A stretch of DNA of 63,228 bases from positions 1-63,228 of the forward strand of contig JAFTWB010000020.1 of the NCBI GenBank assembly GCA_017465505.1. The letters run 5' to 3'. Position numbers and translations under genes: made by a program. Under the pieces are notes generated by a model that saw only the letters and a list, made by a program, of their open reading frames with translations, had not been told where the DNA came from and searched no databases. Position 1 is the first letter of the stretch; each line of letters opens with the position of its first letter. Below are positions 1-63,228 of the stretch, in pieces. The DNA is from Clostridia bacterium (lineage in GTDB: Bacteria; Bacillota; Clostridia; Oscillospirales; Acutalibacteraceae).

Positions 1-195
1 ATTCAAGAATCGTCCGAGCAAACTTTCTGCTAAACTAAACCTTTCCGGATGGGTACCCCTTCCCCTACAATCATTCATATAAATCGCAGGCAAAGCCTGC
101 CACCACAATGTTTGTGTTTACACAAACACATCATTTTGCGTCAGCAAAACATCATTAGCATAAGCTACATCATTTCGCCAAAGGCGAAACATCAT
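1..195. repeat. Left copy of a ~190 bp inverted repeat (window-truncated)
   Basis: Positions 1-195 are nearly the exact reverse complement of 2381-2573. The copy holds an outer unique part (1-72) and an inner part made of short palindromes separated by ACATCAT-type spacers. It probably extends beyond the window start. The two copies flank the pseudouridine synthase and the gene on the opposite strand after it, so the enclosed 2.2 kb could invert by recombination; that is inference. Confidence 0.85.
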
Positions 196-345
196 TCCGA
201 CCCAAGGTCGGCTGTGCCACCAAAACGTTTGCAAAGCAAACATATCGTACTGCTTGCAGTATATCGCATTTGCGTAGGCAAATATATCGCATTGACGAAG
301 TCAATATATCGCCTAACCGCAAGGGGCGGTGTTTACAAGACACTG
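73..345. repeat. Short-palindrome array 1 (ACATCAT and ATATCG spacers)
   Basis: About eleven small perfect palindromes of 10-18 bp follow one another, for example GCAGGCaaaGCCTGC, TTTTGCgtcaGCAAAA, TTTCGCCaaaGGCGAAA, ATTTGCgtagGCAAAT and ATTGACgaaGTCAAT. They are separated by a nearly constant linker, first ACATCAT and then ATATCG. The arms differ from unit to unit while the linker stays the same. There is no gene here. The promoter of the next gene starts at the array's right edge. Confidence 0.85.
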
Positions 346-360
346 CTTTTGTGTTATGAT
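332..360 (+). promoter_or_regulatory. Sigma-A-type promoter of the pseudouridine synthase
   Basis: A -35 box TTTACA (332-337) and a -10 box TATGAT (355-360) are separated by 17 bp. Start of transcription would be near 367, giving a leader of about 20 nt with the Shine-Dalgarno GGGGGA before the ATG at 387. Confidence 0.7.
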
Positions 361-386
361 TTCCCTGTAACATTGGGGGAGATTTT

Positions 387-989
387 ATGGAGCTTCTTTA
401 CTCTGACAAAAACATTTTTGTTATTATAAAGCCTGTTGGCCTTGATTCCGAAAAGGACGTACCTGCAAAGCTGAGGGAAGATTTCGGCGGTGAGGTCTTT
501 ACTCTTCACCGACTGGACAAAAACGTTGGGGGAGTAATGGTCTACGCCCGAAACAAAGCCTCAGCCGCCGCCCTTTCCAAAGCCATTCAGAATGGCGAAA
601 TGGTGAAGGTCTACCTTGCACTGGTTCACGGCACACCTGAAGAAGAAGGGGTTTTTGAGGATTTTCTTTTCAAGGATTCTAAGAAAAACAAGGTCTTTGT
701 GGTAAAGCGTCAGCGAAAAGGCGTGAAAAAAGCAAAGCTTGAGTATACTCTGCTTAAAGGCGGAGAAGAATCCCTTGTGAAAATCAGGCTTCATACAGGC
801 AGAAGCCACCAAATAAGAGTGCAGTTTTCAAGCCGAGGCTTTCCTCTTGTGGGGGACCATAAATACGGCTCAAAAAGCGAGGTGAAAGAGCCTCGGCTCT
901 TTTCTCACCAAATAACCTTTCCTTATAAGGGAGAAAACCTCACCTTTTCTGCAACTCCGAATTTTGTTAACGATAACACCTTGCTGTAA
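387..989 (+). CDS. RluA-family RNA pseudouridine synthase
   Basis: This 200-residue protein belongs to the RluA/RluD family, which isomerises uridine to pseudouridine in rRNA or tRNA in the cytoplasm. The catalytic motif HRLD is present at residues 41-44, with Asp44 as the expected nucleophile, and the second family motif TGRSHQIRVQ lies near residues 137-146. The protein is shorter than RluD (about 300 residues) because it lacks an N-terminal S4 domain, so it is a stand-alone catalytic domain. The ATG at 387 is preceded by GGGGGA at good spacing. It appears monocistronic, with its own promoter and a bidirectional terminator downstream. The exact target uridine cannot be told from sequence. 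Confidence 0.9.
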   Translation: MELLYSDKNIFVIIKPVGLDSEKDVPAKLREDFGGEVFTLHRLDKNVGGVMVYARNKASAAALSKAIQNGEMVKVYLALVHGTPEEEGVFEDFLFKDSKKNKVFVVKRQRKGVKKAKLEYTLLKGGEESLVKIRLHTGRSHQIRVQFSSRGFPLVGDHKYGSKSEVKEPRLFSHQITFPYKGENLTFSATPNFVNDNTLL

Positions 990-1035
990 AATGAAAAACA
1001 GCAGGGGTGCTGAAGACAGCTTTATATAAGAAAAA

Positions 1036-1077
1036 ACTACCCGAAGGAGAAAAATCTTCTTCGGGTAGTGCTTTTTT
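1036..1077. terminator. Bidirectional intrinsic terminator
   Basis: An 11-bp stem (ACTACCCGAAG / CTTCGGGTAGT) is followed by a T-tract at 1072-1077 and preceded by an A-tract at 1031-1036. It can serve both the gene ending at 989 on the plus strand and the one ending at 1112 on the minus strand. Confidence 0.85.
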
Positions 1078-1111
1078 GTGGTGATGTTTTTGCCAATAAG
1101 GGCTTTTGCTT

Positions 1112-2272
1112 TTACTCTGCTTTTTTCATAGTAAGAATTGCAAAATTGTCAGCATTTTCCGTTGTTACTGAAGCCGAAGCACAAACAGAGTACACCGTGT
1201 CTGAGTCAAGAGTAATACCCTCGTAGCAGTGACTGCCGTCGTTGAAATCCGAGGACAAGTCAACCACAGCTTCGCCTGTGTCTGCATTGGATATAACAAG
1301 GAAAGAGGAGCACTCACCCTCGGCGGCTATTGAAAAATCGTACAAAGCCGTAACCTCGGGGCTGAAACGGTAAGCCGAGGAGTGATAAAAGTGTTTTTTG
1401 TTGGTAAGCTCCATTTCCTGCTGGCACTCCAGAGTAACAGGGATGGTTTCGGTAATAATGTCGGTCACATAGTAAAAAATGTTGGTTTCGCTGACGTAGT
1501 GCAGGGTGGCAGGCTCTTGGGATTTGTTTGTGAAAACCCCATAGAAATAGTCTGAGCCCTCACTGTCCATTTCAATGTAACAGTAAATCTCGCCGTACTT
1601 TTCAACTTCTGTGCTGTCATAGCCCTTGTTCTCAAAATTGCTGTCCAGAAGCTGTACGCTCAGGTCTTTTCCCTGAGAAACCAGATAGTTAAAAAGAGAA
1701 TCCTTTGAGTTCTTAAGCCTGAAAACCTTAGTTTCGCCGCCTAAAATTTCTGCACAAGAGCCGAGAGTCAGGTCTTCGGCAGGCGTTGCGGTGAGCTTTT
1801 CAATGAGGCAGTCGCAGGAGGACACACTAAAGTCCAAGTTCAGCTCAGCAGAAATGTTGGGGTTGAAAACCTCTGCCTCGTAGTCGCCTTTTTCAAGGGA
1901 AAGACACATCAGGGAGCTGTCCTCGTGATAGTCCGAGTGATGAGCAACATTGCCGTCCTTGTCCCTGATAACAACAACAGGAAGTCGGCTTGCGTCGTTG
2001 TTTTTTGAAGCGGTGATTGTGTAGTAGCCGCCTTTTTCAATACAGATGTTAACGTAAACGGTGCACTCAGGTGAAACTGTGACAGAGCAGGTCTTGCTAC
2101 TGTTTGCTGTTATGTTGTATGCCGAAAAGTGCTTGCGACTGCCAAGGTCCGAGCTTGTGTTGGCACAGGCGAATATTATGGCAGAAGCCCCCACCGAGAA
2201 AATTATCAGTGCAAGAAGTATTGCCAGAATAGTTCCTTTTATGTTCATTTTTGTTTTTGGGTTAGTGTTCAT
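1112..2272 (-). CDS. Membrane-anchored or secreted protein of unknown function
   Basis: This 386-residue protein has a short basic N-terminus and one hydrophobic segment (about residues 12-36) that could be a signal peptide or membrane anchor. The rest looks extracytoplasmic: rich in Ser, Thr, Glu and Asp, with beta-type repeats such as EKGGYYTITASKN and EKGDYEAEVFNPN. These resemble the pre-peptidase C-terminal style of beta-sandwich seen in clostridial surface proteins, but I cannot assign a family. It has no LPXTG motif. The ATG follows an AGAAAGGC Shine-Dalgarno. It lies alone between palindrome-array repeats and shares only a terminator with the pseudouridine synthase gene. Confidence 0.7.
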   Translation of the reverse strand: MNTNPKTKMNIKGTILAILLALIIFSVGASAIIFACANTSSDLGSRKHFSAYNITANSSKTCSVTVSPECTVYVNICIEKGGYYTITASKNNDASRLPVVVIRDKDGNVAHHSDYHEDSSLMCLSLEKGDYEAEVFNPNISAELNLDFSVSSCDCLIEKLTATPAEDLTLGSCAEILGGETKVFRLKNSKDSLFNYLVSQGKDLSVQLLDSNFENKGYDSTEVEKYGEIYCYIEMDSEGSDYFYGVFTNKSQEPATLHYVSETNIFYYVTDIITETIPVTLECQQEMELTNKKHFYHSSAYRFSPEVTALYDFSIAAEGECSSFLVISNADTGEAVVDLSSDFNDGSHCYEGITLDSDTVYSVCASASVTTENADNFAILTMKKAE

Positions 2273-2380
2273 AGTATTTGCCTTTCTGTGTATTTAACAA
2301 AATATAACTTATCATAACCCGACAGCCTGTGCAATTATTTGGGATAAAACATTTTGTTTAGGGACGAGGAGGAAATGAAA

Positions 2381-2573
2381 ATGATGTTTCGCCTTTGGCG
2401 AAATGATGTCGCTTATGCTAATGATGTTTTGCTTACGCAAAATGATGTGTTTGCTTACACAAACATTGCGGTGGCAGGCTTTGCCTGCGATTTATATGAA
2501 TGATTGTAGGGGAAGGTGTACCCATCCGGAAAGGTTTAGTTTAGCAGAAAGTTTGCTCGGACGATTCTTGAAT
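2381..2573. repeat. Right copy of the ~190 bp inverted repeat, with palindrome array 2
   Basis: This stretch is the reverse complement of 1-195 with only scattered differences. Its palindromes TTTCGCCtttGGCGAAA, TTTTGCttacGCAAAA and TTTGTG-type arms are linked by ATGATGT. The outer end carries a further palindrome, GGACGATTC/GAATCGTCC, at 2559-2578. Together with 1-195 it brackets two genes on opposite strands. Confidence 0.85.
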
Positions 2574-2599
2574 CGTCCCTACAATAGACGTTGATTAAA

Positions 2600-2738
2600 T
2601 TTTTAACCCCGCCGTTAATCATAGGTTCAATTTATATCTAGCCTATAAGAAGGCGGAATCGCCCTGCCGTGGCTAACGGCCGGAACGGCCCAGTCGTGGC
2701 TAACGACTGGAGTTGCCCACCGCGGCTAGCGGTTTTCA
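2600..2738 (+). repeat. Composite repeat with GGCTA-loop hairpins (copy A)
   Basis: After a conserved lead-in (CCCGCCGTTAATC and AAGGCGGAATCGCCC) come three hairpins with the same loop GGCTA but different stems: GCCGT/ACGGC (2666-2680), CAGTCGT/ACGACTG (2691-2709) and ACCGC/GCGGT (2719-2733). Stem bases change in pairs while the loop stays fixed, which suggests selection on a folded RNA or single strand. Related copies lie at 7893-7981 and, inverted, at 21862-21950. From 2740 to 2892 I see only AT-rich sequence. Confidence 0.75.
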
Positions 2739-2892
2739 ACATATTTTCCACAAAAAGGCGAACAGTCGGTTCCCCTTTACAATTCCCTTCCCTTCACTTG
2801 GATTTTCTTTTCTTTTATTTATTTATGTTTAATTAGGTTATATTGATTTATATTGTGTAGCATTTTTGCAGAAAAAAAGCTGCGTTTTTGCT

Positions 2893-3261
2893 TTATGTGT
2901 TAGACACCACGGCTTGACGTAGAATAGGAACGTACATTTTCTCGTCGTTGATAATCAGCTTTTTAAGCTTATTCTGATAAAGAGACGGGTTTCGCTTTGA
3001 GGGTGAAATCTGATTGTGCAAGTGCCAGTGAGCGACAATGTATAGCCCGTCAAAATATAAAACAAAGCCCTTTTCAATCAGTTCGTCAAGAAACTTTCTG
3101 TCGGTGTTCAGAAACCTCAACGCCGACACAGGATTGATAATTACCCCCTCGTCGTCGCTTTTGAGATTCAGATGTACATACAAAGCCTTTGCCTCAAGAG
3201 AAAGGTCTAAGTACTTGTCGCTTTCCAATAAATCAATAGAAAAACATCTTCTTTTTGCCAT
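2893..3261 (-). CDS. Orphan replisome-organizer-like N-terminal domain protein
   Basis: This 122-residue protein starts MAKRRCFSIDLLESDKYLDL and continues with a pattern (ALYVHLNLKSDDEG, FVLYFDGLYIVAHWHLHN) typical of the winged-helix N-terminal domain of phage replisome organizers and DnaD-like proteins. In those families the domain binds DNA and is followed by a DnaB-interacting C-terminal part, which is absent here. No phage gene lies nearby, so it is either a free-standing domain or a remnant. The ATG at 3261 has a GGAG-type ribosome binding site. The role is unknown; family assignment is from pattern recognition. Confidence 0.6.
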   Translation of the reverse strand: MAKRRCFSIDLLESDKYLDLSLEAKALYVHLNLKSDDEGVIINPVSALRFLNTDRKFLDELIEKGFVLYFDGLYIVAHWHLHNQISPSKRNPSLYQNKLKKLIINDEKMYVPILRQAVVSNT

Positions 3262-3369
3262 AGGTAAAACTCCTTTTAAATTCTTCTTACTTATGGCTCT
3301 GAATTTTTAAAAAATTGCATTGTTTCCTGCAATTTTTGAAGGTTACTTTGAAAATATTTTTGCATAGAA

Positions 3370-3405
3370 GAAGGACTCCCGATTTCTCGGAAGTCCTTTT
3401 TGTTC
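3370..3405. terminator. Intrinsic terminator hairpin after the P-type ATPase gene
   Basis: A stem of about 11 bp with one mismatch (AGGACTCCCGA / TCGGAAGTCCT) lies 12-45 bp beyond the ATPase stop. It has a good T-tract on the plus strand and a weaker pyrimidine run (CTTCTTCT) on the minus strand, the strand of the ATPase gene. Confidence 0.6.
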
Positions 3406-3415
3406 TTATTATTCT

Positions 3416-6058
3416 TTATTTAGACTTTTTTCTTGTAGCCAAATCAACGATTACCTTGATAAGCTGAATAATAAATGTGGGGATAAAGGCAAGCAGCCAG
3501 ATAAGACCGAACTGAGTCTGGTTAATGCCTACAACCTCAAACCAAGTCTGGATAGCAGGAACGAAGAGCACAATCACAAGGAGAAGTGTGCCTACAAGGA
3601 AAGCTCCAATGCTGTACATATTGGTGAGAATACCGATTTTGAAAATAGAGTGGTTGCTTCTGCAGTTAAAGCCGTGGAAGAGTCTTGCCAGAGTAAGGGT
3701 TGCAAAAGCAAGTGTGCTTGCAAGAGCAGGAGTTTCGGCAGGGTTGCCGAGGTAGAAAGCAATGAGAGTAACAATTGCAATCAAAGCACCCTGACCAATC
3801 ATAAGACCTGCAAAATCCTTTGTAAGAATACCCTTGTTGGGGTCTCGGGGCTTCTGGCTTAAAAGGTCGCCTGCAGGTGGCTCCATACCGATGGAGATAG
3901 CAGGGAGTGAGTCTGTAAGAAGGTTGATAAAGAGAAGATGAACTGCCGCAAAGGGAGCAGGCAAGCCCATAAGCGAGCAGTAAAGAACCGCCAGAATTCC
4001 TGCCATATTACCTGAAAGCAGGAAGAGGATGGAGTTGCGGATGTTGCGGTAAACGTTTCTGCCGTTGGCAACAGCCTTGATAATGGTAGCAAAGTTGTCG
4101 TCCTGCAAAATCATAGAAGCGGCGTCCTTGCTTACCTCTGTGCCTGTAATACCCATAGCAACGCCGATGTCGGCTTTCTTAAGGGCAGGAGCGTCGTTAA
4201 CACCGTCGCCTGTCATAGAAACAATGTTGCCCTTTCTCTGCCAGGCTTCAACGATTCTGATTTTATTCTCGGGAGAAACTCGTGCGTAAACAGAGATTTT
4301 CTCAATAGTCTTGTCAAGCTCTTCGTCAGTAAGTGCGTCAAGCTCCATACCTGTAAGGGAGATGTCGCCATCTCTGAAAATACCAATCTGCTTAGCAATG
4401 GCAGTTGCGGTAATCTTATGGTCGCCTGTAATCATAATGGGCTTGATACCTGCACGGATTGCGTTTTCTACTGCCTCTTTGGACTCAACTCTGGGAGGGT
4501 CAATCATAGACACAAGGCCAAGGAATGTAAAGTCCTTTTCGCTTTCAATGCTCAGTGTCTCGCTGCTGTTTTTAAAAGCAAAGGTGAGGACTCTCAGGCC
4601 GTTTTCGGAGAACTTTCTGTTTCTCTCAAGGATAGCCTTCTTGTCATCCTCGGTAATGGGACGAACACCATCCTCGGTGGAAATAGAGATACATCTCTCA
4701 AGGATAACGTCAAGAGCACCCTTGGTCATAATAACATTTTCGCCGTCAATAACAAACTTTGTGCTCATCATCTTTCTGTCAGAGTCAAAGGGTACTTCCT
4801 CAAGTCGCTTAATCTGACTTCTCAGAGAGTTTTCGTTAAAGCCTGCACGGCGGTAGGTTTCCAGAAGAGCATACTCTGTGGGGTCGCCGATACCAACACC
4901 GTTAACAATGGAAGAGTCGTTGTTAAGCACCATATTGTAAAGAAGGAGCTTGTGGTTTCTGTCGGAAATATTAAGCTCTTCTTCGTGGATTTTCTTGCCG
5001 TTAACGTAAAGACGCTGAACGGTCATTTTGTTCTGGGTAAGTGTACCTGTTTTGTCAGAGCAGATAACAGACACACAGCCAAGGCTCTCAACTGCCTTAA
5101 GGTCTTTGATAACTGCGTTTTCCTTTGCCATTTTCTGAGTACCCATTGCCTGTACAATGGTAACAATGGAGCTTAAAGCCTCGGGAATAGCCGCAACCGC
5201 AAGAGCAACGGCAAAAAGAAGAGAATCCATAACAACGGTCATAACGTCGGGATTTTCTACCCCACGGAAACCGTTGAACATAGAAAGACCGAAAACAAGA
5301 GCACATACAAGCATAATGATGATTGCAAGCTTCTTGGAGAAAGCGTCGAGGCTCTTCTGAAGAGGAGTCTTCTTCTCTTTAGCCGCATTCATAAGAGAAG
5401 CGATTTTGCCGATTTCGGTGTTCATACCTGTGCCTGTAACGGCAACAAGTGCACGTCCGTAAGTTACCAAGCTGCCCGAGTAAACCATATTGGAGCGGTC
5501 TGCAAGAGGAACTTCGCCAGTAATGGTTTCTTCGTTTTTGTCCACGTTTGTGGACTCACCTGTAAGGGAGCTTTCGTTTACCTGAAGAGAAAAGTTGCTG
5601 ATGATTCTGCCGTCGGCTACAACAAGGTCGCCTGCCTCTAAAACAACAATGTCACCCTCTACAACGTACTTTGAAGGGATTTCTACCTTAACGCCGTTGC
5701 GGATAACCTTTGCGTTGGGAGAAGAAAGGGACTTAAGGCTCTCCAAGGATTTCTCAGCCTTGATGTGCTGAGCAGTACCCAGAATAGCGTTAAGAACAAT
5801 AACTGCGAAAATTACGATAGTGCTCTCAATATTGCCCGAAATAAGGGAAATAACCGCCGCCGCAATAAGGATAATTACAAGCAAATCTGCAAACTGGCTT
5901 AAAAACACCTGTAAAACAGTCTTTTTCTTGCCTTCCTTAAGAACGTTTTCGCCGTTTTTCTCAAGGATTTCCTTAGCCTTTGCGTCGCTTAAGCCTTCAC
6001 TTGTAACCGAGAGGTTGTTAAGCACTTCGTCTTTGGTGAGCTGATACCAAGGTTTCAT
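3416..6058 (-). CDS. P-type (P2A-like) cation-transporting ATPase
   Basis: This 880-residue membrane pump uses ATP to move a divalent cation out of the cytoplasm. The order is N-terminal cation ATPase domain, actuator loop with TGES (166-169), phosphorylation motif DKTGTLT with Asp335, the hinge motif GDGVNDAP from residue 617, and a C-terminal six-helix block. M4 carries PEALSS in place of the SERCA-type PEGLPA, while M6 keeps an NLLTDSLP motif, so a Ca2+ or Mn2+ pump is most likely. The yybP-ykoY riboswitch in its leader argues for manganese handling, either as a Mn2+ exporter or a Ca2+/Mn2+ pump. The ATG follows an AGGAGG site. It stands alone with its own terminator. Confidence 0.92.
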   Translation of the reverse strand: MKPWYQLTKDEVLNNLSVTSEGLSDAKAKEILEKNGENVLKEGKKKTVLQVFLSQFADLLVIILIAAAVISLISGNIESTIVIFAVIVLNAILGTAQHIKAEKSLESLKSLSSPNAKVIRNGVKVEIPSKYVVEGDIVVLEAGDLVVADGRIISNFSLQVNESSLTGESTNVDKNEETITGEVPLADRSNMVYSGSLVTYGRALVAVTGTGMNTEIGKIASLMNAAKEKKTPLQKSLDAFSKKLAIIIMLVCALVFGLSMFNGFRGVENPDVMTVVMDSLLFAVALAVAAIPEALSSIVTIVQAMGTQKMAKENAVIKDLKAVESLGCVSVICSDKTGTLTQNKMTVQRLYVNGKKIHEEELNISDRNHKLLLYNMVLNNDSSIVNGVGIGDPTEYALLETYRRAGFNENSLRSQIKRLEEVPFDSDRKMMSTKFVIDGENVIMTKGALDVILERCISISTEDGVRPITEDDKKAILERNRKFSENGLRVLTFAFKNSSETLSIESEKDFTFLGLVSMIDPPRVESKEAVENAIRAGIKPIMITGDHKITATAIAKQIGIFRDGDISLTGMELDALTDEELDKTIEKISVYARVSPENKIRIVEAWQRKGNIVSMTGDGVNDAPALKKADIGVAMGITGTEVSKDAASMILQDDNFATIIKAVANGRNVYRNIRNSILFLLSGNMAGILAVLYCSLMGLPAPFAAVHLLFINLLTDSLPAISIGMEPPAGDLLSQKPRDPNKGILTKDFAGLMIGQGALIAIVTLIAFYLGNPAETPALASTLAFATLTLARLFHGFNCRSNHSIFKIGILTNMYSIGAFLVGTLLLVIVLFVPAIQTWFEVVGINQTQFGLIWLLAFIPTFIIQLIKVIVDLATRKKSK

Positions 6059-6092
6059 ACCTGCCTCCTGAAATAAAATTTGGGATTAGTGC

Positions 6093-6144
6093 AAAAAAAG
6101 ACTCCTATTGCAAAATCCCCTGGGAACTTTGCAATAAAAGTCTT
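6093..6144 (-). terminator. Regulatory terminator in the ATPase leader
   Basis: On the minus strand a long stem pairs AAGACT..TATTGCAAA with TTTGCAATA..AGTCTT, followed by seven U residues (6093-6099). It lies between the aptamer and the start codon. The 5' arm includes the 3' strand of the aptamer's closing stem (6130-6139), so aptamer and terminator are mutually exclusive. Ligand binding would therefore switch the gene on. Confidence 0.85.
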
Positions 6145-6232
6145 GTTCTTTAAGATATATCCGATATCCCCTTAAGGATATGTACTGACGAATAATACCA
6201 CAGTTTTCTGCGAACTACTCCCTCTTAATGCA
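6130..6232 (-). promoter_or_regulatory. yybP-ykoY (Mn2+) riboswitch aptamer
   Basis: Read on the minus strand, the leader contains AAGAGGGAGTAG, then CGTCAGTACA, then a hairpin, then CGGATAT and GAACAAGACTTTT, in that order. These match the conserved blocks of the yybP-ykoY family (GGGGAGUAG, CGUCA, CGG and AAGACCUUU), which binds Mn2+ through two helical legs docked side by side. The outer stem pairs TGCATTAAGA with TTTTATTGCA with one mismatch. The family is known to sit before P-type ATPases and manganese exporters, as here. Assignment is by eye; a covariance-model search would settle it. Confidence 0.85.
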
Positions 6233-6352
6233 GGACTATTATATATCCCGAAAATTATTTTGTCCACAGTTTTTCGTTAAATTCGTCATACTGACCTGTT
6301 TTTGCCATTTTAATGAATAACGAATTATGAATATTGGAAACTGCTCATTTTA

Positions 6353-7612
6353 TCATTGGGTGGCTGTGAGCTCAGTTGTTTTATCATAAATGAAAATGGA
6401 AGAGGTGTCTTCAACCGTATAAGTATAAACACGGCAGTAATCGCTGTAATATTTTGTGCCAATCTGAGCAGAAACGTCTATGTAGGTCTGACCCTCGCTT
6501 ATTGCGGTGACTACGCCGTTTTGGTCAACCTTTACGATGTTTTCGTCCTCGCTTGACCAGGTGAGCACAGTATCCTCGGGCAGACCCTGAGCCTGAGCCT
6601 TAAGGCTTTCGCCTACGGGGATTTCAAGCTGGGTTTCTGTTAAGCTGAAATCATAAATAGGTTCGGTTTCAAAATTACAGAACTCATAAGCCCTGTGGTT
6701 GCCGTGCTCGTTCCAGCGGTACATATCCCCAAGCTGACCGTAGGTTTTGCCGAAGTAGTAATAAGGCCAGTCGGGGTTGTTGCTTTGTACCTGTGGGTCA
6801 AAAACGTAATTTGTGCCGTTAAGTACAATGTAAGGCCAGGCGTGACCTGTGTAACCCCCTGCCTGAGATACAACCTGACCGCTGGCAGGATAAACCTCTA
6901 AGCCAATGCGTCGGCACATAACCACAAAGCACATTGTGTACTGGTCGCAGACACCGATTCCGGAGCTTAAAGTAGCTCCTGCGTAGCTGACGATTTTTCT
7001 GTCAAGCTCGGATTTGTAGCAGGGGTCGTTAACAAGTATCACTATCTGAGAGCCGTATTGCAGGTTATCTACCAGATAATCGTAGCAGGCCTTTACCTTC
7101 TCGTATGTAGACATAGAGGGGCTTAAAATCTCACTGAAAATGTCGTCTATCATCTCGTCAAGAGCAGGCTCGTTGGTTTTCATAGGGTTAAGGGGTGCAG
7201 AGTTGAGAAGAGCGGAGACGTCAGAAGCTGTGTAGTAATCCTCGTAGTCTGATTCGTAGTCGGATTCATAGTCTGAGTAATCTGAGCTATTGCCGCTATT
7301 GTTGCTACCACTATTGCTGCTATTGTTGTTGCCGTTGCCGCTTTCTGAATTACTATGAGATAAACCGCTTTCTGCCTTGTCCTCATTTTCAGCCTTGGCT
7401 GAAGTTGTGGCTTTTGCTTCTGTTGCTTTTGTTTCAGTTGCTTTGGTGGGAGCGGTGGGGCTTGACTCCTTTTCTGCCGTGGTTTCAGCCTCGTCTGAGG
7501 TAGCAACACAAGAGGGTGGAGTGTGCTTTTCGTCGGTGTATTTGGGACTGCAAGCCGAGGCAGACACAAACACAAGAGCGGACAACAGAAGAGATAGAGT
7601 TTTCTTAAGCAT
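6353..7612 (-). CDS. Transglutaminase-like lipoprotein with Ig-like (Big2) domain
   Basis: The 419-residue product starts with a lipoprotein-type signal ending near Cys21 (SASAC), followed by a long Ser/Asn/Glu/Thr-rich linker (about residues 30-130). A transglutaminase-like core follows: the Cys in SGIGVCDQYTMCF, the His in GYTGHAWPY and the Asp in YVFDPQ form the expected triad of this papain-fold superfamily. The C-terminal part (TWSSEDENIVKVDQNGVV) is a Big2-type bacterial Ig-like domain. In clostridia such proteins act outside the cell as proteases or peptidoglycan-linked enzymes rather than true cross-linkers; the substrate is unknown. It is monocistronic. Confidence 0.85.
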   Translation of the reverse strand: MLKKTLSLLLSALVFVSASACSPKYTDEKHTPPSCVATSDEAETTAEKESSPTAPTKATETKATEAKATTSAKAENEDKAESGLSHSNSESGNGNNNSSNSGSNNSGNSSDYSDYESDYESDYEDYYTASDVSALLNSAPLNPMKTNEPALDEMIDDIFSEILSPSMSTYEKVKACYDYLVDNLQYGSQIVILVNDPCYKSELDRKIVSYAGATLSSGIGVCDQYTMCFVVMCRRIGLEVYPASGQVVSQAGGYTGHAWPYIVLNGTNYVFDPQVQSNNPDWPYYYFGKTYGQLGDMYRWNEHGNHRAYEFCNFETEPIYDFSLTETQLEIPVGESLKAQAQGLPEDTVLTWSSEDENIVKVDQNGVVTAISEGQTYIDVSAQIGTKYYSDYCRVYTYTVEDTSSIFIYDKTTELTATQ

Positions 7613-7740
7613 ATTTATTCTCCTTTAATTAAAAAGTGATGTTTCACTGCTTCTATTATATCATAAGCCACTGTCCAAAAATCTACCCAGCGCCACGCTT
7701 TGGGTGGGATGACACAAAGTGAAAAGCGAAGAGGTGGAAC

Positions 7741-7872
7741 ATCCGACCTTTGGTCGGAGCGATATATTGACTTCGTCAATTCGATATATTTGCTATGCAA
7801 ATGCGATATACCGACTTTGTCGGTGTGATATATTTGCTTACGCAAATGTTGTGGTGGCAGGTTGCACCTGCG
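7741..7872. repeat. Short-palindrome array 3 (GATATA-type spacers)
   Basis: Six palindromes (CCGACCtttGGTCGG, ATTGACttcGTCAAT, ATTTGCtatGCAAAT, CCGACtttGTCGG, ATTTGCttacGCAAAT, GCAGGTtgcACCTGC) are linked by CGATATA or GATATA. Several units equal those of arrays 1 and 2, and the right end has the same GTGGTGGCAGG...CCTGCGAT boundary as 2469-2490. The repeat is therefore a defined composite element, not random palindromes. Confidence 0.85.
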
Positions 7873-7892
7873 ATTATAGTTTTTTACTTTTG

Positions 7893-7981
7893 ACCCCACC
7901 GTTGATGACTGGTCAAAGTTTTATCTTGCCTTTCCAAAGGTGGAATTGCCTACCCGTGGCTAACGGGTGGCTAACGACTGG
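7893..7981 (+). repeat. Composite repeat with GGCTA-loop hairpin (copy B)
   Basis: The lead-in ACCCCACCGTTGATGA and AAGGTGGAATTGCC correspond to those of copy A, followed by a hairpin ACCCGT/ACGGGT with loop GGCTA (7952-7968) and a second, half-deleted unit (GGCTAACGACTGG). The repeat abuts the stop codon of the histidine kinase gene. As in copy A, it follows a palindrome array directly. Confidence 0.75.
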
Positions 7982-9296
7982 GGATTTTCAGAATAACAGT
8001 TGCTATGAAAAAGCCGTTTTCTTCGGTGAGCTGCAAGCTTCCTTGGTAGTTTTCGGCCAGATTTTTAACAATTTTAAGGCCGTGGCCGTGGGCTTCACGA
8101 TTATTTTTGGTGGTTTTAAGAGAGGGGTTTACCTCAAGCACCGAGGACTTTATGGTGTTCTTTATGCTGATAACGTAGTAACCGATTTTCTCTCGGGTTT
8201 TGATTATCAGGCAGTTTTCCTTTTGGCTTTCAGTCATAGCCTCAAAGGCGTTGTCAATAAGATTGCCGCAGACAGAAAGCAAATCAACCCCTTTCACAAG
8301 GGATAAATCCGACTTTATATCTGCCTCAAAGCTTACTCCTGAGTTCTTGGCACGTTTGTGGGTAAGGTTGAGAATTGAGTTGAGGTAGATGTTTTCGGTT
8401 TTGTAAACAGGGCTCATATCGCTCAGCTCACTGCTGCCTTTTTGACAAATGTCAAGAGCCTCTTCGCATTTGCCCTCTTCAATAAGACTGCCGATAATGT
8501 AGAGCTTTCGCTTCATTTCGTGACGAATCTTTGAAACCTCGTCGATGTAATTGTTTTTTCGCTGAAGCTCGGTTTTATACATATTCTGCTCACGAGCCAT
8601 AACAAGATTAAGAGACTTAACCTGTGCCGCCTTGCTGATTTCCGTCATAAGCTTGAAGGTGGTGGTGGCAATTACAAAGGTGATTAAAGCAATAATTCCC
8701 AGAAGAAAACGGTTGGTTTCGTTAATGTTTTTGTCGGTTATTACTATGGTGATAATGGCGATAATAGCAAGGGTAAGGAGAGGGATAACAATGAAAGAGA
8801 TGATATCCGCAGGCTTTTTCAAGTCGATTTTTTCTCTGAACAGCTTGCAGAGAAGATAAAGAATAAAGCCGTAGGTGGTGTTGGTAAGAATAATGTAGTT
8901 AACGTGATAAACGGAGTTGAACTTAAGCAGCTCCAGTACCTCTCTGTCGCTTATCAGCGACATAAACGCCGTGTAGCCTGCACCGATACCCATAAGCAAA
9001 GCAAAAATCAGAATGGGCATTATTATCCGCAAAGCGAGCTTGCCTCTGTGGCAGAAAACCGTGAAAGGAATCATTATAACAAAATACAGCGTAATCTCCA
9101 GCGGTGTCTGGAGTGAGCCCCACATATTCAGAGCGGTTACAGTTACGAACAACGCAGAAACCGTAATAATGCAGAAAATGTTGTTCAGAGCCCTTCTGAA
9201 TCTTCGCTCAAAGAAAGTGTTGCAGAACATTGTGAAAGCTACGCCCTGAAACAGATTTACCAGAAGCTCAAAAATAAAAGTCACGGTGCTGTTCAT
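7971..9296 (-). CDS. GHKL-type sensor histidine kinase (AgrC-like), orphan
   Basis: This 441-residue protein has six or seven predicted transmembrane helices in its first ~200 residues, a coiled linker, then a cytoplasmic kinase part. His259 in IRHEMKRKL fits the phospho-acceptor of AgrC-type kinases, followed by the N-box SVCGNLIDNAFEA and the G-box HGHGLKIVKNLAENYQG. This is the GHKL ATPase class with a short dimerisation helix pair, used with LytTR response regulators in peptide sensing or cell-wall stress. No response regulator is adjacent, so the partner is elsewhere. The last codons overlap repeat copy B, so its C-terminus may have been altered by that repeat. Confidence 0.85.
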   Translation of the reverse strand: MNSTVTFIFELLVNLFQGVAFTMFCNTFFERRFRRALNNIFCIITVSALFVTVTALNMWGSLQTPLEITLYFVIMIPFTVFCHRGKLALRIIMPILIFALLMGIGAGYTAFMSLISDREVLELLKFNSVYHVNYIILTNTTYGFILYLLCKLFREKIDLKKPADIISFIVIPLLTLAIIAIITIVITDKNINETNRFLLGIIALITFVIATTTFKLMTEISKAAQVKSLNLVMAREQNMYKTELQRKNNYIDEVSKIRHEMKRKLYIIGSLIEEGKCEEALDICQKGSSELSDMSPVYKTENIYLNSILNLTHKRAKNSGVSFEADIKSDLSLVKGVDLLSVCGNLIDNAFEAMTESQKENCLIIKTREKIGYYVISIKNTIKSSVLEVNPSLKTTKNNREAHGHGLKIVKNLAENYQGSLQLTEENGFFIATVILKIPSR

Positions 9297-9381
9297 TTTT
9301 CCTACCCTTTCCCGATGTGCGAAATTTATAAAAAATATCTTTGCATAATTATACCATATTTTTTATAAATATGCAAGCTCA

Positions 9382-10536
9382 TCAGGAACGGAAATTTTTC
9401 TTTGTAATTATTGTGTAAGCAGTTAGTAATCCAAGGATAACAAAATTAAGGATTAGCCCTGCAACGCTCTCAAAAAGAGAAGCAGAGGCAAAACAAGTGG
9501 GCATAAGTATGCAGTCAACAGCTGTGGGTATACCTATAAGAAAAAGAGAAGGCAAAGGCTTTCGCTTAAAAGCAAGGAGCAGAATCTCACCAACGCCAAG
9601 GCTTGCCAAAAGCAACATTCCCATAGCAGGGAAGAGGATTGCACCTGTTTCTCCTATGTATCTTGCGCCAATCATCCACCCCTGAAAAACACTCTGAATG
9701 GCAAAACAGGAAATTCCTCGAGCTCTGAAATTTATCACAGAAATAAAGGTGAACACAAACTTAACCGCCACAAGAGCAAAAACGCTCCACTTTAGAGCCT
9801 TCATTGCAGGGGTGGCAGGCTTCACAGCCTTTTTGGGAGCAGTAAAAAGCTCCCGTCTCACCTTAGCATAAGACACATTTGCAATAAGGATAATCATTGG
9901 TATGCAGGTAAAACCTATAATAAATACGGTGAGCAGAAGAATATTTCTGAAAAGCTGAGAGGCGTAAACATCATATAAAACAGACTCCTCTGCTGAAGAA
10001 TCGGTCTTTGTAAGCAGGGCAAATCTCTCAGCGGTTATGGTTAAAGGAGCTTTTGAAATTTTGTATGTATTGCCGTTTACATTAAGCTCAGTTGGGAGAT
10101 TCCTTGCCCAAGCAAAATCTCCGCCCTGATAAAAATGCTTGGAAATTTCGCCCTCAGTAGTGAACTCAATGCAGCTTCCGCCTCTTACAAAATAAAGCTG
10201 AATGTTGTTTGTAAGGTCGCTGAAAAGGGCGTAGTAAGAGCCGTAGCTGTCAAACTCAAAAACCTTCTGCACTTCACCATTGCTGTCAAGAAGCAGAAGC
10301 GTTTTATTGGAAAGAGTGAGGAGAATCTGCTCATCACGGCTTACGTCCATACAGATAATTGCGGCGGTGCTGCCCTTGTAGTCGTCCTTGACTGAGATTG
10401 CGTTACGCCACCACTGCTCATTGGAGTCTGCCGCCGCAGAAAACCCGCTCATAAGTATAAGCATAGCAGCAAATGCCGCCACAAAAAACTTTAAAATAAA
10501 TCCGAAGGGTTTTTCAAAAGTTTTCATAGCCTTCAT
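9382..10536 (-). CDS. Multi-pass membrane protein of unknown function
   Basis: The protein has a signal-anchor helix, an extracytoplasmic part of about 150 residues with WD-like strand pairs (ICMDVSRDEQILLTLSNKTL, LLLDSNGEVQKVFEF), and then five or so transmembrane helices. The extracellular part may be a small propeller-like or beta-sandwich sensor. I recognise no family. The reading frame is open to a GTG at 10545, but that GTG lies inside the sequence GAGGTGA, which is the likely Shine-Dalgarno for the ATG at 10536, so I start there (384 residues). The MKAMKAMK repeat at the start is a small tandem duplication of AAGGCTATG. Confidence 0.6.
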   Translation of the reverse strand: MKAMKTFEKPFGFILKFFVAAFAAMLILMSGFSAAADSNEQWWRNAISVKDDYKGSTAAIICMDVSRDEQILLTLSNKTLLLLDSNGEVQKVFEFDSYGSYYALFSDLTNNIQLYFVRGGSCIEFTTEGEISKHFYQGGDFAWARNLPTELNVNGNTYKISKAPLTITAERFALLTKTDSSAEESVLYDVYASQLFRNILLLTVFIIGFTCIPMIILIANVSYAKVRRELFTAPKKAVKPATPAMKALKWSVFALVAVKFVFTFISVINFRARGISCFAIQSVFQGWMIGARYIGETGAILFPAMGMLLLASLGVGEILLLAFKRKPLPSLFLIGIPTAVDCILMPTCFASASLFESVAGLILNFVILGLLTAYTIITKKNFRS

Positions 10537-10665
10537 AGCCTTCACCTCAATTTTATCTTATCACAAAAAATTGTTTAGTCAAGACGACAAAACACATCTG
10601 TTAAGGAAATTTTGGTGATTTTATCAAAAATCCCCTAGAAAAACAAATAAAATGTGTCAAAATCC

Positions 10666-10693
10666 TTGCAAATATATATAATTATGGTAAAAT
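10666..10693 (+). promoter_or_regulatory. Promoter of the rfb operon
   Basis: TTGCAA (10666-10671) and TAAAAT (10688-10693) are separated by 16 bp in an AT-rich stretch, about 60 bp before the rfbA start. No other good match lies closer. Confidence 0.55.
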
Positions 10694-10752
10694 ATAAATA
10701 ATTATAAGTATTATTGCACTTATCACCCCAAAATCTTTTCCGAGGTGAGCTT

Positions 10753-11631
10753 ATGAAAGGTATTATTTTAGCAGGCGGAAAAGGAACAAGATTGTATCCT
10801 ATGACACAGGTAGTATCCAAGCAGTTGCTTCCTATTTACGATAAACCCATGATATATTATCCCTTGTCAATGTTACTTCTGGCAGGCATAAAAGAAATAA
10901 TGATTATCACTACACCTAAGGATAAAGAATTATACGAGGCTCTGTTGGGCAATGGCGTCAGATTAGGTGTGTCTATTGTTTATGAAATCCAGGAAACACC
11001 CCGCGGTTTGGCCGACGCTTTTATCATCGGTGAGGATTTTATTGGGGACGACAGTGTGTGTCTTATTCTTGGTGACAATATTTTTTACGGACAGAATCTT
11101 ACTTCTATTTTGCAATCGGCAGCCCAAACAAAAGAGGGTGCAATAGTATTTGGTTGCCCTGTAAAAAACCCCAAAGATTTTGGCGTGGTTGAGTTTGATA
11201 AAAACAATAACGTTATGAGTATTGAAGAAAAACCTGCCAAACCAAAATCAAATTACGCAGTTCCGGGATTGTATTTTTACGATAATAGTGTGGTAGAAAT
11301 TGCGAAGAATGTTAAGCCATCAGAACGTGGAGAAATTGAAATCACAGCAGTAAATAATGAATATCTTAAGGTAAACAAATTGAAAGTTCAGATTTTAGGC
11401 AGGGGTGTTGCTTGGTTTGATACAGGCACACCTTCAGGTTTGCTCAGTGCTTCCCAGTATGTTGAAACCATCCAATCAAGACAAGGGTTTTATGTTTCCT
11501 GCATTGAGGAAATTGCCTGGCGAAAGGGTTACATAAGCAACGAGCAGTTTGAAGCTCTCGGCGTTGAAATGAACTCAACTGAATATGGTAAATATATGTT
11601 ATCTTTATTAGATGAGGTGCTTGACAAATGA
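10753..11631 (+). CDS. rfbA: Glucose-1-phosphate thymidylyltransferase
   Basis: RfbA joins glucose 1-phosphate to dTTP, giving dTDP-glucose and pyrophosphate, the first step to dTDP-L-rhamnose. The N-terminal MKGIILAGGKGTRLYPMT is the nucleotide-binding signature, and LGDNIFYG and EEKPAKPKS are further family motifs. Length 292 residues matches RmlA. The frame is open upstream to 10714, but GAGGTGA at 10742-10748 places the start at the ATG at 10753. It overlaps rfbB by four bases (ATGA), so the two are translationally coupled. Confidence 0.95.
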   Translation: MKGIILAGGKGTRLYPMTQVVSKQLLPIYDKPMIYYPLSMLLLAGIKEIMIITTPKDKELYEALLGNGVRLGVSIVYEIQETPRGLADAFIIGEDFIGDDSVCLILGDNIFYGQNLTSILQSAAQTKEGAIVFGCPVKNPKDFGVVEFDKNNNVMSIEEKPAKPKSNYAVPGLYFYDNSVVEIAKNVKPSERGEIEITAVNNEYLKVNKLKVQILGRGVAWFDTGTPSGLLSASQYVETIQSRQGFYVSCIEEIAWRKGYISNEQFEALGVEMNSTEYGKYMLSLLDEVLDK

Positions 11632-12647
11632 ATATAATCGTTACAGGCGGTGCAGGCTTTATCGGCTCAAACTTTGTTTTCCATATGCTTGAGAAGTACC
11701 CCGATTACCGCATTATCTGCCTTGATAAGCTTACTTATGCAGGCAACCTTTCCACACTTAAATCTGTTATGGATAATCCCAACTTCAGATTTGTCAAGGC
11801 TGATATCTGCGACAGAGAGGCGGTTAATAAGCTTTTTGAAGAGGAAAAGCCCGATATTGTGGTAAATTTCGCCGCCGAAAGCCACGTTGACAGAAGTATT
11901 GAAAATCCCGGTGTGTTCCTTGAAACAAATATTATGGGCACAGCCGTGCTTATGGACGCCTGCCGCAAATACGGAATTCAGCGTTATCATCAGGTTTCTA
12001 CAGATGAGGTTTACGGTGATTTGCCTCTTGACAGACCCGACCTCTTCTTTACAGAAACCACACCCCTTCACACATCAAGCCCTTATTCTTCCTCAAAGGC
12101 TTCTGCGGATTTACTGGTGCTTGCATATCACCGCACCTATGGTCTGCCTGTTACTATCAGCCGTTGCTCCAATAACTACGGCCCTTATCACTTCCCCGAG
12201 AAGCTTATTCCTCTTATGATTGCCAACGCTCTTAACGACAAGGCTCTGCCTGTTTATGGCGAAGGCCTGAATGTCCGTGACTGGCTCTATGTTGAGGACC
12301 ATTGCAAAGCAATTGACCTTATTATCCATAAGGGCAGAGTGGGCGAGGTTTATAACGTAGGCGGCCACAACGAGAAACAGAACATCGAAATCGTAAAGAT
12401 TATCTGCAAGGAGCTTGATAAGCCCGAAAGTCTTATTACTTATGTAACCGACAGAAAGGGTCACGATATGCGTTACGCCATTGACCCCACCAAGATTCAC
12501 TCAGAGCTTGGCTGGCTGCCTGAAACAAAGTTTGAGGACGGAATTAAAAAGACAATCAAGTGGTACCTGGAAAACCGCCAGTGGTGGGAAGAAATCATCT
12601 CAGGCGAGTACCAGAATTACTACGAGAAAATGTATAATAACAGATAA
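11628..12647 (+). CDS. rfbB: dTDP-glucose 4,6-dehydratase
   Basis: RfbB converts dTDP-glucose to dTDP-4-keto-6-deoxyglucose using bound NAD+. This extended short-chain dehydrogenase has the Rossmann motif VTGGAGFIGSNFV at residues 4-16, the active-site region STDEVYGDL and the YSSSK catalytic Tyr-Lys pair. Length 339 residues is typical. Its product could also feed the amino-sugar genes of the polysaccharide island at 41-48 kb. It sits between rfbA and rfbD. Confidence 0.95.
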   Translation: MNIIVTGGAGFIGSNFVFHMLEKYPDYRIICLDKLTYAGNLSTLKSVMDNPNFRFVKADICDREAVNKLFEEEKPDIVVNFAAESHVDRSIENPGVFLETNIMGTAVLMDACRKYGIQRYHQVSTDEVYGDLPLDRPDLFFTETTPLHTSSPYSSSKASADLLVLAYHRTYGLPVTISRCSNNYGPYHFPEKLIPLMIANALNDKALPVYGEGLNVRDWLYVEDHCKAIDLIIHKGRVGEVYNVGGHNEKQNIEIVKIICKELDKPESLITYVTDRKGHDMRYAIDPTKIHSELGWLPETKFEDGIKKTIKWYLENRQWWEEIISGEYQNYYEKMYNNR

Positions 12648-12659
12648 GCAGGTTTTTGA

Positions 12660-13553
12660 ATGAAACTATTCGTTACAGGTGTTGGCGGACAGCTGGGTTT
12701 TGATGTTATAAAAGAGGCTCAAAGCCGTGGCTATGACTGTGTGGGCTCGGACATTCTTGAAAGTGTCCACATCGGGGCAGATTACATCCAGGCAGATATC
12801 ACCAAAAAAGAGGCTGTTTCTCAGGCTCTTTCTCAGGTAAGGCCCGATGTTGTGGTTCATTGTGCTGCGTGGACGGCTGTGGACGCCGCCGAAGATGAAG
12901 AAAATAAAGAGAAAGTTTACGCCATAAACGTTCTGGGAACTGAAAATATTGCCGAGTCTTGTAAAGAAGCAGGAGCAAAGATGATATATCTTTCCACCGA
13001 TTACGTTTTTGACGGACAGGGTGAAGAGCCCTGGCAGGCTGACTGCAAGGACTTTGCACCCTTAAGCGTTTACGGCAAAAGTAAGCTTGAGGGCGAGCTT
13101 AAGGTCAGCTCAATCCTTGAAAAGTATTTTATCGTCCGTATAGCCTGGGTTTTCGGTTTAAACGGCAATAACTTTGTAAAAACAATGCTTAATGTGGGCA
13201 GGCGGTTTGACTCTTTGAGAGTTGTAAAGGACCAGATTGGTACACCTACCTACACTGCCGATTTGGCAAGGCTTCTTGTGGATATGGCAGAAAGTGAGAA
13301 GTACGGCTTTTATCACGCCACAAACGAAGGCGGCTTTATAAGCTGGTATGATTTCACCTGTGAGATTTTCAGACAGGCAGGTATTTCTGCAAAGGTTACT
13401 CCTGTCACCACAGAAGAATACGGACTTTCAAAGGCGGCAAGACCCTTTAACTCCCGCCTTGATAAAAGCAAATTAAAAGAAAAAGGCTTCGAGCCTCTGC
13501 CGCATTGGCAGGACGCTCTGAGCCGTTACCTGAGAGAAATCGGAGAAATATAA
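12660..13553 (+). CDS. rfbD: dTDP-4-dehydrorhamnose reductase
   Basis: RfbD reduces dTDP-4-keto-rhamnose to dTDP-L-rhamnose with NAD(P)H, the last step of the pathway. It starts MKLFVTGVGGQLGFDVI (Rossmann motif) and has YLSTDYVFDG and YGKSKLEGE, where Tyr and Lys are catalytic. The 297-residue length fits RmlD. The stop codon overlaps the start of rfbC (TAATG), which shows tight coupling. In many clusters the order is A-C-D-B or B-A-C-D; here it is A-B-D-C. Confidence 0.95.
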   Translation: MKLFVTGVGGQLGFDVIKEAQSRGYDCVGSDILESVHIGADYIQADITKKEAVSQALSQVRPDVVVHCAAWTAVDAAEDEENKEKVYAINVLGTENIAESCKEAGAKMIYLSTDYVFDGQGEEPWQADCKDFAPLSVYGKSKLEGELKVSSILEKYFIVRIAWVFGLNGNNFVKTMLNVGRRFDSLRVVKDQIGTPTYTADLARLLVDMAESEKYGFYHATNEGGFISWYDFTCEIFRQAGISAKVTPVTTEEYGLSKAARPFNSRLDKSKLKEKGFEPLPHWQDALSRYLREIGEI

Positions 13554-14155
13554 TGGGACAGATTAAAGTGAGCAAAGCACCCATTGAGGGGCTTTATATT
13601 ATTGAGCCTGCGGTTCACGGCGATGAGCGAGGCTATTTTATGGAAACTTACAGCAAGCGTGATATGCTTGAGGCAGGTTTAGACCTTGACTTTGTGCAGG
13701 ACAATCAGAGTATGAGCGTCAAGGGCGTTTTAAGAGGCCTTCATTTTCAGAAGGAATTTCCTCAGGGCAAGCTTGTGCGTGTTATCAAGGGCAAGGTTTT
13801 TGACGTAGCCGTTGATTTGCGTAAAGGAAGCTCTACCTACGGCAAGTGGTTCGGTGTGGAGCTTAGTGAGGAGAACAAAAAGCAGTTCTATATCCCCGAG
13901 GGCTTTGCCCACGGCTTTCTGGTGCTTTCCGATGTAGCGGAGTTTTGCTATAAATGCACCGACTTCTACCATCCCGGAGATGAAGGCGGTCTTGCCTGGA
14001 ATGACCCCGAAATCGGTATTCAGTGGCCTGAGGTAATGGGCGAGTACAAAGGCAGTGCCTCTTCTGAGGGTTATACTCTCACAGACGGCACACCCCTTAA
14101 TATCAGCGAAAAAGACCAGAAGTGGCTTGGGTTTAAGGATAGCTTCAGTTTTTAA
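13553..14155 (+). CDS. rfbC: dTDP-4-dehydrorhamnose 3,5-epimerase
   Basis: RfbC epimerises C3 and C5 of dTDP-4-keto-6-deoxyglucose. This cupin-fold protein of 200 residues has DERGYFMETY, the catalytic His region VLRGLHFQ, and PEGFAHGF. The frame is open to 13505, inside rfbD, but the ATG at 13553 overlaps the rfbD stop (TAATG) and gives the normal family N-terminus, so the longer form is not used. It is the last gene of the operon, with a strong terminator 20 bp later. Confidence 0.95.
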   Translation: MGQIKVSKAPIEGLYIIEPAVHGDERGYFMETYSKRDMLEAGLDLDFVQDNQSMSVKGVLRGLHFQKEFPQGKLVRVIKGKVFDVAVDLRKGSSTYGKWFGVELSEENKKQFYIPEGFAHGFLVLSDVAEFCYKCTDFYHPGDEGGLAWNDPEIGIQWPEVMGEYKGSASSEGYTLTDGTPLNISEKDQKWLGFKDSFSF

Positions 14156-14178
14156 ATTTTTTATATTCAGCATACAAA

Positions 14179-14219
14179 AATCCCCTGGGAGAATTGATTC
14201 TCACAGGGGATTGGTTTTT
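14179..14219. terminator. Intrinsic terminator between rfbC and lysC
   Basis: A long stem (AATCCCCTG..GAGAA / TTCTC..CAGGGGATT) is followed by TTGGTTTTT on the plus strand and preceded by AAAAA, so it can also end the minus-strand lysC transcript. Confidence 0.85.
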
Positions 14220-14239
14220 GTATTAAGTTTTGGTTTTAA

Positions 14240-15454
14240 TTAAACCTCAGAAAAGAACTTGTCGTGGAGAACTCTTACTGCCTTGTCTGCGTAATCAGCG
14301 TCAATGAGAACGGAGATTTTGATTTCGGAAGTGGAGATCATAGAGATGTTGATCTGAGCGTCTGCAAGAGCCTCGAACATATCGGAAGCAACACCGGGGT
14401 GGCTCTCCATACCTGAGCCAACGATGGAAACCTTAGCAACAGAATCGTCAAGAAGAACCTGAGCACCGTCATACTTGTTGATGTAGTTTTTCTCAAGAAT
14501 CTCAACTGCCTTAGCACCGTTGTCCTTAGCAACTGTGAAGGTAATGTCCTTTGTGTTGTTTCTGCCGATGGACTGAAGGATAATGTCAACGTTGATGTTC
14601 TTTGCAGAAAGAAGTGAGAACATCTTGAAGGCAAAGCCGGGCTCGTTGGGGATGTTTGTAACAGAAATACGTGCTATATCGGTGTCCTTAGCTACACCGC
14701 TGATAAGAATTTTTTCCATTTTAGGTTTCTCCTTTACTATTGTACCGGGTTTATGTGTCAAGCTTGAAAGTACCTCAAGCTCAATTCCGAATTTCTTTGC
14801 AAGCTCTACGCTGCGGTTGTTAAGAACCTGAGCACCAAGAGAGGCAAGCTCAAGCATTTCGTCGTAGGAAATTTCCTCAAGCTTTAAGGCACCGGGAACT
14901 TTTCTGGGGTCGGCAGTGTAAACGCCTTCAACGTCTGTGTAAATCTGGCACAGGTCAGCGTGCATTGCTGCCGCAATTGCAACTGCACTGGTGTCAGAGC
15001 CGCCACGGCCCAGAGTTGTGATGTCGTCGTACTTGTTAAGACCCTGGAAGCCTGCTACAACAACAATCTGCTTCTTAGCGATTTCAGCCTTAAGACGTGT
15101 TGTGTCTACCTTTTTGATTCTTGCAGTTGTGTGAGAAGAAGAGGTAGCAAAGCCTGCCTGCCAGCCGAGAAGAGAAATCGCAGGGCAGCCTAATTTGTGA
15201 AGTGCCATTGCAAGGAGAGAGATGGAAATCTGCTCGCCTGCTGCAAGAAGCATATCCTTTTCACGGTTGCTTGCGTTCTCGTCGATTTCCTTATATTTTG
15301 CAATAAGGTCGTCTGTTGTGTCGCCCTGTGCAGAAACAACAACTACAACGTCGTTGCCTTTTCTGTAAGTGTCTGCCACAATGGAAGCAACATTCATTAC
15401 TCTGTCTTTGTCGGCAACGGAAGAGCCGCCAAACTTCTGAACAATTAAACTCAT
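14240..15454 (-). CDS. lysC: Aspartate kinase
   Basis: The enzyme phosphorylates aspartate, the first step to lysine, threonine and methionine. The 404-residue protein starts MSLIVQKFGGSSVAD, the family signature, followed by the amino-acid kinase domain (to about residue 240) and two C-terminal ACT domains (GVAKDTDIARISVTN and VSIVGSGMESHPGV) that bind feedback inhibitors. Length fits the class with tandem ACT domains, often inhibited by lysine and/or threonine. It lies 21 bp after hom on the same strand. No lysine riboswitch or T-box is visible before it, consistent with transcription from upstream. Confidence 0.95.
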   Translation of the reverse strand: MSLIVQKFGGSSVADKDRVMNVASIVADTYRKGNDVVVVVSAQGDTTDDLIAKYKEIDENASNREKDMLLAAGEQISISLLAMALHKLGCPAISLLGWQAGFATSSSHTTARIKKVDTTRLKAEIAKKQIVVVAGFQGLNKYDDITTLGRGGSDTSAVAIAAAMHADLCQIYTDVEGVYTADPRKVPGALKLEEISYDEMLELASLGAQVLNNRSVELAKKFGIELEVLSSLTHKPGTIVKEKPKMEKILISGVAKDTDIARISVTNIPNEPGFAFKMFSLLSAKNINVDIILQSIGRNNTKDITFTVAKDNGAKAVEILEKNYINKYDGAQVLLDDSVAKVSIVGSGMESHPGVASDMFEALADAQINISMISTSEIKISVLIDADYADKAVRVLHDKFFSEV

Positions 15455-15475
15455 ATTTTTATTACCCTTTCAGTA

Positions 15476-16717
15476 TTATAAGTTTCCGATTCGGATTACG
15501 GAGAGAACCTCAACACCCTCAAGTGCCTCAAGAGCAGCCATAGCCTCGCCGTACTTAACCTCAGCCTTTGTTGCAAAGGCTGTTTCGTTTTCACCCTCGT
15601 TTTCACGGGTGAGAACCACTACCTCGCCCAAAGCAGAGGTTACTTTATTATATGCGTCTTCCTTGTCCGCTGTATTTACACGGATGTAAAGCGCAGATTT
15701 GCTTTCTTCCTTGGAGATTGTGTTGTTTTCCTTGCAGTCAGCCCAGAAAATCATCTTTCTGCGCTTAAGGTGAAGTGCACAGTCAATAACGTCAGCCACA
15801 ACAGCAGAAGCAGTGGGGAGCTTGCCTGCACCCTTGCCGTAGAATACCACGTCGCCTGTGCAGTCGCCTCTTACCATAATGCCGTTGAATACGTCGTTAA
15901 TGTTGGCAAGCTGGCTCTTGTTGGGAACAAACATAGGAGCAACGCCAATGTCCATTCTGCCGTCGTCTTCAACCTTACATCTGCCGATGAGCTTAATAAC
16001 ACCGCCCCAGTTTTCGGCATATTTAACGTCCTCGAGAGTGATTTTTGTGATACCCTCGGTATGTACGTTGTCGGGATAAACGTGCTTGCCGTAAGCAAGG
16101 GAAGCAAGAATACAGATTTTTCTGCAAGCATCAAAGCCCTCTACGTCAGCAGTGGGGTCTTTCTCAGCGTAACCAAGCTCTTGAGCAAGCTTTAAAGCCT
16201 CGTCAAAGCCCATACCCTCAGCAATCATCTTTGTGAGGATAAAGTTTGTTGTGCCGTTTAAGATACCTGCGATTTCGTCAACATTGTTGGCGGCAAGGCA
16301 CTTGCTTAAGGGACGGATAATAGGAATACCGCCGCCTACGCTTGCTTCGAAAAGGTAGTTTGCGTTGTTGTCCTTAGCAATCTGAAGAAGCTCTGCACCG
16401 TGCTGGGCAACAAGCTCCTTGTTGGAGGTAACCACGCTTTTGCCTGCCTTTAAAAGACGCTTTGTAAAGTCGTAAGCAGGGGTAAGACCGCCCATTGCTT
16501 CAACAACAACTCTTACCTCAACGTCCTTTGCAATATCCTCAAAGTCCTTTGTAAATCTGTCTGCGTGAGGACTGTCGGGGAAATCCCTTAAGTCGAGGAT
16601 GTATTTTACGTCCAGCTCTTCGCCAATAGCAGAGAAAAGCTTTTCCTTATGGGTGCGTATAATTTCGTCAACGCCGGAGCCTACAACTCCGTGTCCCATA
16701 ATTGCCACTGATATCAT
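15476..16717 (-). CDS. hom: Homoserine dehydrogenase
   Basis: This enzyme reduces aspartate semialdehyde to homoserine with NAD(P)H on the way to threonine and methionine. The 413-residue protein has an N-terminal Rossmann segment (VAIMGHGVVGSGVDEI), the catalytic domain with GILNGTTNFILTKM and YAEKDPTADVEG, and a C-terminal ACT domain (ALYIRVNTADKEDAYNKV) for feedback control. The start follows AGGAGTG. It sits between the penicillin-binding protein gene (33 bp upstream) and lysC (21 bp downstream), probably one transcript. Confidence 0.95.
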   Translation of the reverse strand: MISVAIMGHGVVGSGVDEIIRTHKEKLFSAIGEELDVKYILDLRDFPDSPHADRFTKDFEDIAKDVEVRVVVEAMGGLTPAYDFTKRLLKAGKSVVTSNKELVAQHGAELLQIAKDNNANYLFEASVGGGIPIIRPLSKCLAANNVDEIAGILNGTTNFILTKMIAEGMGFDEALKLAQELGYAEKDPTADVEGFDACRKICILASLAYGKHVYPDNVHTEGITKITLEDVKYAENWGGVIKLIGRCKVEDDGRMDIGVAPMFVPNKSQLANINDVFNGIMVRGDCTGDVVFYGKGAGKLPTASAVVADVIDCALHLKRRKMIFWADCKENNTISKEESKSALYIRVNTADKEDAYNKVTSALGEVVVLTRENEGENETAFATKAEVKYGEAMAALEALEGVEVLSVIRIGNL

Positions 16718-16750
16718 ATATTTTCACTCCTAAGATTTATTGCGTTAGTG

Positions 16751-19048
16751 TCAGTTTGCCGAAGCTTCAACAGGGTCTGAGGTCACAGCCTGAGTACTCT
16801 GAACAGTATCCCCCGTTGTACCTGTTGGCATAATAATCTCAATTCCCACAGTAGCCTCGGTAGAAGGCTCGGTGCTGCCTGTTTCTGTGGGCTTTGTGTC
16901 GTCTTCGGTAAAGCCTGCGTGGCTCTTACACTTGGAAGGCATATTGTCTTCGGTGTAGTAGCCTGTTTCCTTTGTCTTGCAGGTTTTGTCTGCAAGCTTG
17001 CCTGTAACGGTGCAGAACTCTGCCTCAACAACGCCTTCAGAAAGGTCGTAGCCCTTTACTTCCTTGTCTTCAAGGTATCTTCCCATAACATTTGAGAACA
17101 TATAGCAGGCCTCTCCAAGACCTGTGTAAGAAATCTCTGCAGGGTCGTCAAAGCCAACCCATACCGCAAGGGCAGCGTAAGGAGAAACACCGCAGAACCA
17201 GCTGTCGTAGTTGTCGTTGGTTGTACCTGTCTTACCGCAGATTTCCCAACCGTAAACCTGTGCAGTCTGTGCAGCTGTGCTGGTGGCGTTTTCTACATTA
17301 TAGTAAAGAAGGCGGTTCATAATTGTTGCTGTATCCTTGGAATAAGCCTGAACGCCAACTCTCTCACGATTGTCAAGAATTATGTTGCCGTGTCTGTCGG
17401 TTACATAATAATAGGTGAAGCTGTCGTAGTGCTTACCGCCGTTGTTGAGGTAGGTGTAGGCGTTTGCCATTTCTCTGGGAGAAACACCGCCGTCAGGTCC
17501 GCCGAGAGAAAAGGCAGAGTAGGAGTAGCGGTCACTTTCAAGAAAGTGCTCAAAGCCCAAAAAGTGGGTTGCGTGGTCATACGCTACCTCGGGGCCGCCA
17601 ATCATACTTATACACTGAGCGGCACAGCAGTTTGAAGAAGCCTCAATAGCTTCGTAGGTCATAAGACCTTTCTTATTGTTGTATCCGTACCAGTTGTAAG
17701 GAGCTTTTGAGCCGTCACTGTAAAGCCAGTCGTCCAGAGGCTGGTCGGAAATAAATGATGAGAAGTTAATAAGGTTACGCTCCAGAGCGTATGGGTAAGC
17801 CACAACGGGCTTGTAGGAAGAGCCGGGCTGTAAGAAAGACATTGAAGCACGGTTGTGAATCAGGTTGCCGTCTTTCTTGTCGGAAGAGCCCACGGTTGCA
17901 ATAACTCTACCGTCGGGAGCAACAAGGGACATTGCCACCTGAAGGCCGGGGTCGTTGCTGTCGTCAAGCTTGAGAGCTTCTTCTTCAATAATCTCCTGAG
18001 CCTCAACGTCCATAGCGGAGTAAATCTGCAGGCCCTCGGTGTAGAGCTTATCCAGTGCGGCGTCCTCGGAAATTCCGTAGTATTCTGCCAAATCAGCGGA
18101 AAGCTCGAAAACAAGCTCGTCCTGATACCAGTTCTGAACGTCGCCTATGCTGATGTCAACGTCTTCCTCTGTGGATTCTGCAAAGGTCATATTTGCAGAT
18201 TCTTCCATAGCGGCGTCGTATTCTTCCTTGGTTATCTTTTCCTGAGCGTACATCTCGTCGAGAATAAGCTCACGTCTTATCTGGTTGTTTTCGGGATAAA
18301 TAAAGGGGTCCCAGAGAGAGGGGTTCTGAGTAATACCCACAATAGCGGCACACTCGGCAACGGAGCAATCCTTTATGGATTTGTCAAAGTATCTGTTGGC
18401 AGCCGCCTCAACACCCTGACATCTGCCGCCGAAGTTAACAACGTTGAGGTAACCCTCAAGAATTTCGTCCTTGGAGTATTCCTTCTCAAGCTTCAAGGCG
18501 GTGACAATCTCACGCACCTTTCGGCTGATACTTGCCTCGTTGTCCTCGGTGATGTTCTTGATAAGCTGCTGAGTAATGGTAGAGCCGCCGTAGGAGTCAT
18601 CGCCTGATAAGGCGAGGTTCATGACAGCCTTGCCTGTTCTCAACCAGTCAACACCGTGGTGGTCTTTAAAACGCCTGTCCTCAATGGCGATGATTGCGTC
18701 AAAAAGGTGAGGTGGCATTTCGTCGTACTCAACCCACACACGGTCTTCCATACCGTAGAGCCTCTGGTACTTTTCAAATTCTCCTGTTTCGGGATTCTGT
18801 GTGTAAACGAAGCTGGAGAGATTCTGCTTTCTGGCACTGAGGTCAACGTTGGTGGGCTGATTATAAAGCCCTACGAGGTAAATCAGAGCGTTAAAGCCCA
18901 CAATTATGCCTGCAATAAAGCACACAAGCAAAACCGTCATCAGAGCCTTGAAGATAATGCCCAAAACGGACTTTACTGTAGAAGCCCCTGACTGACCCTT
19001 CTTTTTTGCTTTTTTTTCTTTATATTTACTGATGTCTGTTGTACGCAT
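16751..19048 (-). CDS. Class A penicillin-binding protein (PBP1A-type)
   Basis: This 765-residue enzyme polymerises and cross-links peptidoglycan. It has a short cytoplasmic basic tail, one membrane helix (about residues 28-58), a GT51 glycosyltransferase domain (catalytic Glu123 in [17 protein letters not shown]), and a transpeptidase domain with Ser410 in SSYK, the SSN motif, and KTGT from Lys606. A Thr/Pro/Glu-rich tail of about 60 residues follows the catalytic domain, as in many Firmicute PBP1s. The ATG follows GGAGG. hom and lysC follow on the same strand within 33 and 21 bp, an unusual pairing of wall synthesis and amino-acid synthesis. Confidence 0.95.
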
Positions 19049-19247
19049 ATTTGAGCCTCCGTTAAAACTAAGAAATGTTTTTAACTTAATTATGTAATAC
19101 GCAAATATCTATACATTTTACAGTATACCACTAAAGCCTTTAAAAAACAAAGGATTTTTTAAGTTTTGCGTATTTTTTAATATCCTTACAGTTAGGCACA
19201 GGAATAATAGGAATTTTTTGTGAAAAAATAACTGCGGTGATGAAACT

Positions 19248-19559
19248 ATGAAAAGACTTTTCTATATTACTTCGGTTATTGTACTCTCCTGCGTGGTGGC
19301 GTCTTCTCTCATTATTCCACTTACCGCAAAGCCTGCACCCGAGAAAAACTCTCAGTACATCATTAGTGACAGCGAATACATTATAAAGGCACAAGGGGAC
19401 CGAATTGTGGTGTTTAAGGGAAAAGAGGAGAAACCCTACTTAAGAACAACTACCGCCGTCAGCTCTTTGCCAAAAGACGTTCAGCAAAGGCTTACTAAAG
19501 GAATATCCTACCCCACAGAATCCGCAATGAAAAAAGCCCTTGATGAATTTTGCAGTTGA
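19248..19559 (+). CDS. Small exported or membrane-anchored protein, BofC C-terminal-like
   Basis: The 103-residue product has an N-terminal hydrophobic segment (residues 4-26), then YIISDSEYIIKAQGDRIVVF and LRTTTAVSSLPKDVQQRLTKG. This short pattern (a YIVKDYNGKIAVF-like strand, then SLPEKDQ-like helix, then a glycine) recurs in small clostridial proteins and resembles the C-terminal domain of the forespore checkpoint protein BofC. A role in sporulation is only a possibility. It stands alone, transcribed away from the penicillin-binding protein gene. Confidence 0.65.
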   Translation: MKRLFYITSVIVLSCVVASSLIIPLTAKPAPEKNSQYIISDSEYIIKAQGDRIVVFKGKEEKPYLRTTTAVSSLPKDVQQRLTKGISYPTESAMKKALDEFCS

Positions 19560-19561
19560 CT

Positions 19562-19674
19562 GTCAGCCACGGTAGGGCAACTCCGCCTTAATATTTGCAT
19601 AGCAAATACTTCATAACGAAGTTACTTCATACGCTCAGGTGTACTTCATATTCACGCAGTGAATACTTCATTTG
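19562..19674. repeat. GGCTA-repeat fragment and short-palindrome array 4 (ACTTCAT spacers)
   Basis: A degenerate piece of the composite repeat (CAGCCACGGTAGGGCAACTC, inverted orientation) leads into palindromes ATTTGCataGCAAAT, AACGAAGTT, TATTCACgcaGTGAATA and others, each followed by ACTTCAT. Here too the composite repeat touches a palindrome array. The spacer differs from the other arrays. Confidence 0.75.
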
Positions 19675-19677
19675 TTC

Positions 19678-19706
19678 TTGAAATGCCCATAATATAATGT
19701 TACAAT
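19678..19706 (+). promoter_or_regulatory. Promoter of the tautomerase-yjbQ-murF operon
   Basis: TTGAAA (19678-19683) and TACAAT (19701-19706) with 17 bp between them lie about 30 bp before the start codon at 19735, immediately after palindrome array 4. Confidence 0.65.
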
Positions 19707-19734
19707 ATGCGTATAAATTATTGGAGGTAATGTT

Positions 19735-20076
19735 ATGCCGTTTATAAATACCAAGGTAACAAATGAAATCACCAAGGAAAAGGAAGCCCTGCTTAAATCT
19801 GAGCTTGGCAAGGCAATCACCCTTATAGGCAAGGGTGAAACATATCTTATGTTAGGCTTTGAGGACAACTGCCGTCTGTGGCTTGGCGGCAAAAACGACG
19901 AGGATATGGCTTATGTGGAGGTTTCTCTCTTAGGCCACATAAGCAAAGAGCAGGCAGGCAAGCTTACAACTGCTATCTGTGAGATTTTCGCTCGTGAGCT
20001 TAATATCAAAGGCGATAAAGTCTATGTTAAATTCTCCGAAACTGAGCTTTGGGGCTATGACAGCTTTATGTTTTAA
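19735..20076 (+). CDS. MIF/phenylpyruvate tautomerase-family protein
   Basis: The 113-residue protein begins MPFINTKVTNEITKEKE, so that after Met removal Pro1 is the catalytic base of the tautomerase superfamily. The length, the YLMLGFEDNCRLWLGG segment and the C-terminal VYVKFSETELWGYD match the macrophage migration inhibitory factor family, trimeric cytosolic tautomerases. The natural substrate is unknown. GGAGG precedes the ATG. The next gene starts 9 bp downstream. Confidence 0.88.
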   Translation: MPFINTKVTNEITKEKEALLKSELGKAITLIGKGETYLMLGFEDNCRLWLGGKNDEDMAYVEVSLLGHISKEQAGKLTTAICEIFARELNIKGDKVYVKFSETELWGYDSFMF

Positions 20077-20085
20077 GGTGAAGCT

Positions 20086-20502
20086 ATGAAAAGTTACAGA
20101 AAAGAGCTTTGGTTCAATATTCCCAAGCGTCGCGGCCTTGTGAATATTACACGAGATGTGCAGCAGGCAATTGATGAAAGCGGTGTTAAAGAAGGCCTTG
20201 TGCTGGTTAACGCTATGAACATCACCGCTTCTGTTTTTATTAAAGACGACGAGTCGGGACTGCATAGCGACTATGAAAAATGGCTTGAGCGTCTTGCTCC
20301 CGAAAAGCCTTACAGCCAGTACAGTCACAACGGCTTTGAAGATAACGCCGACGCCCACCTTAAACGCACAATTATGGGCAGAGAGGTAGTCTGTGCCATT
20401 ACAAATGGCAAGCTGGATTTCGGCACTTGGGAGCAGATTTTTTACTACGAGCTGGACGGCAAGAGAAATAAACACGCTCTGATTAAGATTATAGGTGAGT
20501 AA
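20086..20502 (+). CDS. YjbQ-family protein (UPF0047)
   Basis: The 138-residue protein has the YjbQ fold pattern: [24 protein letters not shown], then [20 protein letters not shown], then [29 protein letters not shown]. Family members show weak thiamine-phosphate synthase activity, but the true role is unsettled. Conserved His and Asp/Glu residues are present. It is the middle gene of a three-gene run with a tautomerase and murF. The stop TAA is followed one base later by the murF ATG. Confidence 0.88.
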
Positions 20503-20503
20503 G

Positions 20504-21862
20504 ATGAAAAGCTTTACAATAAATGAGATTCTTTTAGCCTCAGGCGGCGAGTTTTTCGGCGACAGCGAGGTGCTTTCCTTAGAGGCAAGCTGTATTACCA
20601 CCGACAGCCGAAAAGCAGGCAAGGGCTCGGTTTTTGCCGCCATTGTGGGCGAGAGGGTAGACGGCCACAGTTTTATCCCTCAGTGCGTTGAAATGGGCAC
20701 AATCTGCTCTGTTTGTGAGCGAGCACCTGCGGATAATTCCCCTCATATTCTGGTGAAAAATACCCCTGAGGCTTTGCGTAAAATCGCCAAAGCCTACCGT
20801 GAAAAGTTTGACATCCCCTTTGTGGGAATTTCGGGAAGTGTGGGCAAAACCAGCACAAAGGAGATTATCGCTTCAGTGCTTTCAGAGCATTTTCACACCC
20901 ACAAGACTCAGGGCAACTTCAATAACGCCTTGGGTGTGCCCATCACCCTTTTTGCTCTGGAAGAAACCCACACCGCCGCAGTTATTGAGATGGGTATTTC
21001 CGATTTCGGCGAGATGAGTATTCTTGCCGAGATGTCACAGCCCGACATTGCCGTGCTTACAAATGTGGGCAAATGCCACCTTGAAAATCTCAAGGATTTG
21101 CAGGGGGTTTTAAAGGCAAAAACGGAAATGCTCAATTACCTGAAAAAAGGCGGCACGGTGGTCTTAAACGGTGATGATGAAAATCTGAGAAAAGCCTCTT
21201 TGCCCGAGGGCTCGAAGGTGCTTTACTACGGACTGAGTGAAGAAAACGACGTCTACGCAACCGATATAAAGAGCGACAACGAGTCCTATACAGACTTTAC
21301 CGTACATACCAAAGAAGGCAGCTTTGAAGCTCGGATTCACTCTCTGGGAAATCATATGGTGCAAAATGCTCTTGCCTCAGTTTGCGTGGCAAAAACTCTG
21401 GGGCTTAGTGAGGAAGAGATAGTTGAGGGCCTTAAAAACTACCGCACAATTGGGGGCAGAGCAAACATCATCAAAACGGAAAAGCTCACCCTTATTGACG
21501 ACTGCTACAACGCAAACCCCGAGTCTATGAAGGCTTCTCTCAAAACCCTCTCAAACTTCGAGGGCAGACGTGTGGCTCTTCTGGGAGATATGAAGGAGCT
21601 TGGGAAAAAGGAAAAAGAGCTTCACTTTGAAATCGGTAAGCTGGCAGCAGAGCTCAAGCTTGACTTGCTTATTGCGGTGGGTGATTTGTCCCTTGAAATG
21701 TATAAGGCGGCTCGCCCCTATATCGACGCCGAGTGGTACCAGAGCATTGAGGAAGCCCGACTTTATATGTACGAAATGCTCACTATCGGCGACACCGTTC
21801 TGGTAAAAGCCAGCCACAGTATGAATTTTTCCGAGCTTGTTGAGCAAATAAAAGAGCTTTAA
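20504..21862 (+). CDS. murF: UDP-N-acetylmuramoyl-tripeptide--D-alanyl-D-alanine ligase
   Basis: MurF adds the D-Ala-D-Ala dipeptide to the muramyl tripeptide, the last cytoplasmic step of the peptidoglycan precursor. This Mur ligase has the N-terminal uracil-binding domain, the ATP-binding loop GSVGKTST (Gly114-Lys115-Thr116), GNFNNALGVP, NVGKCHLENL, and the C-terminal ligase domain with DCYNANPESMKAS. Length 452 residues is typical. The frame opens at a GTG (20495), but that codon lies inside AGGTGAG, the likely ribosome binding site, so I start at the ATG at 20504. Its stop codon abuts an inverted copy of the GGCTA-loop repeat. Confidence 0.93.
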   Translation: MKSFTINEILLASGGEFFGDSEVLSLEASCITTDSRKAGKGSVFAAIVGERVDGHSFIPQCVEMGTICSVCERAPADNSPHILVKNTPEALRKIAKAYREKFDIPFVGISGSVGKTSTKEIIASVLSEHFHTHKTQGNFNNALGVPITLFALEETHTAAVIEMGISDFGEMSILAEMSQPDIAVLTNVGKCHLENLKDLQGVLKAKTEMLNYLKKGGTVVLNGDDENLRKASLPEGSKVLYYGLSEENDVYATDIKSDNESYTDFTVHTKEGSFEARIHSLGNHMVQNALASVCVAKTLGLSEEEIVEGLKNYRTIGGRANIIKTEKLTLIDDCYNANPESMKASLKTLSNFEGRRVALLGDMKELGKKEKELHFEIGKLAAELKLDLLIAVGDLSLEMYKAARPYIDAEWYQSIEEARLYMYEMLTIGDTVLVKASHSMNFSELVEQIKEL

Positions 21863-21950
21863 TCGTTAGCCACGATGGGCATTCCGCCTTTTGGCAGGTT
21901 GGCGATGATTTTGTGCTCATTAACGGCGGGTATCTGCCGTTATATTATCT
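21862..21950 (-). repeat. Composite repeat with GGCTA-loop hairpin (copy C, inverted)
   Basis: On the minus strand the order is CCCGCCGTTAATGAG, AAGGCGGAATGCCC and a hairpin ATCGT/ACGAT around GGCTA, as in copies A and B. The hairpin overlaps the last base of the murF stop codon. The terminator of the murF operon follows after about 25 bp. Confidence 0.75.
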
Positions 21951-21973
21951 ATTGGGCTCTATATTTATGATTT

Positions 21974-22008
21974 TAACCTCGCTGTTTAATCAGCGAGGTT
22001 ATTTTTTT
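21974..22008 (+). terminator. Intrinsic terminator of the murF operon
   Basis: A stem of ten or more base pairs (AACCTCGCTG / CAGCGAGGTT) with a TTTAAT loop is followed by seven T residues (22002-22008). Confidence 0.9.
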
Positions 22009-22064
22009 GAAATTGAACAGGAAGGCGGTTTTGCTTCTTTTTTTGAAAAAATTTTAAAAAGCCC

Positions 22065-22092
22065 TTGACAAATAGCGGCGTATGCTTATAAT
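22065..22092 (+). promoter_or_regulatory. Strong promoter of the aminoethylphosphonate operon
   Basis: A perfect TTGACA (22065-22070) and perfect TATAAT (22087-22092) are 16 bp apart. The leader is about 75 nt. Confidence 0.85.
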
Positions 22093-22105
22093 GTTGCTTA
22101 AAGAT

Positions 22106-22144
22106 GTGTTCAATATTTTGCTTTTGCATTGAGAAATTGAACAC
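22106..22144 (+). promoter_or_regulatory. Inverted repeat in the phnW leader
   Basis: A perfect 9-bp inverted repeat, GTGTTCAAT and ATTGAACAC, separated by 21 bases, lies between the promoter and the ribosome binding site. It could form a hairpin in the mRNA or be an operator for a dimeric repressor. I cannot tell which. Confidence 0.5.
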
Positions 22145-22173
22145 TTTAACCTGAAAACGAAGAGGTGTCTGCT

Positions 22174-23319
22174 ATGACAAGCAAATTAAATATCAAACGC
22201 AATATTCTCCTTAACCCCGGCCCTGCTACCACCACCTACACGGTGAAGCTGGCTCAGCTCGTGCCCGATATCTGCCCCCGTGAGAAAGAGTTCGGCTCTA
22301 TGATGAAAGAGCTTCGTGCTGATTTGGTGAGAATCGTTCACGGCGACCCTGATGAGTACACATCGGTGCTTTTCTGCGGCTCGGGTACAATCAATATCGA
22401 CGTCTGCCTCAACTCTCTTCTGCCTGAGGGTAAGAAGATTCTCGTGGTAAATAACGGTGCGTACAGCAGCCGTGCCGTGGAGGTTTGTCAGTACTATAAC
22501 CTTGAGCATATCGACCTTAAGTTCCCTGTGGATGAGCTGCCTGACCTTGCTCTGGTGGAGCAGACTCTCAGGGCTAACCCCGACATCGCTCTGGTACATA
22601 CCACCCACAACGAAACAGGCACAGGCATACTCAACCCCATTAAGGAGATAGGTGCTCTTGCTCACAAATACGGTGCGGTTTTCACTGTGGATACCACTTC
22701 CACCTACGCTATGCGTCCTATTGACATCAAAGAGGAAAACATCGACTTCTGTATGGCTTCTGCCCAGAAGGGCCTTATGGCAATGACAGGCCTTTCCTTT
22801 GTTATCGGCAAAACGGACATTATCAGAAAATCAGCAGATTACCCCAAACGCTCCTATTACTGCAACCTTTTCCTGCAGTACGATTTCTTCGAGAAAACAG
22901 GCGAAATGCACTTTACACCCCCTGTGCAGACCATTTACTCCGTGCGTCAGGCATTAAAAGAGTATTTTGCTGAAGGCGAAGAGGCTAAATGGGCTCGCCA
23001 CACAAGGGTTTTTGAGGCAATCCACAAAGGCCTTGAGGAGCTGGGCTTTAAGGATATTATAAAGCGTGAGCTTCAGGCAGGGCTTGTTGTTTCCGTAAAA
23101 TACCCCGATGACCCCAACTGGAATTTCGAAAAAGTCCACGACTATTGTTATGAGCGTGGCTTTACAATTTACCCCGGCAAGGTGTCAGGCACCGATACCT
23201 TCCGCCTTTGTGCTCTGGGAGCAATTGACGAAGAGGACATTGTAAACTTCTTCAAAGTCCTCAGAGAAGCCCTTTTGGAAAACAACATCAGCGTACCTGT
23301 TATGTATAAGGAGAGATAA
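22174..23319 (+). CDS. phnW: 2-aminoethylphosphonate--pyruvate transaminase
   Basis: This PLP enzyme interconverts phosphonoacetaldehyde and 2-aminoethylphosphonate (AEP). The 381-residue class V aminotransferase has NPGPATTT at the N-terminus, the phosphate-binding CGSGTIN, VDTTSTY, and Lys199 in SAQKGLMAMTG as Schiff-base lysine. The neighbours are the two enzymes that make phosphonoacetaldehyde, so it works in the biosynthetic direction (the role called AepZ in Bacteroides), not in AEP degradation. GAGGTG at 22162-22167 places the start at the ATG at 22174 rather than the in-frame GTG at 22165. The next gene follows after 2 bp. Confidence 0.92.
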   Translation: MTSKLNIKRNILLNPGPATTTYTVKLAQLVPDICPREKEFGSMMKELRADLVRIVHGDPDEYTSVLFCGSGTINIDVCLNSLLPEGKKILVVNNGAYSSRAVEVCQYYNLEHIDLKFPVDELPDLALVEQTLRANPDIALVHTTHNETGTGILNPIKEIGALAHKYGAVFTVDTTSTYAMRPIDIKEENIDFCMASAQKGLMAMTGLSFVIGKTDIIRKSADYPKRSYYCNLFLQYDFFEKTGEMHFTPPVQTIYSVRQALKEYFAEGEEAKWARHTRVFEAIHKGLEELGFKDIIKRELQAGLVVSVKYPDDPNWNFEKVHDYCYERGFTIYPGKVSGTDTFRLCALGAIDEEDIVNFFKVLREALLENNISVPVMYKER

Positions 23320-23321
23320 AA

Positions 23322-24617
23322 ATGAAAAAAGTCTACACCTGCTTTTGCACAGATATAATCCACGAAGGCCACCTTAACATCATCAGCGAAGCCAATAAGC
23401 TTGGCAAGGTTGTGGTAGGTGCACTTTCCGACGAAGCCCTTATCCGCTACAACCGTTTCCCCACAAAGAATCTTCAGGAGAGAATCAAGATGTATGAGGC
23501 TCTTGAAGGGGTGAGCCAGGTTGTGGTGCAGGACGATATGCTCTACGACGATATTATTGAAGAAATCCGCCCCCATTACGTTATCCACGGTGACAACTGG
23601 GCACAGGGCCCCGAAAGTGCCATCCGTGAAAGTGCCCTGAGAGCTCTTGAGAAAAACGGCGGTGAGCTTGTGGAAATTTCCTACACAAGAAGCAGTGAGG
23701 TCCAGAAGGTGGACAAGCTCCTGAGAGAAAAGCTCTCTATGCCTGAGTACAGACGTAAGCGTCTGCGTCAGCTTGTAAAACTTTGCCCCGTGGTAAAAAC
23801 CCTTGAGGTGCACTCGGGCCTTACAGGAATCATTGCTGAGAAAACCGTTGTGGCGAATAACGGCAAGCTTGACCAGTTTGACGCAATGTGGGTTTCCTCT
23901 CTCTGTGACTCCACCGCCAAGGGCAAGCCCGACATCGAGCTTGTGGATATGTCCTCACGTCTTCGCACCATTGACGACGTAATGGAAGTTACCACAAAGC
24001 CCATTATCCTTGACGGCGACACAGGCGGACTTACAGAGCACTTTGTTTACAATGTACGCACCCTTGAGCGAATGGGTGTTTCTGCGGTTATTATCGAGGA
24101 CAAAACAGGACTCAAGAAAAATTCTCTCTTCGGTACAGAGGTTGTGCAGACTCAGGACAGTATCGAAAACTTCTGCCAGAAGATTTCTGCAGGCAAAAAT
24201 GCCCAGCTTACCGACGAGTTTATGATTATCGCCCGAATCGAAAGTCTTATTCTGGAGCAGGGTATGGAAGACGCCTTAGCCCGAGCCTTTGCTTACGTTA
24301 AAGCAGGCGCAGACGGCATTATGATTCACTCCCGTAAAAAGGAAGCAGACGAGATTTTTGAGTTCTGCGACAAGTTCAGAGCAGGGGACAAAACCACCCC
24401 CATTGTGGTTGTGCCCACTTCCTTTAACTCTGTTACAGAAGAGGAGCTCAGTCAGCACGGTGTAAACATTGTTATTTACGCAAACCAGCTTACACGCTCT
24501 GCTTTTCCTGCAATGCAAAGCACCGCTATGGAGATTCTCACAAATCACCGTGCACTGGAAGCAGACCAGAAGCTTATGCCCTTTAAGGATATTATCACTT
24601 TAATTGACGAGCTGTGA
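23322..24617 (+). CDS. Cytidylyltransferase-like domain fused to phosphoenolpyruvate mutase
   Basis: The 431-residue protein has two domains. Residues 1-135 are a nucleotidyltransferase of the HxGH class (HEGH at 14-17, and IHGDNWAQG), and residues about 150-431 are phosphoenolpyruvate mutase with the EDKTGLKKNS signature from Glu259 and DGDTGG. The mutase rearranges PEP to phosphonopyruvate, committing carbon to C-P bond chemistry. The N-terminal domain could activate AEP as CMP-AEP for transfer to glycans or lipids, as proposed for similar fusions (AepX of Bacteroides). It is the middle gene of the AEP operon. Confidence 0.92.
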   Translation: MKKVYTCFCTDIIHEGHLNIISEANKLGKVVVGALSDEALIRYNRFPTKNLQERIKMYEALEGVSQVVVQDDMLYDDIIEEIRPHYVIHGDNWAQGPESAIRESALRALEKNGGELVEISYTRSSEVQKVDKLLREKLSMPEYRRKRLRQLVKLCPVVKTLEVHSGLTGIIAEKTVVANNGKLDQFDAMWVSSLCDSTAKGKPDIELVDMSSRLRTIDDVMEVTTKPIILDGDTGGLTEHFVYNVRTLERMGVSAVIIEDKTGLKKNSLFGTEVVQTQDSIENFCQKISAGKNAQLTDEFMIIARIESLILEQGMEDALARAFAYVKAGADGIMIHSRKKEADEIFEFCDKFRAGDKTTPIVVVPTSFNSVTEEELSQHGVNIVIYANQLTRSAFPAMQSTAMEILTNHRALEADQKLMPFKDIITLIDEL

Positions 24618-24624
24618 GGTAGTT

Positions 24625-25731
24625 ATGAGAGCAGAAGTTTTTAAAGAATTTGAATTTTTCACAGGTGTGCCCGATTCTCAGCTCAGAGCCCTGTGCGACT
24701 TCCTTATGAGTGAGTACGGCATTGGAGAGAAGCACATTATCGCCGCCAACGAGGGCAACTGTGTTGCTCTTGCGGCAGGATACCACCTCGCCACAGGCAA
24801 AGTCCCTGTGGTTTACCTGCAAAACAGCGGTATCGGCAACATAATAAACCCCGTTGCCTCTCTTTTAAATGATAAGGTCTATGCAATCCCCTGTGTTTTT
24901 GTGGTGGGATACCGCGGCGAGCCCGGTATTCACGACGAGCCTCAGCACATCTATCAGGGAGAGGTCACAGTAAAGCTTCTTGAGGATATGGACATCGCTA
25001 CCTTTGTGGTTTCCAAAGAAACCACCGAGGAAGAGTTTTTTGAAAAGCTTGAGGAGTTTAAAGCCCTTCTTGCAAAGGGCAAGCAGGTTGCCTTTGTTAT
25101 CCGCAAGGGTGCTCTCACCTTTGAGGGCAAAATCAAGTACGAAAACAAAAACTCAATGTGCCGAGAGGACATTATCCGCCATATAGCAGAGCATACAGAA
25201 AAGGACGTTGTAATTTCTACCACAGGCAAGGCTTCCCGTGAGCTTTTTGAAATAAGAGAAGCAAGAAAAGAGGGCCACGAAAAAGATTTTCTCACCGTGG
25301 GCTCTATGGGCCACGCCTCTTCCATTGCCCTTGAAATTGCCCTTTGCAAAAAGGACAGGAAAATCTGGTGTATCGACGGCGACGGAGCCGCCCTTATGCA
25401 CCTTGGTGCAATGGCGTTGCTTGGCAGTAACAAGCCCGAAAATCTGGTGCATATCCTTATAAATAACTCTGCCCACGAAACCGTAGGCGGTATGCCCACC
25501 GTTGCAGAGGATATTGACTTCTGTGCTATAGCCAAGGCCTGCGGCTACAAAAGAGTTCTTTCTGCAAAAAACTTTGAGGAGCTTGACAAGGCACTCAAAG
25601 AGGCAAAAACCGCTACTGAGCTTACTTTTATAGAAGCGAAATGCTCAATCGGTGCAAGAGAAAACCTTGGCAGACCCACCACCACAGCTCTTGAAAACAA
25701 AGAAAACTTTATGAAGTTTTTAAAAGGTTAA
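24625..25731 (+). CDS. Phosphonopyruvate decarboxylase
   Basis: This thiamine-diphosphate enzyme decarboxylates phosphonopyruvate to phosphonoacetaldehyde, the step that pulls the unfavourable mutase reaction forward (AepY/Ppd). The 368-residue protein has an N-terminal pyrimidine-binding domain (FFTGVPDSQL; AANEGNCVALAAGYHLATG) and a C-terminal pyrophosphate-binding domain with GSMGHASSIALE and the IDGDGAALMHLG Mg-binding motif. The frame is open to a TTG at 24604 that overlaps the upstream gene, but GAGGT before the ATG at 24625 and the family N-terminus favour the ATG. It is the last gene of the operon. Confidence 0.93.
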   Translation: MRAEVFKEFEFFTGVPDSQLRALCDFLMSEYGIGEKHIIAANEGNCVALAAGYHLATGKVPVVYLQNSGIGNIINPVASLLNDKVYAIPCVFVVGYRGEPGIHDEPQHIYQGEVTVKLLEDMDIATFVVSKETTEEEFFEKLEEFKALLAKGKQVAFVIRKGALTFEGKIKYENKNSMCREDIIRHIAEHTEKDVVISTTGKASRELFEIREARKEGHEKDFLTVGSMGHASSIALEIALCKKDRKIWCIDGDGAALMHLGAMALLGSNKPENLVHILINNSAHETVGGMPTVAEDIDFCAIAKACGYKRVLSAKNFEELDKALKEAKTATELTFIEAKCSIGARENLGRPTTTALENKENFMKFLKG

Positions 25732-25744
25732 TACATATCAGAAT

Positions 25745-25785
25745 ACCCCCTGTAGGAAAAATTTCTTACAGGGGGTTGGCTTTTT
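25745..25785 (+). terminator. Intrinsic terminator of the AEP operon
   Basis: The stem ACCCCCTGTA.. / ..TACAGGGGGT is followed by TTGGCTTTTT. The -35 box of the next promoter overlaps its 3' end. Confidence 0.85.
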
Positions 25786-25804
25786 GGCGAAAATGATATA
25801 TAAT
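25776..25804 (+). promoter_or_regulatory. Promoter of the GH13 gene
   Basis: TTGGCT (25776-25781) and a perfect TATAAT (25799-25804) are 17 bp apart, about 35 bp before the ATG. Confidence 0.65.
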
Positions 25805-25839
25805 ATAACTCTATATTTCAAAAGGTCGGAGGCGATTAT

Positions 25840-27489
25840 ATGGCGTGGTACAACGAAGCCGTATTTTATCATATTTATCCCATAGGAATGACAGGTGCTC
25901 CAAAGAAAAACGACTACTCAGCCCCTGTCAGCAGACTCAACAACATTCTCCCTTGGCTTTCCCATATTAAAGAAATGGGCTGTAATGCAATTTACATCGG
26001 CCCACTTTTCGAAAGTGTGGGTCACGGCTACGAAACTACCGACTACAAAAAGCTGGACTCCCGTCTTGGCACTAACAAAGATTTGAAAAACTTCGTGGCA
26101 AAGTGCCACAAAGAGGGCATAAGAGTAATTCTTGACGGCGTTTTCAATCACACAGGCAGAGATTTCTTTGCCTTTCAGGATATTAAGAAAAACCGTGAAA
26201 GCTCACCCTACAGGGATTGGTACTGCAATGTAAATTTCTCAGGCAATAACTCTTTTGGCGACGGCTTTTCCTACGAAAACTGGGGCGGCTACGACCTGCT
26301 TGTAAAGCTTAACCAGAAAAATCCACAGGTTGTAAAGTATATCTGCGACGTAATCCGTTTCTGGATAAGGGAGTTTGACATTGACGGAATCCGCCTTGAC
26401 GCCGCCGACGTTATGGATTTCGATTATATGAAGGCTTTCAGAAGAGTTGCCGATGAGGTGAAAGAGGACTTCTGGCTTATGGGCGAGGTTATCCACGGCG
26501 ATTACTCCCGCTGGGCAAACGACACCACCCTGCACTCCGTAACAAACTACGTCCTTCACAAAGCTCTTTTCTCTGCTTTTAACGACCACAACTTCTTCGA
26601 GATTGCCCATACCATCAAATACGTCAACAATATGGTAGGGGATTGCTCTAAGCTTTACACCTTTACAGATAACCACGACGTTGAGCGTATTGCCTCAAAG
26701 CTTAAGGACAAGGCAAACCTTCTGCCTGTTTATATTCTTCTTTATACCCTGCCGGGTATCCCCTCAATTTACTACGGCTCAGAGTTTGCTATTGAGGGAA
26801 GAAAAGAAAAGGGCAATGACTTTGTCTTAAGACCTGAGCTTGACTTTGAAGAGTACAAGCCTCAGATTGAAACAAACCCCTGCACAAAGCTTATTTACGC
26901 TCTGGGCAAGCTCAGACGAAATATCCCTGCTCTTACCTACGGCGATTACAAAGAGCTGGCTCTCTTCACCTCTTATTATGCTTATGAAAGAACCTTTGAG
27001 GGCAAATCCGTAATCGTTGCCGTGAATAACACCGACTGTGACATAAGCCTCAGCCTTCCCTGCGGCAATTTCTCTGAGTATACAGGAGTGCTTTCAGGGG
27101 CTAAGGCTATGGTGCAAAACGGTCACATAAACGTAAACGTTCCTGCAAATTACGGCGAAATCTGGCTTTGCGAAGACTGCACAGATACCGCCTTTGCACC
27201 CCTTAAAAACGTAAAAATCCAAAAATCCAAAAAGCCTGCAACCCCCAAAACCGCCAAAACACCTGCTTCCAAGGAGAAAAAGGCGGAGGAAAAGCCCTCT
27301 GCAAAGCCCTCTGAAAAGCCCCTTTTAAATCTTAACAAGCCCTATGAAGAAATGACAGTTGAAGAGCTTCAGGAGGCTATACTTGAAAAGATGAGAAAAA
27401 ACGGCCCCGTAACAGATTATATGCTTGGCACAGTAAGGGAAAACACCCACCACGGCTCTCTGCTTTCCTGGGTAAGAAGCTTTAACTGA
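25840..27489 (+). CDS. GH13 alpha-amylase-family enzyme with a Lys/Pro-rich C-terminal extension
   Basis: The 549-residue protein is a cytoplasmic glycoside hydrolase 13 (no signal peptide), likely acting on malto-oligosaccharides. The barrel carries DGVFNHTG, GIRLDAAD with nucleophile Asp187, GEV with acid/base Glu216, and TDNHD with Asp280. A C-terminal beta domain follows (to about residue 445). Then comes a linker rich in Lys, Pro and Ala (about 455-495) and a conserved-looking 50-residue end (EEMTVEELQEAILEKMRKNG; HHGSLLSWVRSFN) that I do not recognise. Family-level function is sure; the exact specificity (neopullulanase, cyclomaltodextrinase or glucanotransferase) is not. It is monocistronic. 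Confidence 0.88.
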   Translation: MAWYNEAVFYHIYPIGMTGAPKKNDYSAPVSRLNNILPWLSHIKEMGCNAIYIGPLFESVGHGYETTDYKKLDSRLGTNKDLKNFVAKCHKEGIRVILDGVFNHTGRDFFAFQDIKKNRESSPYRDWYCNVNFSGNNSFGDGFSYENWGGYDLLVKLNQKNPQVVKYICDVIRFWIREFDIDGIRLDAADVMDFDYMKAFRRVADEVKEDFWLMGEVIHGDYSRWANDTTLHSVTNYVLHKALFSAFNDHNFFEIAHTIKYVNNMVGDCSKLYTFTDNHDVERIASKLKDKANLLPVYILLYTLPGIPSIYYGSEFAIEGRKEKGNDFVLRPELDFEEYKPQIETNPCTKLIYALGKLRRNIPALTYGDYKELALFTSYYAYERTFEGKSVIVAVNNTDCDISLSLPCGNFSEYTGVLSGAKAMVQNGHINVNVPANYGEIWLCEDCTDTAFAPLKNVKIQKSKKPATPKTAKTPASKEKKAEEKPSAKPSEKPLLNLNKPYEEMTVEELQEAILEKMRKNGPVTDYMLGTVRENTHHGSLLSWVRSFN

Positions 27490-27494
27490 TTATT

Positions 27495-27528
27495 CAGCCT
27501 TTCGTCACTGACGAGAGGCTGTTTTTTT
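27495..27528 (+). terminator. Intrinsic terminator of the GH13 gene
   Basis: A 12-bp stem with a G-T pair (CAGCCTTTCGTC / GACGAGAGGCTG) and ACT loop is followed by TTTTTTT. From here to 27857 there is no gene: a small AT-rich hairpin (AGGTTTT / AAAACCT near 27551-27570) and the undefined right end of the IS110 element. Confidence 0.9.
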
Positions 27529-27857
27529 GTGTTTTTCTTTTGAAAATCCCAGGTTTTCTTTTAAAAACCTGTTGTAAATTTCAGGTGTATATGATATAGT
27601 TATTATGAATAAGAATGAGAAAATATAAGTGTTTTTTCAAGGAGCTTCCAAGGGCTTTCACAAGCGTTTAACCCCCTTTAACTTTCAGCCCTTGTTTTAT
27701 ATATATTTACAGAATAAAAGGAGTCCTGCAAATAAAAGTCAAGACCTAAATAGAAAAAAGATTAAAAAATTTTTAATAGCTAAAAAAGGGTATAGCAAAT
27801 AAAGCCGGAATCAAAGGATTTTTTGAAACCAGCTGATGTAGTTATCAGTGATAAAAG

Positions 27858-29060
27858 TTAGTCAATAGAATTAAGACAATCTTTTACCCGAGCATAATAA
27901 ATGCGAAGAAATTTGTTAGATGCAGCAGTCATATAAACATAGTAGGGTTTACCTTCCGAACGTTTTTTGTCAATAAATTGGTAGATAGGTTCATCGTAAG
28001 GTGAGCGTTTGATATATGTACTAACAACCTGAAAGAGAGTTTTTCTAAGGTAAGGAGACCCTCGTTTGGTTGTGGGGTTAGTATACGCTTCATATTTGCC
28101 CGATTGGTTGACAGAGGGGTCAACACCGGCAAAAGCGACTAAAGAACTGCGATTAGGAAAACGTCGCACATCGCCAATTTCAGCAATTAACTGAGCTGCA
28201 GAAATTTCTCCCACACCATACATCTGAATTACAGTGTCAAATTCAGGGAGTTGTTTTGCAATTGCTAACATCTCATTTTTTAAAGTAGTAAGTAAAGATT
28301 TGATAGAAGTGAGTTGTTTAGCTGCAGTAACCACAAGTAATTTAGTGTTGCTGTTTTTAGGAAGAGTAGTAAAATGTCCGCAACTGTCAGCATATAAGTC
28401 TTTTGCTTTATTGATGCTGAAGTGATAACCGTTTCTTTTACACCATTTCTGATAACGTTCAGTGAAAGCTTTCTCACTGGTACGGCAAATACAATCGCAA
28501 TGCCAGAATGTAGAAACAAAATCCACCCATTTCTGATGACCGTTGCTTTTTTCAGCACTTGTAAATAGTTCATTAGCACCGGGAAAAGTTTTGTCAACAA
28601 GAGAAATGAGATTGTTTTTTAAGGCAACAACATTTTTCATATACAGATTGTATTGTCGACTGAAAAGCTTTAGTTGTTGTCTTAAAGAGTCGATTGGTGT
28701 GTATTCTTTCAAAGTAACCCAGTTATCAAGTCCGTATTTGGCTATTTTAAAGGCATCTTTTTTATCCGACTTTACTTTGCGGATAGACCCACCACCGCTT
28801 TGGTGGATTAAAATGGGATTTAAAACACAAACAAAAATCCCATATTCATGTAGTGCTGTTGCAACAGGTTCATGATAGCGACCTGTCGCTTCCATAACAA
28901 CTCTGGTGTTTTCTCCCAAAGACATTATGGAATATGCCATTCGTTCCAGCCCAACAGATGTGTGAGGGTATTCCTTAGGTAACAGTGCTACCTCACCCAT
29001 AGGACGCAGAGCTGCCATCATACTTTTTCCTTTGGAAATATCAATTCCGACTACATTCAT
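27858..29060 (-). CDS. IS110-family transposase (DEDD recombinase)
   Basis: The 400-residue protein has the N-terminal DEDD RuvC-like domain (GIDISKGKS with Asp7, VVMEATGRYHE, KSDKKDAFKIA) and the C-terminal Transposase_20 domain with VGEISAAQLIAEIGD, FAGVDPSVNQSG and KRGSPYLRKTLF; the latter contains the catalytic serine used with the RuvC-like domain. It recombines DNA guided by a bridge RNA in characterised members. The frame is open to 29105, but GGAGGA upstream of the ATG at 29060 and the family N-terminus place the start there. The gene seems intact. Confidence 0.93.
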   Translation of the reverse strand: MNVVGIDISKGKSMMAALRPMGEVALLPKEYPHTSVGLERMAYSIMSLGENTRVVMEATGRYHEPVATALHEYGIFVCVLNPILIHQSGGGSIRKVKSDKKDAFKIAKYGLDNWVTLKEYTPIDSLRQQLKLFSRQYNLYMKNVVALKNNLISLVDKTFPGANELFTSAEKSNGHQKWVDFVSTFWHCDCICRTSEKAFTERYQKWCKRNGYHFSINKAKDLYADSCGHFTTLPKNSNTKLLVVTAAKQLTSIKSLLTTLKNEMLAIAKQLPEFDTVIQMYGVGEISAAQLIAEIGDVRRFPNRSSLVAFAGVDPSVNQSGKYEAYTNPTTKRGSPYLRKTLFQVVSTYIKRSPYDEPIYQFIDKKRSEGKPYYVYMTAASNKFLRIYYARVKDCLNSID

Positions 29061-29129
29061 AAAGTTCCTCCTTTGATTTGAATATGGCTTCCGCTTTTTA
29101 CTCAACGCTTATTCAATCTCCTGAGTGAC

Positions 29130-29276
29130 ACGAACGCATCGGAATATCGATGGTACAACCTGCGTAAATCGAATGCTGCAAATGAGAAAGGCGGCTGACT
29201 GACTCCTTGACGGACGTGTTAGTCCAAGGTTTTTACGGTCAGACCATTCCTTCTCATTTTAACAGCTTCAGCATTG
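29130..29276 (-). ncRNA. Candidate bridge RNA of the IS110 element
   Basis: Upstream of the transposase on its own strand, AATGCTG and AAATGAGAA (29275-29251) pair with TTCTCATTT and CAGCATT (29188-29172). They enclose an internal loop and an inner helix in which CCTTG/CAAGG and GAC/GTC pair around TAACAC. A second hairpin, ACGC..CATCG / CGATG..CGT, follows at 29165-29134. Stem, internal loop, stem, in series, before the recombinase is the known layout of bridge RNAs in IS621-like elements. Guide sequences were not matched to the element ends, so this is a structural prediction. Confidence 0.55.
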
Positions 29277-29342
29277 AATTGGAAAAAGACACGGCTGGCT
29301 ACCGTGCCTTTAACCTTAATTTATATTGTAGGAGGATTTTAA

Positions 29343-32300
29343 TTGAAAACTAAGAAATTTTTTGGCAAAAGAGCATTAAGCTTATTGCTTACCTTCTTAA
29401 TGGTGCTTTCTCTCGTGCCTTTGTCAGTGTTCTCTGCTTTTGCAGAGGACAACTATGTTGCTGTTGCGTCGGAGACATACACAAAATATAACATTGAAAG
29501 CACAGATTATCCGAAAGATTCATATGGAAGCTACTATCTTTTAATAAACAAAGATGGTAATTATCATATCTATGGTTCTAATGCACAGACGCATACCAAG
29601 ATAATTGTTGCACAGGGAGTAGAGGCAACGATTATCCTTGAAAACGTTAATATCAAATGCAATGATTCAGGTGCGGAGCCGGCTATCACACTGAATAAAA
29701 ATACAAATGTTACTTTCAGACTTGCAGGCGAAAACGAAGTGGTTGGCGCATTATCTTGTGCTGCTATCAAAGTTCCTGATACCGCTACCTTAACCATAAC
29801 ATCTGTAAATGGCGATGGTGCAACGGAAGGTACACTCAAGGCAACTGCATTACCGTTTCCCATTACAGATTCCAACCTGAGTGCAATGAGCCGTGTTGTA
29901 GGTTGCGGAGGTGCAGGTATAGGAGCTGACGGCTTGTCTATGATTGGAATAGACTATGCTCCAACATTAGGAAATATTATCATAAATGGCGGTAAGGTTG
30001 AAGCTACAGGTGCCACAGGCGGTGCAGGTATTGGCGGTGCGGGTTTATCTACAACCGGCTCTATTACTATTAACGGTGGTATTGTAAATGCAACCGTTGA
30101 CAGTACCAGTGTTTACGCTTCCGGTGCTGCCATTGGCGGCGGTGCAACCGGCTATGTGCCTGAGATTACAATCAATGGTGGATTAGTTGAAGCTGTTTCT
30201 CCCTACCATGGAGCAGCTATCGGTTCGGGTTGGTATTCGGATGACCTGGAGTATGAGTTTGATGTATTTAACTATGGTGACATCAGAATTAGCGGCGGTG
30301 TTATAAATGCCGATAGCATAGGTTTGGGTTATGTGAGCGGCGAAGGAGACTATTCAGCCAACGGAAGTGTAACTATCACAGGCGGCTCTGTTAGGGCATA
30401 CCGAGTTACAGACCCCAAAAACGGCCGTGGTATCGCTTTGACATATCGTGAATATACCGAACCCGGTTTATCGGGTAATACCCCTGTGAATGATATTATC
30501 CTTTCAGATGGTACAACTTATGGTACAAATGATGTTTTTGCTCAAGAGGGTAAGCTTTACCTTTGGCTTGCTTCGGATGTCAGTGTTCGCGATGTAGAAT
30601 ACGACTCGGACTATATTCAGGCATATTGGGGTAGTTCGATCCAATATCTTCCTTATTGTGGCGAATTATCAACTGCTTTTTCTCAGGCTTGTGTGGAAAA
30701 CAGCACAATCCGTTACATTAAGCTTAACACTGAAGCTACAATTGAGAAAAACATTTCCAAGGGCGAATTTACTCTCGATTTAAACGGAAATATCTTGAGA
30801 GGTAATTTGTTGATAGAAAACAATGCAGATATTACTCTTACAGATAGCCTTGGCGGCGGTGAGTTGATTAGTGACAGTAACGCAGTACATGTCAGAGAAG
30901 GAGCTATAGTTACTATTAACTCCGGTAAATACTCCGGAAAATCCTCGGTTGTGACAGTTGCAGATGAAACATCATCTGTAATAATCAATGGTGGTGAGTT
31001 TTCAACCGACGATTTTTATGCTATGTCAAACCGTGGAAACCTGAGCATATATGGAGGAACTGTTTCAGGCGGTACACACGCCTCGATTTATTCTGATGGT
31101 GTCACCGTGGTAAGCGATGTGCGTTTTACCGACAACTCTAATTGTGCCATAAGGTATGATGGCGGAAGTGTTGATTTGTCTGATTCCTCTAATGTGGGAG
31201 TTGCTTTATGGAACACTTCCGGCGAGGCGATTACTATGCCTTGCGAACAGATTAAGATTCCTCAAGGCAGTATATTCTTTGACAGCAGTAATTTGCCTTG
31301 TAATACTCTTGGTGATGGTTATCAATACACCATTGCCGCCGAGCCTAACAAGTATAATGTTTCTTTTGATACAAACGGCGGAAGCGGTGTTATGGAGTCG
31401 GTAGCTTTGTATGAAGGTTACTCTGAATTTAAACTGCCTGATTGTGATTTTACTGCTCCAAAGGGCAAGGTGTTTGTCGGATGGTCATATTCTGCCAATG
31501 GTGAAGTTATTGTTTCTGACAAGGTTTATATTACAGCAGATACAACACTTTATGCTCAATGGGTAGAAGGTGAAGCAGTTTGGGGAACGGATAAAAACAA
31601 TCTGACATCAGTAGGTACGCTTAGTCAGGCTCTCGAAGCAAACGATGGCTACTATATTAAACTTGTTAATGACAGTGTAATTACATCCCGACATTATTTT
31701 TACAGAGATGTAGTGATAGATTTAAATGGTCAAACCATTTATGTGCAGAGTCAGGATATACCTTTTGAAGTAACTGACGGTTATACGCTTACATTAGAAG
31801 ACAGTGCAGGCGGTGCAAGGATGGGAAGCTCGCCTGATACAAATATTAGGTATATGTATGTTCAATCCGGCGGTAAGCTTATAGTTCACGGAGGAACTTA
31901 TGAGTCTGCAGGGGATTGTCTCTGTTATATTTCAAGCGGAGCAGAAGCTGAAATTACAGGCGGTAATTTCATTTCATCAAATTTTCCTGTGGAAAATTTG
32001 GGCACACTTACTGTTTCAGGTGACAGTTATTTTAAAGGCGGATGGTGTAGTATTATTTTATCTCAGGGTACGTTGATATTAAAAGGCGGAAACCTTACAT
32101 CCGGTCAATTCGGTGCTGTCAGATATGTAAAAGGCTTAATTGATTTTTCTCAATATCCTGATCCTAACGGTATAGGAATTTCAAATTATTGCAGCGGTAC
32201 ATCAGCATTCCCGGACGGTAAGGTGACGGTTAATGTATCGGATGACAATATCCGATTGGGTACAGGATATGTTATGAAAGATGCAAATGGTGCAGCTGTT

Positions 32301-35300
32301 ACAGATTTGATATATGGTAATATTTACACCATTGGAATAGATGGTACTGCTTATAGTATATCCGCTGAGAGCAGTGAAAATGGTACTATATCGGTAAGCA
32401 AGTCTCAGGCAGGTGCAGGTATGACGGTTATAGTTACCGTAGCTCCTGATGAAGACTATTTTGTAGATAGCCTTACAGTTGGTAACGGTGTGCCTGTTTC
32501 TAAGTTGAGCGATAATGTTTATACATTTACTATGCCCTCTTCAGATGTTAATGTTACAGCACAATTCAAAATAATCCATAATTGCAACTTTGACGAAAAC
32601 GGCTTCTGCACAGTTTGCGATGTTTTCGAGCCTGCAACAGATGAGAACGAAGACGGCGTTTATGAAATCTCAAACGCAGGCCAGCTTTACTGGTTTGCTG
32701 ATAAAGTAAATAACGACAACGCAAACTTCGGCTCTGCAAATGCTATCCTTACAGCAGATATTGTTGTAAACGAAGGCGTTATGACTTCAGAATCCACAGA
32801 CGCAAGAGTTTGGACACCTATCGGTAATTGGAGCAACAAGTACACAGGCACCTTTGATGGTAACGATTATACAATTTCAGGTCTTTACTTTAATGACAGC
32901 AATGTAAATTGTATAGGACTGTTCGGTTATGTTGGCAAAGAAGGTGTAGTTAAAAACACAGGTGTTATTAACTCCTGTTTTATCGGTAACAATAGTGTCG
33001 GCGGTGTGGTTGGTGAAAATGTTGGCAAAATCACAAACTGTTACAACACAGGCACGGTTAGCGCCATTATAGCTGTTGGCGGTGTGGTTGGATTTAATAG
33101 CCCTTCCGGTGAGACCGCAAACTGCTATAATACAGGCGAAGTAAGCGGTAGCGTCAACTATGTCGGCGGTGTAGTCGGATATATCAGTTCCGGCACAATC
33201 ACAAACTGTTACAACATAGGTGCAGTCAATGGTGGTAATAGTGTTGGTGGTGTGGTTGGACATAGCTATACAGGTACAATCACAAACTGTTACAACACAG
33301 GCAGAGTTGAAGGTTTAGAGTATGTCGCCGGTGTGATTGGTTTTGACAGTTATAGCAAAATCGATAACTGTTATAATACAGGCCAGGTCAGCGGTGATAA
33401 TTATGTTGGCGGTGTAGGTGCATATATCTATAAGAGTATAATCACCAACTGCTACTATTTAGATACGGCTTGCAATGGCGGAATCGGCATACAAGAATCT
33501 TTTGATGGCGAATACGTAGAAGTCTCTGCCGAGGCAAAAACAGCCCAGCAGTTTAAGAGTGGTGAGGTTGCTTACCTCTTACAGGGTGAGCAGCGTGAGG
33601 AAATCTGGGGTCAGAAGATAGGCACAGACCAGCTCCCCGTACTTGGCGGTGACAAGGTTTACTACGGCTACACATCTTGTGCGTATGACTCAGAGATGGT
33701 TTATACCAATACTGAGGTATCAGACGTAAGACCCGCTCACAAAGAATTTAGAGCAGAATTTACTTGGGACGAGCCTTATGATGGCGAGTGCTACGTTTCT
33801 GTGGAGCTTTATTGTGCTGAGTGCGGTGCTTATGTAGATTCCGGTTCGGGTTATGCTACACTCAAAGAAACAGTTGAGGCTGAGGACTGTATGCACCCGG
33901 GCTCAGAGCTTTACGAGGTTATCTTTGAGTACGAAGGTGTAACCTACACAGATACAAAGAGTTTTGCGTTAAAGAGCGACAACCACACAGGCGAGTTTGT
34001 AAACGGCTTCTGCACAGATTGCGGAGGATATGAGCCTGCAACTCTTAACGATAACGGCACTCCCGATGACGAGTGGGACGATTACTATGAGATTTCAAAC
34101 GCAGGCCAGCTTTACTGGTTTGCAGATTATATTAACAATGTAAGCAACGACGCATACGCTAAACTTACAGCAGACATTGTTGTTAACGAAACTCTTGACG
34201 AGAATTCCAGAGTATGGACACCTATAATGGATTTCTATGGCAACTTTGACGGCAATTGTCATACAGTTTCAGGTCTTTATGTTAAGTCTGAGGAAGATTA
34301 TATAGGTATGTTCGGCGGTGGCTATTACAGCTACGGCACCGTTGAAAATCTGGGACTTATCAACAGTTATTTCGAAGGCAATGACTATGTAGGCGGTATC
34401 GCAGGTTATTATGCAGGAACAATAAAAAACTGCTATGTTACTGATACGGTTACTGTTGTTGGCAACAATCTCACAGGTACACTGGTAGGTAATAATGCGG
34501 GCACAGTTTCTAACTGCTATGCTTATGCTTTTACATTGGTCGATTCATACCACAGCGGTTATGCAACTGTTGAAAACTGCTATTACCTTGCTGACACAGA
34601 CGACGGCGAGGGCGGTAAGACCGCAGAGCAGTTTGCAAGCGGCGAGGTTGCTTACCTCTTACAGGGTGAGCAGACTGAGTCAGTCTGGGGTCAGAAAATC
34701 AGCACAGACACTTACCCCGTATTCGGCGGTGACAAGGTTTATACAGTAAATAACTGTAAAGACGAAGTTGTAGGCTACAGCAACACAGAGGGTGAAATCC
34801 TTGACCACGACTTCGTAAACGGCTTCTGCACAGTTTGCGATATTTTCGAGTCTGCAACACTTAACGAAGACGGTGTTTATGAAATCGCAAACGCAGGTCA
34901 GCTTTACTGGTTTGCACAGTATGTAAACGCAGGAAATGTGTCTGCAGACGCTATCCTTACAGCAGATATTGTTGTAAACGAAGGCACAGTTACAGAGTCT
35001 TCAACAGATGCAAGAGTATGGACACCTATCGGTAACTGGAGCAACAAGTACACAGGCACATTTGACGGCAACGATTATACAGTTTCAGGTCTTTATTTTA
35101 ATGACAGTGAAGTACATTATGTGGGCTTGTTTGGTGTTATAGGTGAAAATGGTGAAGTTAAAAACACAGGTGTTATTAACTCTTACTTCAATGCAGATAA
35201 GTGTGTTGGCGGTGTGGCTGGTTATAACTTTGGCACAGTTACAAACTGTTACAACGCAGCCGAAATAAGTGCTGACAATATTGTTGGCGGTATAGTAGGA

Positions 35301-37205
35301 TGTAACTATGGCAGAGTCGCAAACAGCTATAACACAGGAAAAGTCAACGGCAATAACAGTGTCAGCGGTGTGGTCGGTACCAGTCAATATGGTACAATAA
35401 TAAACTGCTATAATACAGGCGAAGTAAGCGGCACAACTAATGTCGGTGGTATACTCGGTGAAAGCTACAGTGCCACAATCGCAAACTGCTATAACACAGG
35501 CACGGTTAATGGTAATTATTATTTCGGTGCAATTTTCGGTTATGGCCGCAATTATGATGCATCAAACTGCTACTATCTGGATTCATCTTGTAGCTTCGGT
35601 ACAGGTGACGATAGTGTATATGGACCGATTACATCAAAGGCTAAAACAAGCGAAGCCTTCGCAAGCGGCGAGGTTGCTTATCTCTTACAGGGCGAGCAGA
35701 CTGAAGATATCTGGGGTCAGAAAATCGGCGAGGACACTTACCCTGTTCTGAGTGGTGACAAGGTTTACTATGTAACCAACTGTAAGGGTGAGAACATTTA
35801 CAGCAACACAAATGAAAATGATCAGCATAACGTTGTTGATGATTCTTGTACAAACTGCGGACTTTCAAGCTCAACTGTAATGGAAATAAAAGTGATTAAA
35901 CTTGCTATTAAGAGAGCGAACGAAATAGCAGACGAGAACAATGTTCTGGAATCCAAAAAAGAACCGCTGGATGATATTTACCAAGATCTTCTGGCAGTAG
36001 GAAAGCAGGAGGAATCAGGCCAATTATCAACGTTAACTATGGTAAAAATAGAGTTGTCAGCATACAATCAGGAACTTCAAGCAGGTATTGCTGACGGTAC
36101 TTGGGTCAAGGCAGATTATACCGAGATTGATGCTGCAGTTGCAGAGATAGAGTCAAGTGGTGCAACAACAGATAAAATGAGTGCAAAACTTGATGAAATC
36201 AAATCAGAACTTTCAGTTATGAAGGAAAGTTCCGAAACCTCAAAGGCAGATGTGGATGTGTTGATGAAAGAGGTAGAGACACTCAAAGACTGTGTCAGCG
36301 GAAATCATATTTTTGAAAATGGTAAATGCACAATCTGTGGTGCGGAAGAATATGTCGACAAGCTTATGGGTCACTCCATCAGCCTTGGGGACAAGATTGC
36401 CGTAAACTACTATATGAGCCTTACAGAGAAAACTCTTAATGACGCAAATGCAAAGATGGTATTCACAGTTCCCGACACAGGCTCAACTTATACTGTTGAA
36501 ATTCCTGTAAGCGAAGCAGTGAAGTCAGGCGATTATTATGTATTTACTTGTGAGGTTGCGGCTAAGGAAATGACTTCCGAAATTAAAGCAAAGCTTGTTA
36601 CAAGCTCAGGCGAGCTTACCCTTGAGGATTACACAGTTGCAGCCTACGCCGAGGAAATCCTCTCAAATCCTGACGAATTTGCAAAGGAGCAGGCTCTTGT
36701 AAAGGCAATGCTCAACTTCGGTGCACAGGCTCAGACTTACTTCGGATATAAAATAGAAAACCTTGCAAACGCCACAACCCTTATGACAGATGAGGAGAAG
36801 AAGATAAGCGGCTTCACTTTCTCTTCCGTTGAGGGTTCATACACAATTTCAGGCAGTGAGGCAGGGGTAACCTACTACGGCACAGCTCTTGACCTTGAGT
36901 CCCAGACTCAGTTCAAGCACTACTTTATTGTTGACGAAAGCGTTGACGTAGAAAACCTTGAAATCCAGTGCAACTATCCTGCTTCCATCAGGAAAAACGG
37001 CAGCTTCTATGAAATTACCATAAGCGGTATTCCTGTTCATCAGATGATGAGCTCCGACCTTGATGTAAGCTTTGGCGGCCTTACTCTGGATTACACCCTG
37101 AACAGCTACGGTGCAAAGGCTTACGCCTCAGGAAACGAAGCACTCTACCTTACAGTAAGTGCTCTGGCTTACTTTGCAGTGGAAGCTTCAGACTACTCTT
37201 TTTAA
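29343..37205 (+). CDS. Giant secreted surface protein with GLUG and InlB-type repeats
   Basis: The 2620-residue protein has a signal peptide (about residues 1-32, ending SAFAED). Residues 50-750 hold right-handed beta-helix-like repeats (INGG, ITGGS); one InlB B-repeat follows (NVSFDTNGGSG...TTLYAQWVEG), then another beta-helix stretch. Three modules then share the order ISNAGQLYWFAD, VWTPIGNW-type, GLUG repeats (VGGVVG...NCYNTG) and ASGEVAYLLQGEQ..VWGQKI..DTYPV. A coiled segment (about 2180-2320) and a roughly 300-residue C-terminal domain end the protein. No LPXTG or SLH is seen. The start is a TTG seven bases after AGGAGG. Adhesion or glycan binding is inferred. Confidence 0.88.
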   Translation: MKTKKFFGKRALSLLLTFLMVLSLVPLSVFSAFAEDNYVAVASETYTKYNIESTDYPKDSYGSYYLLINKDGNYHIYGSNAQTHTKIIVAQGVEATIILENVNIKCNDSGAEPAITLNKNTNVTFRLAGENEVVGALSCAAIKVPDTATLTITSVNGDGATEGTLKATALPFPITDSNLSAMSRVVGCGGAGIGADGLSMIGIDYAPTLGNIIINGGKVEATGATGGAGIGGAGLSTTGSITINGGIVNATVDSTSVYASGAAIGGGATGYVPEITINGGLVEAVSPYHGAAIGSGWYSDDLEYEFDVFNYGDIRISGGVINADSIGLGYVSGEGDYSANGSVTITGGSVRAYRVTDPKNGRGIALTYREYTEPGLSGNTPVNDIILSDGTTYGTNDVFAQEGKLYLWLASDVSVRDVEYDSDYIQAYWGSSIQYLPYCGELSTAFSQACVENSTIRYIKLNTEATIEKNISKGEFTLDLNGNILRGNLLIENNADITLTDSLGGGELISDSNAVHVREGAIVTINSGKYSGKSSVVTVADETSSVIINGGEFSTDDFYAMSNRGNLSIYGGTVSGGTHASIYSDGVTVVSDVRFTDNSNCAIRYDGGSVDLSDSSNVGVALWNTSGEAITMPCEQIKIPQGSIFFDSSNLPCNTLGDGYQYTIAAEPNKYNVSFDTNGGSGVMESVALYEGYSEFKLPDCDFTAPKGKVFVGWSYSANGEVIVSDKVYITADTTLYAQWVEGEAVWGTDKNNLTSVGTLSQALEANDGYYIKLVNDSVITSRHYFYRDVVIDLNGQTIYVQSQDIPFEVTDGYTLTLEDSAGGARMGSSPDTNIRYMYVQSGGKLIVHGGTYESAGDCLCYISSGAEAEITGGNFISSNFPVENLGTLTVSGDSYFKGGWCSIILSQGTLILKGGNLTSGQFGAVRYVKGLIDFSQYPDPNGIGISNYCSGTSAFPDGKVTVNVSDDNIRLGTGYVMKDANGAAVTDLIYGNIYTIGIDGTAYSISAESSENGTISVSKSQAGAGMTVIVTVAPDEDYFVDSLTVGNGVPVSKLSDNVYTFTMPSSDVNVTAQFKIIHNCNFDENGFCTVCDVFEPATDENEDGVYEISNAGQLYWFADKVNNDNANFGSANAILTADIVVNEGVMTSESTDARVWTPIGNWSNKYTGTFDGNDYTISGLYFNDSNVNCIGLFGYVGKEGVVKNTGVINSCFIGNNSVGGVVGENVGKITNCYNTGTVSAIIAVGGVVGFNSPSGETANCYNTGEVSGSVNYVGGVVGYISSGTITNCYNIGAVNGGNSVGGVVGHSYTGTITNCYNTGRVEGLEYVAGVIGFDSYSKIDNCYNTGQVSGDNYVGGVGAYIYKSIITNCYYLDTACNGGIGIQESFDGEYVEVSAEAKTAQQFKSGEVAYLLQGEQREEIWGQKIGTDQLPVLGGDKVYYGYTSCAYDSEMVYTNTEVSDVRPAHKEFRAEFTWDEPYDGECYVSVELYCAECGAYVDSGSGYATLKETVEAEDCMHPGSELYEVIFEYEGVTYTDTKSFALKSDNHTGEFVNGFCTDCGGYEPATLNDNGTPDDEWDDYYEISNAGQLYWFADYINNVSNDAYAKLTADIVVNETLDENSRVWTPIMDFYGNFDGNCHTVSGLYVKSEEDYIGMFGGGYYSYGTVENLGLINSYFEGNDYVGGIAGYYAGTIKNCYVTDTVTVVGNNLTGTLVGNNAGTVSNCYAYAFTLVDSYHSGYATVENCYYLADTDDGEGGKTAEQFASGEVAYLLQGEQTESVWGQKISTDTYPVFGGDKVYTVNNCKDEVVGYSNTEGEILDHDFVNGFCTVCDIFESATLNEDGVYEIANAGQLYWFAQYVNAGNVSADAILTADIVVNEGTVTESSTDARVWTPIGNWSNKYTGTFDGNDYTVSGLYFNDSEVHYVGLFGVIGENGEVKNTGVINSYFNADKCVGGVAGYNFGTVTNCYNAAEISADNIVGGIVGCNYGRVANSYNTGKVNGNNSVSGVVGTSQYGTIINCYNTGEVSGTTNVGGILGESYSATIANCYNTGTVNGNYYFGAIFGYGRNYDASNCYYLDSSCSFGTGDDSVYGPITSKAKTSEAFASGEVAYLLQGEQTEDIWGQKIGEDTYPVLSGDKVYYVTNCKGENIYSNTNENDQHNVVDDSCTNCGLSSSTVMEIKVIKLAIKRANEIADENNVLESKKEPLDDIYQDLLAVGKQEESGQLSTLTMVKIELSAYNQELQAGIADGTWVKADYTEIDAAVAEIESSGATTDKMSAKLDEIKSELSVMKESSETSKADVDVLMKEVETLKDCVSGNHIFENGKCTICGAEEYVDKLMGHSISLGDKIAVNYYMSLTEKTLNDANAKMVFTVPDTGSTYTVEIPVSEAVKSGDYYVFTCEVAAKEMTSEIKAKLVTSSGELTLEDYTVAAYAEEILSNPDEFAKEQALVKAMLNFGAQAQTYFGYKIENLANATTLMTDEEKKISGFTFSSVEGSYTISGSEAGVTYYGTALDLESQTQFKHYFIVDESVDVENLEIQCNYPASIRKNGSFYEITISGIPVHQMMSSDLDVSFGGLTLDYTLNSYGAKAYASGNEALYLTVSALAYFAVEASDYSF

Positions 37206-37220
37206 GGAGAATCAAGCTAT

Positions 37221-37358
37221 ATGAAAAAACCTTACGAAAAAGCAGAAATCAGAATTACTGTTTTCAAAAGCAGTGAAGTGATTGCGGCCAGCGAAGAGGC
37301 GGAGTCAACCTCGTATCACGTTGATGACACCACTCCCAACGAACTGCCTATTTTATAA
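37221..37358 (+). CDS. Small peptide of the 'NELPIL' family, copy 1
   Basis: A 45-residue open frame starts 16 bp after the giant gene with AAGGAGA before the ATG. The product begins MKKPYEKAEIRITVF, has AASEE in the middle and ends NELPIL. A second gene at 50110 encodes a 46-residue peptide with the same pattern and the same last six residues; about 20 positions agree in an ungapped alignment. It resembles the many short clostridial peptides starting MKK-Y-KPE-I, some of which are precursors of modified peptides, but no modifying enzyme lies next to it. Function is unknown. Confidence 0.75.
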   Translation: MKKPYEKAEIRITVFKSSEVIAASEEAESTSYHVDDTTPNELPIL

Positions 37359-37363
37359 GCTTT

Positions 37364-37396
37364 ATCCCCACAGATTTTTGTCTGTGGGGATTTTTA
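37364..37396 (+). terminator. Intrinsic terminator after the small peptide gene
   Basis: The stem ATCCCCACAGA / TCTGTGGGGAT is followed by five T residues. It ends the giant protein-peptide transcript. Confidence 0.88.
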
Positions 37397-37401
37397 TATG
37401 G

Positions 37402-37430
37402 TTGAGATTTCGGACACAATATACTATAAT
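37402..37430 (+). promoter_or_regulatory. Promoter of the redox operon
   Basis: TTGAGA (37402-37407) and TATAAT (37425-37430), 17 bp apart, lie about 40 bp before the ATG at 37470. Confidence 0.7.
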
Positions 37431-37469
37431 AGACACCGTAAAATTAAAACTAAACTCTGAGGGACGAAA

Positions 37470-38990
37470 ATGAACAAAAAATATGATGTAATCGTTGTGG
37501 GTGCAGGAAACGCAGGCCTTGCCTTTGCCTGTACCGCAACCAAAAACGGCCTTAAAACCCTTGTAATAGAGCGAAACATTCTCCCCGGCGGCTGTGCCAC
37601 CAGCTTTGTAAGAGGCAGATTTGAGTATGAATCCTCTCTTCACGAGCTTGCAAATGTGGGAACAGAGGAAAACCCCGGCAGTGTGCGTCAGCTTTTTGAA
37701 AGCTACAAAGCTAAGGTAAACTGGGTAAACGAAGAAAACGCCTTTCGTGTTATTGCAGACGGCGAAAATGGCTACGACGCCACTATGCCTGCAGGGGTTG
37801 AGGCCTTTGCAGACAAAATGGAAGAGCTTGTCAGCGGCAGCCGTGAAAGCGTGATTGCACTTTTTGACCTTGCAAAAAAGGCAGAGGCCGCAATAGCCTA
37901 TTTATCTCAGGGCAAAGCAGACCCTATGGTGATGATGAGCGAACACGCCGACTTTATGCGTATGGCGTCACATTCTGTGGACGAGTGCCTGAACGCCTTG
38001 GGTATGCCCGAGAAAGCTCAAAATATTGTGAAAACCTACTGGCCCTACTTGGGTGCCTCAACAGACAAGCTCGACCTTGCTCATTACCTTATTATGATGG
38101 CTCGCTACATTGCAGGCAGCCCTGCAATGCCCCTTATGAAGTCTCACGAGCTTTCTCTTGCTCTGGATGATGTCATAAGAAGAAACGGCGGTGAAATCTT
38201 CTACAATACCGAGGTAAAGGAAATTATCACCGAAAATGGCAAGGCAATAGGCGTAAGAATTGACGAAGGGGAGATTTACGCTGACTGTGTGGTGGCAAAC
38301 TGCTTCCCCGAAACCGCCTTTTCCAAAATGATGGACAGTAAAGCCGTACCCCAAAAGGCCCTCAGGCTTGCAAACGCCCGTAAGAAAGGCGAGCTTTTCT
38401 TTACTGTTTATCTGGGACTTAACCGCAGTGCACAGGAGCTTGGCATTAAAGACTACTCCGTTTTCCTTTTTAACAGCCCCGATTCACTTCAGCAGTACAG
38501 AAGTATGGACAGCTTCGATGAGAGCTTCGTTATTGTAAACTGCCTCAACACAGTTATCCCCACTGCTTCCGAAGAGGGCACCTGCACACTTTTCCTTACC
38601 ACAATGCTTTCTGAAAGTGCCTGGGCAGGGGTTAATGAAGAAAACTACAAGGAAATTAAAAACCGTATCGCAAAAAGGATGATAGAGCTTTACGAAGAAA
38701 AGCTCAACCTTTCAGTAAAGCCTTATATAGAGGAGATTGTCATTGCCACACCCTCAACCTTCGCAAGATACCTCAATACTCCAAACGGCACACCCTACGG
38801 CTACGAGGTGCAGCCCTGGGATACTATGATGGCAAGAATTATGAACGCAAACAACGAGCAGTTTGTGGAGAATCTGTACTTTGTAGGTGCTCACGGCGAC
38901 AGAGCCGACGGCTACAGCAGTGCCTATTCCAACGGCAACTCCACCGCAGGCAAAATCTTAAGGGAGGTAAAAAACAGTGGCAAAGCATAA
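37470..38990 (+). CDS. FAD-dependent oxidoreductase of the phytoene desaturase-like family
   Basis: The 506-residue protein begins with a dinucleotide-binding fold (VVGAGNAGLAFACTATKNGL...VIERN) and the family's GGCATSFVRG stretch. It ends with FVGAHGDRADGYSSAYSNGNSTAGK, which corresponds to the C-terminal FAD-contact region. CrtI/RetSat-type enzymes desaturate, saturate or isomerise isoprenoids and other lipids; here no carotenoid genes are present, so the substrate is unknown. It overlaps by 14 bp the gene for a ferredoxin-reductase-like protein, the likely electron partner. Confidence 0.85.
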   Translation: MNKKYDVIVVGAGNAGLAFACTATKNGLKTLVIERNILPGGCATSFVRGRFEYESSLHELANVGTEENPGSVRQLFESYKAKVNWVNEENAFRVIADGENGYDATMPAGVEAFADKMEELVSGSRESVIALFDLAKKAEAAIAYLSQGKADPMVMMSEHADFMRMASHSVDECLNALGMPEKAQNIVKTYWPYLGASTDKLDLAHYLIMMARYIAGSPAMPLMKSHELSLALDDVIRRNGGEIFYNTEVKEIITENGKAIGVRIDEGEIYADCVVANCFPETAFSKMMDSKAVPQKALRLANARKKGELFFTVYLGLNRSAQELGIKDYSVFLFNSPDSLQQYRSMDSFDESFVIVNCLNTVIPTASEEGTCTLFLTTMLSESAWAGVNEENYKEIKNRIAKRMIELYEEKLNLSVKPYIEEIVIATPSTFARYLNTPNGTPYGYEVQPWDTMMARIMNANNEQFVENLYFVGAHGDRADGYSSAYSNGNSTAGKILREVKNSGKA

Positions 38991-40146
38991 TCTTGAATCC
39001 CTGAATCCTTTAAAATTCACAGAGCTTATAAAAAACCGCGAAACAGAAATAGCTAAGGCAAACCCTGAAATCCCCAAAGAGGATTTAAACGCAAACTTCC
39101 TTGCTCAGTCCCTTCATCCAATGAAGCAGACTTTAAAAATCACCGAAATAATCGAAGCCAAGGACGCAAAAATCTATACCCTTAAGGGTGAAAAATGTGC
39201 TTATTTTACCTCAGGCCAGTACCTTTCGGTTTCGGTCAGAATAGAGGGCAAAACTTTATCCAGACCCTACTCAATCCTCTCTTCTCCCAAGGACGCCTTA
39301 AAGGGCTTTTACAAAATCGCAGTGAAAAGGGTAGAAGGGGGCATTGTTTCAAACTTTATCCTTGATAATTTAAAAACAGGGGACACCCTTGAAGTCAGCG
39401 AACCCACAGGAAGCTTCACCTATGAGCCCTTAAGGGACGCAGAGCTTGTTGTGGCGGTTGCAGGCGGCAGCGGTATCACTCCCTTTGTGTCTATGGCAAA
39501 GGCAATAGTTGAGGGAAGTGAGGATTTCTCACTTCTGATTCTTTACGGCAGCCGCAAAGAAGAGGACATCCTCTTAAAAAATGAACTTGACAGTATCAGC
39601 AAAAACTGCGAAAAAGTCCGTGTAATTTACGTCCTCAGCGAAGAGGAGAAAGAGGGCTTTGAGCAGGGCTTTATAAACGCAGAGCTTATTAAAAAGTACA
39701 CCGAAAACAGGGCTTTTTCTGTTTTTCTCTGCGGCCCTCAGGCTATGATTGGCTTTGCAGACAAGGAGCTTGCCACTCTTGATTTGGAGAGAAAATATAT
39801 CCGCCACGAGGTCCACGGCGAGGTGGCAGACCCCTTGACTTTTGAAAATTTCCCCGAAAACACCCCCGAAACAGTAAAAATCACCGTGTATTCAAAGGGC
39901 GAGAAAAAAGAATTTTTCGCAGCTTCAAAGAATACCGTCCTGAGAATCTTGGAAGCAGAGGGTATAACTCCCCCTTCAAGATGTCGTGGCGGCGAGTGTG
40001 GCTTCTGCCACTCAAAGCTTTTGAAAGGCGAGGTTTTCATCCCCAAGGAGCTTGACAAAAGAAGAGAAGCAGACGAAAAATTCGGCTTCATACACCCTTG
40101 TTGCAGCTATCCCTTAATGGACTTGGAAATCGAAGTTTCTCAGTAA
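38977..40146 (+). CDS. Ferredoxin reductase-type flavoprotein with C-terminal 2Fe-2S domain
   Basis: The 389-residue protein has three parts: an FAD-binding barrel (SRPYSILSSP, about residues 85-95), a NAD(P)-binding domain (VAGGSGITPFVSMAK) and a C-terminal plant-type 2Fe-2S ferredoxin domain with Cys ligands in SRCRGGECGFCHSK and a later HPCC. It would pass electrons from NAD(P)H through FAD to the iron-sulfur centre and then to a partner. The start is a GTG at 38977 after GGGAGG, overlapping the oxidoreductase gene, so the two are coupled and probably act together. Confidence 0.9.
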   Translation: MAKHNLESLNPLKFTELIKNRETEIAKANPEIPKEDLNANFLAQSLHPMKQTLKITEIIEAKDAKIYTLKGEKCAYFTSGQYLSVSVRIEGKTLSRPYSILSSPKDALKGFYKIAVKRVEGGIVSNFILDNLKTGDTLEVSEPTGSFTYEPLRDAELVVAVAGGSGITPFVSMAKAIVEGSEDFSLLILYGSRKEEDILLKNELDSISKNCEKVRVIYVLSEEEKEGFEQGFINAELIKKYTENRAFSVFLCGPQAMIGFADKELATLDLERKYIRHEVHGEVADPLTFENFPENTPETVKITVYSKGEKKEFFAASKNTVLRILEAEGITPPSRCRGGECGFCHSKLLKGEVFIPKELDKRREADEKFGFIHPCCSYPLMDLEIEVSQ

Positions 40147-40263
40147 TTGGTGGAGTCAGAGTCAACCTCTCTGAAATCAACACTATATCAAATCTGTGTT
40201 GTTCAGAAATCTCTCAGCAGCTGATAAAATAGCCTTGTAAAATAAAAAAGGAGGTTCACAGAA

Positions 40264-40617
40264 ATGAACACAGACAGAATTATTGCACAGGCTATTGCCA
40301 AAGAATACGCACCTAAGGACAACTCAAAAATCGTTGCTCTTAAAAAGCTGGACAACAAGGCAAAAATGCCTGCAACGGTTTTTGCCTACACCTTCGGCAT
40401 TGTGTCTGCTCTGGTTGCAGGCACAGGTATGTGTCTTGCTATGGGACAAATCGGAAGCGGCATTGTCGCCTTTGTGGCAGGTATAATCATCGGCATTATC
40501 GGCTTTTCGGGTTGTTGCGTAAACTACCCCGTATATAAGAAAATCCTTGAAAAAGGCAAGAACAAGTACGCCTTCGAAATCGTTGAGCTGGCAAGACAAA
40601 TCAGCGAGGAGAAATAA
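40264..40617 (+). CDS. Small membrane protein of unknown function
   Basis: The 117-residue protein has a polar N-terminus (about 35 residues), two transmembrane helices (about 38-62 and 64-88) separated by a very short turn, and a basic, charged C-terminus. Similar small two-helix proteins in clostridia have often been labelled dihydropteridine reductase, a name not supported by anything visible here. AAAGGAGG precedes the ATG. It lies between the redox pair and a TetR-type regulator on the same strand. Confidence 0.7.
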   Translation: MNTDRIIAQAIAKEYAPKDNSKIVALKKLDNKAKMPATVFAYTFGIVSALVAGTGMCLAMGQIGSGIVAFVAGIIIGIIGFSGCCVNYPVYKKILEKGKNKYAFEIVELARQISEEK

Positions 40618-40637
40618 CCTCAGAGGGAGGGCCTTTG

Positions 40638-41243
40638 ATGAATAAAAACGAAAGCAAGTACTTCAATACTGCCGTGAAAATGGACAAAGCCCTTATAAGC
40701 CTTCTGGAAAAGAAGGATTTTGAGTATATTACCATTAAGGAAATCTGCGAGCTCGCCGAAGTTAACCGCTCCACCTTTTATCTTCATTACGAGAATACGG
40801 CGAATTTGCTCAGAGAAACCACTCAGTATATTACAGACAGCTTCTTTTCCTGCTTTTCTCCAAAATCCCAAATCGCCGCCAAAAAGCTTCAAAGCACTCC
40901 ACTCAAGGCACTCGTGTTTATCACCCCTGAGTATCTGACTCCGTACCTTACTTTTATAAAAGAAAACGGGAGGCTTTTCAAAACTTCTGTAAAACAGTTT
41001 GGCACAATGGGATTTGAGGGCGTTTACAACAGCCTTTTCAATGATATCTTCAATCCTGTTCTTCTCAGGTTTGGTATTCCGGAAAAGGACAGGCAGTACA
41101 TCCTTAAGTTTTATTTGGTGGGGATTACGGCAGTTGTGATGGAGTGGCTTGATAAAAACTGCACCGACAGCGTGGATTATATCGGCAGGGTTATCACAGA
41201 CTGTGTAGTGGGCAAGATGAATCAAAGCTTTATAGTAAAATAA
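40638..41243 (+). CDS. TetR/AcrR-family transcriptional regulator
   Basis: The 201-residue protein has an N-terminal TetR helix-turn-helix (ALISLLEKKDFEYITIKEIC followed by ELAEVNRSTFYLHYEN) and an all-helical ligand domain. The pattern, with TFYLHYENTANLL and a C-terminal WLDKNC segment, fits the subgroup with a DhaS-like C-terminal domain. The ATG at 40638 follows GAGGGAGGG; a TTG one codon earlier is less likely. It is the last gene of the block and may control the redox operon. Confidence 0.85.
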   Translation: MNKNESKYFNTAVKMDKALISLLEKKDFEYITIKEICELAEVNRSTFYLHYENTANLLRETTQYITDSFFSCFSPKSQIAAKKLQSTPLKALVFITPEYLTPYLTFIKENGRLFKTSVKQFGTMGFEGVYNSLFNDIFNPVLLRFGIPEKDRQYILKFYLVGITAVVMEWLDKNCTDSVDYIGRVITDCVVGKMNQSFIVK

Positions 41244-41251
41244 TTTCAAAG

Positions 41252-41284
41252 TGCAACATTGCTTTTGGTGGTGTTGCATTTTTT
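41252..41284 (+). terminator. Intrinsic terminator after the TetR-type gene
   Basis: A stem TGCAACA / TGTTGCA with a 13-base loop is followed by TTTTTT. After it, base composition falls sharply in GC as the polysaccharide island begins. Confidence 0.8.
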
Positions 41285-41466
41285 ATTGTAAGACAAATAC
41301 TGATTCGCATATTTGTTTAATACGAATTGGAGATGTGATCTTGTTTTTTTAGTTGTAAATCTTTTTGATGTTATTATTGATAAGTTTGTCGATATGTGCT
41401 ATTATATTCATACATAGAGTGTAGATTTTGTTTATAAAAAGCTATGTTTATCTAAGGTATAATAAT

Positions 41467-42636
41467 ATGATAAAAATTCAGAATAAAAACAAGTGTAATG
41501 GATGTCAAGCGTGCGTGCAAAAGTGCAAATTTGGAGCATTAAATATCAATATAGATGATGAAGGGTTTTGGTACCCTTCTGTTAATGAGATTTTGTGCCG
41601 ACAATGCGGAGCGTGTTTAAAATGTTGTTCGGAATTGAATCCTGTTGAGGTGTCGGTTAAACCAAGGGTGTACGCAGCATATTGTACTGAACTTGAAAAA
41701 AGACTGAAAAGTGCGTCGGGTGGAATATTCACTTTGATTGCTGAAACTGTTTTAAAGGACAGTGGAGTGGTATATGGTGCTGCATTTGATGAAAATTGGT
41801 GTCTTAAGCATGTTTGTGTAACCGATAAAGAAGAATTAGTTAAGCTCAAAGGCAGTAAATATATACAAAGTGATATTGGAAATACCTTTCAAGATGCAGA
41901 GCGGTACTTGAAACAAGGAGTACAGGTACTTTTCAGTGGTACTCCATGTCAAATACAGGGTTTAAAAAAATATCTTGGTAAAGAATACAACAATCTTATA
42001 ACAATTGATTTATTTTGCCATGGCGTACCATCTCCAGAGGTATGGAGAGATTACGTGAGCGTTGTTTCCAAAGAAAGAAGTCTGGTTGGATTTTCTCAAC
42101 GTGATAAGACTCATGGTGTATCAAAGGCACCTATGGTTTTTACCTTTGATAACGGAGATGTTGAGATCGAAAAATATACCGAGAATCTTTTCGTACGAGG
42201 CTTTATAGATAACCTTTATTTACGACCCTCGTGCTATGATTGTTCGTTTAAAGGGATAAATCGATGTAGCGATATAACGCTGGGAGACTTCTGGGGGATA
42301 GAAAAAGAACATCCGGGTTTTTCGGATGATTATGGTGTATCAGCGGTTATTATCCACACAGAAAAGGGAAAAGGATATTTTGCAAGAATATCAGACCATA
42401 TAGAAAAAATCGAATCCACAATTGCGTCTGTAACAAAGGAAAATCCGTGCGTTATTGAGCCTGTTACTTTAAATCCTAAACGAAATGATTTTTTTGTAAT
42501 ATGGAAAAAAGTAGGTTTAAAGAAAGCGATAAAAAAGCTTACTAAACGTCGGAGAAAAAGATTGCTGTTTGAGTTTTATCATAACTTGAGACATTGGTTA
42601 TGGTTGATTAAAAGAAAAATAACAAATAAACCATAA
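41467..42636 (+). CDS. Coenzyme F420 hydrogenase/dehydrogenase beta-subunit-like Fe-S protein
   Basis: The 389-residue protein begins with two 4Fe-4S ferredoxin motifs (CNGCQACVQKC and CRQCGACLKCC). The FrhB/FdhB-type domains follow (SGGIFTLIAETVLK; FSGTPCQIQGLKKYL; DLFCHGVPSPEVW; CYDCSFKG). Proteins of this form are common in exopolysaccharide clusters next to glycosyltransferases and pyruvyltransferases, where their reaction is not established. The frame is open further 5' but the ATG at 41467 follows TAAGG and starts at the first ferredoxin motif. It is AT-rich like the rest of the island. Confidence 0.85.
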   Translation: MIKIQNKNKCNGCQACVQKCKFGALNINIDDEGFWYPSVNEILCRQCGACLKCCSELNPVEVSVKPRVYAAYCTELEKRLKSASGGIFTLIAETVLKDSGVVYGAAFDENWCLKHVCVTDKEELVKLKGSKYIQSDIGNTFQDAERYLKQGVQVLFSGTPCQIQGLKKYLGKEYNNLITIDLFCHGVPSPEVWRDYVSVVSKERSLVGFSQRDKTHGVSKAPMVFTFDNGDVEIEKYTENLFVRGFIDNLYLRPSCYDCSFKGINRCSDITLGDFWGIEKEHPGFSDDYGVSAVIIHTEKGKGYFARISDHIEKIESTIASVTKENPCVIEPVTLNPKRNDFFVIWKKVGLKKAIKKLTKRRRKRLLFEFYHNLRHWLWLIKRKITNKP

Positions 42637-42648
42637 GAGGAAGTTTAA

Positions 42649-43590
42649 ATGAAGATAAAAAGAATGCTTTCGAATTTATACAATCATCTGTACGATAAAA
42701 AAATAGATTTGCAAAAGTATATTAAGCGTGCGAAGGATAAAAAGATTAAAAAAAGTATAAAAGCACCCAATATATTAAGTATAGAAGAAACAATTAATCT
42801 CACAAAAGAAAATAATTTATCTTTGGTACGATATGGAGATGGAGAATTAAAAATCATAGATGGTGATGGAATATTTTTTCAGCCCCATAGTGTATTACTG
42901 GCGACCAGATTACGGGATATAATTAAGTCGTCTTATGATAAAGTTATGGTTTGTTTACTTGATATTTTCGAGGATTTAAATCAGTTTACAGAAAGAGGAC
43001 GTAAATATACAGCTGATATAGTTGCAGAAAGACGTCTTAAATGGTATAGTTATTTCGATATGGGTAAAACCTATGGAAACGCATTTGTTTCAAGATTTTA
43101 TAGTGGATTTAAAGACACGCGTAAATCTGAGCAATGGCTGAGTTTGTTAAGAGAATTGTGGGATAATAATAAACTGTTTATTATTGAAGGTGAAAAAAGT
43201 CGATTGGGTGTTGGCAACGATTTATTTAATAATGCCAAATCTATATGAAGACTTTTATGTCCGTCGACAGATGCATTTAGCAATTATGATGAAATTTTAA
43301 GTTCGGCAATAAAAAATGTAGCCGATGATGAAATCTTTTTAATAGCTTTAGGGCCTACTGCCACTGTTTTGGCATATGACTTGTCACAGTTGGGTTATAC
43401 AGCATTAGATTTAGGTCATATAGACATTGAATATGAATGGTACTTAAGAAATGGCAAAGAGCATGGAAAAATAAACACTAAATTTGTTAGTGAATCAAGC
43501 GGTGGTAGTACTGTGGAGGATATTAACGATCCTGTATATGCCTCGCAAATATTGGAAAGAGTAGGTGTTAGCAATGAGGGCAGCTGTTGA
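42649..43590 (+). pseudogene. GT-D fold glycosyltransferase (DUF1792-like) with an in-frame TGA
   Basis: The frame from the ATG at 42649 (AGGAAG upstream) runs 199 codons to a TGA at 43246-43248, then stays open in the same frame to 43590. Before the stop the protein reads SLVRYGDGELKI (GT-D signature with the DGE metal site), RFYSGFKD and GVGNDLFNNAKSI; after it continues RLLCPSTDAFSNYDEI and FLIALGPTATVLAYDLSQLG, just as the family does without a break. One base change (CGA or TGG to TGA) explains it. The stop is either a recent inactivation or a readthrough site. The family transfers glucose to glycans. Confidence 0.85.
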
Positions 43591-44563
43591 TATCAGTGTG
43601 GCTATAATCACATATAATCATAAGAATTATATAGAACAAGCTTTGGAGAGTGTGTTAAGCCAGAAAACAGATTGTACATACGAAATCGTTATTGGTGATG
43701 ATTGTTCCACAGATGGAACTACGGAAATTATTGGAAGATATGCAGAAGAATATAAAAATATCATCAGGACAGTAAAAAGAAATAAAAATGTAGGACCTAC
43801 TAAGAATTTATATGATGTTATTAGTAGCTGCAAAGGTAAATATATTGTTTTTTTAGAGGGGGATGACTACTATACTGATATATATAAGTTTCAAAAGCAA
43901 TACGATTTTTTGGAATCTAACGAAAATATAAAAGCTTGTGCTCATCGATTAGAGATTGTTGATAAAGCAGGAAATCATCTGTTGTATACATTGTCTGATT
44001 TAGAGCTAAATAGTTTTATGACAGAAAAGCATTTTGAGTTGTATAACACTGATATGCTTCATATGAACACGATTATGCTTGAGAATTTTTTCATAGGTGA
44101 TATGGAAAAATACGATATTATATATAAAAGTAACTATTGGTCAGCACATTCTTTGCTTTTGTTAATGATTTTAAATCTAACCGATATCTATGTGTTTAGT
44201 GAACCAATGTCTGTGTGGCGACAGGTTAATGAAGTTGGTGCTACTAATTATACTTCTCAAGCTTCAAGTAAAGCTTTAGAGATGTATGAAGAAAAAATAA
44301 AACTATACAAAGCAGAATTACTGTACTTTAAAAATTCAAATTTATCACTTAATTTTAAGAAGATGTTTTTGTTATGTTATTGGAATGGGATAAAGAAAAT
44401 AAGTGAGATTAACCCTACTGATAAAGCAATGTGGCGTAAAAAGTATAGAGCTTATTTAAAAAAATCTGAGCATATACAGGCAATGTTTGTGGGAACGGTT
44501 TCTGATTTCTCAAATACTTTGAATAGGTTAATACACCAAATTTATAGAAAAATCAGACGGTGA
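43574..44563 (+). CDS. Family 2 glycosyltransferase
   Basis: The 329-residue protein has the GT-A fold start VAIITYNHKNYIEQALESVLSQ, the EIVIGDDCSTDGT segment and the EGDDYY metal-binding region. It would add a sugar from a nucleotide donor during polysaccharide unit assembly at the inner membrane face. A GTG at 43565 opens the frame, but AGGTG at 43563 favours the ATG at 43574, which overlaps the end of the broken GT-D gene by 17 bp. The C-terminal part is Lys-rich. Confidence 0.88.
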   Translation: MRAAVDISVAIITYNHKNYIEQALESVLSQKTDCTYEIVIGDDCSTDGTTEIIGRYAEEYKNIIRTVKRNKNVGPTKNLYDVISSCKGKYIVFLEGDDYYTDIYKFQKQYDFLESNENIKACAHRLEIVDKAGNHLLYTLSDLELNSFMTEKHFELYNTDMLHMNTIMLENFFIGDMEKYDIIYKSNYWSAHSLLLLMILNLTDIYVFSEPMSVWRQVNEVGATNYTSQASSKALEMYEEKIKLYKAELLYFKNSNLSLNFKKMFLLCYWNGIKKISEINPTDKAMWRKKYRAYLKKSEHIQAMFVGTVSDFSNTLNRLIHQIYRKIRR

Positions 44564-44582
44564 TTTAGGAGAATAACTTATT

Positions 44583-46139
44583 ATGAAAAAATCCAGAACT
44601 ACATATTCTGTTATAAATGTGTCCGTAAGTATTTTTGGATATATATTAAATACTTTTATGGGTTTTATATGCAGAATGATTTTTGTAAGATGTTTACCGA
44701 CTGAATATCTTGGAATAAACGGACTGCTTTCGAATGTTTTATATATGCTTTCTTTAGCTGAACTGGGTATTGGTACCGCAATTGTATATGCTTTATATAA
44801 ACCATTGGCAGAAGATGATACTGAAAAAATAGCTTCCTTAATGAAGTTTTATAGTACTGCTTACAGGATTATTGGAATTATCGTTGCCGTAGTTGGTGTT
44901 TTGATGATTCCGTTTTTAGACCTTATTGTGGGCGATACTTCGCATATAAAAGAAAATTTTTATGTAATTTATGGTATCTATTTGTTTAATACCTGCTTGA
45001 CTTATTTTTTTAGTTATAGAAGTTCACTTTTTGTTGCGGCACAAAGAAATTATGTGCAAACGGGACTTAGTTATATTGTTACCACTGTGCAGAGCATAGT
45101 TCAAATTGCGTATTTGTTGATATTTAAAGAGTATTTAGGGTATTTGATTATTCAGACTTTAGGTACCATTGCTTTCAATCTTATTATTTCTGAATGGGCG
45201 AAAAGAGACTATCCATATATAAGGAGTAAAAATATAGCACCATTATGTAAAGATGAAAGAAGATCGTTATTTAAGAATATTAAAGCACTTACGGTAAACA
45301 AAGTATGTGAAATGCTGGTTAATGGAACTGATAATATGATTATTACATATTTTAGCGGACTTATTACAGTTGGTGCAGCTTCTAATTATACTTTGCTTTC
45401 GTCTACTTTAGCGGGAATTACCAATCAAATGTTCGGAGGATTAACTGCCAGTGTAGGTAATCTTAATGCGATAGAAGACGACGAAAAGAAATATAGCTTT
45501 TTTAAGATTTTACAGATGGCCAATTTTTTTGTTTACGGATGGGCTACCGTGGGTATTATCTTTGTATCCAGTGATCTGGTAGGTGCTTTGTTTGGGGAAA
45601 GCTATGTTTTGGATGATAATATTCCATTTGTGTTGGCACTGAATTTTTATTTGCCAGCGATGCAGAATTCAGTGATAATGTATAGAACAACATTGGGACT
45701 TTTTAAATATGGGCAATACACATTGATATTTACAGCAGCTCTTAATATTGTTTTCTCTTTGTGGTTAGGTAATATATGGGGATTGTTTGGAGTGTACATA
45801 GCAACTTTTTTTGCAAGGATCCTTACCAACGCTTGGTATATGCCATATGCAGTTTTCCGCCACGGATTAAAGAGAAATCCTTGGGATTATTTCAAAATGT
45901 TTTTTCTGTATACTTTGATAATTATAGTAGAATTAGGAGCTTGTTATTTTATATTTTCTTTTATCAATTTTTCATTTATTGTTAACGCTATACTCAAAGC
46001 TATAATTTGTTCGGTTATCTCCATTGGAATGTTTTGCCTTTGTTTTCATAAAACTGACGAGTTTAAATATTTGAAAGGTAAACTATTTGAATTACTGGGT
46101 AAGCTGAAAAATAAGATTCGAAGAAATAATAAGACATAA
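44583..46139 (+). CDS. Polysaccharide flippase (Wzx-like, MOP superfamily)
   Basis: The 518-residue integral membrane protein has about 14 hydrophobic helices and the MOP pattern near the start (GFICRMIFVRCLPTEYLGINGL). It flips lipid-linked oligosaccharide units across the membrane. Its neighbours (two glycosyltransferases, acetyltransferase, aminotransferase) fit a Wzx/Wzy-type pathway, although no Wzy polymerase is recognised here. AT-rich. Confidence 0.9.
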   Translation: MKKSRTTYSVINVSVSIFGYILNTFMGFICRMIFVRCLPTEYLGINGLLSNVLYMLSLAELGIGTAIVYALYKPLAEDDTEKIASLMKFYSTAYRIIGIIVAVVGVLMIPFLDLIVGDTSHIKENFYVIYGIYLFNTCLTYFFSYRSSLFVAAQRNYVQTGLSYIVTTVQSIVQIAYLLIFKEYLGYLIIQTLGTIAFNLIISEWAKRDYPYIRSKNIAPLCKDERRSLFKNIKALTVNKVCEMLVNGTDNMIITYFSGLITVGAASNYTLLSSTLAGITNQMFGGLTASVGNLNAIEDDEKKYSFFKILQMANFFVYGWATVGIIFVSSDLVGALFGESYVLDDNIPFVLALNFYLPAMQNSVIMYRTTLGLFKYGQYTLIFTAALNIVFSLWLGNIWGLFGVYIATFFARILTNAWYMPYAVFRHGLKRNPWDYFKMFFLYTLIIIVELGACYFIFSFINFSFIVNAILKAIICSVISIGMFCLCFHKTDEFKYLKGKLFELLGKLKNKIRRNNKT

Positions 46140-46166
46140 ATGATAAATCTAAGGTGTTGATATGTG

Positions 46167-46727
46167 ATGAACAGTTTTTATTCGAGGGATGAATTACAGC
46201 AACTTGGTCTGTGTAAGTATGGTGACAATGTGCTTATTAGTAAAAAAGCAAGTTTATATGGAGTAGAAAATATAGAAATCGGAAATAATGTAAGAATTGA
46301 TGATTTTTGTATTTTAAGCGGTAAAATAACAATAGGTGACAATATTCATATATCTGCTTATTCTGCTTTATATGGTGGCAAAACCGGAATTATATTAGAG
46401 GATTTTGCAACTATTTCTTCCCGTTGTGCTGTATATGCAGAAAGTGATGATTATCTGGGTGAAGTTTTAACAAATTCTACCATTCCTATCAAATATCGAA
46501 ATGTTATTCAAGGAAAGGTTGAATTTAAGAAACATTCGATAATCGGATCAGGTTGTACGGTCTTGCCGGGGGTTACACTTCATGAGGGAGCGGCCGTTGG
46601 AAGTATGTCTCTTGTGAATCGTACTTTAGAAGAATGGGCCGTATATGTAGGAATACCCTGTAAAAAAACAAAAAATCGAAGCAAAAATTTATTGCACTTA
46701 GAAAAGATGATGATCAATGATAAATAA
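46167..46727 (+). CDS. Hexapeptide-repeat acetyltransferase
   Basis: The 186-residue protein carries the left-handed beta-helix repeats (VENIEIGNNVRIDDFCIL; GKITIGDNIHISAYSAL; HSIIGSGCTVLPGVTLHEGAAVGSMSLV) of the LbH acyltransferase family. In the island it probably N- or O-acetylates a sugar, perhaps the amino sugar made by the adjacent DegT-type aminotransferase. The ATG at 46167 lies ten bases after AAGGTG; an in-frame GTG directly before it is less likely. It overlaps the aminotransferase gene by 11 bp. Confidence 0.87.
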   Translation: MNSFYSRDELQQLGLCKYGDNVLISKKASLYGVENIEIGNNVRIDDFCILSGKITIGDNIHISAYSALYGGKTGIILEDFATISSRCAVYAESDDYLGEVLTNSTIPIKYRNVIQGKVEFKKHSIIGSGCTVLPGVTLHEGAAVGSMSLVNRTLEEWAVYVGIPCKKTKNRSKNLLHLEKMMINDK

Positions 46728-47822
46728 AATATTAGTCACACAATCATCTATGCCTGAAATGGATGAATACATAAACGAAATTAAAGATATCTGGGAGAGC
46801 AAATGGCTGACCAATATGGGCGTTAAGCACAAGGAATTGCAGACAGAGTTAAAAAATATCTTTGTGTTGATAATGTTGAGTTGCTCACTAATGGCCATAT
46901 GGCTTTGGAGCTGACTATGCAGGCTATGGGCTTAACAGGCGAAGTTATTACAACTCCATTTACTTTTGCTTCTACAACTCACGCTATCGTGCGTAACGGA
47001 CTTACACCGGTGTTCTGTGATATAAACGAGAAGGATTATACAATAGATGTAAGTAAAATCGAATCTCTTATTACAGAAAAAACGTCGGCCATTGTGCCTG
47101 TTCACGTCTACGGTAATATTTGCGACATTGAAGCCATTGAACAGATAGCACAAAAGCATAACCTGAAAGTAATCTATGATGCCGCTCATACTTTTGGCGT
47201 GAAGTATAAAGGCAAGGGTATAGGTGCTTTTGTCGATGCCTCTTGTTTCAGCTTTCACGCTACTAAGGTGTTTAATACCATTGAAGGTGGAGCGGTGTGC
47301 TTCAAAGATGAAAAATTAGGCGATGAGATTTATAATCTCAAGAATTTTGGTATCCGAGGCCCCGAAACAGTCAGTGGAATCGGTGCAAACGCTAAGATGA
47401 ATGAGTTTTGTGCTGCAATGGGCTTGTGCAATCTGAGGCACATTGATGATGAAATTTCAAAACGTAAAGCAGTGGTTGACAGGTATAAGCTCCATTTGGC
47501 AGGTGTTCAGGGTATAAAATTCTCTGATGAGCAAAAAGATGTTCAGGGAAACTATGCGTATTTTCCCATTCTTGTGGACAAGGAGCTGTTTGGTAAGAGC
47601 CGAGATGATATTTTTGAGGAGTTAGCGGCTAATAATATTTATGCTCGCAAGTATTTTTATCCCCTTACCAATAATTTTGAATGTTATTCAGACCGATTTG
47701 ATTCCGGTAATACCCCCGTTGCAGAAAGAATCAGTAACAACGTGTTGACATTACCATTGTATGCAGATTTATCTTTGCAAGATGTGGACAGGATTTGTGC
47801 GATTATTCAAAGTAAAAAATAA
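46717..47822 (+). pseudogene. DegT/DnrJ/EryC1/StrS aminotransferase with a one-base frameshift
   Basis: The first frame (46717-46914) starts MINKILVTQSSMPEMDEYIN...KHKELQTELKN; the rest of the protein continues in another frame from about 46870 (VDNVELLTNGHMALEL). Adding one A to the A6 run at 46851-46856 restores the family sequence LKKYLCVDNVELLTNGH. Later motifs are intact: TTPFTFASTTHAI, VPVHVYGN, and the PLP lysine in FSFHATKVFNTIEGG. Enzymes of this family make 3-amino-dideoxy sugars from dTDP-4-keto sugars such as the RfbB product. The lesion may be real, a phase-variable or slippage site, or a sequencing error. Confidence 0.85.
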
Positions 47823-47869
47823 ATAAATAGTCTATGAATGGATTTTTAAAATCTTATATAGTTTGTAAA

Positions 47870-47902
47870 AACAACATTGCTGTTATGCAATGTTGTTTTT
47901 TT
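47870..47902 (+). terminator. Terminator of the polysaccharide island
   Basis: The stem AACAACATTGC / GCAATGTTGTT with a six-base loop runs into a T-tract. It ends the plus-strand gene run before the insertion elements. Confidence 0.85.
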
Positions 47903-47904
47903 GT

Positions 47905-48606
47905 TAAAGGAAAACCCCCGATTGTATCGGGGGTTCAAAAAAGCTTTAGCGATGAGTATAAAAAAATACCACCTTCTGGTATAATGGAAGTGCGGTCTGG
48001 CAACTGCACTACAAAAACAGAAGGAGGTAGTCAAATGCATGACAATAACAGTTTAGCACACACAAGTTGGAATTGCAAATACCATGTGGTCTTTGCACCC
48101 AAGTACAGGAGAAAAATATTCTATGGCGAACACAAGGCAGAGATAGGAAAGATACTAAGAGAATTATGTAAATGGAAAGAAGTAAATATAATAGAAGCCG
48201 AAGTGTGTCCTGACCATATACATATGCTCATAGAGATACCTCCAAAACTAAGTGTAGCAAGTTTTATGGGATTTCTCAAAGGTAAAAGTAGTATCATAAT
48301 ACATCAGAGGCACGGAAACCTAAAGTACAAGTATGGAAACAGGTCGTTTTGGTGCAGAGGATATTATGTGGATACGGCAGGCAAAAACGCTAAAAGAATT
48401 GAAGAATACATAAAGAATCAGCTTAAAGAAGATATGATACACGACCAAATGACGCTGAGAGGATGGGAAGACCCGTTCACGGGTAGTAAGTAACAGACGC
48501 AAGTGTCAGACCGCACATGTGCCTTGAGGCACCGCTTGTAACAGAGCCTTTTAGGCGCATAAGAAAAACCACCGGCTACTGGACCGTATCCAGGAAAGTA
48601 GACAGA
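47905..48606 (+). mobile_element. IS200-type element (approximate limits)
   Basis: A single tnpA gene is flanked by hairpin-rich ends: ACCCCCGATtgtATCGGGGGT (47914-47934) and TACCActtcTGGTA-like (47967-47983) on the left; GTGCCttgaGGCAC and CTGGaccgtatCCAG on the right. GTGCGGTCTG at about 47990 recurs inverted as CAGACCGCAC at about 48508. IS200 elements end in subterminal hairpins rather than inverted repeats. No tnpB gene is present. Ends are estimates. Confidence 0.6.
48035..48493 (+). CDS. tnpA: IS200/IS605-family TnpA transposase (HUH, Y1)
   Basis: The 152-residue protein begins MHDNNSLAHTSWNCKYHVVF and has the HUH motif (DHIHMLIEIPP) and the catalytic tyrosine region (RIEEYIKNQ). It excises and inserts single-stranded DNA by a tyrosine-DNA intermediate. 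The reading frame is open from 47834, but AAGGAGG just before the ATG at 48035 and the family N-terminus set the start there. The gene appears intact. Confidence 0.93.
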   Translation: MHDNNSLAHTSWNCKYHVVFAPKYRRKIFYGEHKAEIGKILRELCKWKEVNIIEAEVCPDHIHMLIEIPPKLSVASFMGFLKGKSSIIIHQRHGNLKYKYGNRSFWCRGYYVDTAGKNAKRIEEYIKNQLKEDMIHDQMTLRGWEDPFTGSK

Positions 48607-48639
48607 TAAAAGAAAACCCTATCGTAGAATATCGTTAAA

Positions 48640-49491
48640 TTACGCGGCTTTACTCCGAATTTCAAACGGAGTAAGGCCGTCTTTTAAGTTGATACGTTCA
48701 TAATTGTAGAATTGAACATATTCAGCAACAGCCTGTTCAACCTCTGTTCGATTAGCAAATTTCATATGATATAAACATTCCGTTTTAAGAGTACCAAAGA
48801 AATTTTCCATAGCAGCATTGTCATAAGGACAACCGGGACTGGACATTGACGGCTTAATGTGGTACTCTGTAAGCAGGTCATGATATGCTTGGGATGTGTA
48901 TTGCGACCCTTGGTCACTGTGGAGTGCGAGTCCATCAGTGACCTTTTCTTTTTGTTTAGCTTCACGGATGGTATCTGTAACAAGAGAAGCCGTCATATCA
49001 GAACCTATACGATAAGCAATTACCATCTTTCCACATAAATCTACAACAGCACACATATACACCATTCCTTTAGCTGTCGAAATATATGTAATATCCGTTA
49101 CCCAGAACTGATTAGGCAGAGCCTGATCAAATTGGCGGTTAAGAAGATTTGGATATTTGTGTAAAGCTTTTTGATATCGCATATATGGTCTTCTCCTACG
49201 CACTTTTGACAGCAAATCATATTTACGCATAATGCGTAAAATGGCTTTAAGATTAACATTTTTCTTGTGTTTTCTTTTGAGCCATCGACGAATACGACGA
49301 CAACCATAAGTTTGTTTGCTATTTGTTTGAATTTCTGTAATCAAATCAACCAACCATTTGTCTTTGCTTTCCTTACCCTGTCGCTTTCTCCAAGCATAGT
49401 AACCACTTCGTGATACGCCGAATACTTTACACATTGCATCAACTGAATATTTCCCTCTAAACCTTTCAATTACTCTATATTTGAGTTTCAC
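48640..49491 (-). CDS. IS3-family transposase OrfB (DDE integrase core)
   Basis: The 283-residue protein has the HTH_21 segment (VFGVSRSGYYAWRKRQGK), then the rve integrase core with the DDE pattern: FWVTDITYI (Asp), GLALHSDQGSQYTS (Asp) and NAAMENFFGTLKTE (Glu), ending with the usual YNYERINLKDGLTP. The start is a GTG overlapping the OrfA stop (GTGA) right after GGAAGGAGG, so OrfB is likely made by translational coupling; a -1 frameshift fusion is the alternative. Confidence 0.93.
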   Translation of the reverse strand: MKLKYRVIERFRGKYSVDAMCKVFGVSRSGYYAWRKRQGKESKDKWLVDLITEIQTNSKQTYGCRRIRRWLKRKHKKNVNLKAILRIMRKYDLLSKVRRRRPYMRYQKALHKYPNLLNRQFDQALPNQFWVTDITYISTAKGMVYMCAVVDLCGKMVIAYRIGSDMTASLVTDTIREAKQKEKVTDGLALHSDQGSQYTSQAYHDLLTEYHIKPSMSSPGCPYDNAAMENFFGTLKTECLYHMKFANRTEVEQAVAEYVQFYNYERINLKDGLTPFEIRSKAA

Positions 49492-49790
49492 CTCCTTCCA
49501 ACTTCTGACAGAAAATTTTGCAATAACTCCACTTGCATACGCAATTGTGCCAATTCGTTCTTTTGGCGTATTTCTTCTGTTGCTTCCGTTTTCCTCGGAC
49601 GACCTTGAGGTCGAGGAATATATCCGTTTTCTATTAACCGCTGTTTTCTTCGATAACGTGTCGCAAGTTGTTTTACCTGCTCTTTTGTTAATCCAAGTAT
49701 TTTACCAATTTCTCTGTTGGTTTTTCCTGCTTCCTTTAATCTGAAAACTTCTTCTGTTAAACTTAATACTTTTGTATATTTTCTTGACAT
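49488..49790 (-). CDS. IS3-family transposase OrfA (helix-turn-helix)
   Basis: The 100-residue protein carries an N-terminal helix-turn-helix (EEVFRLKEAGKTNREIGKIL followed by GLTKEQV) and a C-terminal helix that could form a leucine zipper (KNELAQLRMQVELLQNFLSE). It binds the terminal repeats and helps OrfB. It begins just inside the right inverted repeat. Confidence 0.88.
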   Translation of the reverse strand: MSRKYTKVLSLTEEVFRLKEAGKTNREIGKILGLTKEQVKQLATRYRRKQRLIENGYIPRPQGRPRKTEATEEIRQKNELAQLRMQVELLQNFLSEVGRR

Positions 49791-50109
49791 AATTCAACCC
49801 CCTGTTGTAGTTTTTATTCTACAACAGGGGGTGTTTTCTTTCAATGTCCGTTTTTCGGGATATAGTCCATACGCCGGTGGATTTTTATTATGGGAAAAGC
49901 ATTGTAATTAAATTTCCAAAAATAGCTTTTTGATAGCTTCTTTTTTAGTTTGAACTAGCATAAATAATCAATATAATATTGATAAAAATTTTATTGCCAT
50001 ATAAAATTATAAATGTCATAATGGGTAAGTTTACTCTTTCCGTATTTTGTTATTTCATACAAAGGAAAAAGGCAGGTTACTCTTGGAAGAAATGAGAGGA
50101 GGAGATAAA

Positions 50110-50250
50110 ATGCAGAAAAAGGAATATACGGGTGTTGAAATAAAAATCAATGTGTTTGCCGGCGAAGAGCTGCTTGCAGCCAGCGACGAGCCTCAGACAA
50201 AGTTCGAGTTTGACGGAAATCAAGACCAAAATGAACTCCCAATCCTTTAA
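50110..50250 (+). CDS. Small peptide of the 'NELPIL' family, copy 2
   Basis: The 46-residue peptide starts MQKKEYTGVEIKINVF, has LLAASDE in the middle and ends NELPIL, the same plan as the 45-residue peptide at 37221. A very strong ribosome binding site (GAGAGGAGGAG) precedes the ATG; a longer frame from 50047 is not needed. The upstream 260 bp up to the IS3 end hold no other gene. Copy 1 lies directly after a giant surface protein; copy 2 may have lost such a neighbour to the insertion elements. Function is unknown. Confidence 0.72.
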   Translation: MQKKEYTGVEIKINVFAGEELLAASDEPQTKFEFDGNQDQNELPIL

Positions 50251-50310
50251 AAAGCTTATCCCATAGCTTGCTCCTTGAGGCTGAGCAGGGAAAATATATA
50301 ATAAACTGTA

Positions 50311-50340
50311 AACGGGGCTTTTTATAAGCTCCGTTTTTTT
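50311..50340 (+). terminator. Intrinsic terminator after peptide copy 2
   Basis: The stem AACGGGGCT / AGCTCCGTT closes a short AT loop and is followed by seven or eight T residues. Confidence 0.85.
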
Positions 50341-50391
50341 ATGAAAAAAATCAGTAAATAATCAGAGAAAATGGGAAGTTAAAAGGGAAAG

Positions 50392-50423
50392 TTCAATGAA
50401 ATTTCAATCTTTTGTGCTATAAT
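50392..50423 (+). promoter_or_regulatory. TTCAAT direct repeats and promoter of the two-component operon
   Basis: TTCAAT occurs at 50392-50397 and 50403-50408, exactly 11 bp apart, and a -10 box TATAAT lies at 50418-50423. There is no good -35 box, as usual for promoters where an OmpR-class regulator sits over the -35 region. The same layout precedes the VTC operon. Confidence 0.75.
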
Positions 50424-50445
50424 GATATCAGGCGGAGGTGTACCT

Positions 50446-51129
50446 ATGAGAATTTTGCTGGTTGAAGACGAAAAGAGAATGGCTCAGGCGTTGTGTGAAA
50501 TACTTCGTCAGGAAAAATACGAGGTAGACCATTATGCAAACGGTGTTGATGGTATGTCAGCCATTGAAAGCAATATCTATGACATTGTGATTCTTGACGT
50601 TATGCTTCCGGGTATGAACGGCTTTGAAATTGCACGAAATGCCCGAAGCAAGGGCGTTAAAACCCCCATACTAATGCTTACCGCCAAAGCTGAAGTGGAC
50701 GATAAGGTAACAGGGCTTGACAGCGGAGCAGACGATTATCTCACAAAGCCTTTTATGACAAAGGAGCTTCTGGCTCGACTTCGGGCTCTTGGCAGAAGAA
50801 GCCTTGGCACAGCCTTTGGTGAGCTTTCCTTTGGGGATATTGCTCTTGACGTCAACACCCTTACTCTTTCCTGCAAAACAAGTGCTCAGAGTGTGCGGCT
50901 CAGCGAAAAAGAGTACAAAATACTTGAATATCTTATTGTTAACCAAGGTCAAATCCTCACCCGTGAGCAATTGGCACTTAAAATCTGGGGCTTTGAAAGC
51001 GAAGCCGAATATAACAACGTAGAGGTTTATATGTCCTTTACCCGAAAAAAGCTTTCCTTTGTGGAAGCAAAAACCGAAATCAAGGCGGTGCGAGGAGTGG
51101 GTTACGAATTGAGGTGCGATGATGTTTAA
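50446..51129 (+). CDS. OmpR/PhoB-family response regulator
   Basis: The 227-residue protein has a receiver domain with phospho-acceptor Asp51 (DIVILDVMLPG), the acidic pair near residues 8-9 (EDEK), the switch Thr in MLTAKAE and the Lys in LTKPF, followed by a winged-helix domain (LSEKEYKILEYLIVNQGQIL; VEVYMSFTRKKL; AVRGVGYEL). It would bind DNA as a head-to-tail dimer at direct repeats. GGCGGAGGTG precedes the ATG at 50446. It overlaps the histidine kinase gene and is the likely reader of the TTCAAT boxes. Confidence 0.93.
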   Translation: MRILLVEDEKRMAQALCEILRQEKYEVDHYANGVDGMSAIESNIYDIVILDVMLPGMNGFEIARNARSKGVKTPILMLTAKAEVDDKVTGLDSGADDYLTKPFMTKELLARLRALGRRSLGTAFGELSFGDIALDVNTLTLSCKTSAQSVRLSEKEYKILEYLIVNQGQILTREQLALKIWGFESEAEYNNVEVYMSFTRKKLSFVEAKTEIKAVRGVGYELRCDDV

Positions 51130-52366
51130 AAAATCAAGAAGAAAAATCGTTGCCGCAATAATGTCCGTGCTGGTGGTATTGTGGGTAGGAACATTAGGCG
51201 TTATTTATACATCAAGCTATTTTGAAATGAAAAAACAGAACGAGGAGATTTTAAAGGCACACGCCCAGATGTATAATCTGCCAAAGGTTATTGACCAGAT
51301 GAAGCCGCCTTCAAAGCCTCACGGCGGCAATCATCGGTTTGACAAGGGCTTTGCCGAAACACCAAGGTTTCAGCTTTCCACCTTTTATTCCGTGGCGGTT
51401 TCTTATGAGGGTGAGGTTCTGGACGTGAAAAACGAGCAGTCTGAGGTTCACAGCGACGACAAGCTCAAGGCACTTGCCCTTGAAATTATAAAAAGCACAG
51501 ATGAAACAGGGGCAGAGGATAACCTCGCTTACTATAAAACCGACAAAGGCAGCTATACCCTTGTCACCTTTATGGATAATACCCTCTTAAACGAAAGTGC
51601 CTGGACGCTCTTTCGTTATACTCTTATTTTCGGCGGAGCGGCGTTGGCGGTGTTCTTTCTTCTCTCTGTTTTTCTTGCAAGAAAAATCGTCAACCCTCTG
51701 GAAGAAAGCTACGAAAAGCAAAAGCAGTTTATTTCTGACGCAGGTCACGAGCTGAAAACTCCTGTTTCTGTAGTAAATGCCAATGCAGAGCTTCTCAGCC
51801 GTGAAATCGGTGAGAATCAGTGGCTACAGAATATTCAGTACGAAAATGAGCGGATGGGGCTGTTGGTAGGTCAGCTTCTTTCTCTTGCCAGAGCAGAGAA
51901 GGTGGCTCTTCAGAAGGAGCACATCGACTTCAGCCGTCTGGTGGCAGGCGAGGCACTGCCCTTTGAAAGCGTCGTCTTTGAAAAAGGGCTTAATCTCAGC
52001 ACCAACATATCACCCGATATAACCGTTGAGGGCGAGAGCTCTCAGCTTAAGCAGGTGGTTTCCATTTTGCTTGATAACGCTGTGTGTCACAGCGAAGACA
52101 AAGGCGAAATCCACCTTTCTCTTATAAAAGACCACGGCTTTGCCAAGCTCTCCGTTATCAACAAGGGCGAGGAAATTCCCAAAGAGCAGCGAGAGCAGAT
52201 TTTTCAGCGGTTTTATCGCGCCGATACTGCACGAAGCGGCGAGGATAAGCACTACGGCTTGGGCCTTGCCATTGCCAAGGCAATCGTGCTCTCTCACAAA
52301 GGACATATAGAGGTGCTTTGCTATGACGGCTTGGTGGAGTTTCGGGTGAAGCTTGCCGCTGTATAA
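51122..52366 (+). CDS. Sensor histidine kinase
   Basis: The 414-residue kinase has two membrane helices (about residues 10-33 and 158-182) around an extracytoplasmic domain of about 125 residues that is rich in His, Lys and Pro near its start. HisKA follows with phospho-acceptor His209 in DAGHELKTP and the HATPase domain with N-box LDNAVCHS and G-box YGLGLAIAK. There is no HAMP of normal length. The start may be 51119 or 51122 (ATGATG); GAGGTG upstream fits both. The signal is unknown. Confidence 0.93.
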   Translation: MFKKSRRKIVAAIMSVLVVLWVGTLGVIYTSSYFEMKKQNEEILKAHAQMYNLPKVIDQMKPPSKPHGGNHRFDKGFAETPRFQLSTFYSVAVSYEGEVLDVKNEQSEVHSDDKLKALALEIIKSTDETGAEDNLAYYKTDKGSYTLVTFMDNTLLNESAWTLFRYTLIFGGAALAVFFLLSVFLARKIVNPLEESYEKQKQFISDAGHELKTPVSVVNANAELLSREIGENQWLQNIQYENERMGLLVGQLLSLARAEKVALQKEHIDFSRLVAGEALPFESVVFEKGLNLSTNISPDITVEGESSQLKQVVSILLDNAVCHSEDKGEIHLSLIKDHGFAKLSVINKGEEIPKEQREQIFQRFYRADTARSGEDKHYGLGLAIAKAIVLSHKGHIEVLCYDGLVEFRVKLAAV

Positions 52367-52374
52367 ATTTAAAA

Positions 52375-52418
52375 ATCAATGAAAATTCAATAAAACTTCA
52401 ATCTTCCTCCTGTACAAT
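52375..52418 (+). promoter_or_regulatory. Three 11-bp-spaced TTCAAT repeats and promoter of the VTC operon
   Basis: ATCAAT (52375), TTCAAT (52386) and TTCAAT (52397) are spaced exactly 11 bp, one helical turn. A -10 box TACAAT follows at 52413-52418, ten bases after the last repeat. This matches the arrangement before the response-regulator gene, so the regulator probably controls itself and this operon. Confidence 0.75.
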
Positions 52419-52444
52419 GTTAGGCGTTGACAGGAGGTTTTTTT

Positions 52445-53170
52445 ATGTCCTTTCAAACGGTTTTCAAACGCTACGAGCTGAAATATATGCTCACCCTTTC
52501 TCAGAAAGAAAAGGTTATAAAGGCTATCTCGCCTTATATGAAGCCTGATAAATACGGCAGAACCACAATCCGCAACCTTTACTACGACACCGACACCTAC
52601 CTTTTAATCAGGCGGTCCATTGAAAAGCCTGCCTACAAAGAAAAGCTCAGGGTGCGTAGCTACGACAAAGCCCGGGAAAACAGCAGAGTTTTTGTGGAGC
52701 TTAAAAAGAAATATAAGCACGTTGTTTATAAACGCAGAGTTTCTCTGCCTTACAGTGAAGCCCTTTTGTGGCTCTCGGGAGAAAAGCACACCGATAAAAA
52801 CACCCAGATATCAAGAGAAATCGACTATTTCCTTGAGTATTACGGCACACTGCACCCCAGGGTTTTCCTTTCTTACGAAAGAGAGGCGTATTATTCTGTT
52901 GACTCTTCGGACTTTCGGGTAACCTTTGACGAAAACGTCCTTTGCAGACAGGATAATCTATCCCTTTGTGAAGAAGCTTATGGAGAGCGGATTCTTTCTG
53001 AGGGACAGGTGCTTATGGAAATCAAATGCAGTGGGGGTATACCTTTGTGGCTTACCGAGGTCTTATCCCGAGAGAAAATTTATAAAACATCCTTTTCAAA
53101 ATACGGAACGGCATACAGAACCTTGATTTTTCCTGAAATTCACACCTGCGGAGGAATTAAAAATGATTGA
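52445..53170 (+). CDS. VTC-domain (polyphosphate polymerase-like) protein
   Basis: The 241-residue protein is a VTC domain of the CYTH-like tunnel fold. Visible features are the Lys/Arg-rich strands typical of the phosphate tunnel: FKRYELKYML, NLYYDTDTY, YKEKLRVRSYD, VFVELKKKYKHVVYKRR, and QVLMEIKCSGG. In yeast this domain makes polyphosphate from ATP; bacterial copies next to DUF4956 lack a proven reaction. AGGAGG precedes the ATG at 52445. It overlaps the DUF4956 gene by 8 bp. Cytoplasmic, probably working at the membrane with DUF4956. Confidence 0.9.
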   Translation: MSFQTVFKRYELKYMLTLSQKEKVIKAISPYMKPDKYGRTTIRNLYYDTDTYLLIRRSIEKPAYKEKLRVRSYDKARENSRVFVELKKKYKHVVYKRRVSLPYSEALLWLSGEKHTDKNTQISREIDYFLEYYGTLHPRVFLSYEREAYYSVDSSDFRVTFDENVLCRQDNLSLCEEAYGERILSEGQVLMEIKCSGGIPLWLTEVLSREKIYKTSFSKYGTAYRTLIFPEIHTCGGIKND

Positions 53171-53858
53171 AAATTTATTTAAAGGCTTGTTCGATACGGA
53201 TTTAACGTCAGTTATAAGTGTGCCCAACTTTCTGCTTTGCGTTGGTACATCTCTTGTGCTGGGCATTTTAATGGCTCTTGCTTATATGTACCGCACACGC
53301 TACACAAAGAGCTTTGTCATAACCCTTGCTTTGCTTCCAGCGGTGGTTTGCGTGGTAATTATGATGGTAAACGGCAACGTGGGTGCAGGTGTAGCGGTGG
53401 CAGGTGCTTTCAGCCTTGTGAGATTCCGCTCTGTTCCCGGTACAGCTAAAGAAATCTGCACCCTTTTTCTGGCTATGGGTGCAGGGCTTATTGCAGGTAT
53501 GGGTTATTTGGGCTATGCCGCATTATTTACACTTCTTATGTGCATAGTTTTTGTTATCCTCAATCGCTTTGACCTCGGCACAAAGAAAAACTCCGGAAAA
53601 TTCAAGACCCTTACCGTAACCATTCCCGAGGATTTGGACTATTCGGGAATTTTTGACGATATTTTTGAGGAGTTTACTGTATCCTGTGACCTTGTAAGGG
53701 TGAAAAGCACCAATATGGGCAGTATGTTCAAGCTTACATACAACCTCATTCTTCGTGACGTTACCAAAGAAAAAGAAATGATTGATAGAATCCGTTGCAG
53801 AAACGGAAATCTTGAAATTGTGGTTTCCGCTCAGGAAACTGTCAGTGCAGAGCTTTAA
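53163..53858 (+). CDS. DUF4956 membrane protein
   Basis: The 231-residue protein has about four transmembrane helices in the first 135 residues (FLLCVGTSLVLGILMALAYM; ALLPAVVCVVIMMV; GAGLIAGMGYLGYAALF), then a soluble C-terminal domain of about 95 residues (GKFKTLTVTIPEDLDYSG). The segment GAFSLVRFRSVPGTAKEI is the recognisable family signature. DUF4956 proteins typically occur beside VTC-domain proteins, CotH kinases and Cthe_2159-type proteins. Function is unknown; a membrane channel or scaffold for the VTC product is an inference. Confidence 0.88.
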   Translation: MIENLFKGLFDTDLTSVISVPNFLLCVGTSLVLGILMALAYMYRTRYTKSFVITLALLPAVVCVVIMMVNGNVGAGVAVAGAFSLVRFRSVPGTAKEICTLFLAMGAGLIAGMGYLGYAALFTLLMCIVFVILNRFDLGTKKNSGKFKTLTVTIPEDLDYSGIFDDIFEEFTVSCDLVRVKSTNMGSMFKLTYNLILRDVTKEKEMIDRIRCRNGNLEIVVSAQETVSAEL

Positions 53859-53868
53859 GGAGGCTTTT

Positions 53869-55674
53869 ATGAAAAGATTTTTACCCTTATTTTTAGTTTT
53901 CCTGCTTTTGCTCTCGGGCTGTACCTCTGACTTTGAGCCTGACGAGAGTCTGCCTCAGACCGCTCAGGCAAGTGAAAGCACTCAGGTAAGTGAAAGCACT
54001 CAGGCAGCTCCCCAAAACCCCAACAACGAAATGTTTACCGACAGGGACCTGAGAAACGAATACGACTTGAGCAAGGCAGTTAAAATTGAGCTTAACAAAA
54101 CAAGTGTTCGGGCAGACTCTGAAAGCGTTAAGATATCCGGCTCAACGGTAACAATTACAGAAGAAGCAACCTATGTTGTTTCCGGTGAGCTTGAAAACGG
54201 AAGCTTGGTGGTAAATGCTCCCCAAAGCGGAAAGCTTCAGATTGTTTTAAACGGAGCAAACATCCACAGCGAAACCTCAGCCGCTTTGTATATTCTTCAG
54301 GCTGACAAGGTTTTCGTTACACTTGCACAGGGCTCTGAAAATACCCTATCCAACGGCGGAAGCTTTACGGCAATTGACGAAAATAACATCGACTCAGCCC
54401 TTTTTTCAAAACAGGATTTAACCTTAAACGGCGAGGGCTCTCTGACAGTTACCTCTCCCGTGGGCCACGGCATTGTATGCAAGGACGACCTTGTAATTAC
54501 CGATGGTGTGTATACAGTAAACTGTGCAAGCCACTGTCTGGACGCAAACGACAGTGTGCGAGTGGCCAATGCTTCTTTAATTCTTAATAGCGGCAAGGAC
54601 GCAATCCACTGCGAAAATTCAGACGACACCTCAAAAGGCTTTGTATACATAGCCGACGGCAGTATTAAGGCAGAGGCTCAGGGAGATGGCATTTCCTCAA
54701 GTGCCTACACCCTTATAGAAGGCGGCGAGATTGATATTCTTGCAGGCGGCGGCAGTGAAAACGCTCAGCAGAAGCAGTCCGAGTTTTTCGGTGGCTTTAT
54801 GAGCGGTGGTCGTCCTCACGATATGTACGAGGAAACAGAAAGCACCGAAGAGGATTCTGCCAGTATGAAAGGCATTAAAGCCGCAGGAAACCTTACTGTT
54901 TCGGCAGGCAGTATTACGGTGAATTCTGCTGATGATTCGCTTCACAGTGACGCCTGCGTAAGTATCAGCGGAGGTGAGCTTTTCCTTACTTCAGGGGATG
55001 ACGCAATCCACGGCGAGGAAACTCTCACGGTTACAGACGGCACAATAGATATATCCGAAAGCTACGAAGGTCTGGAAGCTCTCAACATAGATATTCAGGG
55101 AGGAGATATTAAGCTTAAGGCAACTGACGACGGGCTTAACGCCGCAGGCGGAGTTGACGAAAGCGGCTATACAGGAGGCCGTGACGGTATGTTTGGCGGC
55201 GGCCCGGGAGAAATGGGCGGCAAGGGCGGTATGTCGGCAAATTCCAACGGCAGCATTAAAATTTCAGGCGGCACTCTCTATATAAACTCCTCGGGAGACG
55301 GTCTGGACGCAAACGGTACTTTGGAGATTTCAGGAGGCTACACCACAGTTACAGGCCCGACTCAAGGAGATACCGCAACTCTTGATTACGACAAAACAGG
55401 GGTAATCACAGGGGGTACCTTCATTGGTACAGGTGCCTCGGGTGGTATGGCACAGAGCTTCAGCACCTCAGAGCAGGGCGTTGTGGCGGTAAACACAGGA
55501 CACCAGAGTGCCGAAACAGAAATCATCCTTAAAGATTCCCAAGGCAACACCCTTATTTCTCACAAGCCTGAGCTTGATTTTGCCGTGGTTATTCTTTCTT
55601 CTCCCGAAGTTGTAAAGGGAGAGATATACTCACTGACAGTAGGCTCAGAGTCAGGAGAATTTGAAGCATATTAA
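53869..55674 (+). CDS. Cthe_2159-type carbohydrate-binding beta-helix lipoprotein
   Basis: The 601-residue protein has a lipoprotein signal (LLLLSGC, Cys18), a Ser/Thr/Gln-rich linker (about 20-55) and a long right-handed beta-helix with repeats such as GTVTITEEATYVVSG-type, NGEGSLTVTS, DAIHCENSDD, ADDSLHSDACVSISGG and SGDGLDANGTLEISGG. This pattern matches the Cthe_2159 family, whose founding member binds pectin-like polymers with calcium. Gly-rich insertions occur around 300-330 and 440-460. TAAGGAGG places the start at the ATG at 53869, although the frame extends into DUF4956. It would sit on the outer face of the membrane. Confidence 0.88.
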   Translation: MKRFLPLFLVFLLLLSGCTSDFEPDESLPQTAQASESTQVSESTQAAPQNPNNEMFTDRDLRNEYDLSKAVKIELNKTSVRADSESVKISGSTVTITEEATYVVSGELENGSLVVNAPQSGKLQIVLNGANIHSETSAALYILQADKVFVTLAQGSENTLSNGGSFTAIDENNIDSALFSKQDLTLNGEGSLTVTSPVGHGIVCKDDLVITDGVYTVNCASHCLDANDSVRVANASLILNSGKDAIHCENSDDTSKGFVYIADGSIKAEAQGDGISSSAYTLIEGGEIDILAGGGSENAQQKQSEFFGGFMSGGRPHDMYEETESTEEDSASMKGIKAAGNLTVSAGSITVNSADDSLHSDACVSISGGELFLTSGDDAIHGEETLTVTDGTIDISESYEGLEALNIDIQGGDIKLKATDDGLNAAGGVDESGYTGGRDGMFGGGPGEMGGKGGMSANSNGSIKISGGTLYINSSGDGLDANGTLEISGGYTTVTGPTQGDTATLDYDKTGVITGGTFIGTGASGGMAQSFSTSEQGVVAVNTGHQSAETEIILKDSQGNTLISHKPELDFAVVILSSPEVVKGEIYSLTVGSESGEFEAY

Positions 55675-55685
55675 AAGAGGTTTAT

Positions 55686-56678
55686 ATGAATCCGGGCTAT
55701 TTAATCAAACGCATTGCAAAAATGAACTATACTGCGTTTTTTCAAAAGTTATCCTCAATTCACAACAAAACAGGCAAGAGCAGGCTTTATCTTCTTTGGG
55801 ATATGTTTAACTGCGGTGTTAAGTACGGTGCAGGCTATATAGATTACGACTTGTTTGAAATGTATAACCTCACCCCTTCTCAGCGAAACACCTACATCAC
55901 CCGAGGCAGAAACAACGCTCTTGTAAAAAAATACAATAACGCAGAATTTACGCATTTTTTTCATAACAAGGCACAGTTTAACACCCTGTTTTCCGATTAT
56001 ATCGGCAGGGAGTGGATTCTTTCAGATGACAGCAAGGAGGCAGTCCTTGATTTTATAAGAAAAAGAGATGTGTTTGTTTCAAAGCCTGTTGACGGCTCTT
56101 GCGGTAAGGGTATAGAAAAAATTTCGGTTTCAGATTATCCCGACGCAGAAAGCATTTATAACAAGCTGAAAAACACGGGCAAGAGGCTTCTGCTGGAAGA
56201 TGTGATACCCCAGCACCCACTGCTCAATGAGATTTACCCCTTAGCCGTTAACACTCTGAGGGTTGTAACCATACACGCCGATGGCAAAACCAAAATTGTG
56301 TGCACCTATTTTCGCATAGGCAATAACTTAAGCTTTGTGGATAATTTCAACAGTGCAGGAATGGTTGCCCCTGTTGATGAAATTACAGGTATGGTAAAAG
56401 ACAAGGCAATAGACAAAAACAAAGTCTTGTATAAGGTTCACCCCCATAGCGGTGCATCGATTAAAGGCTTTCGCTTTCCTTTCTGGGAGCAGGCTATGGA
56501 AATGGTCACAAAGGCTTGCTCTGTTGTGCCTCAGATGGGCTACATAGGCTGGGACGTTGCCTTTACTCCCCAAGGCCCCTGTCTGGTAGAGGGTAACCCC
56601 TTTCCCGGTCACGATATTTACCAGCTTCCTGAGCATACTCCGGATAAACACGGAGTATACGAGAAGTTTATTTTATAA
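55686..56678 (+). CDS. Sugar-transfer-associated ATP-grasp protein
   Basis: The 330-residue protein has an N-terminal helical part (to about 110) and an ATP-grasp domain: VSKPVDGSCGKGIEKI (nucleotide loop), RLLLEDVIPQHPLLNEIYP, NTLRVVTIHADGKTKIV, and the metal-binding end GYIGWDVAFTPQGPCLVEGNP. This fits the ATPgrasp_ST family, predicted ligases found in sugar and surface-polymer gene clusters. The gene lies 11 bp after the beta-helix lipoprotein gene. The substrate is unknown; peptide or amino-acid ligation to an envelope polymer is a guess. Confidence 0.85.
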   Translation: MNPGYLIKRIAKMNYTAFFQKLSSIHNKTGKSRLYLLWDMFNCGVKYGAGYIDYDLFEMYNLTPSQRNTYITRGRNNALVKKYNNAEFTHFFHNKAQFNTLFSDYIGREWILSDDSKEAVLDFIRKRDVFVSKPVDGSCGKGIEKISVSDYPDAESIYNKLKNTGKRLLLEDVIPQHPLLNEIYPLAVNTLRVVTIHADGKTKIVCTYFRIGNNLSFVDNFNSAGMVAPVDEITGMVKDKAIDKNKVLYKVHPHSGASIKGFRFPFWEQAMEMVTKACSVVPQMGYIGWDVAFTPQGPCLVEGNPFPGHDIYQLPEHTPDKHGVYEKFIL

Positions 56679-56722
56679 GCTTATAAAAAGACACCGAGCA
56701 CAATACCAAATTCTATACATAA

Positions 56723-56772
56723 AACATCAAAGCCTTCATCATTTATCGTGGTGAGGGCTTTGGTGTTTTTTT
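56723..56772 (+). terminator. Intrinsic terminator of the VTC operon
   Basis: A stem AACATCAAAGCC / GGCTTTGGTGTT with an inner CATCA/TGGTG pairing is followed by seven T residues. Confidence 0.88.
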
Positions 56773-56820
56773 AAATGAAAATAAAAGCATTTCACCTCAA
56801 AAAATTTTAAATGACAGAAA

Positions 56821-56864
56821 AGTCACTTAAAAGTCATTAAGGAGTCATTATCGGGATATAGAAT
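56821..56864 (+). promoter_or_regulatory. 11-bp-spaced AGTCA repeats and promoter of the duplicated-domain gene
   Basis: AGTCAC (56821), AGTCAT (56832) and AGTCAT (56843) are exactly 11 bp apart. A -10-like TAGAAT lies at 56859-56864, ten bases after the last repeat. Read as GTCATT, the units match TTCAAT at four of six positions at the same distance from the -10 box as in the regulator's own promoter. Control by the same response regulator or a close relative is inferred. Confidence 0.6.
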
Positions 56865-56896
56865 ACACTTGTAACAACGAAAGAGAGGTCATAACA

Positions 56897-57619
56897 ATGG
56901 TTATGGTATTTATTATCTTAGTACTTGCAATTTGTGTTGTCTTTGGTGTGGCAGGGGTAAATGCCTATGTAATGGACAAGGGCGAAGAAATTGACTTGGA
57001 TTTAAACCTGGACAGATTTGACCTTGAAGAAAAGGAAAGCTTTGATTTCGCAATGAGCTTAAATGTTTTTCTTGAAGACAACACAACAGCCCCCGTTGAG
57101 TCTTTCGCTCAGTGGAATGCACAGCCTCAGGGCGATTACCAGTTTGTTGTAAGCGGTTCTCAGAAAGAGGGCTATGAGCTTACAGTAAAGGAAGCAGACT
57201 TTGACTGCACTATCACACCCTTGACTAACCTTGGCGAAAACGAAATGCGAGTAAGCATTATTAACGAAACAGAGGATTCTGTATCAGGCTTTGGTATGGA
57301 TTACACAATTGAGGGCGTAAGAGATGGCGGCAGCGGCGGCAGTGTAGCCGGCGGCACTATGGAAAAGGGCGATGAAATCAATTTAGACCTTATGCTCGAC
57401 GATACTGCTCTTAAGTCAGGAGAAAGCTTTTCTTTCGGTATGGGCGTAGAGGTTTATCTTGAAGACGGCACCACAGTTTATGTTCCCTTTTACGCTAAGT
57501 GGAATGCACAGCTTCAGAATGAATACAGATTTGTTGTAAGCGGTTCTCAGGCAGAGGGTTACATCATTGCTTGCCCTGACGCAGACTTTAACGGCACTAT
57601 CACACCTGCTGTGGGCTAA
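56897..57619 (+). CDS. Exported protein with two copies of an unrecognised ~85-residue domain
   Basis: The 240-residue protein has an N-terminal hydrophobic segment (residues 2-22), then two repeats. Repeat 1 starts DKGEEIDLDLNLDRFDL, repeat 2 starts EKGDEINLDLMLDDTAL; both contain VFLEDNTT/VYLEDGTT, a KWNAQ or QWNAQ segment, FVVSGSQ and a final DFxxTITP. A Gly/Ser-rich linker separates them. The domain looks like a beta-sandwich. I do not recognise the family. GAGAGG precedes the ATG. It is transcribed alone from a promoter with phased repeats. Confidence 0.72.
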   Translation: MVMVFIILVLAICVVFGVAGVNAYVMDKGEEIDLDLNLDRFDLEEKESFDFAMSLNVFLEDNTTAPVESFAQWNAQPQGDYQFVVSGSQKEGYELTVKEADFDCTITPLTNLGENEMRVSIINETEDSVSGFGMDYTIEGVRDGGSGGSVAGGTMEKGDEINLDLMLDDTALKSGESFSFGMGVEVYLEDGTTVYVPFYAKWNAQLQNEYRFVVSGSQAEGYIIACPDADFNGTITPAVG

Positions 57620-57685
57620 GCTATACAGATATTTTCGAAAATCTGTTTAATAATTAAAATTAAACCATTACCACCGGATTTATTA

Positions 57686-57720
57686 CAGCACCTCCCAAGC
57701 ACACCTTGGGAGGTGCTGCT
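57686..57720. other. Long perfect hairpin in the 57.6-58.0 kb gap
   Basis: CAGCACCTCCCAAG / CTTGGGAGGTGCTG forms a 14-bp stem around CACAC but lacks a T-tract, so it is a poor terminator. Further on, CTCAAAGTG / CACTTTGAG (about 57829-57857) forms another hairpin. I see no gene in this gap. Confidence 0.5.
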
Positions 57721-57885
57721 GGTTGTTAAACGAAAACCCTGAAAACCTTTCCCTCAAAAAACCATCCCACCCCCTCGCTCAAAAACATATAAATCCCAAT
57801 TGTGTTGTCATAAAAAGCTTTTTGTGCTCAAAGTGCCCCATAGCTATTCACTTTGAGATGTGAGCAAAAAAACATAATTTACTAA

Positions 57886-57944
57886 ACAAAAAGCGTTGCG
57901 GCTAAAGGAGAGTGTCAATTTGCTCCTTTAGTACGCACGCTTTA
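57886..57944 (-). terminator. Intrinsic terminator of the cyclophilin gene
   Basis: On the minus strand AAAGCGT and CTAAAGGAG pair with CTCCTTTAG and ACGCTTT, followed by TTTTGTTT. Confidence 0.8.
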
Positions 57945-57973
57945 ATTTATTTGATTAAATGTAAGAAAAGATG

Positions 57974-58489
57974 TTAATCCTCTACTCTGATTGTAACAGA
58001 ATTCATAACAGGGTGACGGTCTCTGGGGATAGTTCCGTTTCGGTCAATTGGTCTGGCCTCATCGCAAACTCTGTCTACAACCTCAATACCCTCGGTCACA
58101 TATCCGAAGGCGGCATACTGGCCGTCAAGGAAACAGCTGTCCTCGTGAACAATGAAGAACTGTGAGCTGGCACTGTCAGGGTCCATAGAGCGAGCCATAG
58201 AGATTGCACCCCTTGTGTGAGACAGGGTGTTGTTGTATCCGTTTATACGGAACTCACCCACGATGGTTTCGTCGGAGCCGCCCATACCTGTGCCTGTGGG
58301 ATCACCGCCCTGCATCATAAAGCCTGCGATAATGCGGTGAAAGGTAAGTCCGTCATAGAATCCTTCCTCAGCCAATGTCACAAAGTTCTCTGTGGTAATG
58401 GGTGCAGAATCCTGGTCTAACTTTACCGTTATGACACCATAACCCTCAATGTCAATATCTGCAAAATAAGTCTTGTTATTATCAAGCAT
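57974..58489 (-). CDS. ppiB: Cyclophilin-type peptidyl-prolyl cis-trans isomerase
   Basis: The 171-residue cytoplasmic enzyme speeds proline isomerisation in folding proteins. Family motifs are [20 protein letters not shown] (catalytic Arg in FHRI), [36 protein letters not shown] and [12 protein letters not shown]. Length fits a single-domain cyclophilin. AAGGA precedes the ATG. It stands alone. Confidence 0.95.
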
Positions 58490-58635
58490 AGTTATCCTTC
58501 TTTCTTCTATAAATTCAAGTGCATTATACTACACATTTAGGAATAAATCAACCGAATGACACAGTGCGTGTTGAAGAAGTGTTCCTTTCGGTTATTATTT
58601 TGCCATTGTTTGAACAAATACTAATGTGGTTTTTA

Positions 58636-58664
58636 TTGTAAATGATAAGGCAATATGATATGAT
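58636..58664 (+). promoter_or_regulatory. Promoter of the dockerin gene
   Basis: TTGTAA (58636-58641) and TATGAT (58659-58664) are 17 bp apart, giving a leader of about 50 nt. Confidence 0.55.
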
Positions 58665-58722
58665 TGTTCTGATAAATATAAGTGAAAATACAGATAGAAT
58701 TAAGCTTTGGAGCGTGATTAAA

Positions 58723-59730
58723 ATGAAAAGAATATTATCCTTTTTACTTGCTTTAATTATGATTTTCTCCATAAGTGTTATATCAGCTTCGGCAGAGGAC
58801 AGAAAGTTTCCTCAGATAGTACATAATCGTTTGGCTCAGTGTGATGATACAGATGTATTGTCTGTGTGGATTGAGGTTTACACAGGTATCAGGATAATGA
58901 ATAAATGGGAATATTTCTGGCGAAATGGTATCAATATGTCTCGCTTTGAAAAAGACAACGAGTATGCAAATACAGCCTATGAAGACTACAAAGCCTACTG
59001 TGCAGAAACTGAGAATCAAATAGAAAATAAGTTTAAGGACTTTTACTATAATGAGTTCGGTGCTGCTGAAGATGCTTATGCAGTCTTTAATGGTGCAGCA
59101 GGTACGATTGGTGCACGACTTACAGTTGCTGATATTAAGAGGCTTGAGCCTTATGATAAAGTTCTTGGTGTTAATATACTGAGAACAGGCGGGTATGACG
59201 CTTCTTTCAACGCCCAACCTGTTGAATTTGCCACCGAGATTTATAACACAGAATATTTAGGCAATACTTCTGACCAAGCCGTTGCAGTAGAGTATTATTT
59301 TGGAATGGACGGGTTATATGGCTTGTTCAGAGGCGGTCAGGTTCAGTCTCAGAAATATAGCGAGGAAATCATAGATGATTTTCTTATAATCGGTTCAAAA
59401 TATACTCACAGTGATGACAACCCCACAGGTCTGTTTGCGGTTACCGAAAGCGGAGTAATACGCACACTTAAAGAGGGTTTTGAGCTTAATGTTCTTCATA
59501 TAGACCAAGTGGCAATGACTCTTCCTTATGTTTACGTTATTGGTGACGCAGATTATGATTGGAAAATTACAATCAGGGACGCCACAATGATTCAGAAGCT
59601 TCTTGCAGGGCTTAAGGATTATGAAGATGTTGTTTGTGTGTCCCGACCTGAGGATAAGGACCGAGACGGCAGAGTCACAATCAAAGACGCAACAGCTATT
59701 CAAAAGCAGATTGCAGGAATTGATTTTTGA
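58723..59730 (+). CDS. Secreted protein with C-terminal type I dockerin
   Basis: The 335-residue protein has a signal peptide (SISVISASAED, cut near residue 24). A central domain of about 235 residues of unknown function follows; its N-terminal part (VLSVWIEVY; YAVFNGAAGTIGARLTVADI) resembles a protease propeptide or inhibitor-like fold. The C-terminal dockerin has two calcium loops: DADYDWKITIRDATMIQKLL and DKDRDGRVTIKDATAIQKQI. A dockerin would attach the protein to a cohesin-bearing scaffold, as in ruminococcal cellulosomes or related assemblies. No cohesin or glycosidase is nearby. The ATG at 58723 is the only start giving a clean signal peptide. Confidence 0.88.
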   Translation: MKRILSFLLALIMIFSISVISASAEDRKFPQIVHNRLAQCDDTDVLSVWIEVYTGIRIMNKWEYFWRNGINMSRFEKDNEYANTAYEDYKAYCAETENQIENKFKDFYYNEFGAAEDAYAVFNGAAGTIGARLTVADIKRLEPYDKVLGVNILRTGGYDASFNAQPVEFATEIYNTEYLGNTSDQAVAVEYYFGMDGLYGLFRGGQVQSQKYSEEIIDDFLIIGSKYTHSDDNPTGLFAVTESGVIRTLKEGFELNVLHIDQVAMTLPYVYVIGDADYDWKITIRDATMIQKLLAGLKDYEDVVCVSRPEDKDRDGRVTIKDATAIQKQIAGIDF

Positions 59731-59774
59731 TGTAAAGCAAATGCACTTAAAACTTTACTAATAAATAAAACATA

Positions 59775-59812
59775 AGGCTGCCCCACTTAATTTAGTGAGA
59801 CAGCCTCTTTTT
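59775..59812. terminator. Terminator between the dockerin and lacI-type genes
   Basis: The stem AGGCTG..CCAC / GTGA..CAGCCT with a TTAATTTA loop is followed by CTTTTT. It ends the plus-strand gene and may also serve the minus-strand regulator. Confidence 0.75.
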
Positions 59813-59820
59813 AATATGTT

Positions 59821-60831
59821 TTATAATTTTGGGCTTGTGCAGGAATTTCTGATTTCTAAAGTGCATGGGAGTTTGATTCGTATAGCACATGGTACAGCTT
59901 TTGCTCCGTCGGTGATAAGAGTGTTGAGTATAGACACTCCGTAAAAGCCCATTGCATAGACGGGAGCACTCAAGGTGGTGAGAGGTGGATTGGTGTAACT
60001 TGCTATTTCGATATTATCAAAGCCTACTATTGAGATATCCTCGGGGATTTTATAGCCTTTATCCTGAAGTGCTCTCATTGCGCCGATAGCTATAGGATCA
60101 CTTGCAGCAAATATAGCCGTTGGTAGATCACCTTTTTCGATCATCTTATTCATAACCTTATAACCTGCAGAAATGTTAAATTCGCACATTCCTACATAAT
60201 TTTCATACTCTATGCCGTGGGTGTTGCAGAAATTCTTGAAAATATCAAAGCGTTCATCTCTCAAAGCAGAGTTATCCTGTGGTGTTTCTATTCCGCCTAA
60301 AAAGCCAATCTTTTTATGACCAAGGTTAAAAAGATATTCCATTCCACTTGTTACTGCTTGGTTAAAGTCAAGGGTTATTGATGTAATATCAGGGTCTTCC
60401 ACAGGCATATCAAGAAAAACAAGATTCAGTGTTAATTTTTTTAGCTCTGCAATTTCCTGTTTGCTGAATTTACCTATACATATTATACCGTCAACATCAT
60501 TAAGTGCGTCAAGATAATCAATGTCAGTTTTGAATTTTCGGATGATGTTGATTTTATTCTTTGCACAACAGTCTTCAATACCGTGTCGCATTAAAAGATA
60601 GTATTGGTCTTCCATCTCCTGAACCGAAGAAAACCATTGAAGTATTCCTATGGTACAGGTTGGAGAAGCCAATACTTTTCTTTTTTTAGTATAGCTTAAC
60701 TCCTGAGCGGCGTTGATTACTCTTTGTTTTGTTTCGGGAGAAGTGCTGAGCGTGGGGTCGTTGTTTAAAATTCTTGATACGGTTGCTACTGAAACATTAG
60801 CTTTTTTTGCAACATCACGGATAGTAGCCAT
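59821..60831 (-). CDS. LacI-family transcriptional regulator
   Basis: The 336-residue repressor has the LacI helix-turn-helix (TIRDVAKKANVSVATVSRIL) with hinge helix region and a periplasmic-binding-protein-like ligand domain (GFLGGIETPQDNSALRDER; AIFAASDPIAIGAMRALQDKGY; ISIVGFDNIEIASYTNPPLT). It faces a galactokinase gene, so galactose or a related sugar is the likely inducer; this resembles GalR. An operator overlaps its own -10 box, indicating autorepression. Confidence 0.93.
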   Translation of the reverse strand: MATIRDVAKKANVSVATVSRILNNDPTLSTSPETKQRVINAAQELSYTKKRKVLASPTCTIGILQWFSSVQEMEDQYYLLMRHGIEDCCAKNKINIIRKFKTDIDYLDALNDVDGIICIGKFSKQEIAELKKLTLNLVFLDMPVEDPDITSITLDFNQAVTSGMEYLFNLGHKKIGFLGGIETPQDNSALRDERFDIFKNFCNTHGIEYENYVGMCEFNISAGYKVMNKMIEKGDLPTAIFAASDPIAIGAMRALQDKGYKIPEDISIVGFDNIEIASYTNPPLTTLSAPVYAMGFYGVSILNTLITDGAKAVPCAIRIKLPCTLEIRNSCTSPKL

Positions 60832-60860
60832 AAAATCACCTTCCTTGTTTACTTAGATTA

Positions 60861-60876
60861 TAGTAAATGTTTACTA
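60861..60876 (-). promoter_or_regulatory. LacI-type operator over the regulator's own promoter
   Basis: TAGTAAATGTTTACTA is palindromic apart from its two central bases. Its left end overlaps the minus-strand -10 box TATAAT (60862-60857). Confidence 0.75.
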
Positions 60877-60956
60877 AAAAATCAAGAGGCAATTTAGTAA
60901 AATCACAGAAAAATCGTGTTTTTGCCCGAAATCCAATAAAATTTACTAAAAAGGGG

Positions 60957-61023
60957 TTGAAATTTTAGTAAACATAATTTATAATTTAGTTAACAAAGGT
61001 GGTAAACAAAGTAAATGTTTACC
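60957..61023 (+). promoter_or_regulatory. Promoter and operators of the galactokinase gene
   Basis: TTGAAA (60957-60962) and TATAAT (60980-60985) are 17 bp apart. TTTAGTAAA (60964-60972) within the spacer matches half of the operator, and a full operator core GTAAATGTTTAC lies at 61011-61022, downstream of the start point. The same core overlaps the lacI promoter. Confidence 0.72.
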
Positions 61024-61051
61024 AAACAAATTTAGTAAAGGGCGGGTAAAG

Positions 61052-61909
61052 ATGATAAATTCAGTTAAAGCAGTAGAGAATTTAAAGAAAGGAAAGTACG
61101 ACTCCTTACTTGAAGAAATCTACATCGACAGCAAGCAGATTGACTATCAGCGTGAAAGATACATCAAAGCTATTAAGGAATACGAAATTCTTTTCTGTCA
61201 GGATGAAATAAGTATTTTCAGTGCTCCCGGCAGAAGCGAGGTTTGCGGTAACCACACAGACCATCAGCACGGCAAGGTGCTTGCAACATCTGTTAACCTT
61301 GACATTATCGCAGTAACCGCCAGAAACAACAGCAATATAGTAAAGGTTGTGTCAAGCGGTTTTGATATGATAACCGTTGATATCAACGATTTGGATATCA
61401 GAGAAAACGAAGCAGGCAACACAGAGAGCCTGGTTCGAGGAGTACTTAAGGGACTTAAAGACAGAGGCTATAAGCTTGCCGGTTTCAACGCTTACACCAC
61501 AAGCGATGTGCTTGTGGGCTCAGGTCTTTCTTCATCGGCGGCGTTTGAAAATGTAATCGGTACAATAGTTTCCGGACTTTTCAATGATATGAAGATTGAC
61601 GCCATTACCATTGCTCAGATTTCTCAGTTTGCTGAGAATGTTTACTTTAAAAAGCCCTGCGGCCTTATGGACCAGATGGCTTGCTCAGTAGGCGGTATGA
61701 TAAACGTGGATTTCAAAAATCCCGAAAAGTCTATTGTTAACAAGATTGATGTTGACTTTGAAAAGTACAATTACAGCCTTTGCATAGTAGACACAAAAGG
61801 CTCTCTGCTTTCTCTTGGGAGAGGCTTATTACAATGCCTTTGCAGATTGAATATTGTATTTAAATGTGTTATAATATTGAAGAATTCATTTTGGGCGGTG
61901 AGAGCTTGA
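61052..61909 (+). pseudogene. galK: Galactokinase, 3'-truncated
   Basis: Residues 1 to about 251 match galactokinase (ATP + galactose to galactose 1-phosphate): SAPGRSEVCGNHTDHQHGK is the galactokinase signature, VLVGSGLSSSAAFE the GHMP ATP-binding motif and CGLMDQMACSVGG the third region. After CIVDTKGS (about 61803) the family sequence stops and 34 unrelated residues follow. A complete enzyme has roughly 390-430 residues, so the C-terminal third, including the GHMP C-terminal domain, is missing. A deletion joining galK to DNA upstream of the LysR gene is the simplest cause. The product is unlikely to be active. Confidence 0.88.
61870..61875 (+). promoter_or_regulatory. -10 box of the LysR-type gene
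   Basis: A perfect TATAAT lies about 35 bp before the TTG start, inside the out-of-family tail of the truncated galK frame. A -35 box is not clear (TTGTAT at 61854-61859 is only 10 bp away). Confidence 0.4.
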
Positions 61910-62826
61910 ATATTTTACATATGAAATATGCAGTAGAAGTGGCAAAGGCAGGTTCTCTTAGTAAAGCAAGCGAAGTTTTGCTTATAGCGGCACCTAATAT
62001 AAGCCGTTCTATAAAGGAGCTTGAGGCTGACCTTGGTATTTCAATCTTTGACAGAAGTGCAAAGGGAATGTGCCTTACTCCCGAAGGTGAAGAGTTTATC
62101 GGCTTTGCAAAAGGTATTCTGGGGCAGATTGAACAGGTAGAGAATATGTATAAGAACGGTTCGGCTAAAAAGCAGAAGTTTTCTATTTCTGTACCCAGAG
62201 CCTGCTATATATCCGAGGCGTTTGCGGAGTTTTCCAAGATCATTTCAAAAGAAGCCGCTGAGATTTTTTATAAAGAAACAAACTCTCAGCGTACAATACA
62301 TAATATTCTGGAACATGACTACAAGCTGGGTATCATTCGATATGCCGAAAACTACGACAGGTATTTTAAGTCTATGCTTGAGGATAAAGACCTTTGCTAT
62401 GAAATGATAACTGAGTTTACCTATACTCTTATTATGAGTGCGGAGTCCCCTCTGGCTAAAAAGGATGTAATTACTTTTGATGATTTAAAGGGGCTTATTG
62501 AGATAGCTCACGCTGACCCTTATGTTCCTTCTATGCCTCTTTCAAAAGTGGTGAAAGAGGAGCTACCCGACAATATTGACCGAAGAATATTCATTTTTGA
62601 GAGAGCAAGTCAGTTTGACCTTCTTTCCAAAAATCCTGAAACTTTTATGTGGGTATCTCCTGCACCTAAGATTTTGCTTGACCGATATAATCTGGTGCAG
62701 AAAAAATGTGTAGACAATAAGAAGGTCTACAAGGATGTTCTGATTTATAAAAACGGTTATAAGCTTTCAAAACTGGACAGACAGTTTATTACTGAGCTGT
62801 GCGATTCAAAACGAAAGTATCTTTAG
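61906..62826 (+). CDS. LysR-family transcriptional regulator
   Basis: The 306-residue protein has the LysR helix-turn-helix (YAVEVAKAGSLSKASEVLLI and AAPNISRSIKELEADLGISI) and a substrate-binding domain. The frame is open from 61864, but the family N-terminus (MNILHMKYAVEVA-like) begins at the TTG at 61906, which follows GGCGGTGAG, so a TTG start is likely. Its target is unknown; no divergent partner gene exists because the DNA upstream is the broken galK. The helix-turn-helix starts about 8 residues in. Confidence 0.87.
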   Translation: MNILHMKYAVEVAKAGSLSKASEVLLIAAPNISRSIKELEADLGISIFDRSAKGMCLTPEGEEFIGFAKGILGQIEQVENMYKNGSAKKQKFSISVPRACYISEAFAEFSKIISKEAAEIFYKETNSQRTIHNILEHDYKLGIIRYAENYDRYFKSMLEDKDLCYEMITEFTYTLIMSAESPLAKKDVITFDDLKGLIEIAHADPYVPSMPLSKVVKEELPDNIDRRIFIFERASQFDLLSKNPETFMWVSPAPKILLDRYNLVQKKCVDNKKVYKDVLIYKNGYKLSKLDRQFITELCDSKRKYL

Positions 62827-62965
62827 TTTAAAAACGCCCAATCTCTTAAAGTGCGTTGTTCTTATCGGAGAAAATAGAATTCTTTTAAATTCAGCTAAGA
62901 ACCAGCATCGCATTTGTAAGTACAAATGCACTTGGGCAGTAGCCCAAACCCATTAACAACAGAAA

Positions 62966-63006
62966 AGAGAAGATTCGTATCATAACGAGTCTTCTCTTTC
63001 TTTTTG
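62966..63006 (+). terminator. Intrinsic terminator after the LysR-type gene
   Basis: The stem AGAGAAGATTCGT / ACGAGTCTTCTCT has one mismatch and is followed by TTCTTTTTG. Two smaller perfect hairpins precede it (GCATTTGT/ACAAATGC at 62910-62929 and TTGGGC/GCCCAA at 62933-62948). No gene is visible from 62827 to the window end. Confidence 0.75.
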
Positions 63007-63013
63007 TCTGATA

Positions 63014-63228
63014 AGTGATATGCTGACTAAAGTCAGCGTGATATTTTCTTTTGAAAATTCCTCGCCTACAGCGAGATATTTCCAAAAGAAAGTGATATGA
63101 AACCTATCGGTTTCGTGATATTCTATTCGCCATAAACTGTCCGCAGGACAATATCACTATGCGTAGCATAATATCACTGCGAAGCAATATAACTCGCCGT
63201 CAGGCGAATAGAGTTGCGTGATACTCCG
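63014..63228. repeat. Short-palindrome array 5 (GTGATAT / ATATCAC spacers)
   Basis: Palindromes GCTGACTaaAGTCAGC, CTCGCctacAGCGAG, GAAACCtatcGGTTTC, TGTCCgcaGGACA, TATGCgtaGCATA, TGCgaaGCA and TCGCCgtcaGGCGA are separated by GTGATAT in the first half and ATATCAC in the second, so the spacer itself is inverted about the middle. The array continues past the window end. Confidence 0.85.

Follow-up and report, generated by a model that had tools for sequence, protein, structure and literature searches.

In the genome of a gut bacterium, a sensor-regulator pair adjoins a cell-envelope operon within a stretch of DNA of 63,228 nt, here called the window. A Pfam domain search of the window returned the gene order that an earlier note had read from the letters: response regulator (RR), histidine kinase (HK), VTC, DUF4956, Cthe_2159 and ATP-grasp (Table 1). 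Both PF00072 and PF00486 score above the cut-off in the RR, which combines a receiver with a winged-helix Trans_reg_C domain; its sequence EYNNVEVYMSFTRKKL in the window is nearly identical across 14 aligned relatives.

Table 1. Features of the two-component system and the adjoining operon, in window coordinates
Feature	Position	Strand	Evidence or remark
Array before response regulator, TTCAAT-N5-TTCAAT	50392..50408	+	pattern search; conserved in orthologs
Predicted -10 of RR promoter, TATAAT	50418..50423	+	9 nt after array
Response regulator, 227 aa	50446..51129	+	PF00072 + PF00486; receiver + Trans_reg_C, OmpR/PhoB class
Sensor histidine kinase, 415 aa	51119..52366	+	PF00512 + PF02518; predicted extracytoplasmic sensor region, about aa 30-165
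Array before VTC gene: ATCAAT, TTCAAT, TTCAAT, 11-bp spacing	52375..52402	+	last two units conserved in orthologs
Hairpin and T-tract over VTC promoter	52406..52444	+	RNA fold -19.2 kcal/mol, z -5.5; covariation
Predicted -10 of VTC operon, TACAAT	52413..52418	+	10 nt after array
VTC-domain protein, 241 aa	52445..53170	+	PF09359, E 5.8e-40
DUF4956 membrane protein, 231 aa	53163..53858	+	PF16316
Cthe_2159-type protein, 601 aa	53869..55674	+	PF14262, E 1.7e-96
Sugar-transfer associated ATP-grasp protein	55686..56678	+	PF14397
Terminator-like hairpin 3' of ATP-grasp gene	56722..56768	+	terminator scan

Tandem TTCAAT hexamers spaced by 11 bp, one helical turn, occupy the -35 position of two predicted promoters. 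The two copies reported before the RR gene are indeed present, at 50392 and 50403; of the three reported before the VTC gene, those at 52386 and 52397 are exact, whereas the unit at 52375 reads ATCAAT, with one mismatch, so that this array consists of two exact units and a degenerate one. The distance of 9–10 bases to a -10 box was also correctly read, being 9 nt for the RR and 10 nt for the VTC promoter. A third, different array (GTCACT, GTCATT and GTCATT at 56822, 56833 and 56844) is present as well, and the region treated in the earlier note ends, at 56864, with its -10-like TAGAAT.

Neither the single TTCAAT (56 found, shuffle mean 65.8) nor the pair when two mismatches or fewer are allowed (19, shuffle mean 15.0) is enriched in the window. 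The exact pair TTCAATN5TTCAAT, however, occurs in the 1.907-Mb host genome (84% complete) just twice on the + strand and not at all on the other, before the RR and before the VTC gene, against a chance expectation of 0.57 for the whole genome calculated from base composition; the reversed control pattern has no occurrence. When one mismatch is allowed there are 21 places versus 10 for the control, and all of them apart from the window promoters have at least two mismatches to TATAAT at 9–10 nt, with one exception (G000:C17:1395), where TGTAAT, one mismatch from TATAAT, lies inside an open reading frame. A wider TTCAAT regulon in the host genome was rejected, as the one-mismatch search gave no convincing array.

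The arrays recur in related loci. When 118 relatives were searched, exact arrays were found in the 1.5-kb flanks in all 13 genomes with a kinase match at E<=2e-20 (the host's own included), and a search of 391 genomes of the class added five with a kinase at E<=1e-15, four of which have exact arrays; one kinase ortholog of these 18 (G336, 34% identity) is without an array, and none was found in the 17 weaker kinase paralog loci fetched. Array presence follows the N-terminal half of the kinase in this ortholog comparison. A further set of named loci, the best 80 of 104 fetched by kinase homology, overlaps the genome set, as several come from the same genomes. Among these best 80 loci, 39 exact and 15 one-mismatch arrays occur in 74 testable RR promoters, leaving 20 without an array by the criteria used, and 60 exact and 7 one-mismatch arrays occur in 75 testable regions following the kinase, leaving 8. 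In all 51 of these loci whose first recognised gene behind the kinase is VTC, that region carries an exact or one-mismatch array. The 719,390 nt of the 80 loci hold 108 pairs on the HK strand and a single one on the other, while the counts at spacers 1–4 and 6–15 are 0 and 2. With the -10 sought at gaps of 9–11 nt only, the best gap in the 54 RR promoters with an array is 9 in 43, 10 in 10 and 11 in one; in 65 of the 67 array-bearing effector promoters of the named loci it is 10. Such counts are not independent, because the sequences are related; the comparison of orthologous operons proposed earlier has turned up the arrays with the same spacing and the same distance to the -10.

The genes behind the regulator vary, being VTC-DUF4956-Cthe_2159, VTC-DUF4956-CotH, or a set with a Cthe_2159-like gene first, and judged by these comparisons the cargo is swapped repeatedly among relatives. 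The proposed link between the two-component system and the operon through the arrays is supported for the VTC operon and for the geometry of an OmpR-class activator, but not for the ATP-grasp gene as a part of it. This gene follows the Cthe_2159-type gene on the same strand after 11 nt, and no ATP-grasp match was found beside the operon in the best 80 of 104 named loci or in a set of 52 stretches, several of which end soon after the operon; it is probably a passenger.

We consider it very improbable that another regulator of the OmpR class, such as a PhoP-type phosphate regulator, binds the arrays, the neighbouring kinase being unrelated. Other OmpR-class regulators do use 11-bp hexamer repeats (excerpts of PMC3335776), and a different motif, TTCATA, is carried by sister VTC operons that have no recognised RR beside them. 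Nevertheless, the TTCAAT arrays follow the kinase clade and are absent from the paralogs fetched, and the host genome has no further convincing array. At 18 loci, most of them beside a different RR, pairs of TTTAAG replace TTCAAT (at spacer 5, 15 on the VTC strand and one on the other; at spacer 8, one), and residues in and around the recognition helix of that RR differ. The TTCATA-class 18-mer (<=2 mismatches) was found at the VTC promoter of all ten genomes searched; elsewhere it occurs at only five places, all with two mismatches, in four of these ten; the two extra places examined have no match to the query proteins. This distribution is unlike that of a broad Pho regulon, an interpretation that we rejected on the basis of one 18-mer, ten genomes and five extra places; no regulator for the TTCATA class was found. 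A TTCACA class seen by eye is not claimed, as it gave zero exact pairs at any spacer from 0 to 15.

An additional feature of the VTC promoter is a hairpin whose outer arms (52406-52413 and 52430-52437) are followed by seven T residues at 52438-52444, with the -10 box lying in and beside the 5' arm. A stable hairpin followed by a U-rich tract is the form of an intrinsic terminator, although a simple terminator scan did not list this one, in which 16 nt lie between the outer arms and a bulge joins the inner stem. An inverted-repeat score of at least 8 was obtained for 48 of 67 effector promoters but only 2 of 54 RR promoters in the best 80 of 104 loci; the other 19 effector promoters score below 8. 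The 48 hairpins comprise 33 distinct arm pairs, so that the arms vary in sequence while pairing is kept. A first covariation alignment of 34 rows, for which 33 of the 67 promoters had been chosen, omitted 17 of the 19 low-scoring ones, and the final alignment took in the window and all 67, low-scoring promoters included. Here 87.4% of cells are paired, compared with 37–53% in slid versions, and none of 500 shuffles reached the values for cells paired, double-change cells or covariation score. On this full set a double change in 7 of 10 pairs is unexceptional, 127 of 500 shuffles being as high. At least five T within 7 nt after the arm are found for 50 of 60 hairpins (background 5%), and the distance from the HK stop to the array has a median of 12 nt, which leaves little room for another terminator. 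The VTC promoter appears, from its sequence, to sit within the likely terminator of the kinase gene. Dozens of relatives have kept this arrangement, and among them Petralouisia muris and Roseburia sp. 1XD42-69 have isolates.

Two other roles for this element have to be weighed against termination. The inverted repeat 52406-52437 is clear and its centre is close to the predicted start site, as would be expected if a second regulator, a dimer, used it as a DNA operator. Such an operator is improbable, as pairing is kept with covariation though the arms vary, a T-tract follows most of the hairpins, and none of the five array promoters that serve an FtsX-ABC operon located elsewhere has the hairpin. 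The in-stem mismatches on the sense strand also argue against an operator, T.G (24) exceeding A.C plus C.A (6), an excess due in part to the Shine-Dalgarno sequence constraining the right arm. That same constraint underlies a more serious, if still unlikely, alternative, namely that in read-through RNA the hairpin hides the VTC Shine-Dalgarno sequence and so blocks translation and not transcription. Of 26 hairpins in VTC-type operons, 20 have the Shine-Dalgarno sequence within the 3' arm, the start codon mostly following this arm by 6–8 nt, and part of the conservation of this arm consequently has another cause than pairing. For most operons of the VTC2 type this does not hold: between the arm and the start codon there are mostly 34–48 nt (7 nt in two operons), and the Shine-Dalgarno sequence mostly follows the arm at 18–30 nt. 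The hairpin is nonetheless kept in 21 of 24, and 17 of these also have a T-tract. Hiding of the Shine-Dalgarno sequence may occur in addition to termination in operons of the window's type.

The explanation we favour, and regard as probable on these comparative grounds, is that genes 50446-52366 encode an autoregulated two-component system. On a presumed signal to the kinase, the phosphorylated regulator would bind head-to-tail at the TTCAAT hexamers, covering the -35 position of its own and the VTC promoter in class II activation, and the RR-HK transcript would have its terminator merged with the VTC promoter. Since the left arm overlaps the -10, read-through RNA from the kinase gene would hold both arms and end immediately ahead of the VTC start codon, while RNA started at the VTC promoter would lack the 5' arm and escape, so that the envelope operon would be expressed only when the kinase is active. 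Repression of the VTC operon by the regulator is compatible with the array position alone, but quite improbable, because an array that lies over the -35 and ends 9–10 nt before a near-consensus -10 is placed as for class II activators. A promoter placed within a terminator would constitute a compact insulation device, allowing a regulator gene to stand directly before its target without leak.

The predicted cargo consists of a VTC protein with the polyphosphate-polymerase fold, DUF4956 as a membrane protein resembling MgtC, and a Cthe_2159 beta-helix protein that would be secreted; in relatives a CotH-type operon takes the place of this cargo. The VTC family profile matches yeast Vtc4 (3g3q) with E 1.3e-11; the first part aligns at E about 1e-11 and the C-terminal EVK/SK part weakly. 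Twelve positions are invariant in 20 aligned VTC proteins (R15, E17, K19, R75, R77, E91, K93, R152, R164, E198, K200 and K225, counted from 52427), which we take, from the roles of the yeast residues, to be those of the basic tunnel. The 241 aa hold a VTC domain alone at E<=0.01, with neither an SPX domain nor a Vtc1-type membrane domain found.

For DUF4956, a comparison by hhalign of 95 sequences (75 kept by the filter) with 30 MgtC sequences gave 95.7% and E 9e-9 over 201 columns, colinear across the membrane and C-terminal regions, versus 0.4 and 1.9% for reversed controls; an earlier MgtC profile of two sequences had given only 29.7%. The window protein is not matched by the Pfam MgtC model (PF02308) at its cut-off, while 10 of 21 DUF4956 members have weak matches (best E 0.035) and a DUF4956-like gene after the VTC gene of one relative (G082) matches with E 3.5e-4, still below the cut-off. 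By profile comparison DUF4956 is a remote relative of MgtC, and this relationship offers a functional lead for the family. The Cthe_2159-type protein carries the PF14262 domain and matches its solved relative 4peu with E 2.6e-29; its start, read by eye, is lipobox-like. The Cthe_2159 family binds glycan (pectin). An anti-phage role of the locus was rejected, the best PADLOC match having E 0.0098.

A broader reading, which we put forward tentatively as one of those possible, is that kinase, operator and self-bypassing terminator (a stop signal with a 5' arm overlapping the -10 of the promoter that follows) form a transferable cassette before swapped VTC/MgtC-like modules. On the inside, VTC would make an anionic polymer, DUF4956, as an MgtC-like protein, would be its membrane partner for export or for Mg/phosphate coupling, and a CotH kinase or Cthe_2159 beta-helix protein would be the interchangeable outer part. 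For the VTC-DUF4956-CotH/Cthe_2159 modules, which are known to cluster, the present locus would add a sensor of their own together with an exact operator and a switchable promoter, and activating one kinase would then allow the function of the modules to be tested.

Among regulators, E. coli PhoB, acting at the Pho box, is likewise of the OmpR class with tandem sites that take the place of the -35; the RR is not filed as PhoB because it scores 182.6 bits against a cut-off of 296.2 for the PhoB model. The Salmonella PhoP box (mgtA, phoP), as described in excerpts of PMC3335776, is a class II site of direct hexamer repeats 5 nt apart, located 12 nt before the -10, and PhoB and VanR are named there as contacting sigma. 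Shared with our arrays are the N5 direct repeat about one turn before the -10 and the regulator gene itself as a target; the motif, the distance (9–10 instead of 12 nt) and the cargo differ, as do the two promoters found in the host genome and the promoter overlapping a terminator-like hairpin. Among the literature matches listed for promoter-terminator overlap or a TTCAAT operator, we recognised no system as the same.

Similar cargo has been described elsewhere, as a CotH, polyphosphate polymerase, DUF4956 and DUF4832 group adjoining Gram-positive pel clusters (excerpts of PMC7112168) and as the VTC-CotH cluster in NELoc-2 of C. perfringens (excerpts of PMC2879425). The former shares a VTC-type polymerase with DUF4956 and CotH, the latter VTC and CotH, but both stand beside Pel or other cell-wall genes, and the excerpts mention neither a two-component system attached to these genes nor a phased operator or an overlap of promoter and terminator. 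With the yeast VTC complex (Vtc4, 3g3q) our protein shares the VTC domain and aligned E/K/R positions, but here this is the only domain found and a neighbouring gene encodes the MgtC-like membrane protein. The latter, finally, is colinear with the MgtC family (PF02308) in the profile comparison, but differs from it in escaping the Pfam model and in being located in VTC operons.

In the host genome the exact pair TTCAATN5TTCAAT occurs only twice (1.907 Mb searched in 30 contigs, 84% complete), both times on the coding strand and at the promoters of the response regulator and VTC genes. The window shows no enrichment of single TTCAAT hexamers, nor of pairs when as many as two mismatches are allowed, so that any test has to use the exact pair. 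The earlier note had placed the hexamers correctly, except that the most upstream copy at the VTC promoter reads ATCAAT. The array ends 9 nt before the -10 hexamer at the regulator promoter and 10 nt before it at the VTC promoter, which places it over the -35 position.

That orthologous operons share the array, the check suggested earlier, is borne out at loci fetched by kinase homology (the best 80 of 104 relatives, from a contig scan whose query aligned the N-termini of 15 kinases; they belong chiefly to Oscillospiraceae, Ruminococcus, Lachnospiraceae and unclassified Clostridia MAGs, and few are isolates). VTC is the first recognised gene after the kinase at 51 of these loci, and all 51 possess the array, exact or with one mismatch. 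The eight post-kinase regions that lack an array have no recognised VTC gene either, and one of them (L267) has an array further downstream. Over the 719,390 nt of these best 80 loci, the kinase strand carries 108 copies of the pair and the opposite strand a single one, while spacers of 1–4 and 6–15 nt gave no case on the kinase strand and two on the other. The array is exact in 39 and has one mismatch in 15 of 74 testable regulator promoters; for the 75 testable post-kinase regions the numbers are 60 and 7. When gaps of 9–11 nt are considered, the -10 fits best at 9 nt in 43 of the 54 regulator promoters with an array and at 10 nt in 65 of the 67 effector promoters (those following the kinase). 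At five loci, array promoters with a -10 at 9 nt also precede an operon that lies upstream of the regulator and encodes an FtsX-type permease and an ABC ATPase (identified by a scan of L208, to which the other four loci are 82–92% identical), and this operon may be an extra regulon member in some species.

Because the pair also turns up at background level, with at least one match anywhere in 51 of 118 genomes, position beside the kinase was used as the test. The N-terminal half of the kinase has matches in 13 of the 118 genomes, its own included (E<=2e-20), and in all 13 the 1.5-kb flanking sequence contains an exact array. Extending the search to 391 genomes of the class (E<=1e-15) brought in five more, four with arrays; the fifth (G336, kinase 34% identical) has none in the flanks, nor do any of 17 fetched loci of weaker paralogs (E about 1e-13 to 5e-6), which are part of the weak paralogs listed.

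The VTC protein is present in 64 of the 118 genomes, its own included. Among 53 regions upstream of VTC genes (one from the window, 52 from fetched stretches; mutually related and not independent), an exact 6-mer is repeated at distance 11 in 33, against 0–8 at other distances from 6 to 33, and an exact 7-mer in 22, against 0–6 elsewhere. Exact spacer counts back three motif classes: TTCAAT accompanies a regulator of the window's kind, TTTAAG mostly adjoins a different, often divergent regulator (as in many VTC operons of loci L062–L076, with pairs at 11-bp spacing), and TTCATA has no recognised regulator adjacent (loci L035–L048 and L078). The TTTAAG operons are apparently an independent wiring of the same cargo. 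The helix EYNNVEVYMSFTRKKL is nearly invariant across 15 regulators of the TTCAAT class (14 chosen ones plus that of the window), and 12 regulators from the other-motif set differ there; we infer that these differences may cause the change of motif. A third phased array in the window precedes a 240-aa repeat protein with matches in 3 of 118 genomes, its own included. GTCAYTN5GTCAYT has no other occurrence in the host genome, and another OmpR-class regulator may act there.

Features of the window and of related loci, with their positions
Feature	Location	Position	Remark
Two insertion-sequence transposase-like ORFs	window	48640-49790	just upstream of regulator gene; named from translations
OmpR-class response regulator gene	window	50446..51129 (+)	
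Histidine kinase gene	window	51119..52366 (+)	
Most upstream VTC-promoter hexamer	window	52375	
Folded RNA	window	52403-52446	
Hairpin arm CCTCCTGT	window	52406-52413	paired with ACAGGAGG
Hairpin arm ACAGGAGG	window	52430-52437	then TTTTTTT, then VTC start codon
VTC-domain gene	window	52445..53170 (+)	
DUF4956 gene	window	53163..53858 (+)	
Cthe_2159-family gene	window	53869..55674 (+)	
Sugar-transfer ATP-grasp gene	window	55686..56678 (+)	
Array GTCACT/GTCATT/GTCATT, 11-bp phased	window	56822-56864	ends 9 nt before TAGAAT
240-aa repeat protein	window	56897-57619	
FtsX-ABC arrays	L200, L204, L208, L210, L235	1440-1830	

The VTC family profile matches yeast Vtc4 (3g3q, E 1.3e-11), and the window's Cthe_2159 protein matches 4peu. 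Weak matches to Pfam MgtC come from 10 of 21 DUF4956 members, and in one relative (G082) the MgtC model picked the gene following a VTC gene (E 3.5e-4, under the cut-off). Comparison of DUF4956 (95 sequences) and MgtC (30) profiles gave 95.7% probability (E 9e-9, 201 columns), against 0.4% and 1.9% for reversed-profile controls; an MgtC profile from just two sequences gave 29.7%. At the profile level, DUF4956 may be regarded as a remote MgtC relative outside PF02308 membership. The ATP-grasp protein, previously counted within the system, has no operon-adjacent match at the 80 loci or in the 52 fetched stretches, several of which end within or shortly after the operon; its gene was probably added locally.

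Cargo genes have been exchanged behind a kinase, regulator and operator of this kind: they are VTC-DUF4956-Cthe_2159, VTC2-DUF4956b-CotH, VTC2-DUF4956b-Cthe_2159, Cthe_2159-first arrangements or other proteins, some of which give weak beta-helix matches. On a quick-method tree of regulator plus kinase (75 rows, one for the window and 74 for members of the 80 loci; 56 labelled, with four cargo labels), the labels are clustered, with 10 changes against 26.1 on shuffled labels, but the minimum would be 3; counting well supported branches only, each of the two main cargo types still requires 4 changes or more. Compared with the window, regulator and kinase are 84% and 72% identical in G494 (CotH type) and 83% and 73% in G330 (Cthe_2159 type), while a CotH-type VTC protein (from G110) shows only about 23% identity to the window's.

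The VTC promoter overlaps a terminator-like hairpin, which is absent from the output of a simple terminator scan. For RNA of 52403-52446 the folding energy is -19.2 kcal/mol (z -5.5; none of 200 shuffles equally good), while RNA beginning near the predicted start site has no fold. The hairpin is kept in 15 of 16 effector promoters (one in the window and the others in relatives; an additional array in G007, next to another kinase, is not counted), is lost in G080, and is absent from 12 regulator promoters. In one locus of G080 (L149, G080:C11) the kinase gene is broken near its start and two arrays are nevertheless kept, the second now preceding a CotH-family gene and missing the right arm. Among the best 80 of 104 loci, 48 of 67 effector but 2 of 54 regulator promoters reach an inverted-repeat score of at least 8, with 33 distinct arm pairs among the 48; the five FtsX-ABC array promoters have no such hairpin. 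In an alignment of 34 rows (the window and 33 of the 67 promoters, with 17 of 19 low-scoring ones left out), 95% of cells are paired; none of 500 shuffles matched the pairing, double-change cells or covariation score, 4 reached the number of double-change pairs and 21 that of pair types. With all 67 promoters and the window (66 distinct rows), 87.4% of cells are paired, against 37–53% in slid versions; no shuffle of 500 reached the cells paired, double-change cells (45 vs 12.3) or covariation score, and one reached the pair types, while the count of double-change pairs is unexceptional (127 of 500).

A T-tract (at least 5 T per 7-nt window) follows the arm in 50 of 60 cases, where the background rate is 5%. 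The median distance from the kinase stop codon to the array is 12 nt. Read-through RNA has a median folding energy of -18.3 kcal/mol, against -3.2 for promoter-started RNA. In the VTC2 type the arm is mostly 34–48 nt upstream of the start codon, so that the hairpin is more than Shine-Dalgarno pairing. Across the 59 distinct promoters whose stem has 8 or more of 12 possible Watson-Crick pairs, in-stem mismatches comprise 24 T.G, 6 A.C or C.A and 15 others, an excess of T.G such as a sense RNA would favour; however, the right arm of the VTC type usually holds the Shine-Dalgarno sequence, which resists change.

We propose that a signal would act through the kinase to yield phosphorylated regulator, which would bind head-to-tail on the 11-bp units and activate its own promoter and the VTC promoter in class II fashion, while read-through from the regulator operon would be halted by the hairpin. 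An envelope-related output is the best reading; from its fold similarity, the VTC protein may make polyphosphate. A literature search of limited depth recognised neither a dedicated two-component system for VTC/DUF4956/CotH modules nor a TTCAAT operator. Polymerase-DUF4956-CotH or VTC-CotH groups are known beside pel and cell-wall loci, according to passages of two papers (PMC7112168, PMC2879425). For Salmonella PhoP, the promoter passages of one study (PMC3335776) describe hexamer repeats 5 nt apart that lie 12 nt upstream of the -10 in class II promoters, whereas the arrays in the window stand at 9 nt (regulator) and 10 nt (VTC).
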